Positions 1 through 64,000 of a stretch of 64,000 bases of DNA are shown piece by piece. Location: positions 372,001-436,000 of the forward strand of contig NGZR01000006.1 in assembly GCA_002197995.1 (NCBI GenBank), written 5' to 3'. A program made the translations under genes and the position numbers. The stretch comes from Gaeumannomyces sp. JS-464 (lineage: Eukaryota > Ascomycota > Sordariomycetes > Magnaporthales > Magnaporthaceae). Below the pieces are notes generated by a model. It ran no database searches. It was given only the letters and a program-made list of their open reading frames with translations, and had not been told where the DNA came from. Within the stretch, counting starts at the first letter, position 1, and every line of letters begins with the position of its first letter.

Positions 1-1074
1 TCCGCAGCGGCACGGGTTATCGTCTTCGTGCTGGAACTTTCGGTGGTACCAGTCGAAATCCCCGTAACCGGTGCGTGCGGCTATTAGCCGTTGCAGTACC
101 TCCGGTGCAGCTGCAACGCTTCGGGCGTATGTTGTGGTGCCGGCGGGAGGCCTATAGCCTTATACCGATCCGGAAAGTTGTCCTTAAACCATGCGTTCCG
201 GGCGTCCCGGGCCGTTTTCCGGGCTAAAGCCTTTACTCCGGCCACCGTTGGTTTAAAATGTTGGGTATTGGCAGGGCCGATCCCAACTTTGCTTCGGCGT
301 TTGCCTTTTCGTTTCCGGGGATTCCCATATGGCCCGGGGACCAGCGTACGTATACCTGGTGTTTATCCATAAGGCAATGGATTTTTTAAAAGCCCTTTGT
401 AACTATCAGGGGCCGTGCTTAAACAGCCGTTGGCCGCCGAGGTGTTATCGAGGCACAAGTGGAAAGTGCAATTGCGGAAGCTCCAAACGGCTTTACGGAG
501 GCCCATCCGGGCCCTTCCGCCTCGCCGTCGAATACTTCCGCGGGATGCGCCAGCCGGCCGTGCCCGGAAAGTTTGCGTTGGCCGGCTTGGTATATTACCC
601 AGCCGTATCCAACTGCTCCGTTTTGCTTTGGACCCGTCGCTATATATTATAACGTCGGTGGGTGGGAGGGTGCAAAGCCACGCCGTAAATGCTTTAGCGG
701 CTGCTTGCTTTTCTTATATGGCCACCGTAAGCCCCGTATATTTATAAGGGAGGTAGGCCGGGCGGGTGCAAGCCGGAAAAAGTCCGGCCGTCCTTTGCAA
801 AAGGTTGCAAGCTGCCGGGTAAGCCTGCCTAGCCCTCGGGCGTTAAGGCCGGCTTGGCCGCTGCGGCCAGGGGTTTTTCCGGAACCGTATTTATACGGGC
901 CGCAAAACGGAGGCGGGCTTGTTCCAAAAGCGCTGGGCGTTGGATGCCGGATTCGTAATGCAATGCGTTTATCGGTGTGGTTTTCCAAGCTGGGACCACT
1001 GCTTAAACGCGGTTAAGGCTTTATCGACCCGATCGATTAAATGGCCTTGGCGGATAATTTGCTGTTGTGCCGGC
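1..1074 (-). pseudogene. LINE ORF2, RNase H domain and C-terminal zinc region
   Basis: Reading the minus strand near 655-560 gives IIYSDGSK, the first conserved block of an RNase H domain, and further on LCLDNTSAANG, its central block. RNase H follows the reverse transcriptase in Tad and I-type LINEs and removes the RNA template. Bases 1-110 encode the start of the C-terminal segment, equivalent to LQRLIAARTGHGDFDWYHRK in the copy at the right edge. The frame is interrupted several times between 300 and 1000, so this part is also degenerate. Confidence 0.7.
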
Positions 1075-2446
1075 TTACGGGTGTGGTTTAGTTTTACCCT
1101 TATACCATACCTCGGCCCCGTATAAAGCCGTAGGGATTATAACCGTTACGGCTTTGTAAACCGAATGTGCCGGTATCCCCCCTATCGAATTCGTAAGCCT
1201 TCGGAGGTGGTTGGCAACGCTTTGGGCTTTTGCAGCCCTGTTTTCCACGTGGGCTTTAAAATTAAGCCTTTGGTCGAAAAGGACCCTAACCACCGTAAAG
1301 CTTGTAGCTTGTTGTATGGTAAAGCCTTCGCCGTAACCGCTGGGTTGTGGGATTTTTCCGTTTGGAAAAATGCATAAGCTCGCACTTTCCCGGGTCGAAA
1401 GCAACCTTATTAGCCTGCCCCAACGTAGATTTCCGTAACCGTAGCCCTTGCTTTACAGCACTTTTCCGGAGTGCTACCCGTTACGCAAATGCCTATATCG
1501 TCCGCGTATCCGTACCTAATCGCTTTTGCTTTGGGTAGGATTTCGGCCATATAAAGCATAAATAGGACCGGTAACGCCGGTAACCCTTGGGGTAGCCCGC
1601 AGTCCGGGGAAAAAGGGGGTGCCGTGGCGTCCTCCAAACGCACTTTAACCACCCTGTTTTGCAAAAATAATACCTATCGTACTAACGTTATCCCAGCCTT
1701 GGTTTAAAAGCCTTTAAAAGCCTCCGGCGAAGTACGGCGTCGAAAGCCCCTTGTACATCCATGGTAACGAGGGCGGCCGTTTTATGCTTTTGGAAGGCCC
1801 GTTCCACCTCGTGGGCCACGCATGCCGTTAAATCGATGGCGGCCTTTTTCGGGGTAGCCCCGGCGTGTTGCGGGGCTATAAGCCCGTGTTGTAATGCGAG
1901 GGATGCCATCCGCGAAGCCACCAGCCGCTCCAGCCCTTTCCCTAAGCACGGGAGTAAAGCTATCGGGCGGTAGGATTTTGGGTCCGTTAAATCCGTTTTA
2001 TTCGGCTTTTTTAGCATAACCACTTCCGCTGTGCGGAAAGGGCTGGGTGGTGCCCGGCCCTAAGCAAGCCTCGAAAAGGCCCTAACGTATTCCCCTATTG
2101 CCGGCCACGCTGTAAGTAGCTTAACCGTTAGGGAATCGACGCCCGGGGCCGTGTTTGCCGTGCCAACGGTGCACTTCCGGCATTCCTTTAAAGGGACGTG
2201 GGGGTCCCACGGGAGTTGTGCGGTTTTGGTAGCCCTTTGCTGTAACGGGTCCTTTTGTAAGTCGTCCTCCGCCGTAAACCTACGGAGGATTTTGCGGCCT
2301 AATGCTTCCGCTTTATCCCCTGGGGCTATTATAACCTCCCCGTTAATATTTAACGGGGGAAGCCGTATAGCGGGTGTAAGTTTATGCCACTTTACAGCAC
2401 GGTATAGCGCTTTCGGGAATCCATTTCCTTTAGCACGCTGGCCCAA
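1075..2446 (-). pseudogene. LINE ORF2, reverse transcriptase domain (broken in three frames)
   Basis: Reverse transcriptase blocks are clear in three successive minus-strand frames. Residues in 2446-2060 cover the N-terminal extension (VDSLTVKLLTAWP). 2023-1688 contains KSYRPIALLPCLGKGLERLV and VTMDVQGAFDAV, the fingers and first catalytic aspartate block. 1664-1410 contains GLPQGLPALPVLFMLYMAEI and the catalytic YADD box (RYGYADDIGI). 1404-1075 carries the thumb region (LYGAEVWY). This order is standard for LINE enzymes. The frame changes between blocks mean ORF2 is not translatable as one protein here. The domain would copy LINE RNA at the nicked target. Confidence 0.9.
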
Positions 2447-2689
2447 TGCTGTTTTTTAGCCGTCCGAACCGTTGCTTTTAAAGCACGGGCTTCGGCCGTA
2501 AAAGGCCCGCCGTTTCCCATAGCTTTTGCAAGTCCCGTTGGGCGTTGGCGCACTTTTCGTTCCACCAGGGTTGGCCTTTTTTTTGCTTTAGGCCCCCGGC
2601 CGAAAGCCATTAACGCATTTTTTAATAAGTTTGTTAATGCTTCGGCCGCTTTATCCAGGTGTTCCGCAGTGCCTGGGTTTGTAAATGGT

Positions 2690-3413
2690 GGCAAGTTGCC
2701 GGCCCCCGTTGCTACCGCGTTTGCGAAAAACGGTAGTTTATCGTTTGGTAGCGTAATACGCCGGCAGTCCGGAACGAAGTTATTGCGGTTAGGAATTTCG
2801 ATCCGTATCGAGCGGTGGTCCGAATCGGTTGCTAGCGAAGGTCGATTTCCGCTGTTGCTAAAGGGCGTTGGAAAAGGTAAAATCCAAAACCGCCCGTCGT
2901 TATGCGTAGGTTGGCCTTCGGTAAGTAGGAAGGTTATAGTATTAGCCCATTGGGCTATATCCTGGCCCCTATTCCTATTACCTTTAACCGGATCCCACGC
3001 CGGGACCCTGCGTTAAAGTTTCCAGCTATAATGCATTTTGCCGTTGGGCGCTAACGTAGTAAAAGGTCCAACGAGGGTTCCGAAGGGTCCCCTAAAGGCC
3101 TATATACGTTAACGAAGGTGCACCTGGCGACGGTAAGCCAAAGGATGTCCCGGGTGTTGCCTGCCGGCCGGTCCGCTACGGGCCGAAGCCCCGGGTCCTT
3201 CCGTACGTAAGTTATTACCCGAGGCCTGGTTTGGTCTCGTGCCAGCTATTTACCGGAGTAAATAGCTCGTACGACGGGTGGGTGCAAAGCATAAGCTTCC
3301 CTTTCCACGCGCTAGGGCTCCTGCATTAGCACCACGTCGATATTTTGGCTCCAAATAGTTGGAGTAAAGTAGCCCCCGCTCCCAGCTACGTCGAACGTTC
3401 GCTTGGGCGGCGG
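2690..3413 (-). pseudogene. LINE ORF2, apurinic/apyrimidinic-type endonuclease region (frameshifted)
   Basis: Directly downstream of ORF1 on the minus strand. A short frame contains AQANVRRSWERGLLYSNYLE, which resembles the start of the endonuclease domain of Tad-type ORF2 (usually L-Q-x-N-V followed by a region ending in QEP). The remaining endonuclease sequence is spread over different frames, so small indels are present. By family knowledge this domain nicks target DNA to prime reverse transcription. Boundaries are approximate. I could not follow the catalytic residues with confidence, so activity is unlikely. Confidence 0.5.
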
Positions 3414-4274
3414 TTAAAGCACGGCGTTCGGGGCGAAGCCCCGGGCGCCGGGCCCTATTGCCATGCGTTTGTTGTATCCGGTTGGCTGCTGGCATACGTA
3501 AAAGCGGCGTTGGTGTATTGGGGGCTTTGGCCCTAAGGTTGTTGGCCGGCGGTACCGTCGGTTTCCTCCAGGGTTTCCGGTTATTTCGATAGCCCTTTCG
3601 GGCTCGGGGAGGTCCAGTTCCATATCCGCCAGTACTTCGTATTGGTTGTTAAAACTAACCCTAAGCCTTTTGGCAGGGTGCCTTTTTGCCGGCCGTACGG
3701 GCCGCGCCCTCGGGGCCAGCGGATTTGCCGGGCTTACCTCGGCAGCGTCGGCGGTGGCAGCAGCGGCAGGAACGGCGGCGGCGGCGGGGGTAACGGAAGC
3801 AGCGGCGTTACCGGTACCGGCCGCGGGATTGGCATTAGCGGTAACGGTTACAACGGAATTGTCCGTAGTAACCGCGGTTGCAGGAAGGGCGTTGGCGGTG
3901 GCGGCCGCGGCGGCCGCGGCGGTGGCGGCGGCAGCGGCGGCTTCCACCTCTTTTACCGCCGCCCGGTAGGCTTGTGCCCCTAATTTCCTAACCGCGCCTT
4001 TTTCCCCACGGGTTAAATGCTTTAGCACTCCGTTTACCCGTACAGGCTTTATAGGGCAGTTCGGGTGGTCGGCTGGGTACGGGCCCGAACAGTTTGCGCA
4101 TTGCGGAAGGGCCGTGCACGGCGATGCGTGCCGGCCGTCGTTTACTTTCCCGCACCGGAGGCACCTATCGGCCCGGGCACAGTTGCGAGCCACGTGAAAG
4201 CCGTGGCAGCCGGGGGTATGTTGCGTAACCGGCGGGTGTCGTTGTACGCGGCGTGAAAAAACGTAATCCCCCAA
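3414..4274 (-). CDS. LINE ORF1, C-terminal part with zinc knuckles and alanine-rich tail
   Basis: An open frame of 286 residues. Near residues 20-75 it has closely spaced cysteine/histidine clusters (CHGFHVARNCARADRCLRCG, then CANCSGPYPADHPNC), the pattern of the tandem CCHC-like knuckles that close ORF1 of Tad-family LINEs. They are followed by an alanine/threonine/valine low-complexity tract (about residues 110-190) and a basic segment. The first methionine lies within the knuckle-bearing domain, so this is the continuation of the preceding frame after a shift, not a separate gene. The alanine tract is GCN-repetitive DNA and gives long false open frames on the opposite strand. Confidence 0.75.
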   Translation of the reverse strand: MGDYVFSRRVQRHPPVTQHTPGCHGFHVARNCARADRCLRCGKVNDGRHASPCTALPQCANCSGPYPADHPNCPIKPVRVNGVLKHLTRGEKGAVRKLGAQAYRAAVKEVEAAAAAATAAAAAAATANALPATAVTTDNSVVTVTANANPAAGTGNAAASVTPAAAAVPAAAATADAAEVSPANPLAPRARPVRPAKRHPAKRLRVSFNNQYEVLADMELDLPEPERAIEITGNPGGNRRYRRPTTLGPKPPIHQRRFYVCQQPTGYNKRMAIGPGARGFAPNAVL

Positions 4275-4354
4275 AGCCTAAACCCGGTTACGCGCGTGTA
4301 AAAGGATATAATCCATGATATACGCCCTTGGTAATTAGCGCCGGCCCCGGAGGC

Positions 4355-5392
4355 TTAACGCTTACTGGCTTTAGCCCTGTTTGGGCTTCGACTTCCTCCC
4401 GGACCAGCTTTTCCGATACCGGGACGCTTTGTCCGAGGCCGTTCGTTAAGGACGTGGGGGCATCCGGAAATCACGTAGTTAAACCAGATTTCGGGCTTTT
4501 CGATCCTTTCGGCGTTATATAAACGGCCTAATTCGGATCGATGCTGCAAAAGCCGGCTTTGGATATCCGCCGTTTTTGCTTTTAGCACGAACCCAGTAGG
4601 GGTTCGATAAGCTTCCGGGACGTCGGCTGTCGTAAACGGCAGGTCCCTGCTATCGGCAAGGGCTTTGCGAATACTAAAGCCCGTTTGTTGGTTGGCCCAA
4701 GCCTGTTTTTCCTCCGGGATTTTAACAAAAACCCGGAAATCGGCTTTGGGCCGGGCGGGAGGGCGGGGCTCCCGGGGTGCACGGTTTTTTAAAGCCTGTG
4801 CGGGTTGCTGGGGCTGCTGGAGCCCTGTTCGGGCCGCCGCCGCGTAAGTGGTCGGGGGCGGGCGTTGCGGGTTAGGCGCGTAAGGTTCCGGGGCCCCGTA
4901 GGGGTTTCTTTCCCTTTGGGCCGGCGTTGGCAGGCCGAAAAGGGCTTGTTTGGCGTATTCGATAAAACAATCCTTCCAGCCGTTGGCTTCGGGGATTGCC
5001 TCCAGTGGGAGGGAAGCGATGCCGGCGTCGATAAAGCGGGCGAGGGTTGTGCAAATTAAAGCCGTTTGCTGTTGCTTGCGGCTGTAACTCGCAACAATTT
5101 CCTCCGCGGCCGCCGCAGCCGACCCGAGGGGTGGGCGCGTAGGCCGGGGGTGGGAAGGGAGGGGAAAAGAAAGGAAAGGGGCACCTGTGCCGGTGCTGCC
5201 GTCGTGGGTGCCTTCCTGGCCCTGAACGGGCCCTGTTGGGTGTTGCGAATTCCGCAACGGGGACGGCGTGGTCGGGTGCGCTGACGCGCGGGGGGGCCCG
5301 GGTGGCAGCGACGCGTTCCTCCGGGCCGTTGGGCCGACGAGGAGGGCGCGCGCCACCCTATTGGCCGAAGGGGGGGCTGTTGGCAACGGCAT
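4355..5392 (-). CDS. LINE ORF1, N-terminal part (gag-like RNA-binding protein)
   Basis: An open frame of 345 residues, rich in proline, alanine and arginine in its first 180 residues, followed by a more structured segment with the run WFNYVISGCPHVL near its C-terminal third. In Tad-type LINEs this position holds an RRM-like nucleic-acid-binding region that precedes CCHC knuckles. The frame ends about 80 bases before the next open frame (4274-3414), which carries the knuckles, so ORF1 appears split by a frameshift. The first methionine at 5392 is the longest possible start and is not confirmed. The product would coat LINE RNA in a ribonucleoprotein particle. Assignment rests on position and on the downstream knuckles rather than on a diagnostic motif in this part. 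Confidence 0.65.
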   Translation of the reverse strand: MPLPTAPPSANRVARALLVGPTARRNASLPPGPPRASAHPTTPSPLRNSQHPTGPVQGQEGTHDGSTGTGAPFLSFPLPSHPRPTRPPLGSAAAAAEEIVASYSRKQQQTALICTTLARFIDAGIASLPLEAIPEANGWKDCFIEYAKQALFGLPTPAQRERNPYGAPEPYAPNPQRPPPTTYAAAARTGLQQPQQPAQALKNRAPREPRPPARPKADFRVFVKIPEEKQAWANQQTGFSIRKALADSRDLPFTTADVPEAYRTPTGFVLKAKTADIQSRLLQHRSELGRLYNAERIEKPEIWFNYVISGCPHVLNERPRTKRPGIGKAGPGGSRSPNRAKASKR

Positions 5393-5460
5393 GTTGCCGT
5401 CGCCAGCGCCGTTGGCGGGCGTGGTTATTGGTGTTGGGTCGCTAATTGGCGGGTGTTAAG

Positions 5461-5690
5461 GATTTGTATGCAATTTGGCAGTGTGCACTAACAGCGCAAT
5501 GCCAAGAATTGGTGAATTTCGAAAAGGTTAGGGTTTTGGAAGTGCCGGAGGCTCCGGGGGTCTTGTGTGTGCCCGGAAGCTCCAAGGGTTTTGTGTGCGT
5601 CGGGCCCAGCGAAAGGGACGTCGGGGTTTTGGAGGTGCCGGCTATGGCCATCGGGAAACCGTCGAAATGGTTATCGCACTTCCGAATAAC
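5461..5690. other. Possible LINE 5' leader, no gene recognised
   Basis: Lies between LINE ORF1 and the hairpin repeats. It has two related GC-rich imperfect inverted stretches around 5535-5640 (repeats of CCGGAGGCTCC- and GGTTTTG-like words). Plus-strand open frames exist but are biased by the repeats and resemble no family. It may be the LINE 5' UTR. Confidence 0.4.
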
Positions 5691-6008
5691 GAACCAAAAG
5701 ACCCAATCGCTTGCTACAAGAAGGTATTTTCGGAATCGCTATCGAAAAGGTTGGTTGCGATAGCTTTCGAATCGATCGAGGTAGCCGTTGGATTGTCGAA
5801 TTTGGCGGCCGCTACGCTAGGAAATCTTTCAAAAGCCTAATCGCTTGTTACAAGAAGGTGCTATTCGAAAAATTACGCTGCAATACATCGGAATGCATTG
5901 CCCAAGCTTATAAAGGACCCAATCGCCTGCCGCAGGAAGGTGTCCTTTACTCGCTTGTAGGCCTTCCCATTTAACCCAATCGCCTGCTTTAGGAAGGTGT
6001 TAAATGGT
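5690..6008. repeat. Four spaced hairpin units with a conserved core and variable arms
   Basis: Four units occur at about 5697-5731, 5832-5867, 5912-5949 and 5968-6010. Each has the core CCAATCGC followed by C(C/T)TG, a 3-base loop, CA(A/G)G (TAGG in unit 4), then AAGGT. The bases outside the core differ between units, but each pair of arms remains self-complementary: AAAGGAC with GTCCTTT in unit 3, CCATTTAAC with GTTAAATGG in unit 4, AAAA with TTTT in unit 1. The inner stem also changes in a paired way (CTTG/CAAG against CCTG/CAGG). Spacing is irregular (about 137, 82 and 56 bases), so this is not a simple tandem array. Function unknown. Confidence 0.75.
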
Positions 6009-6051
6009 TAAACCCTCTACTTTGCTAATTTGTAAAACCATTACTAATTAG

Positions 6052-6466
6052 TGTTGGTAGGAGTGTTACTCCTATTAGGGGCCCGGAGCTCTCCCAAAGT
6101 GATGAACAAAGATTTATAAATCTGGAACTGGTGTTTGTAGTAATGCATAAAGAGGAAGGAGATTTAGCTATAGGAAAAGGGGCTAACAGGCCCCTTTTTA
6201 TCTACGAAAGTATCGCGAACAGTAAAGGGGACTGGTTGGATTGCGATATGTGGTAAGGTTTTTTTATTATACAAGAGAAAGTTAAAAGCCGGAAGCCGGG
6301 CGGGCAGGCCTGCAAAGAAAGCTTTGCAAAAGCCCCACCTCTCTTTCGTGCCGATAAGGGTGAGGGTTACCCTGCCCCGCCAGTGGGCCCCTTCCACCTT
6401 TTGCCGGCCATAACAAGTGCCGGCGCATAAAAAAAACTCCTTATCCTTAGGGAAATAACTACTGTA
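6052..6466 (-). repeat. 3' LTR of Gypsy element 1
   Basis: On the plus strand it starts TGTTGGTAGG and ends near ACTGTA, where the original terminal CA-equivalent seems mutated. It matches the solo LTR at 21,678-21,947 (opposite strand) over its first 130 bases, and the LTR remnant at 14,076-14,400 over the middle 200 bases. The adjacent chromodomain reading frame runs into it on the minus strand, so this is the downstream LTR of a minus-strand element. The 120-bp tail present in the other two copies is largely deleted here. Confidence 0.75.
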
Positions 6467-6489
6467 TATAAAAAAGTGAATACAATTAA

Positions 6490-6700
6490 TAAGGTTTTTA
6501 ATCTTTACCTGCTTTGCGCGCGGAGCGTTTCGAAAGCTTTGCCTAAGCCTGGTTTTGGCCTTATTGCTTTCGAAAGTTCGGGCGTCGGCCTGGCGATCCT
6601 CGTACTTTTTAACGGTTTTAGCCGCGTTATTAAGCTTTTCCAAAAGCTCCCAAATGTTTCTCTTAGGGCCGTAACCCTTCCAGCGCACCAAATACTTAGT
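6490..6700 (-). pseudogene. Chromodomain at the C-terminus of Gypsy 1 pol
   Basis: The frame contains [20 protein letters not shown], the aromatic-cage portion of a chromodomain (usually [21 protein letters not shown]), followed by KYEDRQ and a lysine/arginine-rich tail. In fungal chromoviruses this domain follows integrase and targets insertion to marked chromatin. The frame continues into the LTR without a natural stop, because the original stop region is altered. Confidence 0.85.
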
Positions 6701-8999
6701 GCGGATAATTTTAAATTTTAGCTTGGTATTTTATGGTCGAGGACCTTATCCACCTCGAAAATGTCGCCCTTTCCGAGGTGGGCGTTAGGGTCGATCTTTT
6801 TGTCGTTATTGTACTCGATAGGGCCCGGAAGCGGAGGTACGCGTTAAAAAGGATCGTCGTTACAATCGTCGTAAAGTGCTAAATGCTAATAACCGGGTGT
6901 ATTTTGGTAAAAGTGCCAAAAAAATCGAGCTCGTAAGCTAAAGGGGAAACCTTGCGGATAATGGTATAAAAGCTTTGCCGTTTAAGCTTTTCCTTATTAA
7001 CGAAGTGCTTGCCTTTGGTTTTGTACGCCTTGCCCATGTTAAGCCAAATTTAGTCGCCGACGTTAAACTTCTCGTAGCGGTGTTTAAAGTCGTAAATGCG
7101 CTTTTGCTCGGCGGCAGCGACGTTTATCGCAAATAAAGCGTTTTTGCGAAAGTGCTTACGTATAAAGCGGAGTTTTGCAACTTTTTGGGGAATTCGTGCG
7201 GAGGTTGTAAGCTTTAAAAGTCCTGGTATTTTAAACCTAAACAAGTACTCGTAAAGGTTGCAATTAAGCGCCGTTATAGTAGCATTGTTTAAATTCTATT
7301 GCAAAAAAGGGATAACGTCGACTTAAAAGTCGTTTATCGTGGTTAAGTAATAACGGATAACCAATTCGATTGTTTGGTTTTTACGTTCGAATTGCTCGTT
7401 AGCTTGCGAATGGTAAGCGGCCGTTATTTAAAAGCGAATTTTAAAAGTGCGTTACAAATTATTCCAAAAGGCGAAAGTGAATTTAAGGTTTTTATCGGAA
7501 ATGATTGCTTTAAAGCAGGATTAGTCGGTTAAAAATAGCTAACGGCCGAGTTATTTACTTTATATTTGCGCTGTATATTCGTCGTGGCTAAGGATAATTA
7601 TCGTGCGTTTAAACGTTTTACAAGTAACTGTTAATAGCGCATTATAAAAGTCGAAGTTCCGTTAGGTTTAAAGCGTGCTTTTCGAAAAAATTAAAAGGAG
7701 TGCTGTTATAAAGTCCATAGTAATTATGCTTATAAGTTTAAAAAGGGCTTAAATGGGTTAAAAAGTCCTAATGGGAAGCCGATTATTTTGTCGGTTTATG
7801 CCGCATTTATGGCATTTGCTAATATACTGTTTAACTTAGCGTTTTTTAGCCTGGAAATGCACGATTTTAAAAGCGTTAAACATTCGAAATCGGCCGAAAT
7901 GGTGCTTATTATCGTGCACTTTTCGTAAGTAGTTAGCGATTAAAGGTTTCGGAATTATAAAGCGCTTATAATCGTTGTTATCCCGTAAATAAAAAAAATA
8001 GTCGGCCATTTAAAAAAAATGCCCGATTTTAAAAGCATTGGTAACGCTTTCGTTGCTTTTAATCGTGCATTTCGACTTTTGGGGAATAGTAAAGTTAAAC
8101 ATAATTTTGGGGTATATTAAATTTTTAATATAGCTTTTTGCGAACCGCTGGCAAATTGTTTCGGCCATTCGGGTTTTAGCGATTATTAAAACGTGGTTAT
8201 GCATTAAATCGAAAATCGAAGCGTTTGTTTTTAGCGGTTTTTGTCGTTAATAGCCGTGGGTAAACGGGATAAGGCATTTGGAACGAGGTTTATTTTGCCG
8301 GAAATGTGCAGTACTTCGAAGTTATACTTGGAAAAGTAAATTAACGCGTTAGTTAACCGTCGGTTAACACGCTCGGTGGAAAACGTTAGCAAAATGGTCC
8401 GATTAATAATGCCCGCAATTAATTCGTAATCCGTAAAAACGAAGATCTTTTTATTGCTTAAGTGTAATATAATACGGAAGGTTTTGCAAACCTAAACGAG
8501 GCATGCGATTTTGAATTTTAAAAGGCTGTAATTAAGCTCCTTTTTATAAAAGCATTAAAAGATAAACATAATTGGCTTAATAGCATATGCCGGGATGGTT
8601 TTAAATTTGCGGTTTCAAGCGTAGCCGTTTTTAAAATGGAAAGTTATAATTTTAAAGCCACGTTTAAAACTACCGTTAATTTGTAAAATGATTTGCTTTT
8701 TTAAGTTGGCGTGGTAAAGCTTGATTTTAATGCAAAGCATCGTTTTAACCGCTTTAAAAGATTAAATTTTAACTTCGGTGCTTTTAAAATGCGCCGAGCG
8801 ATAATAAGCCGCTTATTTGCCGTGGTTATTAAAAACGATTTGTTTTTTTTTACGGCCTTTTACTAATAAAGCTGTTTTTTAAAGTTAAAAAGGTTCGATA
8901 AAGCGTTTATAATAGGGGATTATACAGCGAAGCTATTCGGAAGCTCCGATAAAAGTTTCGAAATTTTGCAAATTAATAGGCAATTCCCAATTTCGGAAG

Positions 9000-9620
9000 C
9001 TTTAAATGCGGTTTTCGGTGTTAATCCTTCCGAAAAAATCGACGTAAAATTTTAAAAGCTCGATGTTAAAATAGCTTATAAAAAACTTGCCGGGGGATAA
9101 AGCAATGTTTTTATTTTAAAATAAGCTAAAAATGGTTTTTAAATGCCGAACGTGGTTTTTAAAGGTATTGCTAAAAACGATAATATCGTTAATAAAAGCT
9201 TTGTAATATTTGCTGTAAAAGCGTAAAAAACCGTTTATAAATCTTTGCACATAAGCCGGTAAATTGCGAAAGCTTATTATTACTACGTTTATACGTTTTA
9301 ATTTTCGGTGGTTAACGATTACCAGGTTGTTTTTATTTTTAGGATGGATTAAAAATTAAAAAAAAAAACAAAATGGCGTTTACAACGGTAATGTAAAGCT
9401 TACTTCGGATTAAATTAACCACGTTTTATTGCAAAGGCAAAAGGTAAAGGTCGAAAATAATAACCTTATTAAAAGGTTTTAAATCGACGACGACTTTCGC
9501 TTTGTTTTTGCCGTGCACGCGTTTTTAAACGACAAAATACGGGAAGGCAAATTGGGCTGCTTTTTTTATGTAATTTATACGGCTTTATTTGTAAAGCTTA
9601 TTATAAGTTTCGTTAATAAC
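9000..9620 (-). pseudogene. Reverse transcriptase remnant of Gypsy 1
   Basis: Minus-strand reading from about 9600 downwards gives SRINYIKKAAQFAFPYFVV, a stop, then VHGKNKAKVVVDL and LYLLPLQ. These align by eye with the Gypsy blocks containing FGAPVFVVW, GERKGRAVVDIRGLNK and YPLPLQ. Further on, YKAFINDIIVFSNTFKNH corresponds to the (Y/F)xDD-type catalytic box. Stops fall at tryptophan or glutamine positions, fitting G-to-A or C-to-T change. Upstream and downstream pol segments (protease, integrase) must lie at about 9.6-11 kb and 8.9-6.7 kb, but I could not read single motifs there. Confidence 0.7.
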
Positions 9621-11159
9621 GTCCTTTTCCTTTTTTAATACGAGGTACATGCGGCAGCGAAAGCTTAAGTATTTTTCGTATCCGTTAACGAAAGGGATGC
9701 GTATTATTTCGTTTTCGGGGATTTCGATTTGCTTGCCATTATCCTCCTAAATTTAAAACTTTTTACAAATTTCCTTTATTTTTTAAATTTACTCCGGCGT
9801 TTCGCCGTTATAAATGTAAATCTTATTAGCTAAAGTAATGTAAAAGGTTTCGTTCGGGGGTTTAATACCGAAAGTTAACTTCTTTTCGGGGATTTTAAAC
9901 AATAGCTCGAGGTTATTAAGCATTGTTTTTGCTTTTTAAATAGCGCGTCGTTTTCGGTCGGCAGCGTTTCGTTAATAGCAATATCGTGCGCAGTTTAATC
10001 GCCTTTTAATAATACTTGCTAAACTTCGTCGTTAAGGGAAAACTTTAAATTTAACGACGTTTCGGCATTGCCCGGGCCCGCTAAAAAAACAAGGTTTTAG
10101 TTTTTTTTATTAGCAAAGCCTTTTCCGCTTTTATCGTTAAGTTTTAAACGTAAATCGCTTTGCTAAAAGCCGTTTAGCTTGCTTATAATCGATTTTATCC
10201 CGAATTTGGTTTAAACTTTCCTAAATTATCGCGAGTTTAGTTTTGCGAAGCACGACAATTGTTTTGCTCGTAATGTTATACATAAAGCAAATTTAAAAAG
10301 TTTTATAATCGACGATAAAATTAATTGCCGAAAGGTAAATGCCGGCCATTAAAAAAGGCGACTTTTAAAAAGGGCTGCGTATTTAACGGGGATCGCTGCA
10401 GTTTTTCCAAAAGCCAAAGTAAAGGCTTTTTTACTAACAACCTTTTTTAAAACGGGTTTGCTTTTACGGACGACGGTAAAAAGGATGGTAAAACCGTCGT
10501 TAAGGAAATGCATTAGGTTAATGCCAAAAATCGATTTAAGCACGGCGAGGTTTAAACCAAAAAGTGCTTAGCAAATAGCTTATATCCAGCTTGTTAACGA
10601 TCCACGCTTTGGCCGTTTTGGTTGTGATATTTAAAAAGCCGTTATTTTTAACGCCTTTAGCAAAAAGGAAAAGGTAGCGTAGTTTTTGGCTTTTGTAAAT
10701 CGCTTAAAGTTTTAGCTTTTAATGCTAGGTCGGACTTTTTTATTTACCTTAATAACTATAACGTTAGGAAAGAATTTTTTAAGCTAAGTTTTATTAACGA
10801 AATTACGTTTCGAACTTATATTAATGCAAATGGGTATATTTAATCCGTTAAAAATTCCGCGGATTATGATTTTTTAATAGGTATAGCCTTTAAATGCGAT
10901 AAAACAGCTTTTTAAGCTCGTTTTCCTCGATTACGTTTTTTATAGTGAAATTAACGGAATTAAGTTTTTAAAAAGGTTTAACTTCGCAATTTTTTAGGTG
11001 TTTAAAACAGCTTATTACGGGACCGGAAGTTTTCGCTATAGCGTTTGCAATTAATAGTTAGCGTGTTTTCGAAAACGTTGTAAATAAAGTCGGAATTATT
11101 CGTGTTAAAAAAAAAGGATTGCTTTTTTTCGTTAAATAAATCGTCGTTTAAGTCGGATT

Positions 11160-13200
11160 TAATTAAATTAACTTATTATTTTTTTATTATGTAAGACTTT
11201 TTAAAGTCCTTTTTATCCTTATAATCGCGGTTTTTATCGCGGCTTTTATTACGATTTTTATTACGGCTTTTATGCTTGCGGTTTTTATTACGAGCTTTGT
11301 ATTTGAGCGGTTTGTATTTGCCGTTATACTTGCTTTTGGATTTGTTTTTATCGCGATATTTGTCGCGTTTAAAATGCTTGTTTTTTTTGCGGGATTTCTT
11401 TTGTAATTAGCGTTTAAATCGAAATCGAAATCGTTATAGCCCGGTTTAATATGCGGGTAACGTTAGGTTATAACGTTAAAAAGCATAAGCTTAATGTTTT
11501 CGATTTCGAAAAGGTAATTTCCGATATATTTATTAAAAAAAGGTTAACGTAAATAAATTTTAACGTCGTTGTTAAATAAAAACCAGATTTAAGCTATAGC
11601 CGTAAACCAGTTTTAATTATTTTCGGTGCAAAAACTTATAATATAAGCGTGTTTAAACTTGCTAGTAATATAGTTTATAAAAGCGTCGGGGTTAACTGCG
11701 ACGTTTTTAATGGTAATAATATTTTCGGAAAACTTTTTGGTAGCTTTTATGCGGTTAAAAAAAAGCGTTATTTAATAGCGGTAATTATGCCGAAAAAACC
11801 TTAACCGTAAAAATCCAGTTAAACGTAAAAAGGAATTTAACTATTTTACCAAATAAAAGCTTTGCTTTTTAATAACGTAAGGAATATATTTTTAAATTAA
11901 CTTTTATTAAATGCAATATGTACGGGGTTTATTAAAAAGCTTATTAATCGTATTTCGAAAAAAAAGCTATTCGTAAAAATGATGTTTTTTCCGTTAATAA
12001 CGGTGTTAAAATCCTTAGGGTTTTTATAGTCGGGTTTAAAAATGCCGACGTTTTTTCGCTTAAAACGGGGACCGTTTTTAATATTAAATATTAATTATCC
12101 GATAAGCTAAAAGTTGTTAAAGCTTCGCTATTAATAGGTTGCGAGGTTAAAAATGCATAAATTTTAAATTAGCCATTATTAAATTAACAAAAGTTGGTTA
12201 AAGTAACTTATATTACCTTATTATTGCTTATATTAAAAAAGCGGGCGTTAAACTGCCGGTTTAGCTTCCTATTAGTAATTGCGTCCCAAGCTGGGAAACG
12301 CGGCAAGCGTTAAAGTTAAAGCTCGCGTTAATTTAAAGCGAGGTTATTCGTAAATTATCTCGAAATAGCGGTTCGTCGCTTTTTATGCCGGCGTAATAAC
12401 GCCGGTATTAAAAGGTATAAAAGGAAAAGGCAGTTAAATTTACTGCTGCTGTTATTGCTAAACTAACTAACGCACCGGTTGCTGGAAATTTTGTCCGAAG
12501 GTTTACTAAAAACTATAAAAAACCGGTGCCGGCGCCGCCGTTTAAATGCCCTAATCGAACTCCCGGATTTACTCGCTATTTATTTTGCGATATCGGATTT
12601 TAGGTTACGTAAATGCGCTTTTAAACGTATTTTATCCAGTAAGTTTATAAAAGCGCCGCGCTATTACTTCGAAATCGTCGGTTAAATTATCGTTTGCGAT
12701 TTCCAATGGGCGGTTTTTGCTATTACCGACCTTAAAGTTAAACCTGTTATAATAAGCGCTAAAACGCCGAAATGTTATTAAACTAAGGGACGTTCGAGCA
12801 TTTGTTTTACGACGGCTTTCGTCCGTATTAAGCTTAAAAAAAACGCGTCGGCTAAACTTTCCCGCGTTTAAATGCGCTTTTATTTAAACTTACAAATTCG
12901 ATGTATTTTTACAAGCGTTATTAATGCGGAAAGCAAACTGCTTTTAATTATTAAACAAAATGCCGAAGTTTTTATCGATACCGTTAAAATTGCTTTGCAT
13001 TTTCGAGCTAAGCTTGCCGATAACCTGCGTAATAATAGTTTTAAAACGGTTTTACATCCCCGTTATTTGTTAAAACAAATCCGTTATATATGCGGTTTTA
13101 GCGACGCTTTAACCACTCGGCCGAAGCTTTGCTTTTGCCGAAATGGTATGGCCGCGGGTCGTCGTCCTCGTTAAATTTAACGGTGTAATTCTCTTTTTAT
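11160..13200 (-). pseudogene. Probable gag region of Gypsy 1
   Basis: On the minus strand about 11,400-11,170 encodes a basic, repetitive run of Lys, Arg, Asn and Asp (for example YRDKNKSKSKYNGKYKP, then RNKNRKHKSRNKNRNKSRD), produced by roughly 12-bp repeats. Basic tails of this kind end gag in fungal Gypsy elements. The rest of the interval is AT-rich with many stops; I see no conserved motif there. Assigned by position upstream of the reverse transcriptase. Confidence 0.45.
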
Positions 13201-13764
13201 TAACGTCGGCCTCGGGAAGCGATAACGCTATCGTTAAAACCTCGTTTTTAATATCCGCTTTTCCTTTTTATCGCTATCGTTTAAAACGTAAGCTTAAAAT
13301 TTTTGTATAAAGAGTAAACGAGCGCGAAAACGCAACGCTTTCGATAAAAGTGGAAGCGCCGTTTAATTGGGAGGACGCGGTGGTTGGCCCATATCCGGGT
13401 TTTTACTTTTCGAAAGCGGGTTAGCCTTATTCGCTATTGCTTCGTGCCTTTTCGCTTATACTTTTACTATTTTAAAGGTTCTAATATTTATTTGCAAATG
13501 GTAAAAGTAATCCGTCGATAAGCTAAAGTTTATAAATTTTTAAAAGATTTATCGTCGCAAAGCGAAACGTTTAAAATCGTCGGGAATTCGGGTAGTCGGA
13601 TGGAGGTTGCTATTGGGAAAGCTCCAATGGACTTTTTAGCTTGTCCTTTTTCGCCGCTTAACAATTTACGGGTAATAAAAGGTTTCGGTTTCGAAGGTAG
13701 TTTGCCGAGGGAGGGTGCGGTGCGAGTGAGAGAAAAATAAGGGTGCAAACCTGCTCGATTGCGC

Positions 13765-14030
13765 GCGCGAGCCGAAAACAAGCAGCGCGCAATCGGGTCG
13801 GTCGCGGGAGCCGGGCAAAGCGTGGTAACCTTGGGCGATTTTACTTTAATCTCGACTAAGCCTTGCCCAGGATTATAAAGGTGCGATTTTCGTAACTAAA
13901 AAGCTAAGGAAGGGTATCGCTAGGCGTTAAGCGAGCCGAAAACAAGCCTGACAAAGAACGCACGCACCGAGCCGGAAATAAGGCGCGTTTGGGGGTGCGT
14001 AAGTTTCCAAACGAGCCGAAAACAAGTTTA
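13765..14030 (-). repeat. Leader repeats of Gypsy 1
   Basis: GAGCCGAAAACAAG occurs exactly three times, starting near 13,770, 13,931 and 14,013, with a degenerate fourth copy near 13,968 (GAGCCGGAAATAAG). In element orientation these lie between the 5' LTR and gag, so they are in the untranslated leader. The interval is less AT-rich than the coding part. A primer-binding-like TGGTAGCAACTC follows the LTR remnant in element orientation (around 14,060-14,075). Confidence 0.6.
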
Positions 14031-14075
14031 AAGGGCGGGGATTGGTGACTTTGCAATAAGCAAAGAGTTGCTACC

Positions 14076-14400
14076 ACTTATCGCGAACAGTAGAGGGGAT
14101 TGGTTGGATTGCGATATATGGTAAGGTTTGATTGTTGTACAGGAGAAAGTTGGAGGCCGGAGGCCGGCGGGCAGGCTTGCAGGGAAAGCTTTGCAGGAGC
14201 CCCACCTTTCTTATCGTGCCGATAAGGGTGGGGGTTACCCTGCCCCGCCAGTGGGCCCCTTCCACCTCCTGCCGGCCATGATAAAAGGGTTTGGGCTTTA
14301 AGTTACGTGGGCCCTGTGGGCCTTGTAAGCTTTGGGAGCTTCCCAGGCCTCCCAGGCCTTTAAATCCCTCGAGTGCATGCGCCGGAATAACTATCCGACA
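14076..14400 (-). repeat. 5' LTR remnant of Gypsy 1
   Basis: Ends on the plus strand with CTATCCGACA at 14,400. It matches the solo LTR at 21,678-21,947 in inverse orientation for its outer 120 bases and the LTR at 6052-6466 for the next 200. The inner 180 bases (the equivalent of 6052-6200) are missing and replaced by leader sequence. It is less mutated than the interior. Confidence 0.7.
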
Positions 14401-14708
14401 CTTTTTATTAATATTTATTAGTAAAAAGCGTACACGTAAATAAATTATTTTTAAATATATATACTTTACTATTTTTATTAGCAAGCAAAAATAATTTAGC
14501 TAATTATAAAAGGAATTTTATAATTTATATCGCTATTTAAATTATTGCCGGAATATTACCGGAGTTATTATCGAAATTATTATTCGAAGTAAAGCTATTA
14601 GTTAAATCGGTTATTTGCGAATTTAACAAATTGTTTTCCATTTTTAATCGTAATAAAAGTTAATATAAGTGGTAAATAAAGCAATAAAAGTGTAAATGTA
14701 ATAATAAA
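14401..14708. other. AT-rich spacer between two Gypsy elements
   Basis: Nothing recognisable. Very AT-rich with short A- and T-runs. The last five bases, ATAAA, are the left target duplication of the next element. Confidence 0.6.
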
Positions 14709-14919
14709 TGTTATAGCACGGCCGGCTTTTACGAGCGTTTAGGCCATAATTGCAAAGATGGCTTTAAAGTTACTTAACTAAAAACCATTAAATGCTATAC
14801 TAATCTCTGTGCGTACGCGTATCGCAACGCGCAATTTTTTACTTTCTTAGCTTTAAATCGTAATAATAATAAATAAGGTATATTGCAGCTTTGCTTCGGT
14901 TTTTATCGTTCCCGTTACA
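14709..14919 (+). repeat. 5' LTR of Gypsy 2
   Basis: 211 bp, starting TGTTATAGCACGG and ending CCCGTTACA. It pairs base for base in length with the copy at 21,050-21,260 and is more AT-shifted than that copy (for example TATAGC against TATGGC). Confidence 0.95.
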
Positions 14920-15041
14920 TTGTTTAAAGCTTAAACAACGGTTTTACTACTTAAAAAGGCTTTTAAAATATCCCACCGAAATAAATTAACGAGTTTAAAC
15001 GAACTGGGCGATTAGTTTTACGATTACCCGAAACGACCACC

Positions 15042-16740
15042 ATGGCTATGTCCGCTGCTAAACGCGAAAAGCGCGCTTAAAAAGCGAAAAAGCAAATGCG
15101 CTTCGTTTTAAGCGACCTAAAAAAAGCTTTCCCCAAATCCGACAAGCAGTAAAAGTCGTTATTGGCGATTTATTAGCAAATTATCTATTAAAATGTGGAA
15201 GGAATTCCGTAGCCTGCAATTACGATTACGGCGGGCAATAAAAATAACGACGACGAAAAGGAAATCCTTTTAACCTACGAGCAATACGAAAAAAGGTTAT
15301 CGATAAGCTGGACGGAACGAGATACACTTTTACCGGTAAAAACTTAAAAAAACGACCTGCATTTTAAAGTTGACGATTTGGCCGCCTTAACGGGCAAATC
15401 GGAAATAAAGATAAAAACGTAGCATTTTTTTTCCGGCTAATATCGGAAAATGGTAAAGCTGTTTAGCCTAATTTTAAAAGCTTGCTAATTTAAAAACAAT
15501 TTTAAGCAATGGTTAAGGATTACCTAAAAGCAATATACCAGAAGTTGAAATTCCGTTCGATCGTTTAAATAGCTTTTTACATACAAGTTTTAAAGTTTTA
15601 AAAATTCGCCAAAAATTTTAATCGCATAATTTAAGTGGTTTATTTGTAAGCAAAATGCTTCGGTAAAAAATTTCGAAATTACGTTTGCTTAATTTTACTA
15701 CCGGTTTTAACGGATTTAAAAAACCGAATAACGAATAAACGAATTTATAAACCAAATAATGGCTTTGCAAAATACTATAGCGATAAAAATGCTACGCTAG
15801 CTAATTACGCGAAGCAATTAATAGCGCGACGCGATTAAACTTTCGGCTCGAATAGTACGAATTAAAAAGAAGGACGTTAAAAAGCTAAAATGAAAAATCC
15901 TTAAGAGTTTTACGAAAACCTCGTTACGAATAAAGTAACTTTCGAATATTAACACCGATAAATTAAAAACAAAATTTAAATCGATGGAAAAAAATGGACC
16001 GATTTCGAAAAGTTCGTTTACGTGTTCAGCCGTTTAGCAAATCGAGCGGTTTTAGTATTACTGTTTTATACCCGAAACATTTACCTTAATAGTTTTTATA
16101 TTTACGATAAGCTAATAAACCATTTTTAAAAAAAGCATTATAATAAAAACGCGAAAGCTAAAGCTTACACGGATTTTAAAAAGCTAATTATAAAAGCCGG
16201 AAATAAATTTCCTAATTTTAAAAACGATTTTATACGTTTTGCCGGAAAATGCAAAATTTTTCGGACGAATTAAAAGCGTAAAATTTATAATCGTTTTACG
16301 TTTAGCTTTCGAATTTAAATTATTTGAAAATATATTAACCAAAACGTTATATTCGAAAAGTTTTATCGTTAAATATAAAAGTTTTTTTTTAATATAAACA
16401 AATGCGTAAAAAGAAAACCGTAATCGAAAAAAAAGCAATATAAAAAGGTAACCCGGCATTTGCTTTTAAATTTCGTAAAACTTTTAATAAACTTTCGCAA
16501 ACTTTTGCCGCAAATGCCGCTATTCGTTTACCTTGCGAAAAAATAGCCTGCTTTTTAAAAAAAAAAACGTTGTTTTAACTGCAAAAAAACTGGATATCGC
16601 ACCCGCGAATGCTTTTTACGCGATAAAAATACCAACGAAACCCGAATTAACGAAATCCTAACCAAATATTACCCGTTTAAGTTAAACAAAAAGTGTTTTA
16701 ATAAAGGCAACAGTAGTAAAACCGAATCGAAAAACTAACG
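15042..16740 (+). pseudogene. gag remnant of Gypsy 2
   Basis: The first ATG after the LTR, at 15,042, opens MAMSAAKREKRA, followed after single stops by KAKKQMRFVLSDLKKAFPKS. Near 16,570-16,620 the same strand encodes CFNCKKTGYRTREC, a CCHC knuckle in which histidine has become tyrosine (CAC to TAC/TAT). The order and spacing are those of a Gypsy nucleocapsid. Stops are mostly TAA or TAG. Confidence 0.75.
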
Positions 16741-18099
16741 ATTTTAAAAAAAGTAAACTCCTTTTTAAAAAACGTATTGGTATAACGGAAAATTATAAAA
16801 AGAAAATTGCTTTTTAATTTTTTTTATAAATATTTAAGCGGCAGCTCGTTTATATTGCTTAGAATTATATCGTTTAATGGATTTTCTTTTCTATATAAAG
16901 CTTAATTAATATAAAAGCAAATGGTTACCTTTTTATTAACCTACGTACAGTAAAAAAAGCGAAAAAGCTATTTAAAATTGCCCGTTTCGATAATTTATTT
17001 TATAAATAATCGGAGGTTATAACGGAAAAGGAGCATAAGCGGTAAATATGGCGGTAATCGCGCATTTCCGGATTTAACGCCGAACGTTTTACAACTTTTT
17101 TTTGCTAGTTTTAAATATAAAGCAAAATTTAATAATCGGGTTAAAATTTTTAAAAAGTTACGATATTTTCCCCGATTATCGGCGATAAAATCTTTTGTTT
17201 AACGATAACGCTAATTTTCCAACCTTCGAATTATAAAATATCGCGATAAACAATTTTCCCACGTTAACCCGCTGCTTATAAAAATTTTACGATAAAAAGG
17301 TTCGCCGGAAAAAGGCTTTAATAAAAGCGGAAAATAAAAGGAGAAAAAACAATAGGAATGCGCTATTCGCGGTGCGGCGATATATTAATAAGTTGGAAAC
17401 GATTACCCGGGAACTTTTAACTAGCAAAAAGCCTCCGTTAAAAACACTACCAATAACGTTAATACTTCGACCGACCGCCGGTTCGAAGCTAAAATCGCGA
17501 TTACGGCCGGAACGAAACGGAAGGTTTTAAGCTTTAATATAAGCCTTTTTCCCGATTAAAAACCTTTTTTTCGCCGCGGGAAAGCCGAGCCCCGGCAAAG
17601 CGTAAAACTAACTGAAAGTTTAAATTTAAAAAAAACGCGTACGGAAAGTACATTTTAAAAAGAAACGCCGTAGGTTAGTATAAAAACCGCGCGGTTAATA
17701 CCGCTTTTATCGGTGTAATAGGCTTAATGCAAATCGCAACGCGGTATAAAGCTTTTTTAACGGTAACCAGCCTATTTAAAATTAACCGGTTTATTAAAAG
17801 TAAAAAAAATAACCAAAAAGATCGAAAGTTAATGCCGTACGATAAAAAAAGCTCCGATAATAAACAAAAATATTAATGCTTTCCGAATACCACGGAATGC
17901 TAAACGTATTTAGCAAAGCGGAATTTAACCAACTTTTACCGTTTCGTTTTAAAATTAACCATTAAATCGAACTGGAAAAAAAACGCGACGCCGGCGAGTT
18001 AAATTACTTTTTATTATATAAAATATCCGCTGAAAAGTTGGAAGCGTATCGGTAATATATTACCGATAACTTGCATAAAAGATTTATCGAAGCTAATAA

Positions 18100-19240
18100 C
18101 GCATTTTTGCCGCATTTATTTTATTTGCGAAAAAAGCGGACGGTAATTTACGGCTGTGCGTGGATTATAAAAACGTTACTTTTAATCGAGGAAATTTTAG
18201 CTAAAATATTAAGCGTTAAGTTTTTTATTAAAATAAATATCCGCTAAGCTTTTTATAAAATTAAAATAAAACCAAAAGCTAAAGAATTAACGACGTTCCG
18301 CACACGTTACGAGATTTTTAAATATAACGTAATGCCTTTTAAATTTACGAATAGCTCGGCGACGTTTTAAAGGTTTATTAATAGCATTTTAATAAAATAT
18401 TTAAACAATTTTTACTTCGCTTATATCGACGATATTATTATTTAGTCGTCGATTTTAAAATAGCATTAAAAGCATATGTTTAAAATGCTGCGGAAATTAT
18501 AAAAGGCCGGTTTTTAAACCGATTTAAAAAAATGCGAGTTTTACGTCGAAAAAACGAAATTTTTAAGCTTTATTATCGAAATATCCGAAATTAAAATTAA
18601 TTTTAAAAAAATCGTAATAGTAAAAAACTAAAAAGCTTTAAAATTTTTAAAAAAAGTTTAATTTTTTTTTGGCTTTTGCAATTTTTACCGCAAGTTTATC
18701 CCAAAATATAACCGAATCGCCAAACTTTTAACCAGTTTAACGAAAAAAGGCGAAATGTTTAAATAAACGAAACCGAAAGCAAAGTTTTTTAAAAAGTTTA
18801 AACGCCGATTGCTATACGCCCCGGTGTTTAAACATTACGAATAAAACCGGCAAACCCGGGTAAAAACGGATGCTTTTAACGGGGTTTTGGCAAGCGTAAT
18901 ATCCCAAAAATACGAGGACGGGTAGCATTCGATTGCGTTTTTTTTCGAAACGATGCATAAAGTTAAGCTTAATTATCCTATTTACAATAAAAAGCTATTA
19001 GTAATAATGCGAACGTTTAAGCATTAAAAAGCGGAACTCGTAAAGTTGCAAACTAAAAAGTTTTTCGTTATTACAAACTATTAAGCGTTAAAATATTTCG
19101 GGACGAAAAAACATTTAAACGCTAAGCAAACCGTTTAATCGGACTTATTTTCCTAATACCGTTTTAAAATTACTTATTGCTTTAAATTCGAAAATGCCGC
19201 GGCGAACGCGTTAATAAGAAAAACGGAAAAAATAAAATTC
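18100..19240 (+). pseudogene. Reverse transcriptase and RNase H remnant of Gypsy 2
   Basis: Near 18,130 the plus strand reads PFILFAKKADGNLRLCVDYK, the standard Gypsy block before the first catalytic aspartate. Near 18,325-18,440 it reads YNVMPFKFTNSSATF and AYIDDIII, corresponding to VLPFGLTNAPATFQ and the catalytic Y-x-D-D box. From about 18,850, VKTDAFNGVLASVISQK is the first RNase H block, with further matches to about 19,220. Many residues can be recognised despite frequent stops. Confidence 0.85.
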
Positions 19241-19699
19241 CAAAAAAAAGGAAATTAAACGATACTGAGCGATATTTGCCTCGGCATTACGGGAAGGCTC
19301 GGAAAACCTGTTATTCGTATTAAAAACGCCCATTTTACAAAAGTCGAAACCGAAAAAGCTGTCCGAAATAATTTTGTTAAACTAACTGTTAAAAGTAAAC
19401 TTTAAGGCGCCTTTTTTAAAAAAGTACCGAATTAAAGCCAAAAAGGAACAAAAAGGGTGGATTTTGCTTAGCGATTCGAAAAAGCCAAACCATTAATATG
19501 TTTTTTACAAAAACAAGCTAATTGTTCCTATTTTAAAAAACGTAATATGGCTAGCGAAGCTTATTACGGAAATATACGGCCGAGTTATAGCCGTACACCC
19601 GGGACGTAATAAAACGAAAAAGCTCGTTAATAAAAAATATTAAAAGCCCAAATTAAATGCAAATATTAATTAATTCGTAGCCAATTGCAATTGCAAATC

Positions 19700-21045
19700 C
19701 GCGAAAGTATTTAAAAATAAAACGCCCGGGTTATTACATTTTTTTTTCCTTTTATACGCGTTTAGCAATATATAGTCGTCGATTTTAAAAGTATGCCTAA
19801 AAATAAAAAAGGTACGATAACGCGTTAATAATAGTAAATTGCTTAACCAAACGTTTATAAACGATTTTTTGCGATACGAAAGTTATAAGGTTAATAATAG
19901 CAAAGCTATATTATAAAGAACTATACCGGGTATACGGGTTGCTTTTAACCGTTAAATTTAATTGTGGCCCCTAGTTCGTTTCCGATTTTACCAACGAATT
20001 GTCGAAAATTTTAAGCGTAAATTGGAAGCTGTTTTCGTCCGGCCATTTTTAATCGCCAGGATAAGCCGAAATTATAAACCAATATTTGGATTAACGTTTA
20101 CGTTTATTCGTAAACCATTTTTAAAATAACTAATTAACCTTTTTGCTCGCTTTTAACCTGGTTTAAGCGACATTTTTTTTACGAATCGTTAAAAGGTATA
20201 TCACTTTTCGAAATATTGATAAATTTCCCGTACTTTCCGTATTAGGATTAAGCTCGTCGGATAACGCTTAAAAGGTTAACGGTATAAAAGAAAATGTTAC
20301 GAAAAGATGCGCAAAAAGCGGCGAAAAAGTTGTTAAAATTTAACGAAAAAGCCTGGAAGTTATTATTCCGGGTTTAAAAAAAAACAACCATTTAAACTAA
20401 CAAATATCGTTAAATTCCGGATTTCGAAATAAGCGATAAAATCCTAATTATTAAAAAAAACTAAGCGATTAATAAGCCTAATAATAAGCTCGATTTCCCG
20501 TTAATTAAAAAGCTATACCGGATTATGGCTTTTAAAAGTTACTTATATAAGCTAAAAGTTTTTTAAAAATAAAAAAGGACGAAGGTTTTCCATGCGGATA
20601 GGTTAAAGCGATTTTTAAATAACCTTTTACCGGAATAAAAGCTGGAACGACTCGAATCGGAAACCGTTAACGGCGAAAAGGAATGGGAGCTGGAAACCAT
20701 TTTATTATCGAGGCTATACCACGAACGCTTTTAATACCAAATGCAATAGCGAGGCTAAAACCCTAACCTTAACTTTTACGACGCCGCTGCTTTTAAAAAC
20801 GCGGCCACCTCGCTTAAAGCATATTACGAGGAGTATCTGGACAAACCAAGCCCGCTAAAGCGATTGCAAATTTGGCTGGAAACCGCCGAAAAGGACGCTT
20901 TTGCAAAAAATCACGCCGATAATAACAAACCAGCCGACGGCGGGATTAAGCAAGGGTTACGACGGAGGATACCGAGGCGTTAAAAAAGGAAATCGTTGGA
21001 AGAGGACCGCATAACCGTTTCTTTTCGGCCCTTTTGGAAAAGGGG
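19700..21045 (+). pseudogene. Integrase and C-terminal domain remnant of Gypsy 2
   Basis: Near 19,968-20,060 the plus strand reads FVSDFTNELSKILSVNWKL, the core integrase block around the second catalytic acidic residue. From about 20,650 to 21,045 a nearly uninterrupted stretch reads EKEWELETILLSRLYHERF and later LKRLQIWLETAEKDAFAKNH, the chromodomain-like tail of fungal Gypsy pol proteins. This last part is far less RIP-mutated than the rest. Confidence 0.75.
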
Positions 21046-21049
21046 GTAA

Positions 21050-21260
21050 TGTTATGGCACGGCCGGCCTTTACGGGCGCTTGGGCCATGGTTGCAAGGAT
21101 GGCCCTAAAGTTACCTGATTAAAAACCATCGGATGCTATACTAATCTTTGTGCGCACGCGTGTCGCAACGCGCAATTGTTTTTACTTTTTTAGCTTTAGA
21201 TCGTAATAATAATGAAAGGTATACTGCAGCCTTGCCTCGGTTCTTATCGTTTTCGTTACA
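21050..21260 (+). repeat. 3' LTR of Gypsy 2
   Basis: 211 bp, starting TGTTATGGCACGG and ending TTTCGTTACA, followed by the target duplication ATAAA. It is preceded by a purine-rich primer tract. Confidence 0.95.
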
Positions 21261-21265
21261 ATAAA

Positions 21266-21677
21266 ATAAATTGTAAGTGTTTTTTACGTTACTATTAAAA
21301 CGGAAAACAAATCGGCAATAAGGTGGGAAATTTAACATTTATTTATATTCCAAATTTAATTTCCAAAAGGTTTAACGTATTATAAAAACAAAATAGTATT
21401 TATAAGCAAATTACGTAATTTATATTAAATTAATAATATAGTATTACAAATTAAATTTAATTTATAATATATTTAATGCGTAAAATTTAAAAAAATCGCG
21501 TAAAAATTGCTAAAAAGTTTTGGAAAATTTAAATTACTAATACTTAATTTGTAATGCTAATTTCCAATTAGTAATTATTACTAATAATATATAAAAATCC
21601 CGTATTAGTAATATATTTATATATTAGTAAGTAATAAAAGGTGCTAAAAACTTTTGGAATTTTTATATTATTAATAT
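21266..21677. other. AT-rich spacer without recognisable genes
   Basis: More than 75 percent A+T by eye, with repeated TTAGTAAT/ATTACTAA words around 21,530-21,640. The last five bases, AATAT, are the left target duplication of the solo LTR. Confidence 0.6.
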
Positions 21678-21947
21678 TGTCGGATAGTTATTCCAGCGCA
21701 TGCACTCGAGGGATTTGGAGGCTTAGGAGGCCTGGAAGGCCCCCAAGGCTTACAGGACCCACAAGGCCTACGTAACCTAAAAGCCCAAACCTTTTCGCAA
21801 ATAAAAAGGGGCTTGTTGGCCTCCTCTCCTATAGCTAAATCTCCTTCCTCTTTATGCACAATACAGGAACCCTCCAGATTTATAAATCTTTGTGTGTCAC
21901 TTTGGGAAAGCTCCGGGCCCCCGACAAAAGTAACACTCCTACCAACA
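21678..21947 (+). repeat. Solo LTR of the Gypsy 1 family
   Basis: Starts TGTCGGATAG, ends ACCAACA, 270 bp. It is flanked on both sides by AATAT (21,673-21,677 and 21,948-21,952), so it is a true insertion reduced to one LTR by recombination. Compared with the LTRs at 6 and 14 kb it lacks an internal segment of about 205 bp. It is largely free of RIP-type change, although it sits in AT-rich DNA. Confidence 0.9.
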
Positions 21948-22109
21948 AATATAAAATTTACGTAAAATAATTTGAAATACGTGCATTTTATTAATAATAA
22001 AAGGGAAATCGGTATTACTAATACTATTTATATTAATAAGCAATAGAAAATTTTAAAAATTTTATTACTACTATAAATTTAACCGTTCTTTCCGCCTTAC
22101 CGTTCGGTA

Positions 22110-22645
22110 TTGTTTTTCCTTTACCTAACTAAATTAAATATTTTTATATTACTTATACCTATTATTTATTTCCCTTTATTAAATCACTTTATAACGATAC
22201 CTATCGGTATTACTATTAAAATGCCTTCGAAAATTACTATCGATATTAAAAATTCTAATGATATTAAACGGCTTTTGTCGGGTTTAAAACAACCCTGAAT
22301 AAGCCGATATAATGACGATATTCCTACCGTTACAAAGGTTAAAATTTGCACTTATTGCAAATTAAAAGGCCATTCCTACAAGCAATGTTAGTTTTTACAA
22401 CCAAATAAAGCCCTAAACGGTTGGGAAATTAAAAAACAACTAAATAACGATATATTACCAAAAAACGCGACTACTCCCTTTCCGTTTTAAATAATAAAAC
22501 GGAAAGTACCACCGATTATAATAGCAACCTTTATAATATCGGTAATATAAATAATACCGATAATAATAGCGATATAAAAAGCGACGAAAGTAACAAAAAG
22601 AAATTCGAATTAATCGAGGATAATGTGGATTATTAAAAGGGAATT
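22110..22645 (+). pseudogene. Copia-like gag remnant with CCHC knuckle
   Basis: The plus strand reads KVKICTYCKLKGHSYKQC near 22,340-22,395, an intact C-x2-C-x4-H-x4-C knuckle. It is followed by a tail resembling the region after the knuckle in fungal Copia gag (LNGWEIKKQ). Further downstream it is Asn/Asp-rich. Upstream, 22,110-22,298 is an open frame of 62 codons. No LTR or pol is attached, so it is a fragment. Confidence 0.5.
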
Positions 22646-22666
22646 AATTTATTTATTTATTTAAAA

Positions 22667-22790
22667 TGACTTTTTAGTAACTTTTTAAGTCACAAAAGTC
22701 AGTCACAAGCTAGTTACCAAAAGTCAAAGTCACAGCCCTGACTTAAAAAGTCAGTCACAGTCACGGTAATGACTTGACTGACTGACTTTT
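22667..22790. repeat. Cluster of TGACT/AGTCA words
   Basis: More than ten AGTCA or TGACT words in both orientations within 125 bp, many as AGTCAGTCAC or TGACTGACT. The cluster lies exactly at the change from AT-rich to GC-balanced sequence. It could be the subterminal repeat zone of a DNA transposon or a set of bZIP-type sites. Confidence 0.5.
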
Positions 22791-22854
22791 TTCCGAACCC
22801 TGGTCCTGGGCTACCTGCGTGCTAAGCTTACATGTAGTGTTTGCTATCTATGCA

Positions 22855-24110
22855 TTATTGCCTGCTTAACCTCCCCTTTGTTGGCCGAGGCTGGAAGGCA
22901 CCAAGCCCGTCCCTAGACCGCAGCTTTGCCGGCTCGGCTGGCCCCGGAAGGAAGGCTGCCGGCTGTTGCCTTTTTCCCCGCGCCGGGAGCGGCACTCTTT
23001 TTTGGCTGCTCCGGCGTTTGGCGGCGGTGCCGTGGGCGTCTTGTGTGGGCAGGGCGGGGGTTGTGTTTCTCGGTCCCCGCGCGGGCGCTTGGGCTTTGCC
23101 CTTGCTAGCACCAGCGGCGGGTGCGGGAGTTTTTGTTATCTTTCCCCACGGCCGGGGCTTGGCCCTTGCCCTTCCCCGGACTGGAGACCGGCGCGGGGGT
23201 ATTAGTAGCCCTTCCTGCCCCCGGGGCTTGAGCCTTTCCTTTCCCCGAAACGGCTGCCGGAGCGGGGTCTTGCTGTCATTTCCTGCCGCAGGGGGTTTGT
23301 TATCCTTTCCCACCGTCGGCGTTTGAGCCTTGCCCTTGCTCGCGCCACCGACAGCACCAGGAGCAGTGTTAGCACCGGTATTCTTGGCCTTGCCGCCCCG
23401 GTCGGTCTTGCCCGCCGGCGGGGTCCTGGAGTCGGCTGTGGGGGGCTTGGTCTGTGGTGTCGCTGCCGTCGGTTTTCTTGCCGCCACTGGACTGCTGCCC
23501 GTTCGCAGGAGGAGGGGGAACGAGGCCTGGGCCCGGCACGCCTTGGTTTTGCTGCTTTTGCCCTTCGCGGGCCCGCGTGCTCTGGGATGCTGGCTCTTGC
23601 CGTCTTTGGGCTTGTTACTGGGCTGTGCCGCCGAGGTCTTGTCGGATCCGAGCCTGTTGTTAGCTTGCGGTTTCGCTGGCTTGGCGGCTCCGGGGCTGTC
23701 GGTTCGCCCTTGGATCGCCTCATTAGGCCGCGACACTGGTTTCCGTAGTCGTTTTGCCAACGAGCCACCTCGTCGGCGACGGGATCGCCACAATCCTCCA
23801 TCGGAGCATCCTCGGGGTTATCCATAGTACTCATAGTAATCCTGACGATACTGTCCCAGCCCTGCTGATTGCTCGGTACGGGCCCACACCGCTGCTTCCG
23901 GAAACTTGCCGATTGCTCTCGCGGGCTGACGTTGTAGGTAAGTGTTGATGGTCGGTCGCTGGCTTCTTCCAGTTGCATCTGCTCCTCGTAAGCTCTCGTC
24001 CACTCATCAAGTGCTGTGGATCGTACTCGCTTCCGCTGCTGCTTTGCCCGCCCGTCTTCGGCTGCCCCTGTGCTGCCGACGACCTGGGACCTGTCGATGT
24101 GTCGGACATT
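22855..24110 (-). CDS. Hypothetical low-complexity protein region, exon structure unresolved
   Basis: Several minus-strand frames look coding in turn. A start around 24,110 gives MSDTSTGPRSSAAQGQPKTG. A second frame then has DEWTRAYEEQMQLEEASDRP, and a third KFPEAAVWARTEQSAGLGQY ending with YYEYYG. From about 23,725 to 22,855 a frame rich in Pro, Ala, Lys and Gly contains a repeated GASKGKAQ word. The changes of frame mean either introns or indels; I could not fix splice sites. No domain is recognised. The C-terminal part would be disordered and basic. The plus strand also carries long frames, which I take to be consequences of base composition. It may be one gene or two. Confidence 0.4.
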
Positions 24111-24189
24111 CTGCAAAATCTCGAGCCAAAATGCGAGCGGCAAAAAATCCCTCTATTGGACCCTTGTCGCCGGCTTTTCAAACTCAACC

Positions 24190-25080
24190 CAATCGTTCCC
24201 CCACAGCTGACTCGGTGGTTTGGACTTGGATGGTTAAACTGTTAGCAGAACCACGGCTAGGAATCACATCCGCTGGGAGAAAAAAGAAATAGGGGTGGGG
24301 GTGGGGACGCACCGTTCATTGCATTGTCCAGAGCCTCTCTCTCCCTCCGCGCAGGAATTTCTCTGCGCTTTCCCTTGGCGGCATTATGGCTATGGGCAGG
24401 ATCAAGCGAATAAGAAGCGCTGAGAATATCAGGTTGAAGAGGGCCAAAACTGTCGAACGGTGCGAACGAGCGTTGGGCGGTCGCGACCTTATATGGACGA
24501 TGGACGTGGGATTAAAACCCCATATCCCAGCAGCAGATGCGAGGCAAAGGCGGCAGAAATGGCAGAGGCAGCAGGCCACCAACGACACCTGTGCGACAAT
24601 GCGTGGAAGCGATCGTTTAAACGTCGAGGGAATGAATGAAGGGTGCCAGAAACTGGGCGCCTAATCTACATGTAAACGTCGAAAGAGTGGAGTGGAGGGG
24701 TGCCAGAAACCGGGCCCTGGGCTCAGTCTGCACCGGTGGTCGACTCCTCGTCCGTGGCATACATCGCCTAAAGTTGACCGGGGTACAAGGCGATGTTGGT
24801 TGCGTGGGACGTTGCTATGCATTCTTCGGAAATGTTACGATTAGGTCTCCTGCAACTTGGGCGGGCCACAGGCCACTGGTATTGGTTGGAATTCGAAAAC
24901 GGTAACTCACGCCGATCCAGGGGCTCGAGACGTCGAATACGTCCTTTAAACGGTGGTTAGATTCTACCCACAACATGGAACTGACACATACGACCATACC
25001 CACTGGAATATACGGGATCCCGTCCGCTCTCCCCTAGTCAAACCAGTGAGGGCCTTTTTGGCTAGAAGAGAGCATTTGGG
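24190..25080. other. Intergenic, no gene recognised
   Basis: GC-balanced with short frames on both strands, none with conserved motifs. A G-rich stretch (GGGGTGGGGGTGGGG) stands at about 24,292-24,307. Two GGGTGCCAGAAAC words near 24,640 and 24,698 form a short direct repeat. Confidence 0.4.
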
Positions 25081-25082
25081 AT

Positions 25083-25890
25083 GAGGCCCTTTGCGGCCAC
25101 GCACCCTTTTTGCACTTACACGCACCCCCCACCCCGATATCGGTACGCATGGACCTTTCTATGGCGCGCACGCACAAACGAACACAGGCTTTAATGCAGG
25201 CAGGCGTGCAATTAACAGAAGGGAAGCAAATAGAAGTTATCGCTACGAGCAATTTATTAATGAGCGAGCAAAAGCGCGGTGTTGAACCGCCAGATTACAT
25301 AGGAAAAGTGCAGGGGGACGGCGTTAAGGCCGTCTATCTAGGGCTACAAAGGGGCCTAGGGACTCGCAAAGGGATCAAAAAACTCGTCAGAGGCCGGCGC
25401 AGGCGCTGGAAAGAACGTGGAGGCCCTCCCGGCCAGCCTTAAAGGCAGGGCGGCCGGCGTTGAGGGGAAAGTGGCCGGCGTTAAGGGTAGGGGAGTGCCG
25501 AGGGTAAGCACCGGACCTTCCGCCTCGTCAGCCTCGTCACGTGCCTCCAGGGAGGCACCCAGTTCGTGTTGAGAGTAATCACGCCTTGCGCTGGCCCGTA
25601 TACCCGTGCGGGCGCGGGTGCGAGGCCCTGCCGCCGGCGCCTCGTTACCAAAGGGCCCGGTCCCTCGAGGCCGGCCCAGCCTCGTCCGGCCCGGCCTCGT
25701 CGTCGCTCGAGATCGTGATTACTTCGTTCATAGGGGCGATTGTTGAAAAATGGATCAAAAATGGTGCCAAGTTGCATCTGCAGGCAAAATTACGTGGGCT
25801 GCGAAACCGGAACGCACAGGCGCTGCACGGGCCAAAAGTGGGGTGGGGTGCGTGTAAATGCAAAAAGGGTGCGTGGCCGCAAAGGGCCTC
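25083..25890. mobile_element. Element with 50-bp inverted arms (SSDDE-family repeat)
   Basis: The left arm at 25,083-25,135 (GAGGCCCTTTGCGGCCACGC, continuing through CCCTTTTTGCAYTTACACGC) is repeated as its reverse complement at about 25,841-25,890 with very few differences. Minus-strand sequence inside the right arm contains a frame MNEVITISSDDEAGPDEAGP. Related sequence recurs at 34,228-34,340 and 42,780-42,900, so this is a dispersed family. No target duplication is evident next to the arms and no transposase is visible. It may be a non-autonomous DNA transposon or a fold-back of two copies. Confidence 0.55.
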
Positions 25891-26019
25891 TTTGGGATCC
25901 GGGACCTTGACACTTTAACCAATGGCTGCCCGCCATTGGCGCCCCACCCTTTGCCCCTTTCCATGCTCCACACCTTGTAAATGCAGCACCTCCCTCCGAT
26001 TTTCAGCGTTTCTCCCTAA

Positions 26020-26345
26020 TGTTACAATCAGGGGTTTTGCTCCTAAGGTAGGGCGCCTTAGGAGTGGACTTGACAGTAACTCCGGTGATCGCTTCAGTGG
26101 ACTGGGGTGCTAGAAGATAACTTCTGATTGCTTGCTTTAGGGGATACCTAGAAGCTAACTTAGGTTGACTGATGCCAAAGCCTTAGTTAAGAACTATTTA
26201 GAACAAGGAGACTCCTCCCCTTATATATCCTTATGGTCCTGCCATACAGTTTCTGGGATCTGTTGCTCTGTTACAGATCCACAAATCCACAGAGCCTGGC
26301 CACGTGACCACCTGGTGCGGGGTAGGGTCGCTCCCCTGGCCGCCT
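26020..26345 (-). repeat. Partial LTR of the Gypsy 3 family
   Basis: Begins with TGTTACAATCAGGGG at 26,020 and matches the reverse complement of the solo LTR at 29,058-29,445 through a CACGTG word and CGGGG. It then diverges near 26,340, so the end is lost. It contains one copy of the inverted GGATCTGT..ACAGATCC unit that is tripled in other copies. Confidence 0.7.
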
Positions 26346-27630
26346 CGTTCGAGGGGAGGGCCGGCCGCATTTACCTGCGCTGCCACCGACACCACAAGAC
26401 GAACGGCCATTCCTCCGCGCTCCCGAGGTCCTTTTGTGTATACGTCGTTGCGGTTGACTAGCGGTGAGGAGAAGACGTGATGGCGTTTTTGTGAGAGCTA
26501 ATGAGGGGATCTCTAAAGTGGTTGTTCTAATCTCAATAATCTACAAAAGAGATATCCTCGCCGTAAGCGGAGGCCGGCAGTGATAAAAAGTCTAAAGGGT
26601 AAACGTCTGTATCGTATTGGTAAGTAAAGATAATGTCTATGGGAGAGATCGAGGCTGTAGGCCTGGCAGGGCGGCCTGCAGAAATAACCTCTATGCGGCC
26701 CCACTCCCATTATCAGCAGATAAGGGCGCCCGGCAGGCGCCCGGCTCCTTGCAAACCGAGTTAGGGACTCGTGCAAAGAGTGGGTCTGGTAAGTCAGTGC
26801 CTTCCAGGGCCCTGCCAGCCATGACAGGCAGGCAACAGAGATAATCTCTATGCGCCGCCCTTATCTGCAGATAAGGGCTCGCAGGCCCTATCGGGCCGGT
26901 CTGCCAGGTGCAGCCGCGGCTGCCCCTGCCGGCCATGACAGTCTTTACCAGCGGGTACTTCTGTCAGGACCACGAGGCCGGTTTAGGACTATCGGGCTAG
27001 CCGAGCACGAGAAGAAGACAGGCGCCGAGATGCTTTCGCTAACCTTGCCAAGTTCGCCGGGAAGCCGTGCACAAGAGGCAGTGATGAAATCATGGAAGAT
27101 GTACGTCCCCAATACACTCTCTTCCTCTGGTCGACCGTGTAGTCATAGCGGGCATCCTCGACGCCCTCCTCCAGGACCGGCTTGTTTGTTTCCACGAGAG
27201 ATCAATGGGGGAGGCGTCGAGCTCTGGTTCCTCGTTTTCGCAAATCGTGGTCGAATGGGGATCGGGAATGAAGCTGGTTCGGCGGCGGGCCAACACAAAG
27301 CCCCGTCGGTCGGGGCCCAGGCCGTCCGAGAAGTTAACGTTGACAAGCTGTACTAAATTCCTAGCCTTCTTTTTGTTTGCCGCGCGCTTCTCCTATAAGA
27401 GCGCCATGGCGAGTCTCTGTCGCAGTTTTTTTGCTGCGGTCCTTGGCTGCCCTTGCCTTGGGTCGAACTTGTCCGCTTTGGCTTGTAATGTTTCCAGAGC
27501 TACAATTAGCATTCGCCGCTTTCATGTCCTAGAATAGGCTGCATTGTCAATCTGTGGTAAAAAAAGACTTTTCAAAAATGGCTCTAGAATATATGTCCGA
27601 AATCCATCCAAACATCCCTTTAACAGCTCC
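26346..27630. other. Gene-poor stretch with palindromic GATA-type site
   Basis: No gene recognised, although several frames of up to 168 codons exist. Between 26,550 and 26,950 two related GC-rich blocks contain AGATAAGGGC words and CCGGCCATGAC. At 26,858-26,877 stands CCCTTATCTGCAGATAAGGG, a perfect 20-bp palindrome containing two facing GATA cores. Confidence 0.4.
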
Positions 27631-27633
27631 CCA

Positions 27634-29598
27634 TCACGCCTCGTCACTAAACTCGACGGCCAAATCGAATAGCCCGAGCCGCGGCCGGAAGCCGCTCAGG
27701 TCCCGTACAAGGTTGTTGCCCCACTCGATGTTGTTGTCATAATCGAGATTGGCCACCCTCTCTCCCTCGGGCAGCGGGCCTAGGGTCTCGCAGGGAAAAA
27801 GCCAGAAGCCGACGGCCTGCGGGACAAACAGGCGTGCCGCTGGGGCTGTCAGGTCCGGGTTCTTAAAGGTCAACTTCGTGTATATACCATCGGGTTTGAA
27901 CTTTGCCGCCCATTCGGCCTCCTCGCGGGCCACATACCGCGCAGCGTCGGCGGTCGAGCGCACGCAGTTGTCCTTGGGATCCCTGCCATCGCGCCAATCG
28001 AACCTCCACGCGCGGGGCATCGCCGCCACCGCGAACCTCTTCTCGGCCGTGGTCGCGTTAACGCCAAAAGCCTCTTCCATTGATAGCCATATGCGGACCA
28101 ATCCCCGAGGGTCCGAACCGACGGCAACCTTTTCGAGGTAAAAGCCAAGCACGTCATGGTTGCTGTCCACTGGCGTCGATGCTTCAGCTTCGTCATTTTC
28201 CTTTGCGCCCGCTCCCTCGCGTCCCTCCAATCCCTCAACAAGCCGAAAATTTACCACGCGAAACCAGATGGGTAAAGCGCGGTTATACCTAACGGCGAAA
28301 CAATCCAACAAACTGCACATCAAACGGTCTTCTTCGGCTATGGCGATAAATGTAACAGTACGCAATCCGAAAAGGGTGGTCCGCAGGCCGAAGCTGCTGG
28401 GGCCGAAAGACGAGATGCATCTATAGGCGGAAAGTTATTATTAGTATAACCCATTTTAGCGAGTTCTAGTCGCAAATCATACCTGTAGGAAGTTGAACAC
28501 TGTTAAACGGAATTTGACACCCGATCGCAAGATGCAGAACGCCGAGGCCCTCGGGTCGTAAGCCCGAAAGTCCAAAAGGAAATCGGCGAGCAGGTCGACG
28601 TCGGGGTAAAGCTCAGCCCTTCGTCGGTCCCGCCCGATTTCCCAACAGCCGAGGTCGAAATGGATAATGTCGTCCTCAGGCCTGAAAGCCAGTCGCGGTG
28701 TTGATAGCGCAAGGCCGCCGTCGGTGGGGATATGTGCGCGATAGAAATCAAGCACGAAAGCACGAGCTTCCTTATTCACGCCCAAAAGCGGACTCAACAC
28801 ACTCTCCGCACCGGCCAGGCGGAGGGGGTAAGGTGCGTCGCTCACGACTTTCCCAAGCTCATTGCGCCGGCTGTACGACAAGCCCGTCCCCACGGCTGTG
28901 GCACTGCCTTCCGCTTTCCCGGCAGCAGCTGAAGAGGAAAAGTCGGCTGCGGGAGAGACCGACAAAGGAGCCCGAGGACGTGTAGATTCTATTCGGATGG
29001 CAATAATGCGTTGCCTTGGGAGGAAGCATCGCCATACCTGTCGCCGGAGTTCTGTTGTGTTACGACCAGCACGCAAGGCCCCCGGACTGCATGGGAAGGA
29101 GGGGCTCGGGCGATGCCCCGCACCTTCACCAGGAAAGTGGAGCACGTGACCAGACGAGCTGGATCTGTGGATCTGTGACGGCCAGAGACAGAGCCATAGA
29201 TCCAAGGTACTCAAGGCAAAGACCGACGGGTATATAGAGGGATGGATTTCCTACTGTCCTAGATAGCTTTGACTGAAGCCTCGGCATTAGTCAACCTAAG
29301 TTAGCTCCAAGGCACCCCCTTGGGCAAGCAACCAGACTACTGTCACCAGTTCGCCGGGTCACGTGAAGCATTCGAACACAGGACGTACTGTTCATACACC
29401 TCTCCTAGGTTGCCCTACCTTAGGAGCAGAAGCCTGTTTGTAACATGTTGGGAGGCTGCTGAAAAAAGGGAAACATGTAGGTGATGCTAGGGAGGGAGCC
29501 GAGGATGATTTGCCCGCATAAAGATCGTTAAGAAAAACCACGGCCATATTGTCAGTACTTGTTATCGGAAGTGCAAGATTTCTTGTCGTGAGTGTCAA
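27634..29598 (-). pseudogene. 2EXR-domain protein gene split by a solo LTR
   Basis: The minus strand gives FPFFSSLPT at 29,475-29,446 and, after the LTR, ELRRQVWRCFLPRQRIIAI from 29,052. Together these are the hallmark start of the 2EXR family (FPxFSxLPxELRxxIW). The LTR with one duplication spans 393 bases, so the frame stays in register across it. Downstream, LLGVNKEARAFVLDFYRAHI is the second typical block. A probable one-base deletion near 28,555 moves the frame to GLGVLHLAIGCQIPF. A GTATGA...CTATAG intron lies near 28,482-28,421. The rest (SSFGLRTTLFGLRTVTFIAI and on) ends at 27,634. Frame phases across the intron do not agree, so there is probably a second indel. Function of 2EXR proteins is unknown. 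A start at 29,598 is possible but uncertain. Confidence 0.75.
29058..29445 (+). repeat. Solo LTR of the Gypsy 3 family inside the 2EXR gene
   Basis: 388 bp, starting TGTTACGACCAGC and ending TTGTAACA, flanked by exact duplications TGTTG (29,053-29,057 and 29,446-29,450). It shares TATATA-type promoter sequence (near 29,229), the CTTCGGCATTAGT block and terminal sequences with the LTRs at 44,134 and 58,468. It is essentially free of RIP damage. Confidence 0.95.
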
Positions 29599-29693
29599 GC
29601 TTGAGCCGGTACTGGTAGGAAATGGTGGGAGCGAGCGTTCACCTGTGTTTGGTCAAATCAGCGAGGATCATGAGGGGGGAACTCTCTGTCCTA

Positions 29694-30258
29694 GGGCGTG
29701 TTCAATGCTATTGGTTTTTTTGGTTTTTTAACCCCCTGGTCGGTTTTTTACACGCGGATACTCCCGAAATAAGCGTAACCAGGGGCTTTGCAATAAAAAA
29801 TGTACCTTTTTTTTTGTATTTTTTACTATTTTTACTTGTATTAAATTTACAACCGAACTTCCTATTTTAGCTGTATCAAAAAAAGGCTTTTTATCATCTG
29901 GTTTTATTTGCACGCGCTAAACCTTTATGCCCGGCCCCTTACGTGTCCCCGGCCTTTTACACGTGCCTGGTCCTCCTTAAGGCGCCCCTTTTCGGGGCTT
30001 GAAATTTTTCCAAGTTAAAATTCTTTCGGGGGGCAGGAAGGTGGCCGGCTTTATATATTCAACAGGTAGCAAAGGAGGTGGCAAAGGAGGTGGGAGGTGG
30101 CCCGGGGGCCGCGACTCGTTGGCTTGCCAAAAGATACTTCTGGCGGGTCTTCTGAAAGATCTTCACAAGGGTTCCTGCGGACCCGCAAACTGGTTTCCAA
30201 ACGGTTTTTAAAATAATATGGGAAAACCAAAAAACCCGGAATAGTATTGAACACGCCC
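29694..30258. mobile_element. MITE with GGGCGTGTTCAAT inverted ends and CTA duplication
   Basis: 565 bp. The left end GGGCGTGTTCAATGCTATT is mirrored at the right end as AATAGTATTGAACACGCCC. A poly-pyrimidine GGTTTTTTGGTTTT segment follows inside each end. The trinucleotide CTA flanks both sides (29,691-29,693 and 30,259-30,261). A 3-bp duplication with ends starting GGG suggests a PIF/Harbinger relative. No transposase frame is present inside. Confidence 0.85.
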
Positions 30259-30261
30259 CTA

Positions 30262-30700
30262 GTGTCCGCTTGGTTCGTGCTTTCCGTTCGATGGGTCCAT
30301 CAGTCAGCTGTCAACCCACCCATCTCAATAGCCAGGATTGTAATTGGCGGGGAGTTGCCCTGGGTACCAACGACGAAACCAACAACAAAACCAACAAAAC
30401 CAACGACAAAGCCAACGAGAGGCACAGCCCCTGCTGTCCAGGTCGATGCTAACATGGGTTGAGATGACAAATGTCACATGCCCCGGGTCAGTGACTGGGA
30501 GCACGAGCCATACTAGGCTGCCTGTTATGTATATAAGGCCATAACCTCTCCCGCCTTTCACAGAGACACTCGGCCAAGATATGCAAGAAATGCAAGGAAT
30601 CTTAAACCATGGTCAACATATTTCAACAGGTTATGAGCCCGGGTTGGAATGCTTCCAAAAATAGCTGAGTGTCTCCAAGTCCCAAACACGTCTACAAAGA
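30262..30700. other. Spacer with AACCA-type microsatellite
   Basis: No gene. 30,366-30,417 is an imperfect array of ACCAAC/AACAAA words. A CACGAGCC block and a short TATATAAGG stretch near 30,530 could belong to the 5' side of the LINE fragment or to unrelated DNA. Confidence 0.4.
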
Positions 30701-31610
30701 CCGGAACCAGCCAAGGTCCGGGCGTGGGAGCGGAGCCTTCCCCCTACCCACGTGCTCGTGTACAGCGACGGATCTAAGCTGGCGGACGGGGCAGTCGGCT
30801 ACGGCTTTGTGATATACCAAGGCCAACAGGAAAAAGCGTCGGGGTGCGGCCGACTAGCCGACCCTAGCGAGGTCTTTGACGGGGAGGCCGAGGGAGCACG
30901 ACACGGCCTCCGAGCCGCCCTTAGGCTGTTTCCTGCAGCCCCAGTCCATCTTTGCCTGGATAACTCCTCAGTTGTTGCAGGCCTTTGGGGAAATGCTCCG
31001 GACAGCTCGCAGGAGGCTTTTCTAGAAGTGCACCAGGCTATGGAAGACCACGACGTTACCACTAGGTGCCTGGACACAAAGGAATCACAGGCAATAAACG
31101 AGCAAACACCAAAGCTAAAGAAGGAGTATCTCTCCCGGTCCCTATAGGTGCCGGCCCGTTTATAGCCGGTATCAAGGCTTTAGCACGGGCATTGGGGCGG
31201 CAAGCACACCAAAACTGGTGGTCCACGAAAATCACCCCCAGATATGCAGCTTTGGGGCTAACAAAAGCACCGACCAAATGCCCGCCAACGCTGCAACTTA
31301 AAAAATGGCTTCTTCACCGCCTTTTTGCCGCCCGAACAGGACATGGTGTCACACGGAGGCGCCCGGCGATAGTTGGGAATAACCTCATAAAGGCCCCAAT
31401 AGGGCCTGAACGCCTGCATAAAACAAGCGCCGACTGAGTGGAGCCAACCATTGGGGTAGGGCTACCAATCGAGCGAACGGCGATGGCGTAAATGGCTGGG
31501 CCCCTTAGCAGGGACCACAAGCCCTCTCTATTTGATTCTGGTCCCAATGCCAGGTATTCACGCATAAGGACGTTAAGGAAAAACGGGCATTGGATACCCA
31601 ATGATTGTAA
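30700..31610 (+). pseudogene. 5'-truncated LINE fragment: RNase H and C-terminal zinc region
   Basis: From 30,752 the frame reads LVYSDGSKLADGAVGYGFVI, the first RNase H block of a Tad-type ORF2, and later VHLCLDNSSVVAGLWG. After a frame change near 31,065 it continues with PGHKGITGNKRANTKAKEG, the last RNase H block, then LLHRLFAARTGHG, the conserved start of the LINE C-terminal segment. Reverse transcriptase, endonuclease and ORF1 are absent, as expected of a truncated insertion. It is on the opposite strand to the LINE copies at the window edges and is divergent from them. Confidence 0.85.
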
Positions 31611-31633
31611 AATATATATTCAGCTGGAAAATA

Positions 31634-33204
31634 TTACTGGTAGACGTAGCAGAAGGGCCCCTGGGTGGTGTCCATGACCTCGCGGACTGTGGTCTTGCCG
31701 CCGACGTACGTAATGTTCAGGACATCATCGAGGGTGGCCAGGCGGCTCGGAGGGTGTTCTGCCAGGTGACGTGGGAGTACATGTCCACGCCGAGGTCGGT
31801 GCGGCGCGTCGACTCGTCCAGCTCCTGCCTGTGAGGAGGGAAAAGAGGAAGGATGTTAATGATCTACCATAAAAACGAGGAAGGAAAAGACAGGGAAAAA
31901 AGGGAAAGAAAAAAAAAACTTGCCACAAAGCCCACATCCTGTCGACCATGGCGTGGTGGGTGAAAAAGGCTGGGTCATTGGGCGAGTTGAAGACGTCGTC
32001 GCCGGGTCGGTGGTGATAGTGTAGTGGCCCGCGGCGGGGGCCGATCTCGATGGACCCCTTGGGCCCCTCAGACAGAAGCCGGTACTTGTCCACGTTGGGC
32101 TGATTCATGAGGTCCAGCAGGGTCGTGTAGTTTGCGTAGCGCAGGTTGATGCCGGGGCCGACGTCGCGCACCCACGGCCTCGTGTTCATCCCCAAACCCC
32201 CGTCGGGCCCGACCTTGGCGGGCGGGTCGGGCTGTACGGGACCCAGCATGATGGTGCGGTGGTTCCGAAGGGGCCAGTCGTGACGGGCCCACCTCCCAGG
32301 CCCGTGGGGATGCGCAGGAGACCGCCTCCGGGGCCCTTGGCGACAATGGGGCCCTCGCGGCCCGGGATGTAGGCGCCGTTGCCGCCGAGGCTCCACTGGT
32401 CGCCGTTGAACATGGGCGAGTTCTGGGGCGCCTCGGCGTACTTTGCCCAGTCCCAGTAGGGCTGGTAGCCCTTGTAGCCGCACTCGTCGCGCAGCGCCGT
32501 CTCATACGCGTGAAGGAACCAGCGGTGCCAGGCCATGAAGTTGCCCGTGAAGTGGATCTGGAGGGTCTTTGTAAGGTGTTCTACGACAAAGTCGTCGAAC
32601 TGTAAAAGCGGGAGAGAGAGAGGGGGCCTGGGCGTTAGAATCATCATGTTGTTGTAAAAACAGGGGGATGGACGCATTTGTGTGTTTTTTTTTTTTAGGG
32701 GGGGGGAGGGTTGATGGGGAACAGAGATGGTGGAAAAAAACTTACGCGAGACCTCGCTCCCGGAGCAAAAGTACGGGATACCTTGCCCGGCTTGTCCATA
32801 AGGCACTTGATCGCCCGAATATACTCGGACCTCTCCTCCTTGGTAAGATCACCGCTATACCAAACGAAAAGCAAAACATATTAGCCAAACGGAAAAAGTT
32901 TCCCGGTCTTGGGGGGGGGGGCAAACGACCGGGGGCTTCATGTATCTGCCACCGTGGTTGACTTACTACTCCTTCCGGACGACAACGTTCTCAGCGGTGC
33001 ATTTGCCGCTCCCGCCCCGGGCCTTTAGTTTGGCCAACTGATTCTTCTGAATCGAGGCGATGAGACTGGTCACCGCGTCCTTGTCGGCCGCGAGGTTCCA
33101 GCTGGGCGCGGGGACGGATGGGGCCGCCCGGGCGGCTGGACGGCCGCGACGGCCGACGCCAGGAAGGTGGCGGCGGCGACGACGGTGGCGGGTGAGAGCT
33201 TCAT
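31634..33204 (-). pseudogene. Secreted tyrosinase (di-copper oxidase) gene with four exons and several one-base frame breaks
   Basis: The start MKLSPATVVAAATFLASAVA is a signal peptide. Predicted exons: 33,204-32,967, 32,854-32,746, 32,599-31,920 and 31,828-31,634. Introns 1 and 2 begin GTAAGT and end TAG or CAG; intron 3 ends CACAG. Copper site A is given by EHLTKTLQIHFTGNFMAWHR, with its three histidines. Copper site B is given by LHYHHRPGDDV and SPNDPAFFTHHAMVDRMWAL. The C-terminal exon has ELDESTRRTDLGVDMYSHVT and ends QGPFCYVYQ. The encoded enzyme would oxidise phenols to quinones outside the cell. The frame shifts by one base near 33,140, 32,262, 31,920 and 31,770, while the sequence on both sides stays family-like. 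It is either a young pseudogene or carries assembly indels. Confidence 0.85.
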
Positions 33205-33213
33205 GATGGCCTT

Positions 33214-33237
33214 GGGGGGGGGGGGGGGGGGGGGGGG
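33214..33237 (-). repeat. 24-base G/C homopolymer just upstream of the tyrosinase start
   Basis: On the plus strand an unbroken run of G, that is, a C run in the 5' leader of the tyrosinase gene, 9 bases before its ATG. Such runs are length-unstable and error-prone in sequencing. Confidence 0.9.
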
Positions 33238-33239
33238 CT

Positions 33240-33430
33240 ATTAGGGGAAGGAGGTGTGGGCTGTGGTGGGGATAACGAGGGACGGCTGTGGACAGCGAAT
33301 TATGTGTTTGGCTAACGAATATATAAAACCGGATGGAGGAGGAGGAGGTGAGGGTGAGGTGACAAGAAGGATCGATTGGGAGAGGATCGTCGAAAGGGTC
33401 GATTATATACAAACAAAATCCTCACAAGCC
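33240..33430 (-). promoter_or_regulatory. Probable promoter region of the tyrosinase gene
   Basis: On the minus strand a TTTATATATTC word lies about 115 bases before the ATG and a second TATATAATCG word about 195 bases before it. CT-rich sequence, common near fungal transcription starts, lies between them. There is no other support. Confidence 0.35.
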
Positions 33431-34227
33431 TGCTAGAACCCTCGTGGATGTCTCTAAAGTGGCCATGACCTCCCGCCAAGCATCTACAACGATGTGGAGA
33501 TGCTCGTGGAGCATTCGATGATCATTTCAGCACGCCCCATCGCGTTGCCCGCCCACCCCGGTCCGCGGAATTGCCAATATTTAGGCCCCTTTTATTTGCT
33601 GCCGCCTTGACACAAGGCCCGAATGTCGTTCTTCGTTACCAAGTCATATCCCTCGCTGAATGGGAAGCGGATCCCCCGCTGAATCGGAAGCGGCCACTCC
33701 CTTGCCCGTTGCAAGGCGAGCACGGGCGCGGGTCGGGCTCGGCTGTGGGGTTGTCTACGGACCCTCCCAACGGCTAAGGCAGGGTAAGGGTGAGTGCGGC
33801 TTCTGCACGACGACGAACTACGATGGAGGGCGGACAAGGAAATCGCGCGTCGTTGGAATTCGCAGATGGAGCGGCCTGCCCCCGGGAAAGCCGCATCCCG
33901 AAGCGCCGGCACCTGCCCACCTACATCCCTAGGTAAGAAGGGAGTTGGCTGCCTGTGATTGGGAGAAGCTTGCCAATACCAGATTGGCCTTGCGGCCACA
34001 TGGCGAATATGCGTAGGAGTACCAATCCACAACGGAGGAGGAGGATATTGCCTTGCTATATTGGTTTTTTTCCTCGTGTTCTGCGGGGCCCATGTGTCCA
34101 AGACATTAATGTCCCTAAGAGGGAAACGAGGGATTGAGTCGAGTTAATAAACGTCACCACTTAAAAGGGAAAAAGGCAAACAATCCCCCCACCAAAAAAG
34201 TTAAACCCGTAAAAAAGGAGGCTCTTC
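33431..34227. other. Intergenic, no gene recognised
   Basis: A minus-strand frame of 169 codons (34,101-33,592) and a plus-strand frame of 90 codons overlap here. Neither has recognisable motifs; both are Arg/Pro/Ser-rich as expected from composition. Confidence 0.35.
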
Positions 34228-34340
34228 CAGGCCACCCACCCTTTTTGCTCCCGCACCCGCCCGACCCACTTTTAGCCCGTGCAACGCCTGTGGATTCCGG
34301 TTTCGCAGCCCACGTAATTTTGCCCAGGTATTAGTTGCGG
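34228..34340 (+). repeat. Fragment of the SSDDE-family element
   Basis: Matches, with moderate divergence, the reverse complement of 25,780-25,870: CCCTTTTTGC, CCCACTTTTAGCCCGTGCA and TTCCGGTTTCGCAGCCCACG. Only this end of the element is present. Confidence 0.7.
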
Positions 34341-34346
34341 GGTTTG

Positions 34347-34600
34347 CTTAAAAGTTGAAGCGGTCTGCTTTTGTGGGTCCTGCGGAACCACTAAAATTGA
34401 AGCGGTCAGTGACCGCTTTAACTTTGCCAATTAAAATCAACCCGATTAGCCTAGGCGTTCCATATGCTGCGGGTACTGACCGCTTTAGCGTTGCTAATCG
34501 AAAAGTTAACGCAATTAGCTTAACGGTAACTAACCGCTGTAACGTTGCCGTTCGAAAAAGGTAAACCAATTAGCTTAAGCGTTTTATATGCTGCGGTTAG
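34347..34600. repeat. Degenerate tandem repeat with GACCGCTTTA units
   Basis: It begins with CTTAAAAGTTGAAGCGGT, the same word that forms the ends of the 80-bp palindrome at 42,689. Three units follow from about 34,409, each starting (G/A)ACCGCT(T/G)TA and containing CCATATGCTGCGG or TTAGCTTAA blocks (roughly 68, 54 and 69 bp). Confidence 0.6.
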
Positions 34601-37600
34601 GCAATAGCCAATAGGAAAAATCTTTTAATACCTAAGCAAAAGGTAATTGTTTAATATAAAAATGCTTTTACTAGTGATATATTTTAAGCGTTGCATACGA
34701 GTTCTATACGCGATGCTTCCCTAAAATGCCGGCGGGCTTTTGGGGGCTTTCAGTAATTTTTTTCATTATATGGAAAACGATACCGACAATAATAGCGATA
34801 CGGACGCAAGCGCATATTATACGAAACGCGCAAGCGATGCGAGAAATTAAAATGAAGGATTGAAAGCATTTTTATAAGCCATAGCCGGCGCTAACTAAGT
34901 AAATAATATTCGCTTAAGCTTTATATAAGCGCCGTTTATACGGCGGGTATGCTAATAGTATTTCCAAATTACTGGTTCGAGATTTTGGCTTACGTATTAC
35001 CAAAAATTAACATTTTATTACGGTTTTCGAAATTTAACATTATTAAACCTTACCGTATTACCCAAATACTACACTAATTGGAATTTTGCATATTTTACTA
35101 ACCCTGTTCGAAAAGTCGATGTTGCAAGTTGAAAAGGGTCGGTATAAAAAGGAAATGAACAAGTTGCAAAAAAAAGGTACGTATTGCATATGCATCGCTT
35201 TAGGTACGTTTAGGCTAATATAGTTAAATAATGCTTAATTACAGGTTTAATTTTGCATTAAAATTAAACGAAGCGCTTACCGCGGAAAGGCAGTTAAATT
35301 TAGATTATTAAGGTAAGCATACCATATGCGTAATTTAAACGCCGCGTATAAAACAATTACTAATATTAATATAAAACTAATCCAAAAATTAACAAAGCAT
35401 ACCATTAGGTTTAGGAATGCATTAGTATATAAAAATGTTTAAATTTAATACCACGTATGCAAAGCGTAAACGTAGCGCAAAATAGGGTTAGTTTAAATGC
35501 ATTACAATAAGCTATTTAATACGATTTTCCTTTGCCTCCGGCTACGTTTAACGAAACCATTCGTTGCAATACCGAAAAGTAAATATAACTTACTATTAGC
35601 TTATGCGACGCATATGCGTTAGTAACGGAAAATTAATATATTATTTATTAGTTAGTTTTACGCATTTTTACGAAATTAAAATCTTTACCCTTTTAAGCCT
35701 TATTTAGCACCGGATAATAGCCGAAAATGCATAGGTTATAAACTTATATTAATAAAATAAAATGGCGTAAATACTCCATATGCAACGTTTAAACGTGCTT
35801 TACTTTACACCTACTTTACATTTACTTTACATTTACCCGATATATATATTAATTGATTCAGTTTTAGCGCATTATTTGCCTTAATGCTTCGCTTGCGGAA
35901 ACTTGGCATTTAGCCTAAATTATTATCCTTACGAAGCTTATTTTAAATATCCCATATTTGCAATATTTTTGCAATAATAAAAACTAATAAGCTCGGTATA
36001 ATTGTACTTTTATTAGCACAATTACTTAAAAGCGAAAAACTTGTGGTAAGTTTTACCTAATGCTTATTCGTCGCATCCGCGTCGTTTAAACGCAGCATAT
36101 GCGATATTTACAAATTATATAAAATTCGACCATGTAAATAGCTAATAGCTACTAATTAAACGCGATTGCAATGTTACTTTTTACATATACTTTTTTGTTA
36201 ATTATTAACGTTAGCCATTTGCGTTTTTTTTAGCCCAAAAGTCGCATACGCATTATCCACCCTTTTTTTAACGCACGTTTAACGATTTATTACGCGATAT
36301 GCAAACCGCGATTAAATAAAGTGATTTACTAATATTAACCTCGAATAAGTTATTTATATACGCCATTTAAACGCCGTTTACACGACGGATATTAACTGCG
36401 TATAAAACGGTTTTTTATATCGCTAATATTTTACCAATTACGTGCAAAATACGGATAAAACGCAACATTGCAATCGATTTTCCATTATTTAAATTATGCT
36501 AGTCGAATATTTGCGTTAATTCGAGCTATTAGGTTATTGCAATATCCAAAAGGTATAAGCTTCGCAAATAATGCCTATTTTTTGCAAACGCGTTTTTTAG
36601 GCCTACCGTATATAACTTATTTGTTAATATAATTTAGGGGTTTAGCAAAAATGGCATTTGCAAAAATATAGGGATATCAGCCAGCGATTTATTTACGATT
36701 TTTACGAAATCGATAATAACCAATTCGCTATTATATGCATTGCTTAAGCAATGCTTATGCGAATATAATAATAACCACATTTGGTAATAAATTTATCTTT
36801 TAAAATGGTTTAAAGAAAATTAATTTTTTTTTAAAGGATGGGAATTTCTTAAAAAGCGTAAATTGCATTGCTTATAAAACGTTTAAACAACGCTTACCTT
36901 TTAGTTTAAATAAGCTAATACAATTATAATTTTTAAAGCGAGGTTATAGCCCGTCGAATTACGTATATATACGCTTTCGTAAATATTACCAGGCTTTAAT
37001 ATTAGCATTTACTTTTTAATCGTATATTTGAAATAATTGCTAATATTACTAGTTAACCCGCTATTTAAAAGCATATTACAAATAACCGTAATATGGGTTA
37101 GCAAACAATAACGGCGAATATAAACGTGATTTTAGCTAAAGGTAAAATACTACTTTTATATATATTATATCCATTGCTAACGCATTGCCTACGCATCGCT
37201 TAAAATTCGGCTTTTATTTACGCGGGTTTAACCCTTTTAAAAAATGGGATAAGCATTTATAGCATTGTTATATACTTTGCTAAATGCACGTAAAACGTAA
37301 TTTCCAAAAGCGCTTCCCTCGGTACGATGCGAATACAGCATTGAAATTGCTATTTGCATTTCAAACTGCCAGCGAATATAATGCGCATATGCGTCGCCTA
37401 CGCGACGCTTACCTTAAGCTTAACCTATAGTTTTGCCAAAAGCAAGCTAAATGGATTCGATCCGGTTTTGTTAATGTTTGCTTAAATATCCCGGCATTAA
37501 TACGTAATGCAGCCTTTAAAAATACCAATATTGCCGAATTTAGGCATTATTCGGATAATAATTTTATTAGGCGGAAGTTATCGTTATTAGCTGCAATACT

Positions 37601-37859
37601 AAAGTAAATGTTTTATATGCTATGCTTAAGCGTAATATAACTAACGCTAATATATTTACAAGCTGGAAAAACACACTTTTTAATAAATCGAATCGGATAA
37701 AATAACATTTAACACGGGCATTTCGCAATTTTAGGTTAATACTTTTAATTAAGCAAGGCTTACGCGAAGCATACGCAAAAAGGATGCACGTTATAAGAAC
37801 CACGTTTAACGTAAATTACGTGATAATTTAATTCCTTTTAACCCTATTAACCTTTACGA

Positions 37860-38292
37860 CAGTCTTAATATCGGGGGTGGATATGCGCCGTTTAAGCCGA
37901 CTTTAGGCGGCGCGTAAGCACTTTTTAACCCTCGCCGCGCATTATCCCTTTTATTTTTACGTCCTGCAAGCCCCGCACACTTTAGCAACCTTTTAATTCC
38001 CAGTAGCCCTATCCTTTTTAGCAGTTTTGCCAGGTTTTATATTGCTAGTAGCCCTATTATTGCAATACGAAATCGACGGAGGAAACGGCAACACACGGTA
38101 GCTCGTTTAAAAAGGCGAATAATGCAGCCTAAGCGGAGCGTAAGCAACGCGTGGATAATAGGAAAGCGGTGTTAAAAAAAATGGAATGTTAAATTGAAAT
38201 GCTTCGGGTTGAAAAGGAGCTAAGTGAAAAAAAACGTGCGTTAAAAGCCAAGGAAAATAAAATGCGAAAGCAATTACGGAACGGGTAGTACA
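37860..38292 (+). pseudogene. Plus-strand coiled-coil coding remnant, possibly transposase C-terminus
   Basis: From 38,079 the plus strand reads EETATHGSSFKKANNAA, a stop, AERKQRVDNRKAVLKKMEC, a stop, then IEMLRVEKELSEKKRALKAK and ENKMRKQLRNG. Stops are TAA codons at probable glutamine positions. The charged heptad-like sequence resembles the coiled-coil tail of pogo/DDE-type fungal transposases, but no catalytic motif was found. It is followed by a probable intron (38,293-38,335) carrying the palindromic motif, in plus orientation. Confidence 0.45.
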
Positions 38293-38735
38293 TAAGTAAC
38301 GCTTAAGCTATGCCTAAGCAAATATGGGATAGTAACAAATTGCATTTAGGCATTTTCTTTTTGCTGTTGCTCGTTTTTAAAGCTAAGGTTAATTTTTTTA
38401 AAAAAAAAAAGCTAAATGCTTTGCTTAAGCATTGCCCGGGGAATTTTTGGACCTCGCTTACGCTATACGAGGTAAGTGGTATAATTTATAAAGAAATGTT
38501 GCATTAGCCCCATTTTAGCGTTACAATTAAGCTTTAGCCGAAAATGTTAAACAATGCTAGCGTTATGCATAAGCAACATTCGAGCAAAGCGTTTTAGTTT
38601 TTTTTTTTTTAAATTAACTTTAGCTTTAAAAACGAGCAACAGTAAAAAGAAAATGCTTAAATGCAATTTGTTACTATTACATATTTGCTTAAGCATAGCT
38701 TAAACGTTACTTATGTACCACCCAATTCCTTTTAT
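38290..38735. repeat. Inverted duplication with about 145-bp arms
   Basis: 38,290-38,430 (GTACATAAGTAACGCTTAAG through TTTTTGCTGTTGCTCG) is repeated as reverse complement at 38,590-38,735 with a few transitions. The spacer is about 160 bp. Each arm contains one copy of the intron motif and part of the neighbouring exon. Confidence 0.8.
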
Positions 38736-38749
38736 TAGTAATTAGCATT

Positions 38750-41450
38750 AATAAATTTTTACCAAAGCAAAGCGTTAAAAAAACTGGCTTTATAACGGCG
38801 TGGCTTAAGCTACGTTTAAAAGTAACGTACGCTACTCCTATTTACCTAAACCGGCGAAACCTTAAAAAATAGGCTATATGGAAATGCCTAAGCGACGTTT
38901 AAAGGATTATCCCGTCCTAAAAAAACAATGTAACATTAAACGCTTGGTATTTAAACCGATGCATAAGCGATGCTTAAATAAAAAAAATTCCACGCTAAAT
39001 AACCAAATCGAATTAACGGGGATAAAATAAAGCAGCGCTTAAACGTCGCCTAAATAACGTTAGCTTTTTTAGCTTTATTACTATTTTTAACCGTTTTAGC
39101 AAATTTAGCCTTTTTCCGATTTATATCGCATATAATTAACCTAAACGCCGTTTACGCGAAATCAAAATGTATTTACTGCGACCAAAACGACGCTACGAGG
39201 CTTTAAAAAAGCCATAACCACGAGCTAAAATATTGTTAGCCTAAGCCGTGCCTATGGAAAATGTATAAACTTATTTGCAAGCTTACGTTTGGCTTTATCC
39301 TTGCTAAAAGGGCCAGCTGCTATATATTTATATTAGCATATGCATTGCTTAAACGCCGCATATAGAACCTACCTGAAAAGCTGCTTGCGGCGTCGCCGCT
39401 AGCCGGCTTTTTAACAAAAGCAGCTCCTTACGGTTAGCCTAAGCCACGCATAAGCAGGTGCAAGGTAAATTTTACTTTTGGCCTTTTTAAAAGGCGTTTC
39501 CTCTTTAAAAGCGGGCGGGCTCGACTAATAATAGTTAGCATATGCATCGCTTAAGCCACGGCAAATGTTTTTACTTTTGCGCTTTTTAGCGTAAAATGGG
39601 CCGCGTTTTTATTAAATGGCTAACGGGTTAGCATAAGCGTTACGTAAGTGACAAATAATAAAAATATATATATAATTTTTAATTTGGCCACTTGTTTTAA
39701 AAAAGCTCGCCTTTTAGCATTAACTTTACCCGAGGACCGCTTAGGCTGATCCTAAGCAACGGTGGTACCGGGTTCCGGTATTTAGCCATTTTGGCTATTA
39801 TTAACACGCTTTTCGCTTACGCTTTGCGTACGCGATGTTTAGGTTGGAAATGAACAAAATGGCTTAGCGGAATGTTATATTAGCAGATCGGAAACGGAGG
39901 TAAGGGCTAAGGATAAGGCAGGCAATGCTTATGCGAAATAAACGCTATGCGTGCTTTTATCGGGATCGGGTTCGCCGGTTGTAATCTTGTCGGGTTAAAA
40001 GTTCAATTCGATAAAAGTATTAATAATAAGGGTAAAAAGGGGTCGGGTAATAAGTAGGCGACGAACAACTGTTTTTATAAACTGTTTGCTATTTAAGTAA
40101 TGCATAAGCAACGCATAAAAGCCACTTACCTACCGGTAAAACTTAATGCCGAACTTTTTAGCGAATTTAGCATTCTTTTTAGCGATTCCTTTTATAAGCG
40201 GTAGCCGTTTTATTAATGGCTAAAGTGGCATTGCATATGGTTAGTTTAAGCTAAGCTTATAATATGAAATGGAAACTTATATAAGCTTAATAGCGAATTT
40301 GGCTTTGCGCTAATAACCTTTTAGCATAAACTTTTTAATAGCATTGCGTATGGTTAGCCTAAGCGATATTTATGCTTACATATAAAAAAAACTTACGCGT
40401 TAGCAAGCTCGATTTCGCGCATTTCGCGATTGGCTAAACCTTTGCCCTTAATTAAAAATGGTTAGCTATAACCTAAGCGAAGCATATGCATTAGGAGCAA
40501 CTAATAGCAACCCGGGTAATTTTGTTTATAATAGCGATTAAATTAAAAAATATTAATATATTAATGTTTAGCTTAAGCGATATATAAGCGTTAAGTATTT
40601 ATATTTATGTTAACGCGGGACAAAAATCCGTATTTTGCTATCCTCGTTAATAACGACCATGCAGCTGCATATTATTAACCTAAGCAATGCATAAAAAAAA
40701 GCTGGAAAATTTACACCCAAATGTTGCACTTTAACAAAGCTTTAAAGGTTTTAAAAGAATTTATTATAATTACATTATTAGTTTAAGCGACGTGTAAAGA
40801 AATCGTGGGCGGCTTACTAATATTATCCTTTTTTAAAATAACCTTTTTGCTTTTATCCTTTTAAACTATATATTAACTTAAACGTCGTATAAAAAAACGG
40901 GCAAAACGTACGTTAAAACTTATATTCCTCGTTAAAATTATCGACAGGTTTTAAAATAGGTTAGCATATGCCATGCCTAGGCGACGCGTATATATTTTAC
41001 CGATAAAAACGCTATATTTAGCACTTTCGAATTGCGCCGATTGCACCAACTTGCATATAAGGTTTTCGACCTTTTGCTTATCGTTAGCCTAAACGTCGCG
41101 TATGCAATGGGTATAATATAACTTACCATATTAGCGTCCTTATCCTACTACTCGTTGCCGGGGGCTATGTTAACTATAATTTGTTAGCAATATATATCCG
41201 TCGCCTAGGCATACCTTAGGCATACGTCATTATAACCAAAACGGAAGGTGCTAGTAGCTGGGGCAAATGCAACGCGTTGGGGCAAGCGCAGCTACAAGTC
41301 AGCCTAGGCAATCGATTTGCAGTACTACTGCTAAAATTAATCGCCTAAACACGCGCGGAAGGTTAAATTAATAAAATGTATATAAATCGATAGGGAATTA
41401 AACGTTTATTCGAAAGCGTAAATATCGATTAATTTAAGGTTAGTTTAAAC
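38750..41450 (-). pseudogene. Unidentified multi-intron gene, RIP-damaged
   Basis: Exons of about 30-80 nt between the repeated introns keep a continuous frame. From 39,610 down to 39,240 four introns separate exons that read, without any stop, AAHFTLKSAK, SSPPAFKEETPFKKAK, AAFVKKPASGDAASSFS, AGPFSKDKAKRKLAN and LVVMAFLKPRSVVL. Around 41,160-40,800 splicing gives IAPGNE, two TAG codons (CAG-derived), DKDANM, then QKVENLICKLVQSAQFESAK and PVDNFNEEYKF. Near 40,700-40,640 it gives AWSLLTRIAKYGFLSR. Only CAA-, CAG- or CGA-derived stops interrupt it. I recognise no family; a transposon-encoded protein is likely because the region was hit by RIP. Exact 5' and 3' ends are unknown. Confidence 0.6.
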
Positions 41451-41489
41451 GATACGCGGGCGACGGATATACGTACCGGTTGTTGTTAT

Positions 41490-41870
41490 AAGTAAGTAAG
41501 TAAGTATATTTAACGTCGGCAAAGTCGGGAACTACCAGTCCCTGCCTCCCAAAAGGCATACGACGTGTTAGCGCTACCTAAGCTTAACACTAAGCTACAT
41601 GTTGCTATCGAGGCGGCTAACAAATCAAACCATAAGGCAAGCAAAAGCCTACCTAAGGCACACGGAGTTCAGGCCGCATTCCGGCGCTTTTTGTTAGTAA
41701 GCGGGCAATCGGCAAAAGGGCGAATAAACGCCGGGGCGCTGTAAGCGCTGCAGTTAGTGGTAGTAAAAGCAATCGGCCGGCAAAATGCCGGAAAAGTGTA
41801 AGGCCGGGTGTAAGCGGGGGGTACCGTTATGGTCCACCCTTAAACCCGGCCAAAGAAAAAAATCGGGGGT
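41490..41870 (-). mobile_element. 5'-truncated LINE 3' end, same family as the edge copies
   Basis: It begins with AGTAAGTAAGTAAGTA (the 3' tail in reverse) and TATTTAACG, and follows the 3' UTR of the copy at 63,250 onwards through CCAGTCCCTGCCTCCCAA, GTTAGCGCTACCTAAGC and GTTAGTAAGCGGGCAATCGG to about 41,870. No coding part remains. It has moderate RIP-type change. Confidence 0.85.
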
Positions 41871-42660
41871 TAAAAAGCCTATTCCCAGCCCAAAGTGCTC
41901 CTTATGTGTTTATCGCGTATTAACGATACGCTGCGCGGTTTACCAATCGTAGGACGATCGAAACCGTGCACGATACGGGTAACAAATAAAACCGCTTAAA
42001 ATTTTAAAAATTTTACGCGTGCGTGCTTATGCAACAGGCCAAACTTGCGCCGTGCGTGTCGTGGGTGCGGTCGACCGAGGAGGAGTCGCGTGGGTGGTAG
42101 GGACGAGGAGTCCTGAAAATGGCGGGGGACGGCGGCGGCCGGGCCGGCTATTTGTCCAATGTGTTTTAACTGCTTGCCGGCCTGCAGTTTTTTTGTACGT
42201 TTAAGTCGTTCGGCTTATAGGTTCGCGAAGCGAGGGCGATAAAAGTTAAAGGGCGGTTTGGTAATGCGCGGAGGTTATAGCAACAAGCTGTTAAAAAATG
42301 GCGCGCGCGAGGCGTGCGCTTTAAGCTGCGGGTGTAAAACCTTCCCAAACTGGCAATAGGCACCTTGAAACTATTGCCAGCATTTTTTGCACTTTTAACC
42401 TAGTTGCGTTACCGTCGTCGTTATTAAAAGGAAACGGAAAACGCGGTTTAAAACAAGGCCAAATAGCTTGTTAAAACCTGTTATAATGCCCAGCTTATTT
42501 TGGTAGCCCGTAATACCAAAATGGCCGGGCTTTTTTAACGGCCATTAACAGTAAGTCCGGTGGGAAGAATTTTTCGGGGGGCCCGGTTATTATTATGGTT
42601 GTTAAAAGGAACGAAAAAAATCACGTTAAAAATTGCAATTAAAAGGTTTGTTTAGGCGAC
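41871..42660. other. Spacer, no gene recognised
   Basis: Mixed composition. A GC-rich island at about 42,010-42,180 contains short frames without motifs; the remainder is AT-rich. A minus-strand 65-codon frame at 42,363-42,166 resembles nothing. Confidence 0.45.
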
Positions 42661-42688
42661 GCCCGAGTGAAAAGTGGGGCGGGTGGGG

Positions 42689-42768
42689 CTTAAAAGTTAA
42701 AGCGGTCGGCTTAACTAATTACCTAATTGGGCCGGACTTATAAAAAGCAAACCGCTTTAACTTTTAAG
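42689..42768. repeat. 80-bp palindromic element
   Basis: CTTAAAAGTTAAAGCGGT at the left is mirrored exactly by ACCGCTTTAACTTTTAAG at the right, with a 44-bp AT-rich centre. The same end word occurs at 34,347. It could be a minimal MITE or the terminal hairpin of the SSDDE-family repeat that follows it. Confidence 0.75.
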
Positions 42769-42774
42769 CAAACC

Positions 42775-42985
42775 CCCGCAATTATATGCTTAATTTTGCT
42801 TGCAAATTAAACTTGGTGCCATTTTTAATCCATTTTTTAACAACCGCCATTATAAACGGCACGATTACGATTTCGAGCGACGACGAGGCTGGGTGTTACG
42901 ACCGCGCCCTTTAAAGGAGTGCGGGGTGGCCAAAATGGAAAGAGGGGCTAAAAGAGCCTTTTCGACACCCAGTTACGTGACGGTC
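42775..42985 (+). repeat. SSDDE-family element fragment
   Basis: Corresponds to the reverse complement of 25,660-25,790: AAACTTGGTGCCATTTTTAA, CATTTTTTAACAACCGCC, then CACGATTACGATTTCGAGCG and ACGACGAGGCTGGG, which encodes ITISSDDEAG on the plus strand. A 66-codon frame overlaps it in another phase. It continues into unique GC-rich sequence. Confidence 0.65.
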
Positions 42986-43084
42986 CGTTACGTAACCTAA
43001 GCATGTAAGCACGAGCCGCTATGTCTGCTATGCCGGCTGCAAAACATAACTAACATAGCCAAAAGTCGTGCAAGTTAAGCAGCT

Positions 43085-43296
43085 GGTATAAGAAGGAAAG
43101 GCTTCCTACTGTTTAAGGTAGTTTAATTAAAGCTTCGGCATTAATTAACTTAAGTTAGCTCCAAGGCATCCCCTTGGGCAAGCAATTAAACTACTGTTAC
43201 CAAGTTACCCAGTTTCGCTAAAAACCACTAAACAAGCGTACTATTCCAGCACTTTTCCTAGGTGTCCTACCTTAAAAGCAAAAGCCTGTTTGTAAC
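43085..43296 (+). repeat. Partial LTR of the Gypsy 3 family (subfamily with CTATGT repeats)
   Basis: Matches the second half of the LTR at 29,058 (CTTCCTACTGTTTAAGGTAG, CTTCGGCATTAATTAA, CCCCTTGGGCAAGCAATTAA) and ends in TTTGTAAC at 43,296, where another LTR has been inserted. Its upstream part is diverged and carries AACATAGC words instead of the GGATTTGT units. Confidence 0.7.
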
Positions 43297-43695
43297 TGTT
43301 ACAATTAGGGGTTTTGCTTTTAAGGTAAAGCGCTTTAAGGGTGGACTGGACAGTAACGCTGGGTGATATTTCTGGTAACCTTTCGTGTAAAAAACAACTT
43401 TTAATTGTTTGCCCTAGGGGATGCCTGGGAGCTAACTTAAGTTAACGGATGCCGAGCTTTAGTTAAATCTGCCTAGGAAACTAGGGAAACTTTCCTCTTT
43501 GTATAGTAATTCCGTTTGTTTTTCATTTTCTTTAAACACGTTAGCTATATTAGCTATGTCCTACACCCGACATAGCGGATATAGCAAACATAGCGACTCG
43601 TAGTTACGTGTTTGGACCACGTGTTTTCCGTTAATGCGGGGCAACCGCCCCGCTTGGCCCTCCTTTCCAGGTTTAACCCTCCGTTGGTCGTAACA
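43297..43695 (-). repeat. Solo LTR of the Gypsy 3 family inserted in another LTR
   Basis: 399 bp, starting TGTTACAATTAGGGG and ending GGTCGTAACA, flanked by exact GTAAC duplications (43,292-43,296 and 43,696-43,700). It contains TAGCTATATTAGCTATGTCC and related CTATGT words near 43,550-43,590. Confidence 0.9.
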
Positions 43696-43700
43696 GTAAC

Positions 43701-44133
43701 TTAAAATCCCGTTGTAAAGCTTTCGGCGGTACGTTACAATTTAATTATTTCGAAACTAATTTAAAAACTGGCCGTTATTACTATAAGCCGGTTTTTCACG
43801 CATAATTTTTCCGAATAGTTTAAGTTAATTTTAAAACTATTAGTCGTTTTTTAAAAACGCGAGCGAAGTATACGCTTTGCTAACGTTAAATACCCGAATC
43901 GTTTAATTAAAACCTATTTCCCGTTTTTATCATTTTATAAAATGAGTTTAGCTTAACGGCTCGCGGCCGGTTTTATTATCGGTGTTTAAAAAGCGTTCTT
44001 CTTCGCTTTCGCTTAGTAAAACCTCGTACCCCCCTTTTAAGCGCGAGTTACTCCTTTTAACGTTTGCTTTTTTAATTTCGAATGCGGTCCGGGCGACATT
44101 ATTTTCTTTTTTTTTAAGCTTTTGTAAATCCGC
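43701..44133 (-). pseudogene. Unidentified coding remnant flanking Gypsy 3
   Basis: A minus-strand frame reads ADLQKLKKKENNVARTAFEI, KKANVKRSNSRLKGGYEVLL and SESEEERFLNTDNK, from about 44,130 to 43,948. It looks coding (mixed charged residues, no stops in AT-rich DNA) but belongs to no family I recognise. The Gypsy 3 LTR interrupts it at 44,134. The rest of the interval down to 43,701 is AT-rich and without open frames. Confidence 0.35.
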
Positions 44134-44579
44134 TGTTACGACCAGCATATAGGCCCCAGGGCAGCAGGATAGGAAGGGCCCCAAATGACGCTTTTACCCC
44201 GCTTTAAATACGTGGGATTACGTAACCCTATGCAGGATTTGTGGATTTATAAGCAAAGCGACAAATTTAAAAGGGATTTGTGGATTTGTAAACAAAGCGA
44301 TAAATTTAAAAAGGGATTTGTGGATTTGTAAATAAAGCGACAAATTTAAAGATTATTAAAGCAAAAATGGCGTGTATATAAAAGATGGATTTCCTTTTAT
44401 TTTAGGTAATTTTAACTAAAGCTTCGGCATTAGTTAAACTAAGTTAGCTTTTAAGCATCCCCTAAGGCAAGCAATTAAGTTATCTTTTTAAGTTACGTGT
44501 TTCCTGTTTTTAAACCAGCGATATTATCCTTTCCACCTTCGAAGTGCCTTACTTTAAAAGCAAACCGCTAATTGTAACA
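44134..44579 (+). repeat. 5' LTR of Gypsy 3
   Basis: Starts TGTTACGACCAGCATATAGG and ends CTAATTGTAACA. At about 44,232-44,350 it has three tandem units of roughly 38 bp (GGGATTTGTGGATTTGTAAA, then CAAAGCGACAAATTTAAA), each an imperfect palindrome. TATATAAAAG at about 44,376 is a probable promoter TATA box. Confidence 0.9.
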
Positions 44580-44603
44580 TTTTAACTAATCCTATTTAGT
44601 ACT

Positions 44604-45640
44604 TTGTTAAAGGAAAAAGATAATATAGCTATAATAAGCAGCAGCAAAAAGCTTAAAAAGGAAAAAACCACGGTTTTTACCTTTAACGGTATTAAGTACG
44701 ATTTTAACGAAGCTGTTAATACGGCCAGCCATTTTAAGCTTATAACGAACGAAATCGCCAAAAGGCAAACCGAGGTAAAGCAATTTATTACAAAGCTGTT
44801 ATCCTTCGAAGCGTTTATCGCGGTTAACGCGTATAAGTTCCCATTTATAAACTTTATAAAAGGAAAAACGGCAAATTTAAAACGTTTTTTACCGAATGCA
44901 AAAATTACTTTAAGTTTTACAAATAGCAATTCGTAAAAATAAAAAGTCGCTTACGTTATTACCAAGTTAAGCGATAAAGTGAAAAAAATGGTTTTAACTA
45001 ACTTACAGCGATTATTTTAAAAAAAATACGAAGATAGTTAGGAAATTATTAGGATTATTTTCGCTAAATTCGAAATTTTTGGAAAAAAGGTCGGAAAAAT
45101 GTTCGGGATAATCGACGAAATTCGAATCGCCGAAAAAAATTTATTAGTTTTTAAATTACGAAAAGCCGTAAACAAATACGTAGCGAACTTTTAACGAATT
45201 ATTATTAAGCTTAACTAAAGTAACGCTACGTTAATATTGCATTTTTATAACGGATTACGCGAAAACGTAAAGGATAAATTCGCAAAGCAAAATTGCTTAA
45301 AGTTTTTACGAATTACGTTAAAAACGCGGTTCGTATTAACTACAAATTATACGAACGATAATAAAAAGAAAAGATATAATTCCAAAAATGTGGCATAAAA
45401 TAATAAAGCTAATTAAAAAAAGGCCAAATAATAACCTATTACAGCTTATAAAACGCATTTAAACTTTATAAATTTTAACGCGAAAGCTGTTTATTAGCAA
45501 TAAAGGTAGCAAAAAAAGCAAAAGTAAAACCCGAAAAACGGGAAGTGTTTTAAATGCGGCTAAACCGGCTATATTAAAATTAATTGCTTTTAACGGGATA
45601 ATAACCGCTAGGTATCCAACTTTTAACAAGCGTAAAAAGG
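44604..45640 (+). pseudogene. gag remnant of Gypsy 3
   Basis: 44,604-44,936 is open for 110 codons (for example FNGIKYDFNEAVNTASHFKL and RQTEVKQFITKLLSFEAFIA), a helical gag-like segment with few stops. After decay in the middle, about 45,545-45,590 encodes CFKCG, a stop, TGYIKINCF, a CCHC knuckle with histidine mutated to tyrosine. Protease would follow, but the nested element intervenes at 46,213. Confidence 0.75.
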
Positions 45641-46212
45641 CTTAGCATAAAATAGGTTATGCTTTAGGTTAACGTTTAGCTAAACGAGCTGTTATAACAA
45701 GCTATGCATTACATATTAGTTTAATAAAAAGGCTACCGGATAATACTTTTAAAAACCGCGAAATATCGCTATGTTTAAAACTATTAAAGTTAAGTACGAT
45801 AGTAAAGGAAAATAGCGAGCAGTTTTTGGATTTACAAGTTTAAAAAAAAACGGCGACATTTACCGCTGGGTTTAAAAAAGGGCAATTTTAGCAAATGATT
45901 CGAAAAAAGGAAAAACTTAAAAAAAAGCTTTTAAATTAAACACACCTTTTTTAAAAAACGAAAGATTTTAACGATAATGCGGAAGTAAATTAAAATGGTC
46001 GGAATTTTAAAACGATTAAATTTTAAAAACGAGTAAAAAGCTTAAACGGCGCGGCTTTTGCATTTATAATTCGCGAAAACCAGGAAAGCTGGAAAAATTA
46101 ACGCGTTTTTACGCCATTTAACGTGTCGAAGTGTTTATAAAACGTTAAAGTTCCAAAATACCCCGATAAACCGTTATATTACGCCACCCTAGCGGACGAA
46201 AACGACGGTTAA

Positions 46213-46448
46213 TGTTAATCCACGTAATTTAGCGCGTGCATCCAAAAAGGGCTCACACCTCGTAAAGCCGCAAGCCTACGGGCCGTGCGCTCCCACGAGC
46301 CTACAAAAGGGGATCTTATAATCCCCTTCCTATAACTAAATTCCTACACAAACATGCATTACTACAAACGCCAGTTCCAAATTTATAAATTTTTATTCTT
46401 TCCTTTTAGGAAATCTCCGTGCTTATAAGAGTACCACTCCTATTAACA
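46213..46448 (+). repeat. 5' LTR of the nested Copia
   Basis: 236 bp, starts TGTTAATCCACGTAATTTAG and ends CACTCCTATTAACA. Differs from the 3' copy by scattered transitions. Confidence 0.95.
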
Positions 46449-46968
46449 CTGATTAATGTTGCTTAAAAAAGCAATACAAACAGCAAAGTAAAGGATTTAA
46501 ACGTTTAATACCTTTTTCGAAAAAGCGATTGGGTTAACGTAAAAGTTTAAAAGCAAAGAAATCGAATTCCACTGCTCGGTAACGCGTTATACGGGAGTCG
46601 ATTACGCACTAAAAGCACCTTTTTATTGCAAGCAATTGGACCTTTATTTATAAAATTTGAATAACTGTGAAAAGGGCGTTACGTAATCCCTTTAAGCACC
46701 TTTTTGCGTTAAGCGACTAAACTTTTGGATTAATTACCCAAACGATATTGCTCGTCCCCCCCCCACCGATAACATATCCGACACCTCGGAATAATAAACG
46801 GCAAAAGAGCTTAGCAATAAGCAAAAAATGATTATAAAAAGCGCATTAATAACATTCGACCTCTCCAAATCCCTCGCAAAAAACATCGATATGCCCCTCC
46901 TATTAAAACCATTATATAATTTCGAAGGATTACTAAACCAGGCTTCCATCGCTCGTCGGAACGTATAA

Positions 46969-48514
46969 ATGCTTAAAACATTACTTTCCTACGGTAATAC
47001 ATATGGCGATAACTTTTTAAGCGACGTATTTAAAAACTACGCGGGGTGGAAAGCAAAGCACTTTAACGACCTCGATCCACGAATTACCCGCGTTTTTAAA
47101 AAGCATTTGGAAAATTATAAGATCCCCGTACCCGGCTTACCAAAAGGAAAGCTTAGCGAAAGGATTATGCAAGTTATGCGATAAGAGTTAATCCTTAGGA
47201 TAACAACTTTTACCATAGGATTATACCTTTTTACTTTCCAAAATCGCATAACCTTTTTAAAAGCTAATCTCCCGATTATTGCTACAAATGCCCTCGAAAC
47301 AATGCGACCCGCCACTTCGTTAGCAAAGCCCACCGCCGAGTAATAAATTAGCGGAAATAAAATCCAAAAATTGCTAAAACGCTAAACCAAAGCTTTATTT
47401 CGTTTTTATCGAAACTTTTTTACCTTTTCCATAGATAAGGTTTTAAAACCCCCTGTTCCTTTTTTTATTAAAAATTACCGTTTTCGAAAGCGCATCGATC
47501 CCCTAAGCAATTAAACCACCGCTTTTATACCCTTTACAACCCCTTTTTTACCCGAAACCGCACCGATCTTTTAGGCAACCAATTTTCAGCTTTAACGAAC
47601 ATTTAACCTACGCATATATAAAGGTCCTACTATAAGCAATACATAAAGCAAAGGGATCGTGGGAAAACCATTTAGCTGATTGATAAATTACAAGATGTGG
47701 AAATATTACGTCCCTAATATAAAACCCCGGCGTTTACGAAGTTACTATATAAATAACTTCCTTTTAAAAAAGTGCTTAACGCCGCCGTCGATAAAAGCTT
47801 AATAAAGGCATTCCAAAACGCGTGGGATAAAAAGTACAGCTATTCCGGTAATCCATACGATATTTTGGACGATAAAATTTTATTTTTCGCAACTATATGC
47901 GAAATTTTCGAAATACCCTTTTATAGCTCCATGCGATTTTTTCTTAAGCATTTTAAAGCAAAGCAAAGCAATGGTACACCCGGTATATCGGGTATAGCCT
48001 TACTTTTCGAAAGATTTATATAATTTTTAAAACGCATTTCGAATAAAATTAACCGATTATTATATTATACATTAATTCGATTACTTTTAAATAGTCGTTT
48101 AAAAATCGCTAACGTAAACAAATCCAATATAAAGGTTTTGCAAATTTTTTAAATAAGCTGCAAAATTGCTAACGCTTTCGACCTTTTTACCAAAACGAAA
48201 ACCATTATTGCGAGCATTTTAAAAGTAATCCAAAGCGTATTAAAATTTAAAACCGTTTTTATAAATCCTAATAGGACTTTTAAAAGCCTATTTTCCCAGT
48301 TAAAAGCATAATGCAATGGAAAAAACGCACGACCCCCGGCATTTATTTTATAAAACGGAAATTTAAAAATTACAAAAATCGCAAAAAGGATAATAAAAGC
48401 GAAACCGAGCATATAAACCTAAATTTTCCATTAAGCCCTTGTTTACGCCCATATATACGCGGTTGTTGGATTTGCAAAAAGCCGGATTGCAAATCGATTA
48501 CGCCACTTTTTTAA
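46969..48514 (+). pseudogene. gag remnant of the nested Copia
   Basis: Open stretches at 46,969-47,184 (LKTLLSYGNTYGDNFLSDVF) and 47,772-48,023 (LIKAFQNAWDKKYSYSGNPY) look coding. Near 48,460-48,510 CWICKKPDCKS matches the short cysteine motif (CFVCxKxGCWS type) of fungal Copia gag. The frames between are broken. Confidence 0.65.
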
Positions 48515-48837
48515 AAAATAACGACGATTTAAAAAGCAGTGGAAAGCATAAAAAAAAGCATAAAATAAACCACGCAAAAGGTACACCCAATTCCTCGCAT
48601 TAGTGGAGCCCAAAAGCACCGACAAAAAGGAACAGCCATTTTTTAATTTTAACGATTAAAAAAAGGAAAAGGAGGATTATAAAAGCAGCTACTTTATAAC
48701 CTCCGCTACGGCCGCGTATTTAATTAAAAAGGCTTTTACTTACCGCATTTATAAGCGTTAGGATTTGGATTTGGTAAGCCTTATTCCTATATTCCTACGG
48801 ATTAGGTACTAGTTTAATATAAATCCGAAGCATTAAG

Positions 48838-50380
48838 CAATGGCAAAAATCCTTTCGGATACAGGTGCAGCAATAACTTTTACGGCCGAAAAGGATTAAA
48901 TCCACGCATTTTAACGCTATAAGCCAAATCTCGTTATTAATATAAACGGGCATAAAAAACGCGTAATTTTCGGATTAGGAAAAGCCGTTTCCAGCATCGG
49001 AAAGATTATTATTTCGACCCCAATCGGCCAAATTACGTTTTTTATAATTCCAACTCCAACCTTTTTCCTACTATGCTTTGCAAATATAAATGCATTGCAC
49101 GTTTACCTAAATAATACGCGCAACGAGCTTATAAAAACGACGGTACGCGCGTCCCGATTATAAAAAGCACGGTTACCTTTGGTTTTTTTTCGACGACGTT
49201 ACTTACGTTATAACGGCAGTTAGCTTTATAACGGAAACAAAAATCGCGGAAACAGTTTTCCTTACGAAGGCTAAGCTAAAACGCGTGTATAAGCGCTTTG
49301 GGCACCCATTTATCGATAAACTTTAAAACGTTTTAAAACGTACAAAGCACGAGGCTAATCGCGACGCTTTCGCAATAATTAATCGAATGTGCCATTTTTA
49401 TTAAAAAAAAGTCCTGCATTATAACGCTTTTAATTTAAACTTTAGGACGATATCGATTTTAACCACGAGATAATAATAAACGTGTTTTACATTAATTATA
49501 AACCAATTTTTTACGTAATCGATGCGAATATAGCTTTTAATGCTATAGCGCTTTTTAAAAACATATCGGTAAAAAAAACGTGGGAAGCTTTTAAACGGTG
49601 CTGGATTAACGTTTATTTAGGGCTTTTTAACGTGATTTTTTACAATGCCGGTATTAATTTCGCCGCGAGCGAATTTTAAACGAAAGCAAAACTTTTTGGG
49701 ATTACTTATAAGCAGGTCCCAATTAAAGCGCATTAATTAATTAGCAAAATTGAGAAATATTACGCCTTTTTACGCCGGGCTTTTAATATTATCCGATAAA
49801 AATGCCCAATTATGCACTTTAAATTAATGCTTTAAAAAGCAGTAAAAGCCGTAAACGATACGGCCGGCCCCGACGGACTTATTTTTACACTGCTCGTTTT
49901 TAAAGCAATGCTTCGAATTAATAACAAATCGCCACCTTTATAAACTTAGGTATAAAAAGCCGCTACAATTAGAAAAGCTATAATAAAAATCCGAATTTTA
50001 TATAATAAGCGACGTGTGTAAAAAGCATTGGCTGCACGTAATAAACCGAATATAAAACGGGTGTTTCCGAGCTTTTTGGCTTTAAAAAGCGAGGTTTTAG
50101 TATTTCGGGAAAAAGACGGATGGTAAAGCTTTTATAAGGTTTTATTTATAACAAATACGTTAATTACGGTGGAAACGATTAACGGTAACGCGACTTTTAA
50201 AAGCACGGTGGTTAAACCCTATTATAAAGCAAAAACACCTATCGTGCAAAAATCCGAAAAGCAGTTAGCACCTTTCGAATACTTTAAGCCCGAATAGCTA
50301 AAACGCCAAAAGAAACCCCCGAAAAAAAAGGCCGCAAAATAGCAAAATAAGGAGCTTTAAAATTAAATAACTATTTTGCT
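48838..50380 (+). pseudogene. Protease and integrase region of the nested Copia
   Basis: At 48,840 the frame reads MAKILSDTGAAITFTAEKD, with the D-T-G active site of an aspartic protease. Integrase should occupy the following 1.5 kb. I see short plausible pieces there (for example NDTAGPDGLIFTLLVFKAML near 49,855) but no catalytic residues I can fix. Confidence 0.6.
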
Positions 50381-50539
50381 TAAAATTACTGTATTACTTA
50401 AAGTTCCTAATAAACGAAGCCGCTTTCGTAAAAACGCACAATTAGCAATTGCAATAAAACGAAGCTTTTGGCAAATGCATACGACGTTTTTAAACGTTAA
50501 AAAAACACCAATTTTACCAATTGGCGATCCGATTTAAAT

Positions 50540-52110
50540 AAAAAGGCAAAATTATAACTCCTAGTCCACCATTTAAACAATTAACCTAATAAAAACTAAA
50601 CGCATTTATCGGCGTTAAAATAATTAACCGATTATTAGAAAAACCTTTAACGGAGCCACGATCTTTGGATTACGAATTATAAACGACGTAAAAAGGCAAA
50701 CCTCGAAACCTTTTAAAAAATCGAAACTTATAGCCATAGGATATAACGACGAAAAGAAATACAATATTTTTACGCAATTTCCCACGATTATAAAATGCAA
50801 TTAACGATTAATTTTAGCGATCGCACTATCGCTTACGCTTATAAAGTTTAATTTAATAATCCGAAATATTAGCTAAGCGTATACCCAATCGGAATTAAAA
50901 CTGCAAAAAAACGTTTTCCTGCGCTTATTTAAAGAGTTATTAGCATGGTTTAAGCCGGGCACGTTGCTTAAAATGATTAAACCCTTTTACGAGATTGCGG
51001 AATTAGGTTTACATGGTTCGTTATTTACCAAAAGCATTATAAAAAGCGCCTAAATTGCTAAACGTCGAGCTACGATTTTTGTTTGCTTATTTCGGAAAGC
51101 GGATAAAGCTTTCGAATCGTAGGTATGCAAAAAATAACACCTTAAATTTTGGAAATCCGGACTTTTAATAAAAAAAAAATTAGCGATTTAAAAAGTAAGC
51201 TTTCGTGCAAAACCGAAATCGATTTTTAAGCCGGGAAACGAAGCCGACTTTAACGAGTGCAAAATCCTAATAGGAGATTATAAGCTTAAAATTCGATAAA
51301 AGAAATAAGGTAAAAGGCTTAAGCTAATAAAAACCGATTTAAAAAGCCTAAATTATAAATATATCGTTTAAAAAGCTTAAAGCGCATATATTAATTCCAT
51401 ATGTTAACCGGAAACCGCATTTGATTATTCCGTAGCGGCGCAAGCTAAAAACCCGGGATAAAAAAAACGTAATTAAGCTAAATAAAAGGATTAAATGGCA
51501 AATTAACAACGTATAAAAAGGGCTAAAATACGTTTCATTGGATTTGCAAAAAAACCAACCTTTACGCTTTCGTAAACGAATTATTTGCAAATAATCCAAA
51601 CCTAAATTTATAAATCGGGTTCGTAATTATACTAGGCAATAAAAAATCCGACGATTAAAAAACCAGCTTTTAATTAATCGGGAACATTTTGCATTAAACG
51701 TTAATTAAATGCAAAAGGGTTATAAAAAGCGTTTTCGCAAGTGAAATTTACGGGATGGTTAGCGGGTTTAATGCAGCTTACGTTTTTAATTTAACGCTCG
51801 CAACGATTTTTAAAAAGCTAAACCAAAAAGCCCCGAAACTAATAATTTACACCGATAGCTTTTCGCTATATTAATGCCTCGTACAATTAAGCATAATAGC
51901 GGAAAAAAAGCTTATAATCGATGTTATAGCACTTAAAAAATCCTACGAAAGCCGCGAAATCGACGAAATCCGTTAAATCGCAAAATCAAATAATCTGGCA
52001 AACGCGATAATTAAGGATTAGCTAAATAAAACTTTGGAAAATTTAGTTACAAATAATACGATAACGGTACGAATCGAGGGTTAAGTAAAGCGCGAAAAAC
52101 AATAAAGAAA
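50540..52110 (+). pseudogene. Reverse transcriptase and RNase H remnant of the nested Copia
   Basis: 50,740-50,860 reads YNDEKKYNIFTQFPTIIKCN, and 50,870-50,900 AYTQSELKLQKNVF, both standard Copia reverse transcriptase blocks (compare PTIxRxSxRL and AYxQSxT). RNase H is clear: SVFASEIYGMVSGFNAAYVF near 51,735, then IIYTDSFSLY, a stop, CLVQL at 51,845, IIDVIALKKSYESREIDEIR near 51,920, and NLANAIIKD near 51,995 (NPADAMTK type). Stops lie at former Gln, Trp or Arg codons. Confidence 0.85.
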
Positions 52111-53510
52111 AGCGAAAAAAAGCGGTTAAAATCGATTTGTTATAACCTAAAAATAGCTAACGATATAACTAAGAAAAACGAAATTACCAAAACGCTAAAA
52201 CAATTAGAAAACGATCCTACGAACGACTATCCTAAGCTTTAGGAAAAACCTTTACTATTACCGGACATATTACTAACTTATTTATCGATATTAATAGCAC
52301 TTTTATTCTTTTTTCCCTGTTCGGCTATCTTTTCGTTTTTTTTTTATTATCGTTAGGAGTTTTAAATAAACTATTTTTTGCTTTTAAAAACGCCGCATCG
52401 AATATACGCTAAGCGGTAACGCGGCCCGCCGCTTTTCGCTTAGCAGCACTTATTTTAATAAAATTAGCGTTAACTTTACCGGCCTATTCCTCTTTTTAAA
52501 AAAAAATTATGCATTTGGTAGTGGTGCGCCATTTCGCGAAATCCTAGGAATAGCTAAAACACGGTTAATAAAGCATTAAACAGTTAAACAAAAAATTAGC
52601 CATTATACCTTATTAATAGTAATTTCGCGGAAATATTTAATTATAAACTTCTTAGCTAAAGCTATTGCGATTTTAAAACTACCGGTCGTTAACGCAAAAG
52701 ATTAGCAAACCAAGGCTTAAAAAATCACTTATACCAGTTAGCAAATAACTAAAAGCATAAAACTAGCAACGGTTACCGGCCGGCTCGGTGTTAAAGCACC
52801 TAATTTTATTAAACTTGCCGGCCAAAAGAAAGTTAAGGCAATTCAGGTATAAAAACGATCTTTGTTTGCCTTTTGCAAAGCGCGGGCGAGCAACGGATTT
52901 GCCTTTTCCCTTTTTGGCACGAGTTTTTTTAACGCCACTATTTGGGACCGTTTTAACGCCAATTTAACCTTTTTTAACGGATTTGCTTTTGCTAGCTTTT
53001 TTAAAACGAATGGACATTATCGCGATAATTAGTCGAACAGCAAAACAGTAAAGCAAAAATCGGCAAGCAGGTAAGCAGGCAACGGGGATATCGATATTTG
53101 TGGTTGTAAAGATTAAATTCCAAATTACAACGATTAAGGCCTACGGCTTTTAAAATATCCCAAGCCTTTTAAATTATCCTTCCGATTTGCTTCTTCTTAT
53201 TATACCGATTAGCACGCATACGGCCTAATAAATCTTTATTAAGTTTATTTATTGCTATTATGCGCATTTAATCCGGCATTACCTAATTTTACGAGCGCTT
53301 AACCAAATATTGCCCCACTTCCTATTATTCCTATTTATAGTCTTTATTTACAATCCTTACCGATATTTAGCACAATCCTTTTGCCTTTTTTTTTCTTTTG
53401 TTTTTAAAGCAGGTTACCAAATCCGGATTCCTTTGTTATTAGTATTGTGAAATCCCGGGATTTGGAAGACGAGCATTTACCAATGCACGCGTTTAAAAAA
53501 AAATTGCCAA

Positions 53511-53746
53511 TGTTAATCCACGTAATTTAGCGCGTGCATCCAAAAAAGGCCCACGCTTCGTAAAGCCGCAGGCCCACGGGCCGTGCGCTCCCACGAGCTT
53601 ACAAAAGGGGATTTTATAATCCCTTTCCTGTAATTAAATTCCTACATAAACATGCATTACTACAAACACCAGTTCCAAATTTATAAATCTTTGTTCTTTC
53701 CTTTTAGGAAATCTCCGTGCTTACAAGAGTACCACTCCTACCAACA
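53511..53746 (+). repeat. 3' LTR of the nested Copia
   Basis: 236 bp, starts TGTTAATCCACGTAATTTAG and ends CACTCCTACCAACA, followed by the duplication GTTAA. Confidence 0.95.
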
Positions 53747-53751
53747 GTTAA

Positions 53752-55080
53752 CCTTTATCGTAGTTTAACAACTAGTAGGAAGTTAAATACGCTAATTACC
53801 AGTTTAACGATATAAGCGATTAAAAAAAAGCTGCGTTAAACTTTAAAAACCACTTTAGCGTTAACGTAAAACATTTTAAACATTTGCACCTTTTTTAACC
53901 AAAATGTATTAATACAAAGTGCAAATTTTATTTACGATTTAAGTTTAAATATGATTTTTTTTACGAAAGTTAAAAAGTAAGCTTAAACTTAAACCCCGTT
54001 TGGCATTTTAACTGCTACGGTAAAAACCAGCCCGAATCGGCAGGTTTACCGCTGTTTTTAAACTAAACGAACAGTACCCGATATTATGCGTTATTAGGAC
54101 GTTAATTAAGGAAAATGCGAAATTATAAAATGTAAAAAGCATATAGTATAAAAGGCGAAAGCTTAACATTAAAAGATTATATAAGCGTACGTTCCGTTCG
54201 ATTTGGATAAAAAACGAACGTACAATACTCGTTTTTTTTTATTAAAAAATTAAATAAACCATTCGAACGAAAAGCACGGAATAAAAGGGAAAAAAAATTA
54301 ATAAAACCTTTGTAATAGTAAAATCGAATTAACCGTACAACCTATTAATATTCCAAATAAAATATTAAAAGAAAAAGGTTAAAATGATAATCGATTATAA
54401 AGCATAAAGCGATTACGTATCGTTATAAACGGTTTAACTGTATAAAATCCTAATAAAATAAAAACTTTAACCGTATTAATTAAAAACGGTCGAAAGAATA
54501 TTTATCGCTTATAATAAAAGATAAATCGGCCGAAAAATATAAGTAAAAATATTACGCACACAAAATGTGGAAAACGTTACTATTATATTAAATAAACTAA
54601 ATATAAAAAGGAAACGTTATTTTTAAAATCCCTTAGTTTAAAAAAAACAATTTATAAATAAATTAAGTTATAAGCTAGGTTTAATAGGAAAAACTACAAA
54701 TAATTAAAACGGTTTACTAATTACGAACTTTAAACCGTAAGCATAAAAAGTAATAAAAAAAGGTTATAACGGTAATAAAATTTGGCAATTTACCCTCGCA
54801 TTTAATATCGACGAATATACGATTATTTAAAATGGAAAGCGATTAAAACGACTAAATTAACATTAAAAAACGGCTGGCGAATATTTCGAAAAAATATTAT
54901 AAATACGAAAAATTGTTTTCGAAAAATTTAAAAACAGTGCTTCCCGAATATAAACCGTTTGATTTTAAAATTAAATTTATGCTAAAAATATAATTTAAAT
55001 ACCAAAAGCTGTACTAATTTAACCTTTAGCAATAAAAGGTGCTAAAAAAATAACTAAAAAAAAACTACGAAAAGGACATA
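53752..55080 (+). other. Decayed Gypsy 3 pol upstream of reverse transcriptase
   Basis: This should hold the protease and the start of reverse transcriptase. The AT content is extreme and I could not read a protease motif. Plus-strand pieces become recognisable from about 55,080. Confidence 0.4.
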
Positions 55081-56080
55081 TTAAACCTTTCGATTTTCTA
55101 ATAAAATATAGGATTTTATAAAAAAGGAAAAAAAACGGGACGGAGCGAATATGGATTAATTACCGCCCGCTAAACGAAATTACGATTAAAAATCGATATT
55201 TTTTACTTTTTATCGACGAATTGCGAAATAAGCTCGGTAAAACCCGGTATTTTACGGTTTTAAACTTACAAAAAGCTTATAATTTAACACGGATTAAAAA
55301 AAGGTTAAAAGTGGTTAACGGCTTTTAAAATAAAGTTTAAATGCTACGAATTTTTAAAATAACATTCGGGTTTACTAATGCATTAACCACGTTTTAAAAA
55401 GATAATTAACCATATATTACGCAAGTATTTTAATATTTTTATCCTCGCGTATTTGGATAATATTTTAATTTTTTCGAAAACGATAAAAAAGTATAAATAA
55501 CACGTATATAAAATGCTTTAAAAGCTGTTTAAAGCAAAACTTTTTGTTAAATTAAAAAAATGCGAATGGCATATATAAAAAATCGCTTTTTTAAATTTTA
55601 TAATTACATTTGGACAAATTTGCATAAACTTTAAAAAAATCGAAAAAGTTAAAAAGTGGTTTATATTTAAAAACGTTACGAAAATACAAAGGTTTTTAGG
55701 ATTTTTAAACTTTTATAAACGGTTTATTTGTAATTATAGCAAAATCGCTATATTATTTACGAACTTTATTAAAAAATAACTATTAATTTTATTAAGGAAA
55801 ATGAAAATAAAAGGCTTTTAAACAATTACGAAACGCCGCGGTAAGCGAATTAATATAAGCATTTTTAAACTTAAAAAAACCTTTCGAAATTAAAACCGAC
55901 GCGTCGGATTACGCGATTAGTAGCTAATTCGGATAACGAAACGATTAAAAACGGTTGCATTTTTACGCGTTTTTTTCGCAAAAGTTAAACAAACCTAAAT
56001 TAAATTACCAAATCCACGATAAAAAAACTTTTAACAATTATTTAAGCATTTAAAAAATAGCAGTTATACTTTTATAAAAC
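55080..56080 (+). pseudogene. Reverse transcriptase and RNase H remnant of Gypsy 3
   Basis: From about 55,150 the plus strand reads INYRPLNEITIKNRYFLLFI, DELRNKLGKTRYFTVLNLQK and AYNLTRIKKR, the fingers and first catalytic region. ITFGFTNALTTF and AYLDNILIFSKTIKKY follow (catalytic box, second Asp mutated to Asn). FLGFLNFYKRFI marks the connection. FEIKTDASDYAIS near 55,885 is RNase H block 1, and LNYQIHDKKLL follows. Few stops for this compartment. Confidence 0.92.
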
Positions 56081-56629
56081 TAAGCATTAAATTATAATAT
56101 ATATAAATTATAAAAACTTAACACATTTTACTATTAGCAAAAATTTAAATAAACGATAAATTTATTAAAGCGAATTTTTATAAAATTACGACATTCGAAT
56201 TAAATACCGGCAAAGGTCGAAAAACGGCCGGACGGATACCTTAAGCTAATAACCGAACTATTAAATTATAATATTTAAAAAAATACGAATAATTTTAATA
56301 AAAGCATTAAACGGATTTTTAGTTTTAATATAAAAAATATTCGTTAAAACGGTTTAATAGGGAAAAGTTTAAACTTTAAAAAAAATTTAACAAATTTATA
56401 ACTAACTGGTATATAGCTATTAAAACGTACTTAAAACGTGGAAACGGTTATAATAACATTACAAGTTCGCAAAAACTTAAACCGAAATATATAACGTAAA
56501 AAAGAAATTGCGAAAGCTATGTTAAAAATAAAGCCAGCAAGTATAAACCTTACGGGTTATTACAACCTTTGCTAGCACTGGATAAAATATGGTAAAAAGT
56601 TACTATAAATTTTATTATTAAACTTCCCT

Positions 56630-56900
56630 AATCGAAAAAAACTATAACTAGAGTTAAGTACGACAATATATTGGTAATAATAATTAGGCTTATTAAATAC
56701 GCTTTATTCCTATTATATAAAAAAAGTAGCGACGTTACGGAATTAGCGTACGTTTTTATTAAGCACGTAATAGCGGAATACGGCACGTTAAACCGCTTAA
56801 TTACGGATAAAAACAAGCTATTTATAAGCAAATTTTGGAAAAGGCTTATAAATAAGCTAAAAGTAAAACACTTTTTATTTATAGCTTACCACTTTTAAAA
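56630..56900 (+). pseudogene. Integrase core remnant of Gypsy 3
   Basis: The 75-codon open frame 56,671-56,898 reads LIKYALFLLYKKSSDVTELA, YVFIKHVIAEYGTLNRLITD and KLFISKFWKRLINKLKVKHF, corresponding to the Gypsy integrase core with the ITD aspartate. The first catalytic aspartate would lie just upstream (D-R-L-T-K type, where MVIIIRLIKY is read). Confidence 0.9.
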
Positions 56901-57469
56901 AATGGATAAACGAAACGAACGAATTAAACCATAAAGCAACATTTACGTTATTACGTTAATTACAAATAAAACGATTAGGTATAATTACTTTTTATAACTT
57001 AATTCGTTTATAACAATTTAATTTATAAAAGTATAAAAATTACACCGTTTTATGTACATTACGGGTTTACGCTTATAACGTATAAAAAACCTAAAGCAAA
57101 AAACCAGGCTTAAATAGCGGAAATATAAATAACAAAGCTTATTAAATTGCATAAATACCTTTAAGCAAAATTAAAAAAGCTGTAACACCGCATAACTATT
57201 TAAATAAATAAATAAAAAATCGAAAACCAACTTTTAAAAAAAACATAACATTTATCTTTTTCGACGTAATATTAAAACAAAACGACCAAATAATAAATTA
57301 AACTATAAAAAGTTAAACCCTTTTAAAATGTTAAAAAAAAGTTTCGAACGTAAATTACAAACTCCGGTTACCACTAATTATAAAAGTATACCTAATATTT
57401 TATATTTCCTTATTTAAACTTGCACTACCTAATACGCAATTAAACAAATTAATAAAAGTTAACCCCAAA

Positions 57470-57640
57470 TACGAATATAAAGTTAAAAAAGTTTTAAACG
57501 AACGTATAAAGTATTAAACTAAGCAATACCTAATTAAGTGGAAAAGGTACGGCTACGAGGAAAACACGTGGGAAAAAGTAACCAACTTTGGGAATTGTTA
57601 AAAGGCTTTGCAAAAGTACCGATAAAAGCGTTTTTAAAAA
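57470..57640 (+). pseudogene. Chromodomain remnant at the end of Gypsy 3 pol
   Basis: Reads YLIKWKRYGYEENTWEKVTN near 57,530-57,590, followed by ALQKYR. This matches the chromodomain consensus (YLVKWKGYxxEENTWE) and defines the element as a chromovirus. Confidence 0.9.
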
Positions 57641-57659
57641 GGTTAGTAAAAAAGAAAAG

Positions 57660-58450
57660 GCAAGCTTAATAAATTCCCCGGTACGTACCGTAAAATTTAT
57701 TAAGTTATAAATTTGCTAAAATTTAAACCCGAAACTTTAATAGGAAAAACCAAAGCTACACCTATTATACCATAAAGCTTAAAGAAATTATTAAAAAAGC
57801 TATAACTTATTATAGTTAAAAAAAGCAAGCAGGTTTAAGTTAGGATTAACCCCGAACATTTCCTAGTCGGGAAAAACGGCAGGAGCTACGAATAGCTTAG
57901 GTTATAAAGCAACTTAGCAAGCCTCCCGATCGGCTTTTTCCCGCTTAATACGCTTTAACTTTTTTATAGCGTTAATATTACGACGGATTGCACGCTTTTT
58001 TTTTAAACCATGTTTTTTTTAATTTTCGCAAACGTTCGAGTTTATTATTTAAAGCGCGGCGTTTTTTGTTTATCATTTTAATTTTTGCTTTTATTTGCTA
58101 GTATTAAAAACTAATAAAACGAAGCTGCTTAAACAAAGGACCCAAAATATCGCAGCTTATGCGATTTCGATTAAAGCACTCCACGCACCGAAAGGAGCTT
58201 TAAGGAAAAGCTTCGCACTTTTCGCGCTTTAAAACCTCGTAATAAAAAAAGCAAAAAAGCATTTCGACAGTAAAAAAAACGACTTAAACAAGCAGGTCCT
58301 TGCGCTAAAGCGTTTTTTTCGCAAAAGGACGTTTTCGCACCCGACTAAACATTTTATTAAAGCAAAATGGAAATAGGAAATGGTAAAAAAGGAAAGTATT
58401 TACCATTAACAAAAAGCGGGGCGACAAAACGTGGCCAAAAGGACTTAGCT
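57660..58450 (+). other. 3' untranslated part of Gypsy 3
   Basis: AT-rich, no conserved motif read. Lies between the chromodomain and the polypurine tract at about 58,452-58,466. Confidence 0.4.
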
Positions 58451-58467
58451 TAAAAGGGGAAACCTAA

Positions 58468-58912
58468 TATTACAACCAGCATATAAGCCTTAAAGCAGTA
58501 GGATAAAAAGGGCCCCAAATGGTACCTTTGCCCCGCTTTAAATACGTGGGATTACGTAACCTTACGCAGGATTTATAAATTTGTAAGCAAAGCGATAAAT
58601 CCAAAAGGGATTTGTAAATTTATAAGCAAAGCGACAAATTTAAAAAAGGATTTGTGGATTTGTAAACAAAGCGATAAATTTAAAAACTACTAAGGTAAAA
58701 ACGGCGTATATATAAAGAATGGATTTCCTTTTGTTTCAGGTAATTTTAAAGCTTCGGCATTAGTTAAACTAAGTTAGCTCCCAGGCATCCCCTAAGGCAA
58801 GCAATTAGATTGTCCTTTTAAGTCACGTGTTCCCCTGTTTACCAAAACCAGCGATACTGTCCTTTCCACCCCCGAGGTGCCCTACCCTAAAAGCAAACCC
58901 CTAATTGTAACA
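58468..58912 (+). repeat. 3' LTR of Gypsy 3
   Basis: Starts TATTACAACCAGC (mutated from TGTTACGACC) and ends CTAATTGTAACA. It has three tandem palindromic units at about 58,570-58,682, as in the 5' LTR, and ATATATAAAG near 58,711. Confidence 0.9.
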
Positions 58913-58954
58913 AAATCCAACCTGGTTAAGTAAGCTTGCCTAGTTACGTGCTTT

Positions 58955-59475
58955 ACTTCTCGAGGGTGCGGGGCATCCCTCGGGCCCTCCCTTTTACGCA
59001 GTTTTAAGGCCTGCACGCTGGTCGTATTAATAAGCTTTTGCTTTTAAAGTAGGACATTTAGGAAAAGTGCTTAAACAATACGTTTATTAAAAAGCTTTTA
59101 ACGAAACTGGGTAATTTAGTAACAGTAGTTTAATTGCTTGCCCAAAGGGGTGCTTTAAAGCTAACTTAGGTTAACTAATGCTAAAGCCTTAGTTAAAACT
59201 ACCTAGGACAGTAGCAAATCCATCCCTTTATATACTCGTCTGCCTTTGCCTTGTGTTTTTTGGATTTGTTGCTCTGCTACAAATCCACAAATCCTTGGAT
59301 CTGTTGCTTTGTTACAAATCCACAAATCTTTGGATTTGTTGCTCTGTCACAGATCTACAGATCCTGCTCAGGTAAGCCACCGGACCACGTAACCCCGTGG
59401 GAGCGGGGTGGGGGTGCAGCGTCCCAGGCCATCCGGCCCTTGCCCCGCTTTCTGCCCACGTTTCCGGTCGTAACA
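58955..59475 (-). repeat. Two adjoining Gypsy 3-family LTR pieces
   Basis: 58,955-59,020 matches only the end of an LTR (GGTGCGGGGCATC-like through CACGCTGGTCGTA). From about 59,021 a nearly complete LTR follows in the same inverse orientation: GCTTTTGCTTTTAAAGTAGG, TTGCTTGCCCAAAGGGG and, at its end, GGTCGTAACA at 59,475. At 59,258-59,365 it has three units of GGATTTGTTGCTCTG(C/T)TACAAATCC type. Confidence 0.75.
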
Positions 59476-59539
59476 AGGAGGCCCAGGCGGCGGGCCAAGG
59501 CGACGGAAAAAAAAAGGCCAAAGCGAAGGAGGGGAGGCT

Positions 59540-59617
59540 AAGGCGGCGGGAAAAGGAGGCCAAGGCGGCGGGAAAAGGAGGCCAAGGCGGCGGGAAAAGG
59601 AGGCCAAGGCGGCGGCC
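59540..59617. repeat. 22-bp minisatellite, about 3.5 copies
   Basis: The unit AAGGCGGCGGGAAAAGGAGGCC recurs at 59,540, 59,562, 59,584 and 59,606. The period is not a multiple of three, so the arginine- and lysine-rich frames across it are not evidence of coding. Confidence 0.85.
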
Positions 59618-59619
59618 CC

Positions 59620-60240
59620 CCGCCAGTACCCACATCGAACTTTTGAGATGGTTGGGGGAGGCCACGGCCGCGACTGCGGCATTTTGGCGACGAGGATCGG
59701 TCCGTTATGTAATTGTACTTCGTTCCGGGCCCCTTTTTACCACAGGGGTCACCCTCGTGACTGCCCTTGCTGCATGTTATTAAAAGTCTGCGAATCTCGC
59801 TGAATCGCGGGACTCGTGTTGCTAATCTTATGGAAACACTAAGTTGTAAGTTGCTGCCCGGAGTTGGAGGATCGCCAGGAGACCCGACCTGTTACGACCA
59901 AGGCTGCAAGCAAAAAGCGTGGAGGCCAACAGGCAGAAAAGGGGAAAGGCTGTCGCCGCCATCTGGTTTGAGGTACCCCGTGGCTTGTATATTTAGTGGC
60001 TTAACGCAGTGTGGCGCGAAGTCCCCAAGGCATTTCCCTGCCACCCTGCTCACCCGGACCAATTGTATGGAGCGAAGCTGACAGCAACGGAAAGAGCGCC
60101 CACTTGCCGAAAAGGGGAAAGAAGTTGCTGGGACAGGGATGAACATTGAACCAACCACCCAGGTTTTCCCGCCTTGAAAAACACGTTTCGTTCCGGCCAA
60201 AATTAAACCGGCGGCTTATTTTTCCACATCCGTTTTGGGT
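59620..60240. other. Spacer, no gene recognised
   Basis: GC-balanced. A CTTGACACTG-like or promoter structure is not evident. Frames of up to 104 codons on both strands lack motifs. Confidence 0.35.
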
Positions 60241-60241
60241 T

Positions 60242-60640
60242 TTTGGTTTGGTTTGGTTTGGTTTATTTAACGTCTGTACCGAGTGTTGCCTTACTCTAGC
60301 CTCCCTAAGGGCATAAAACGTGCTAGCGACTACCAGATGTTCTAGATACAGGTTTAGCCCACGACTGCTGTCACGGTAGCTAGCAAAACAAGCCTATCGG
60401 CTGACTCGTGTCGGTTTTAAGCACTTGCATAATAGGCCGCATCCCGAGGCCCCTAACTGGCGGGCCGGTTTTCGGTGGCAGTGGTACGGGGTGCCTGAAG
60501 GCACTGCTTAAGATGGCAGATGAAAAGAATGCAAACTGGCCGCTACGCAGCTATAGTAAGACCGGTGCATTTGACCAGATTCGTCATAGGAGACACCCCT
60601 GAGGAGCCTTCTAGTTTGACAAAGGGAAGTTGGTAAAAGA
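60242..60640 (-). mobile_element. Divergent LINE 3' end with TTTGG tail
   Basis: A GGTTTGGTTTGGTTTGG array (a 3' tail in reverse) is followed by TTTAACGTCTGTACC, GCCTCCCTAAGGGCATAAAA and CGTGCTAGCGACTACC. These match, with divergence, the start of the LINE 3' UTR at 63,270-63,350. It probably belongs to a related LINE family with a different tail repeat. No coding part was found. Confidence 0.5.
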
Positions 60641-61245
60641 GGGTTAGGTATTGCAAAGTAAAAGTGCATGCAGTAGACCGTTTGGATTGATTTTTACCTC
60701 TAAGGAATTAGTATGAGAGGCTGTTGAGGGTGGGAAACCTTCGGGCTCTATATACAAGAGTGCACGGTAAGGATATCGAGGCCGACGAGGGTTTAACGGG
60801 CACCGGGGTCCTGTAACACGGCTTTGCCGGTAGATCCCCCGCAGAGACCCGCTCCTTTGCGACATTAGGCATATATGCCTGTGACTTCGGCAAATCGGGC
60901 AAAATGACCCGGGGACGCTAAAAGACGGTACCAGTAAGCCAGCCGATCCCGCTCCGGAGAAGGGCCGGCCACAGGCCAAAGGTGTCGCTTCGACCACGTT
61001 CTTGTGCAAAAGACCGGGTGTGAAGGGGATTTGTTGCAGCCGCATTTGCAGGGACCATAGTGTGTATGGTTGAACTTGACGTGGTACCATTTGAAGTCTC
61101 CATGTGTTACAAGGGTGCAATGCAGACTTGAGAGGGATTGATCTCATTGATGATGCTAATAATCTTTCATGGCCTCAAGAGATGCTTGAGGGGACAGATT
61201 CCCTCAAGGGATCCCTGTCGACAAAAACAACTTGATCAATGCAGA
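60641..61245. other. Spacer, no gene recognised
   Basis: A minus-strand frame of 167 codons (61,147-60,644) has no recognisable motif and a composition like its surroundings. Confidence 0.35.
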
Positions 61246-61249
61246 CGTT

Positions 61250-62312
61250 TGCCCGCAGGGTGCATGTTTTACCGTGCGAATGAAGTTCCGGGTACCCACA
61301 CGACCTTGACAAGCTCCTCGAAGCCTTGCATGTAACAGTCGCAGTGCACGAGCATCACGGGTTTGGAGCGGTACGAAGACAGTGCGCCTTTGGCAGAAAC
61401 GACCGAATCGGATCGCATCCGCCTGTGGACGTAGGCCTGTGCTTTCGCCTGGGTGGCAGCGATCCCTTCAAGCGCCGTCAGGCGCCCGACCGCCGATCCC
61501 ACCCTGGCAGCCAATAAAAACGTTTTTTTTTTTCGGTACTTCCAGCGTCGCCGGATTTAGCCCGCGGAACAAGTACCCGCAGCAGCCGTTACAAAGGGGT
61601 AAGCGCGTTACAAGTGCTTGGATCCGTAGGTTCGGGAACAGCCTTAACTGGCTGATATAGCGGCTCCATTTTGCGCGTGTCTTCAGCTAACGCAGGCGAA
61701 ATCACCGCAAAAATCGCGTAGGGCAAAACTCCGGCGTGCTCCCGCACGACGTACCCCTCGAGCCACAACAACAAACATGGGTGCGACCGCAGATCAATTG
61801 CCTATTTGAGAGGTCTCGCACCTGACGGCACTCAAGGGGATAGGCTCGTTCGTTTACTGCCGTTAAGTGGCGGGGGGTATCTCCGTTGCAGCGAGGCCTG
61901 CTCCTGCTCCTGCTGCGGTTGTCCCAATGGGGGTGGCTGCCGTCTGGGTCGTTCATCGCAGCCGTGACGGGTTTGGAGGCGCCGGCGCATACCGTGCTGA
62001 TGCTAGCGCCGAGACGGCCCTCGTCGCTGCTGTTACTGTCCCTCTTGCTGGAGGTTGCGGTATTGCCGCGAGTCGTCGCGCCATCTTCTTCTGGTGTTCG
62101 GTGTCCGCTGGGCTCACCTTGGCAAACCTTGCCAGCTCAACCTGCCGCTGTTCAATCTGGCCCCTGAGTTCCTCCAGGCGCTTTACCCAATCTGGGATGT
62201 TGGCCGATAGGCTCTTGAATGCCTCTAAGCGAGCGTATCCGGGCTCGTCCCTGCGGTTAACTTCGTTTTCGATGCGAAGACCCATCTTCGTTCGAGAGCA
62301 GTGAGAAAGGTA
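61250..62312 (-). pseudogene. Conserved fungal hypothetical protein, frame broken
   Basis: At the minus-strand start, MGLRIENEVNRRDEPGYARL is followed by EAFKSLSANIPDWVKRLEEL and RGQIEQRQVELARFA, a coiled-coil segment. After a glutamine/arginine-rich low-complexity middle, 61,514-61,269 reads MRSDSVVSAKGALSSYRSKP and VMLVHCDCYMQGFEELVKVV. This two-part architecture (a coiled coil with IPxWLxRLxEL, then RxxSVxSAEGAxxxYRxKxM and a FFEELVK-type end) is a multicopy hypothetical family that I recall from Sordariomycete genomes. Its function is unknown. The two parts are in different frames and the normal C-terminus after FEELVK is lost, so the copy is probably a pseudogene. Confidence 0.6.
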
Positions 62313-62314
62313 GG

Positions 62315-63245
62315 TAGGGTCCCCTGTAGCACCGTCTCTGTAAGGCGCGCCAGGAGAGGTGCCAAAGCCCGAAAAGACAAAGAGCAGGATAGAACAGGGG
62401 CAGCAACACACTAGGGCAAAAATGAAATTGGGAGTCGAGGGGTTTGGACCGTGCGCAGAGTCGATACTACTAGATGTGATGGGTATGTTGTCACCCACAT
62501 CCACGTTCCGCACTAGTAGGGGATACTCCACTGCGGAGCCTGGATGGAATTAATTGATTGGTAGAATTGTGTAAGTATCTTTTTGAGCAGGGCCATAAGA
62601 ACCCTCGTCGAGCTGGCCGTATTTGGTAAAGCGTCAACATGGGGGCTGGTCAGGTACCTAAGGGTGGGTGATTATTTTCGTACGACACCACAATAGTTAG
62701 ACGCTCCGACCGAGATCCCGAGGGTGGGTATTTGGGATGTGGGGAAAGGACCCCCGGCTGAGAAACGGAATAATTAATAAGTGAGGTTGTGGCTCCGTGG
62801 GCACGCTATTAGGAGCGAGTGAAAAAAAAGGCATTAAGTCCCCTACCATGGGATGGCATGGGGGCAGGGCAGGGAACAAGGACAAGGACAGCAGAAGCTA
62901 TGAACTTGGGTGGCCTAGCGTTGCGAGGGTTAGCCCGGGAGAGAATCGTGGATTTTCGACTGGGTTCGGGCTCGCGCACGGCTTTAACTCACTCCATTTG
63001 TCGTTGCATGGAATTAAGATGGAAGGGAGTGCGCATGTAGCTAATTTGTTCCTGGGACCGTAGCTTTTTAGGCATGACGGCATTGACTCGGGCTGTTTGG
63101 ATTAGGCAAGCGTGGGTGCTTTACGGAAAGCCCCGATACACGCCTGGCTGGGCCGTTCTGCCCACACTCCATTCTTTGCTCTGAGTTGAGACCGGCGTGT
63201 AACCCATGATGCCCTCTCGCTGTCCAACGATGCCGTCGCGAGGGG
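62315..63245. other. Spacer, no gene recognised
   Basis: GC-balanced, frames shorter than 95 codons without motifs. It ends where the LINE tail repeat begins. Confidence 0.35.
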
Positions 63246-63249
63246 AGAG

Positions 63250-64000
63250 AGTAAGTGAGTGAGTGAGTATATTTAACGTTAGTAAGTCGGGATCTACCAG
63301 TCCCTGCCTCCCAAGGGGCATATAACGTGCTAGCGCTACCTAAGCTAAACATTAGGCTACATGTTGCTATCCGGCGGCTAGCAAATTAAACCCGAAGGCA
63401 CACGAAGTCGGGCCGCGTTCCAGCGCTCCTTGTTAGTAAGCGGGCAATCGGCGGTAGGGCGTATGTATATACGCCAGCGTTGTAAAGCGCTGCGGGTGGT
63501 AGTAGTGCGTTCGGCCGGCGAGTATGCCGTAAAGGGGTGGGCCGGGTTTAGGCTGGAAGGTCCTCGGGACCCCCAGGGCCCGGCCGGAAGTGCGGGGGAC
63601 AACGAGCCTACTGTTAGTCCTGGTGGTACAAAGGAAAAGGTAAAAGGTGTAGGAGAATAAGGAAAAGGATATATGCGGGCTTTTTAGGCCCGTTGTTATC
63701 GTCCAGCGATAGTATAGTAGTGGTTAGCTTCGCGAACGAAGCAAAAAGGAGGCTTTTGAAAGAGCCGTTTCCAATATCCGGGCTTGTCGGAACCGGGGAG
63801 GGGTCCGCTATAGGCCATTTATTTTCTGCCGTTTTAGCCAACCTGCAAAACATAAGGTGGGAAGGGGATTTGTTTTTTCCGCAGCGGCACGGGTTATCGT
63901 CTTCGTGTTGGAACTTTCGGTGGTACCAGTCGAAATCCCCGTGGCCGGTGCGTGCGGCTATTAGCCGTTGCAATACCTTCCGGTGCAATTGCAACGCTTC
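63250..64000 (-). mobile_element. Tad-type LINE copy B, 3' end
   Basis: The 3' tail is (GTGA)n in reverse, GTAAGTGAGTGAGTGAGTA at 63,251-63,269, followed by a 3' UTR of about 340 bp shared with the fragment at 41,490. The C-terminal coding part of ORF2 follows from 63,614 to the window edge. 63,881-64,000 equals 1-120 apart from a few transitions and small changes. Confidence 0.9.
63614..64000 (-). CDS. LINE ORF2 C-terminal segment, copy B (partial)
   Basis: Open for about 126 codons to the window edge. It reads VLQRLIAARTGHGDFDWYHR, then PCRCGKNKSPSHLMFC, the CCHC-type cysteine/histidine motif that ends Tad-type ORF2 proteins, and finishes in a hydrophobic tail. It is uninterrupted, unlike copy A, so copy B may be the better-preserved element. 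The rest lies outside the window. Confidence 0.85.
   Translation of the reverse strand, partial: EALQLHRKVLQRLIAARTGHGDFDWYHRKFQHEDDNPCRCGKNKSPSHLMFCRLAKTAENKWPIADPSPVPTSPDIGNGSFKSLLFASFAKLTTTILSLDDNNGPKKPAYILFLILLHLLPFPLYHQD

Follow-up and report, generated by a model that had tools for sequence, protein, structure and literature searches.

The transposon at the locus

The window, a 64,000-nucleotide stretch of DNA from Gaeumannomyces sp. JS-464 (contig NGZR01000006.1, positions 372,001 to 436,000), contains a motif-rich locus that is here newly placed within a transposon with terminal inverted repeats (TIRs), at 34334-42782. The best reading of the locus is a decayed DNA transposon of autonomous size, having TIRs of about 40-45 nt and a putative TA target-site duplication. 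Tc1/mariner-pogo elements are DNA transposons with a TA duplication.

34334..42782: decayed TIR DNA transposon present as a single copy, 8,449 bp (~7,357 bp minus the nested repeat)
34334..34372, plus strand: left terminal inverted repeat
42743..42782, minus strand: right terminal inverted repeat
41489..42580, no strand: nested multicopy repeat of 1.1 kb, zero motif sites at <=2 mismatches
38143..38793, plus strand: stretch that has a less decayed, partial relative at C1:8345203-8345559
C1:15196549-15197090: miniature element of 538 bp sharing the TIRs (45 nt, 93%)

The TIR arms (34339-34372 and 42743-42776, 34 nt each) have a complementarity of 94%. TA is found next to the element at 34332-34333 and at 42783-42784, and the termini that follow it are GTTGCGGGG on the left and ATTGCGGGG when read from the right. 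By eye, TA flanks both the window element and the miniature element at both sides, a comparison of 2 bases only in 2 elements, with no empty site seen. The TIR had 4 matches at <=3 mismatches in 53 Mb of the genome, having 0 in the reversed control, and viral contigs scanned for the TIR gave 0 matches. The presence of the TIR pair, as well as of a second element with the same TIRs, confirms the proposal of the first-pass annotation that the gene at this locus is transposon-borne. The RIP-type decay that it described was also confirmed, with 41 of the 52 differences from the C1 relative being G-to-A or C-to-T in the direction towards the window. Additionally, an inverted repeat (38283-38408 and 38598-38723) was found inside the stretch at 38143..38793, and a search of Rfam over 34300-42800 gave 0 matches.

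The palindromic motif

The motif unit is an 8-nt DNA palindrome, GCNTANGC, which is mostly present in pairs or short arrays with a spacing of 11 nt. Its reported recurrence, more than 40 times in 6.5 kb, agrees with the 46 exact half-sites counted in 34,900-41,450 versus 3.7 expected (100 simulations, maximum 11), and five other tested blocks were near chance (5 vs 4.3, 4 vs 4.8, 1 vs 2.9, 3 vs 3.0, and 0 vs 1.7). Double sites with the 11-nt spacing (<=2 mismatches) number 43 versus 0.2 expected in 34331-41488 (7,158 bp), and 3 (0.7 expected) and 0 in two other AT-rich blocks. The literal 10-mer TTAGGCTAAC on its own was not enriched (13 vs 8.5 expected, 1 mismatch). The motif spans from ~115 bp inside the left end of the element up to 41.2 kb.

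34449..41221, no strand: 32 clusters of paired GCNTANGC-NNN-GCNTANGC (<=2 mismatches), 15 in 39.0-41.5 kb and 17 further left

Ten exact half-site pairs in the window are 11 nt apart, and only one has another distance of <=60 nt (33). The half-sites tend to be palindromic, positions 3 and 6 being complementary in 23 of 48 (13.8 expected, p 0.002), and these two positions, as well as the spacer, are variable. Pairing of the two halves as an RNA hairpin was found at 8 of 30 free positions, near chance, and the folding of 8 introns compared with shuffles showed nothing unusual (z -0.77 to +1.15).

The interior of the miniature element also contains the motif, with 9 double sites (<=2 mismatches) in 452 bp versus 0.018 expected, and arrays that reach four units. 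Among the BLAST matches listed between the miniature and the window element, 6 of 30 correspond to the TIR, and 21 of the 24 others (16-44 nt) overlap motif arrays. Seven viral contigs with a triple motif were rejected, having no sign of kinship in composition and half-site positions (all seven, three of them read partly).

The intron row and the predicted gene

The minus strand of the right part of the element contains a predicted gene with a row of short introns, and two further intron candidates were found on the plus strand.

39056..41476, minus strand: predicted gene, decayed, with many introns; exons ~33-86 nt; no protein domain recognised
41174..41225, minus strand: candidate intron GTATGC..GCTAAC..TATAG, 52 nt, motif and branch off the common register; a longer variant exists
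41077..41126, minus strand: intron GTAAGT..GGCTAACGATAAG, 50 nt, motif present
40951..41000, minus strand: candidate intron, motif present, acceptor AA not AG
40866..40911, minus strand: intron GTACGT..GTTAATATATAG, 46 nt, motif decayed
40764..40817, minus strand: candidate intron, motif present, acceptor AA
40665..40714, minus strand: intron GTAAAT..GGTTAATAATATGCAG, 50 nt, motif decayed
40331..40396, minus strand: intron GTAAGT..GGCTAAC..AAAAAG, 66 nt, motif present
39620..39652, minus strand: weak intron candidate GTCACT..GCTAACCCGTTAG, 33 nt, motif present, no good donor
39525..39574, minus strand: intron, 50 nt, exact double motif
39427..39475, minus strand: intron, 49 nt, exact double motif
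39320..39372, minus strand: intron, 53 nt, motif present; variant of +3 nt
39225..39286, minus strand: intron, 62 nt, motif present, donor 46 nt ahead of the branch
39121..39176, minus strand: candidate intron, motif decayed, acceptor AA
35177..35223, plus strand: intron candidate GTACGT..GGCTAATATAG, 47 nt, motif present
37604..37662, plus strand: intron candidate, 59 nt, motif cluster within

Within 39.0-41.5 kb, the minus strand has 14 half-sites that lead straight into a branch-like site. A GTANR donor is present 33-39 nt upstream in 10 of these 14 versus 6.2% of positions (p 7e-10, for a range picked post hoc) and in the wider range of 30-50 nt in 11 of 14 versus 17.7% (p 1e-6); in the rest of the element, a mere GTA at 33-39 nt was found in 0 of 2, 0 of 8 and 1 of 6. 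In the gene part, the minus strand has motif and branch in register 11 times versus 0.7 expected; the left part shows this register weakly on that strand (3 vs 0.4, exact half-sites), and the two relatives have it 0 times on either strand. The motif-branch junction is absent from the miniature element. These splice signals give good support to a row of ~50-nt introns.

The earlier placement of the motif inside short minus-strand introns stands as regards donor, branch and acceptor signals; the 12 introns compared measure 46-66 nt, the acceptor is AA instead of AG in 3 of them, and some clusters are not intronic. Nine of the 15 clusters in 39.0-41.5 kb lie inside listed introns and six in none, and in the left part of the element 2 of 17 are inside an intron candidate. 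The claim that the introns have sequence in common holds, with clear sharing in the 23-nt motif-plus-branch only, the 5' parts being weakly alike (p 0.01) and the likeness of the 3' parts falling short of significance (p 0.08).

Searched at <=1 mismatch in 53 Mb, the motif-plus-branch pattern gave 13 matches, 10 of them in the window element and 3 in two relatives. The pattern is confined to the element and its relatives, and therefore a genome-wide spread of the introns was not seen; the first-pass annotation had named absence from introns genome-wide as an outcome that would refute its reading, and such an absence is what was observed, as far as a pattern search is sensitive enough to tell. 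Elsewhere in the genome, three further hits (L010, L011 and L012) lacked the clustering seen in the relatives and were taken as chance, although L011 has three adjacent units.

The statement that frames stay open after intron removal was not upheld. In its best frame, one six-exon block retains 4 stops and the other 1, which is no better than chance: random excisions of equal lengths do as well in 44% of trials for the first block and 16% for the second, and shifted introns do so in 72% and 39%, respectively; also, in the spliced gene, a second frame equals the chosen one in openness. The 12 exons resemble one another slightly more than resampled exons do (mean local score 8.1 vs 7.1, a value reached in 0 of 200 resamplings), but the best exon pair scores 15 versus 14.7 by chance, and tandem exon-intron duplication was set aside as a source. 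A six-frame Pfam comparison, with stops written as X, gave no family at E<=1, a test weakened by decay and introns; a transposase gene may also be missing from a copy that is decayed or non-autonomous. The protein search with the hand-spliced chain yielded 2,513 word-sharing candidates, none at E<=10. When the spliced chain and two other pieces were compared with Pfam, two sub-cut-off matches (a coiled-coil and a tape-measure domain) were obtained, both to a 53-residue piece.

Interpretation and comparison with known systems

The motif is probably a DNA-binding site in a decayed transposon and its miniature relative, and not a mark of genome-spreading introns. This is proposed because the motif fills the miniature that shares the TIRs, the half-sites are palindromic, the halves have no hairpin pairing, and the folding is unremarkable. 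It is fairly likely that an element-encoded protein binds the palindromes, and that the gene of the element accommodates them in its introns. The binder could be a transposase or an accessory DNA-binding protein of the element; as no transposase or DNA-binding domain was found in any frame, nor a homologue, this protein is putative. The 11-nt spacing of the palindromes corresponds to about one helical turn, and the introns would let the element keep sites within its own gene at no protein cost, with the last GC of the half-site possibly reused to begin the branch site GCTAAC. Later, RIP-type mutation would have damaged the element, and some splice acceptors may have been lost.

Several observations count against a binding site. 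Binding sites throughout the body of an element, instead of near its ends, are unusual, and the final 200 bp at the right end have zero motif sites. Among the matches listed, 3 of the 24 non-terminal ones fall outside the motif arrays of the miniature. High-scoring intron candidates in 34.5-41.45 kb are nearly as many on the plus strand (7) as on the minus strand (8), an exact half-site being present in just 2 of the 7 on the plus strand. The lack of a recognised domain or homologue, the chance-level openness of the spliced frames and the six clusters of the gene part outside listed introns also weigh against this reading. Given two elements and a fragment, the shared motif could also reflect ancestry without function.

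A functionless minisatellite-like 11-nt repeat, which slippage and local copying expanded and scattered through a single element and which introns tolerate but exons do not, is an unlikely origin of the motif. It agrees with the near absence of exact pairs at distances other than 11 nt, with the arrays of the miniature and with the variable spacer and positions 3 and 6; slippage alone, however, does not predict the maintained palindromy of the half-sites, nor does it account for the fixed register with the branch site or for a motif retained in two elements with interiors otherwise sharing little. In favour of the first-pass reading, the fixed register in the gene would allow a local multiplication inside the element. 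That this took the form of introner-like elements, a mobile intron multiplied within the transposon gene with motif and branch site travelling together, is quite unlikely. The coding-strand register, strong in the gene part and weak in the left part, the near-uniform layout of the donors, and the weak similarity of the 5' parts are what it would produce, but clear sharing ends with the 23-nt motif-plus-branch, the miniature is full of motif without the junction, the pattern was absent elsewhere in 53 Mb at <=1 mismatch, and the RNA structure is not unusual. On these points, the introner-like copying proposed in the first-pass annotation is not supported. A splicing aid at the RNA level, in which the motif folds into a hairpin that draws donor and branch together, is highly improbable: the motif is directly upstream of the branch site, and two half-sites that face each other could pair with a 3-nt loop between them, but the hairpin was rejected on the absent pairing preference and the unremarkable folding, and the motif is plentiful outside introns.

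Returning to protein-binding sites, we consider it unlikely that the transposon threads a protein-binding array through its coding gene, with sets of sites wrapped in minimal introns. Here one palindrome would provide both a protein contact and the opening bases of the branch site, and an array inserted or expanded in an exon would thereby create an intron; if true, this would be intron birth driven by the cis-sites of a transposon within the transposon itself. If the binding-site reading is true, it offers a case in which a dense intron row has a definite transposon DNA feature behind it and not the spreading of introns, and it cautions that sequence common to the introns of one gene need not imply intron copying. 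The TIR plus the motif would also give a checkable handle for intact members, perhaps of an undescribed transposon family, in related fungi.

In the titles and abstract openings searched, no fitting transposon with such motifs or introns and no fitting introner were found. The portion of PMC12403724 available describes introners as introns similar over their complete width. As in fungal introner-like elements, as far as the parts of PMC4457414 and PMC9860276 consulted describe them, the locus has short sequence-sharing introns in a fungus; unlike them, it involves one transposon and its relatives only, with 23 nt clearly common and the motif also outside introns. Similarity over the whole width was not found, nor copies in many genes (by the pattern search), and canonical splice signals are present. 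The symmetrical stwintrons and cropped sister introns of Hypoxylaceae (PMC8469720, PMC12403724, in part) have the palindrome WTTCTAGAAA, with examples of 93 and 207 nt, long inverted repeats and many gene positions. The likeness is in multiplied introns with a short palindrome; comparing the shared palindromes, the one here is GCNTANGC, in ~50-nt introns of one element. PHISTA of rusts, from the accessible part of PMC12730594, has TIRs, as here, and a TA target-site duplication, of which the window element has a putative one; no transposase was recognised in the window element.

The soybean element Tgmt* (CACTA/EnSpm), as presented in the accessible part of PMC2613891, has TIRs and many short repeated motifs in both orientations, termed cis-determinants of transposition, as well as 21 predicted exons and an element-encoded protein proposed as motif binder; the maize En/Spm comparison is likewise drawn from it. 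Unlike CACTA/EnSpm, the ends of the window element do not begin with CACTA, and its putative duplication is the 2-bp TA instead of one of 3 bp. Also, in contrast with the subterminal motifs described there, the motif here extends over most of the element and into introns instead of keeping close to the ends. Like Tgmt*, as far as that source describes it, the window element has TIRs, many short motifs, and a many-exon predicted gene.

Structure of the transposon and its relatives

The unit behind the motif described in the first-pass annotation is an 8-nt palindrome, GCNTANGC (half-site), repeated at 11-nt spacing (double site). The window is a portion of contig C31 of the 53.0-Mb genome (34 contigs), and the dense recurrence claimed for 34,900-41,450 is borne out by 46 exact half-sites vs 3.7 expected, with five other window blocks close to chance. 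Double sites with at most 2 mismatches numbered 43 in 34,331-41,488 vs 0.2 expected (20 simulations) and, the whole element counted, form 32 clusters. An exact double-site scan of the genome found 17 places: ten in this locus, three on C1 near 15.197 Mb, two on C1 near 8.345 Mb and one each on C12 and C32. Because the reversed motif, used as control, gave 11 places, single exact matches elsewhere mean little.

The C1 locus near 15.197 Mb is a 538-bp miniature element with terminal inverted repeats (TIRs) of 45 nt, TA included; as a query, it matches the window at 34,325-34,383 and 42,717-42,790, which are TIRs of one another. Genome-wide, the TIR pattern (at most 3 mismatches; control 0) was found at the four ends of the window and C1 elements and at no others, and each of these is bordered on its outer side by TA, judged by eye. 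The motif-rich locus is therefore the body of a single TIR transposon of 8,449 bp (7,357 bp without a nested repeat). Its internal features are as follows.

38,143-38,793: stretch with a partial relative at C1:8345203-8345559
38283-38408 / 38598-38723: inverted repeat inside the element, with 126-nt arms that are 90% complementary and separated by 189 nt; shorter version in the C1 relative
39.0-41.5 kb: gene part, with the predicted gene on the minus strand, the rest to its left being the left part; 39.0-41.4 kb has no DNA-level match in the genome other than itself
41489-42580: nested 1.1-kb repeat with at least 12 further long genome copies at about 80-86% identity (40 of 1,485 candidates scored)

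No double site occurs in 41,489-42,580 (at most 2 mismatches), nor in the last 200 bp of the right end even at 3 mismatches. A second short repeat, near AAGTTRAAGCGGTC, was seen by eye in both orientations close to the element ends (34334-34500 and 42690-42782); it may be where the transposase actually binds the ends.

Elsewhere in the window, about 44130-46000, right of the transposon, belongs to a separate multicopy family, mostly 76-81% identical to many genome copies. Two minus-strand open frames were also present, at 31725-32806, which by eye we take to be tyrosinase-like, and at 3414-5392, presumably, again by eye, like a zinc-knuckle gag of a retrotransposon.

Introns and coding potential of the gene part

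Scoring 34.5-41.45 kb for introns by fungal consensus signals gave 7 plus-strand and 8 minus-strand candidates (1.0-1.15 per kb), vs 0.06-0.26 per kb in other AT-rich window blocks. With both strands about equally represented, density alone is not strand-specific; an exact half-site lies inside all eight minus-strand candidates vs two of the seven plus-strand ones. A donor test was restricted to half-sites that keep at least 4 of 6 fixed bases and run, through their final GC, into a branch-like site. The gene part has 14 of these on its minus strand, and 10 of the 14 carry a GTANR donor 33-39 nt upstream, vs 6.2% of positions (p 7e-10), a range picked post hoc once the layout was known; at 30-50 nt the count is 11 of 14 vs 17.7% (p 1e-6). 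A GTA donor accompanied 0 of 2 sites on the other strand, and 0 of 8 and 1 of 6 in the left part.

The motif-branch register does not come from this site definition alone: when branch-like sites are counted at every offset within 30 nt of half-sites, the gene part shows a minus-strand peak at offset 0 (11 vs 0.7 expected), with an 11-nt echo of 8 sites. The left part has a weak minus-strand excess at offset 0 (3 vs 0.4, exact half-sites); no peak was found on the plus strand of either part, and in the two C1 relatives both strands lack a branch-like site at offsets 0 and 11. Nine of the 15 double-site clusters in 39.0-41.5 kb lie within listed introns, one of them a weak candidate, and six outside, while 2 of 17 in the left part lie within a consensus-scored candidate. 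The left part is more AT-rich than the gene part, so introns there may have eroded beyond recognition.

Frames staying open after intron removal, previously taken as support, turned out not to be evidence. In its best frame, one spliced six-exon block still contains 4 stops and the other 1. Random excisions were equally open in 44% of trials for the first block and 16% for the second, the shares for shifted introns being 72% and 39%, and a neighbouring frame is equally open (5 stops in 196 codons vs 5 in 190). Parsing by dynamic programming gave the minus strand a score of 23.7, above all 24 control parses (5.6-20.1), and the plus strand one of 10.5; this is suggestive only. Domain and protein searches with the predicted protein returned no recognised domain and no homologue.

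Nature and decay of the motif

Free positions within half-sites are complementary in 23 of 48 cases vs 13.8 expected (p 0.002). An RNA hairpin would need pairing between the two halves; this was found in 8 of 30, RNA folding of eight introns was unremarkable, and the hairpin reading was rejected. In the miniature element the TIRs persist together with 9 double sites, where about 0.02-0.05 would be expected; among the 30 BLAST matches listed between it and the window element, six are TIR matches and the other 24, all of 16-44 nt, overlap its motif arrays in 21 cases and fall outside in three. Half-site palindromy without half-to-half pairing, the unremarkable folding and motif retention in the miniature element point to a DNA site rather than an RNA structure. 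In CACTA DNA transposons, short repeats are described as cis-determinants of transposition that an element protein is proposed to bind (PMC2613891). An element-encoded protein binding the motif may exist here.

The RIP-type decay noted earlier is supported by two pieces aligned with C1:8345203-8345559: changes of G to A or C to T towards the window make up 24 of 32 differences in one and 17 of 20 in the other. The strand bias is opposite (G-to-A 20 vs C-to-T 4 in one piece, C-to-T 11 vs G-to-A 6 in the other). Two of 15 C-to-T changes are at C followed by G, and the base preceding the 26 G-to-A changes is A in 12, G in 7, T in 7 and C in none. The pattern is RIP-like with a loose sequence context and, if the polarity is as assumed, could explain intron acceptors reading AA.

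Origin of the introns and comparison with known elements

The first-pass annotation interpreted the introns as introner-like elements and proposed a whole-genome motif search. The 23-nt motif-plus-branch pattern (at most 1 mismatch) matched 13 places, ten in this element, three in the relatives and none elsewhere; the mismatch falls in the branch part in 2 of 10 and 3 of 3, respectively, and all four exact matches in the genome are in this element. Allowing 2 mismatches raised the total to 57, of which 17 fall in this element, 3 in its relatives and 37 elsewhere; the control gave 21. Of the 37, 16 belong to two repeats, of 9 and 7 copies, recognised by eye. These families look unrelated to the transposon motif.

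23-mer GGTTAATCGACGCGTATGCTAAC (one copy ending AAT), 9 places across the genome, for example C1:13811800, C23:3167680, C29:4324684, C31:1137645 and C32:1532257
repeat near GCATTCGCAAAGCYTTTGCTAAT, 7 genome places

Outside this genome, half-sites of the TTAGGC/GCCTAGGC type are clustered at 61-560 of the GC-rich contig L044 from IMG/VR, in which neither a TIR nor any other kinship was seen by eye.

Outside the motif-plus-branch unit the introns resemble one another weakly, with p 0.01 for the 5' parts and p 0.08 for the 3' parts. This, and the confinement of matches at up to 1 mismatch to the element and its relatives, argue against the introner reading; it is possible that motif-bearing introns multiplied locally inside the element. 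No description of such an element was found among the open-licence papers searched, compared mostly by title and abstract start. The introns here do not fit introners as described in PMC12403724, and the element is classed as a variant on known TIR transposons, in which a motif array runs through most of the body, introns included.
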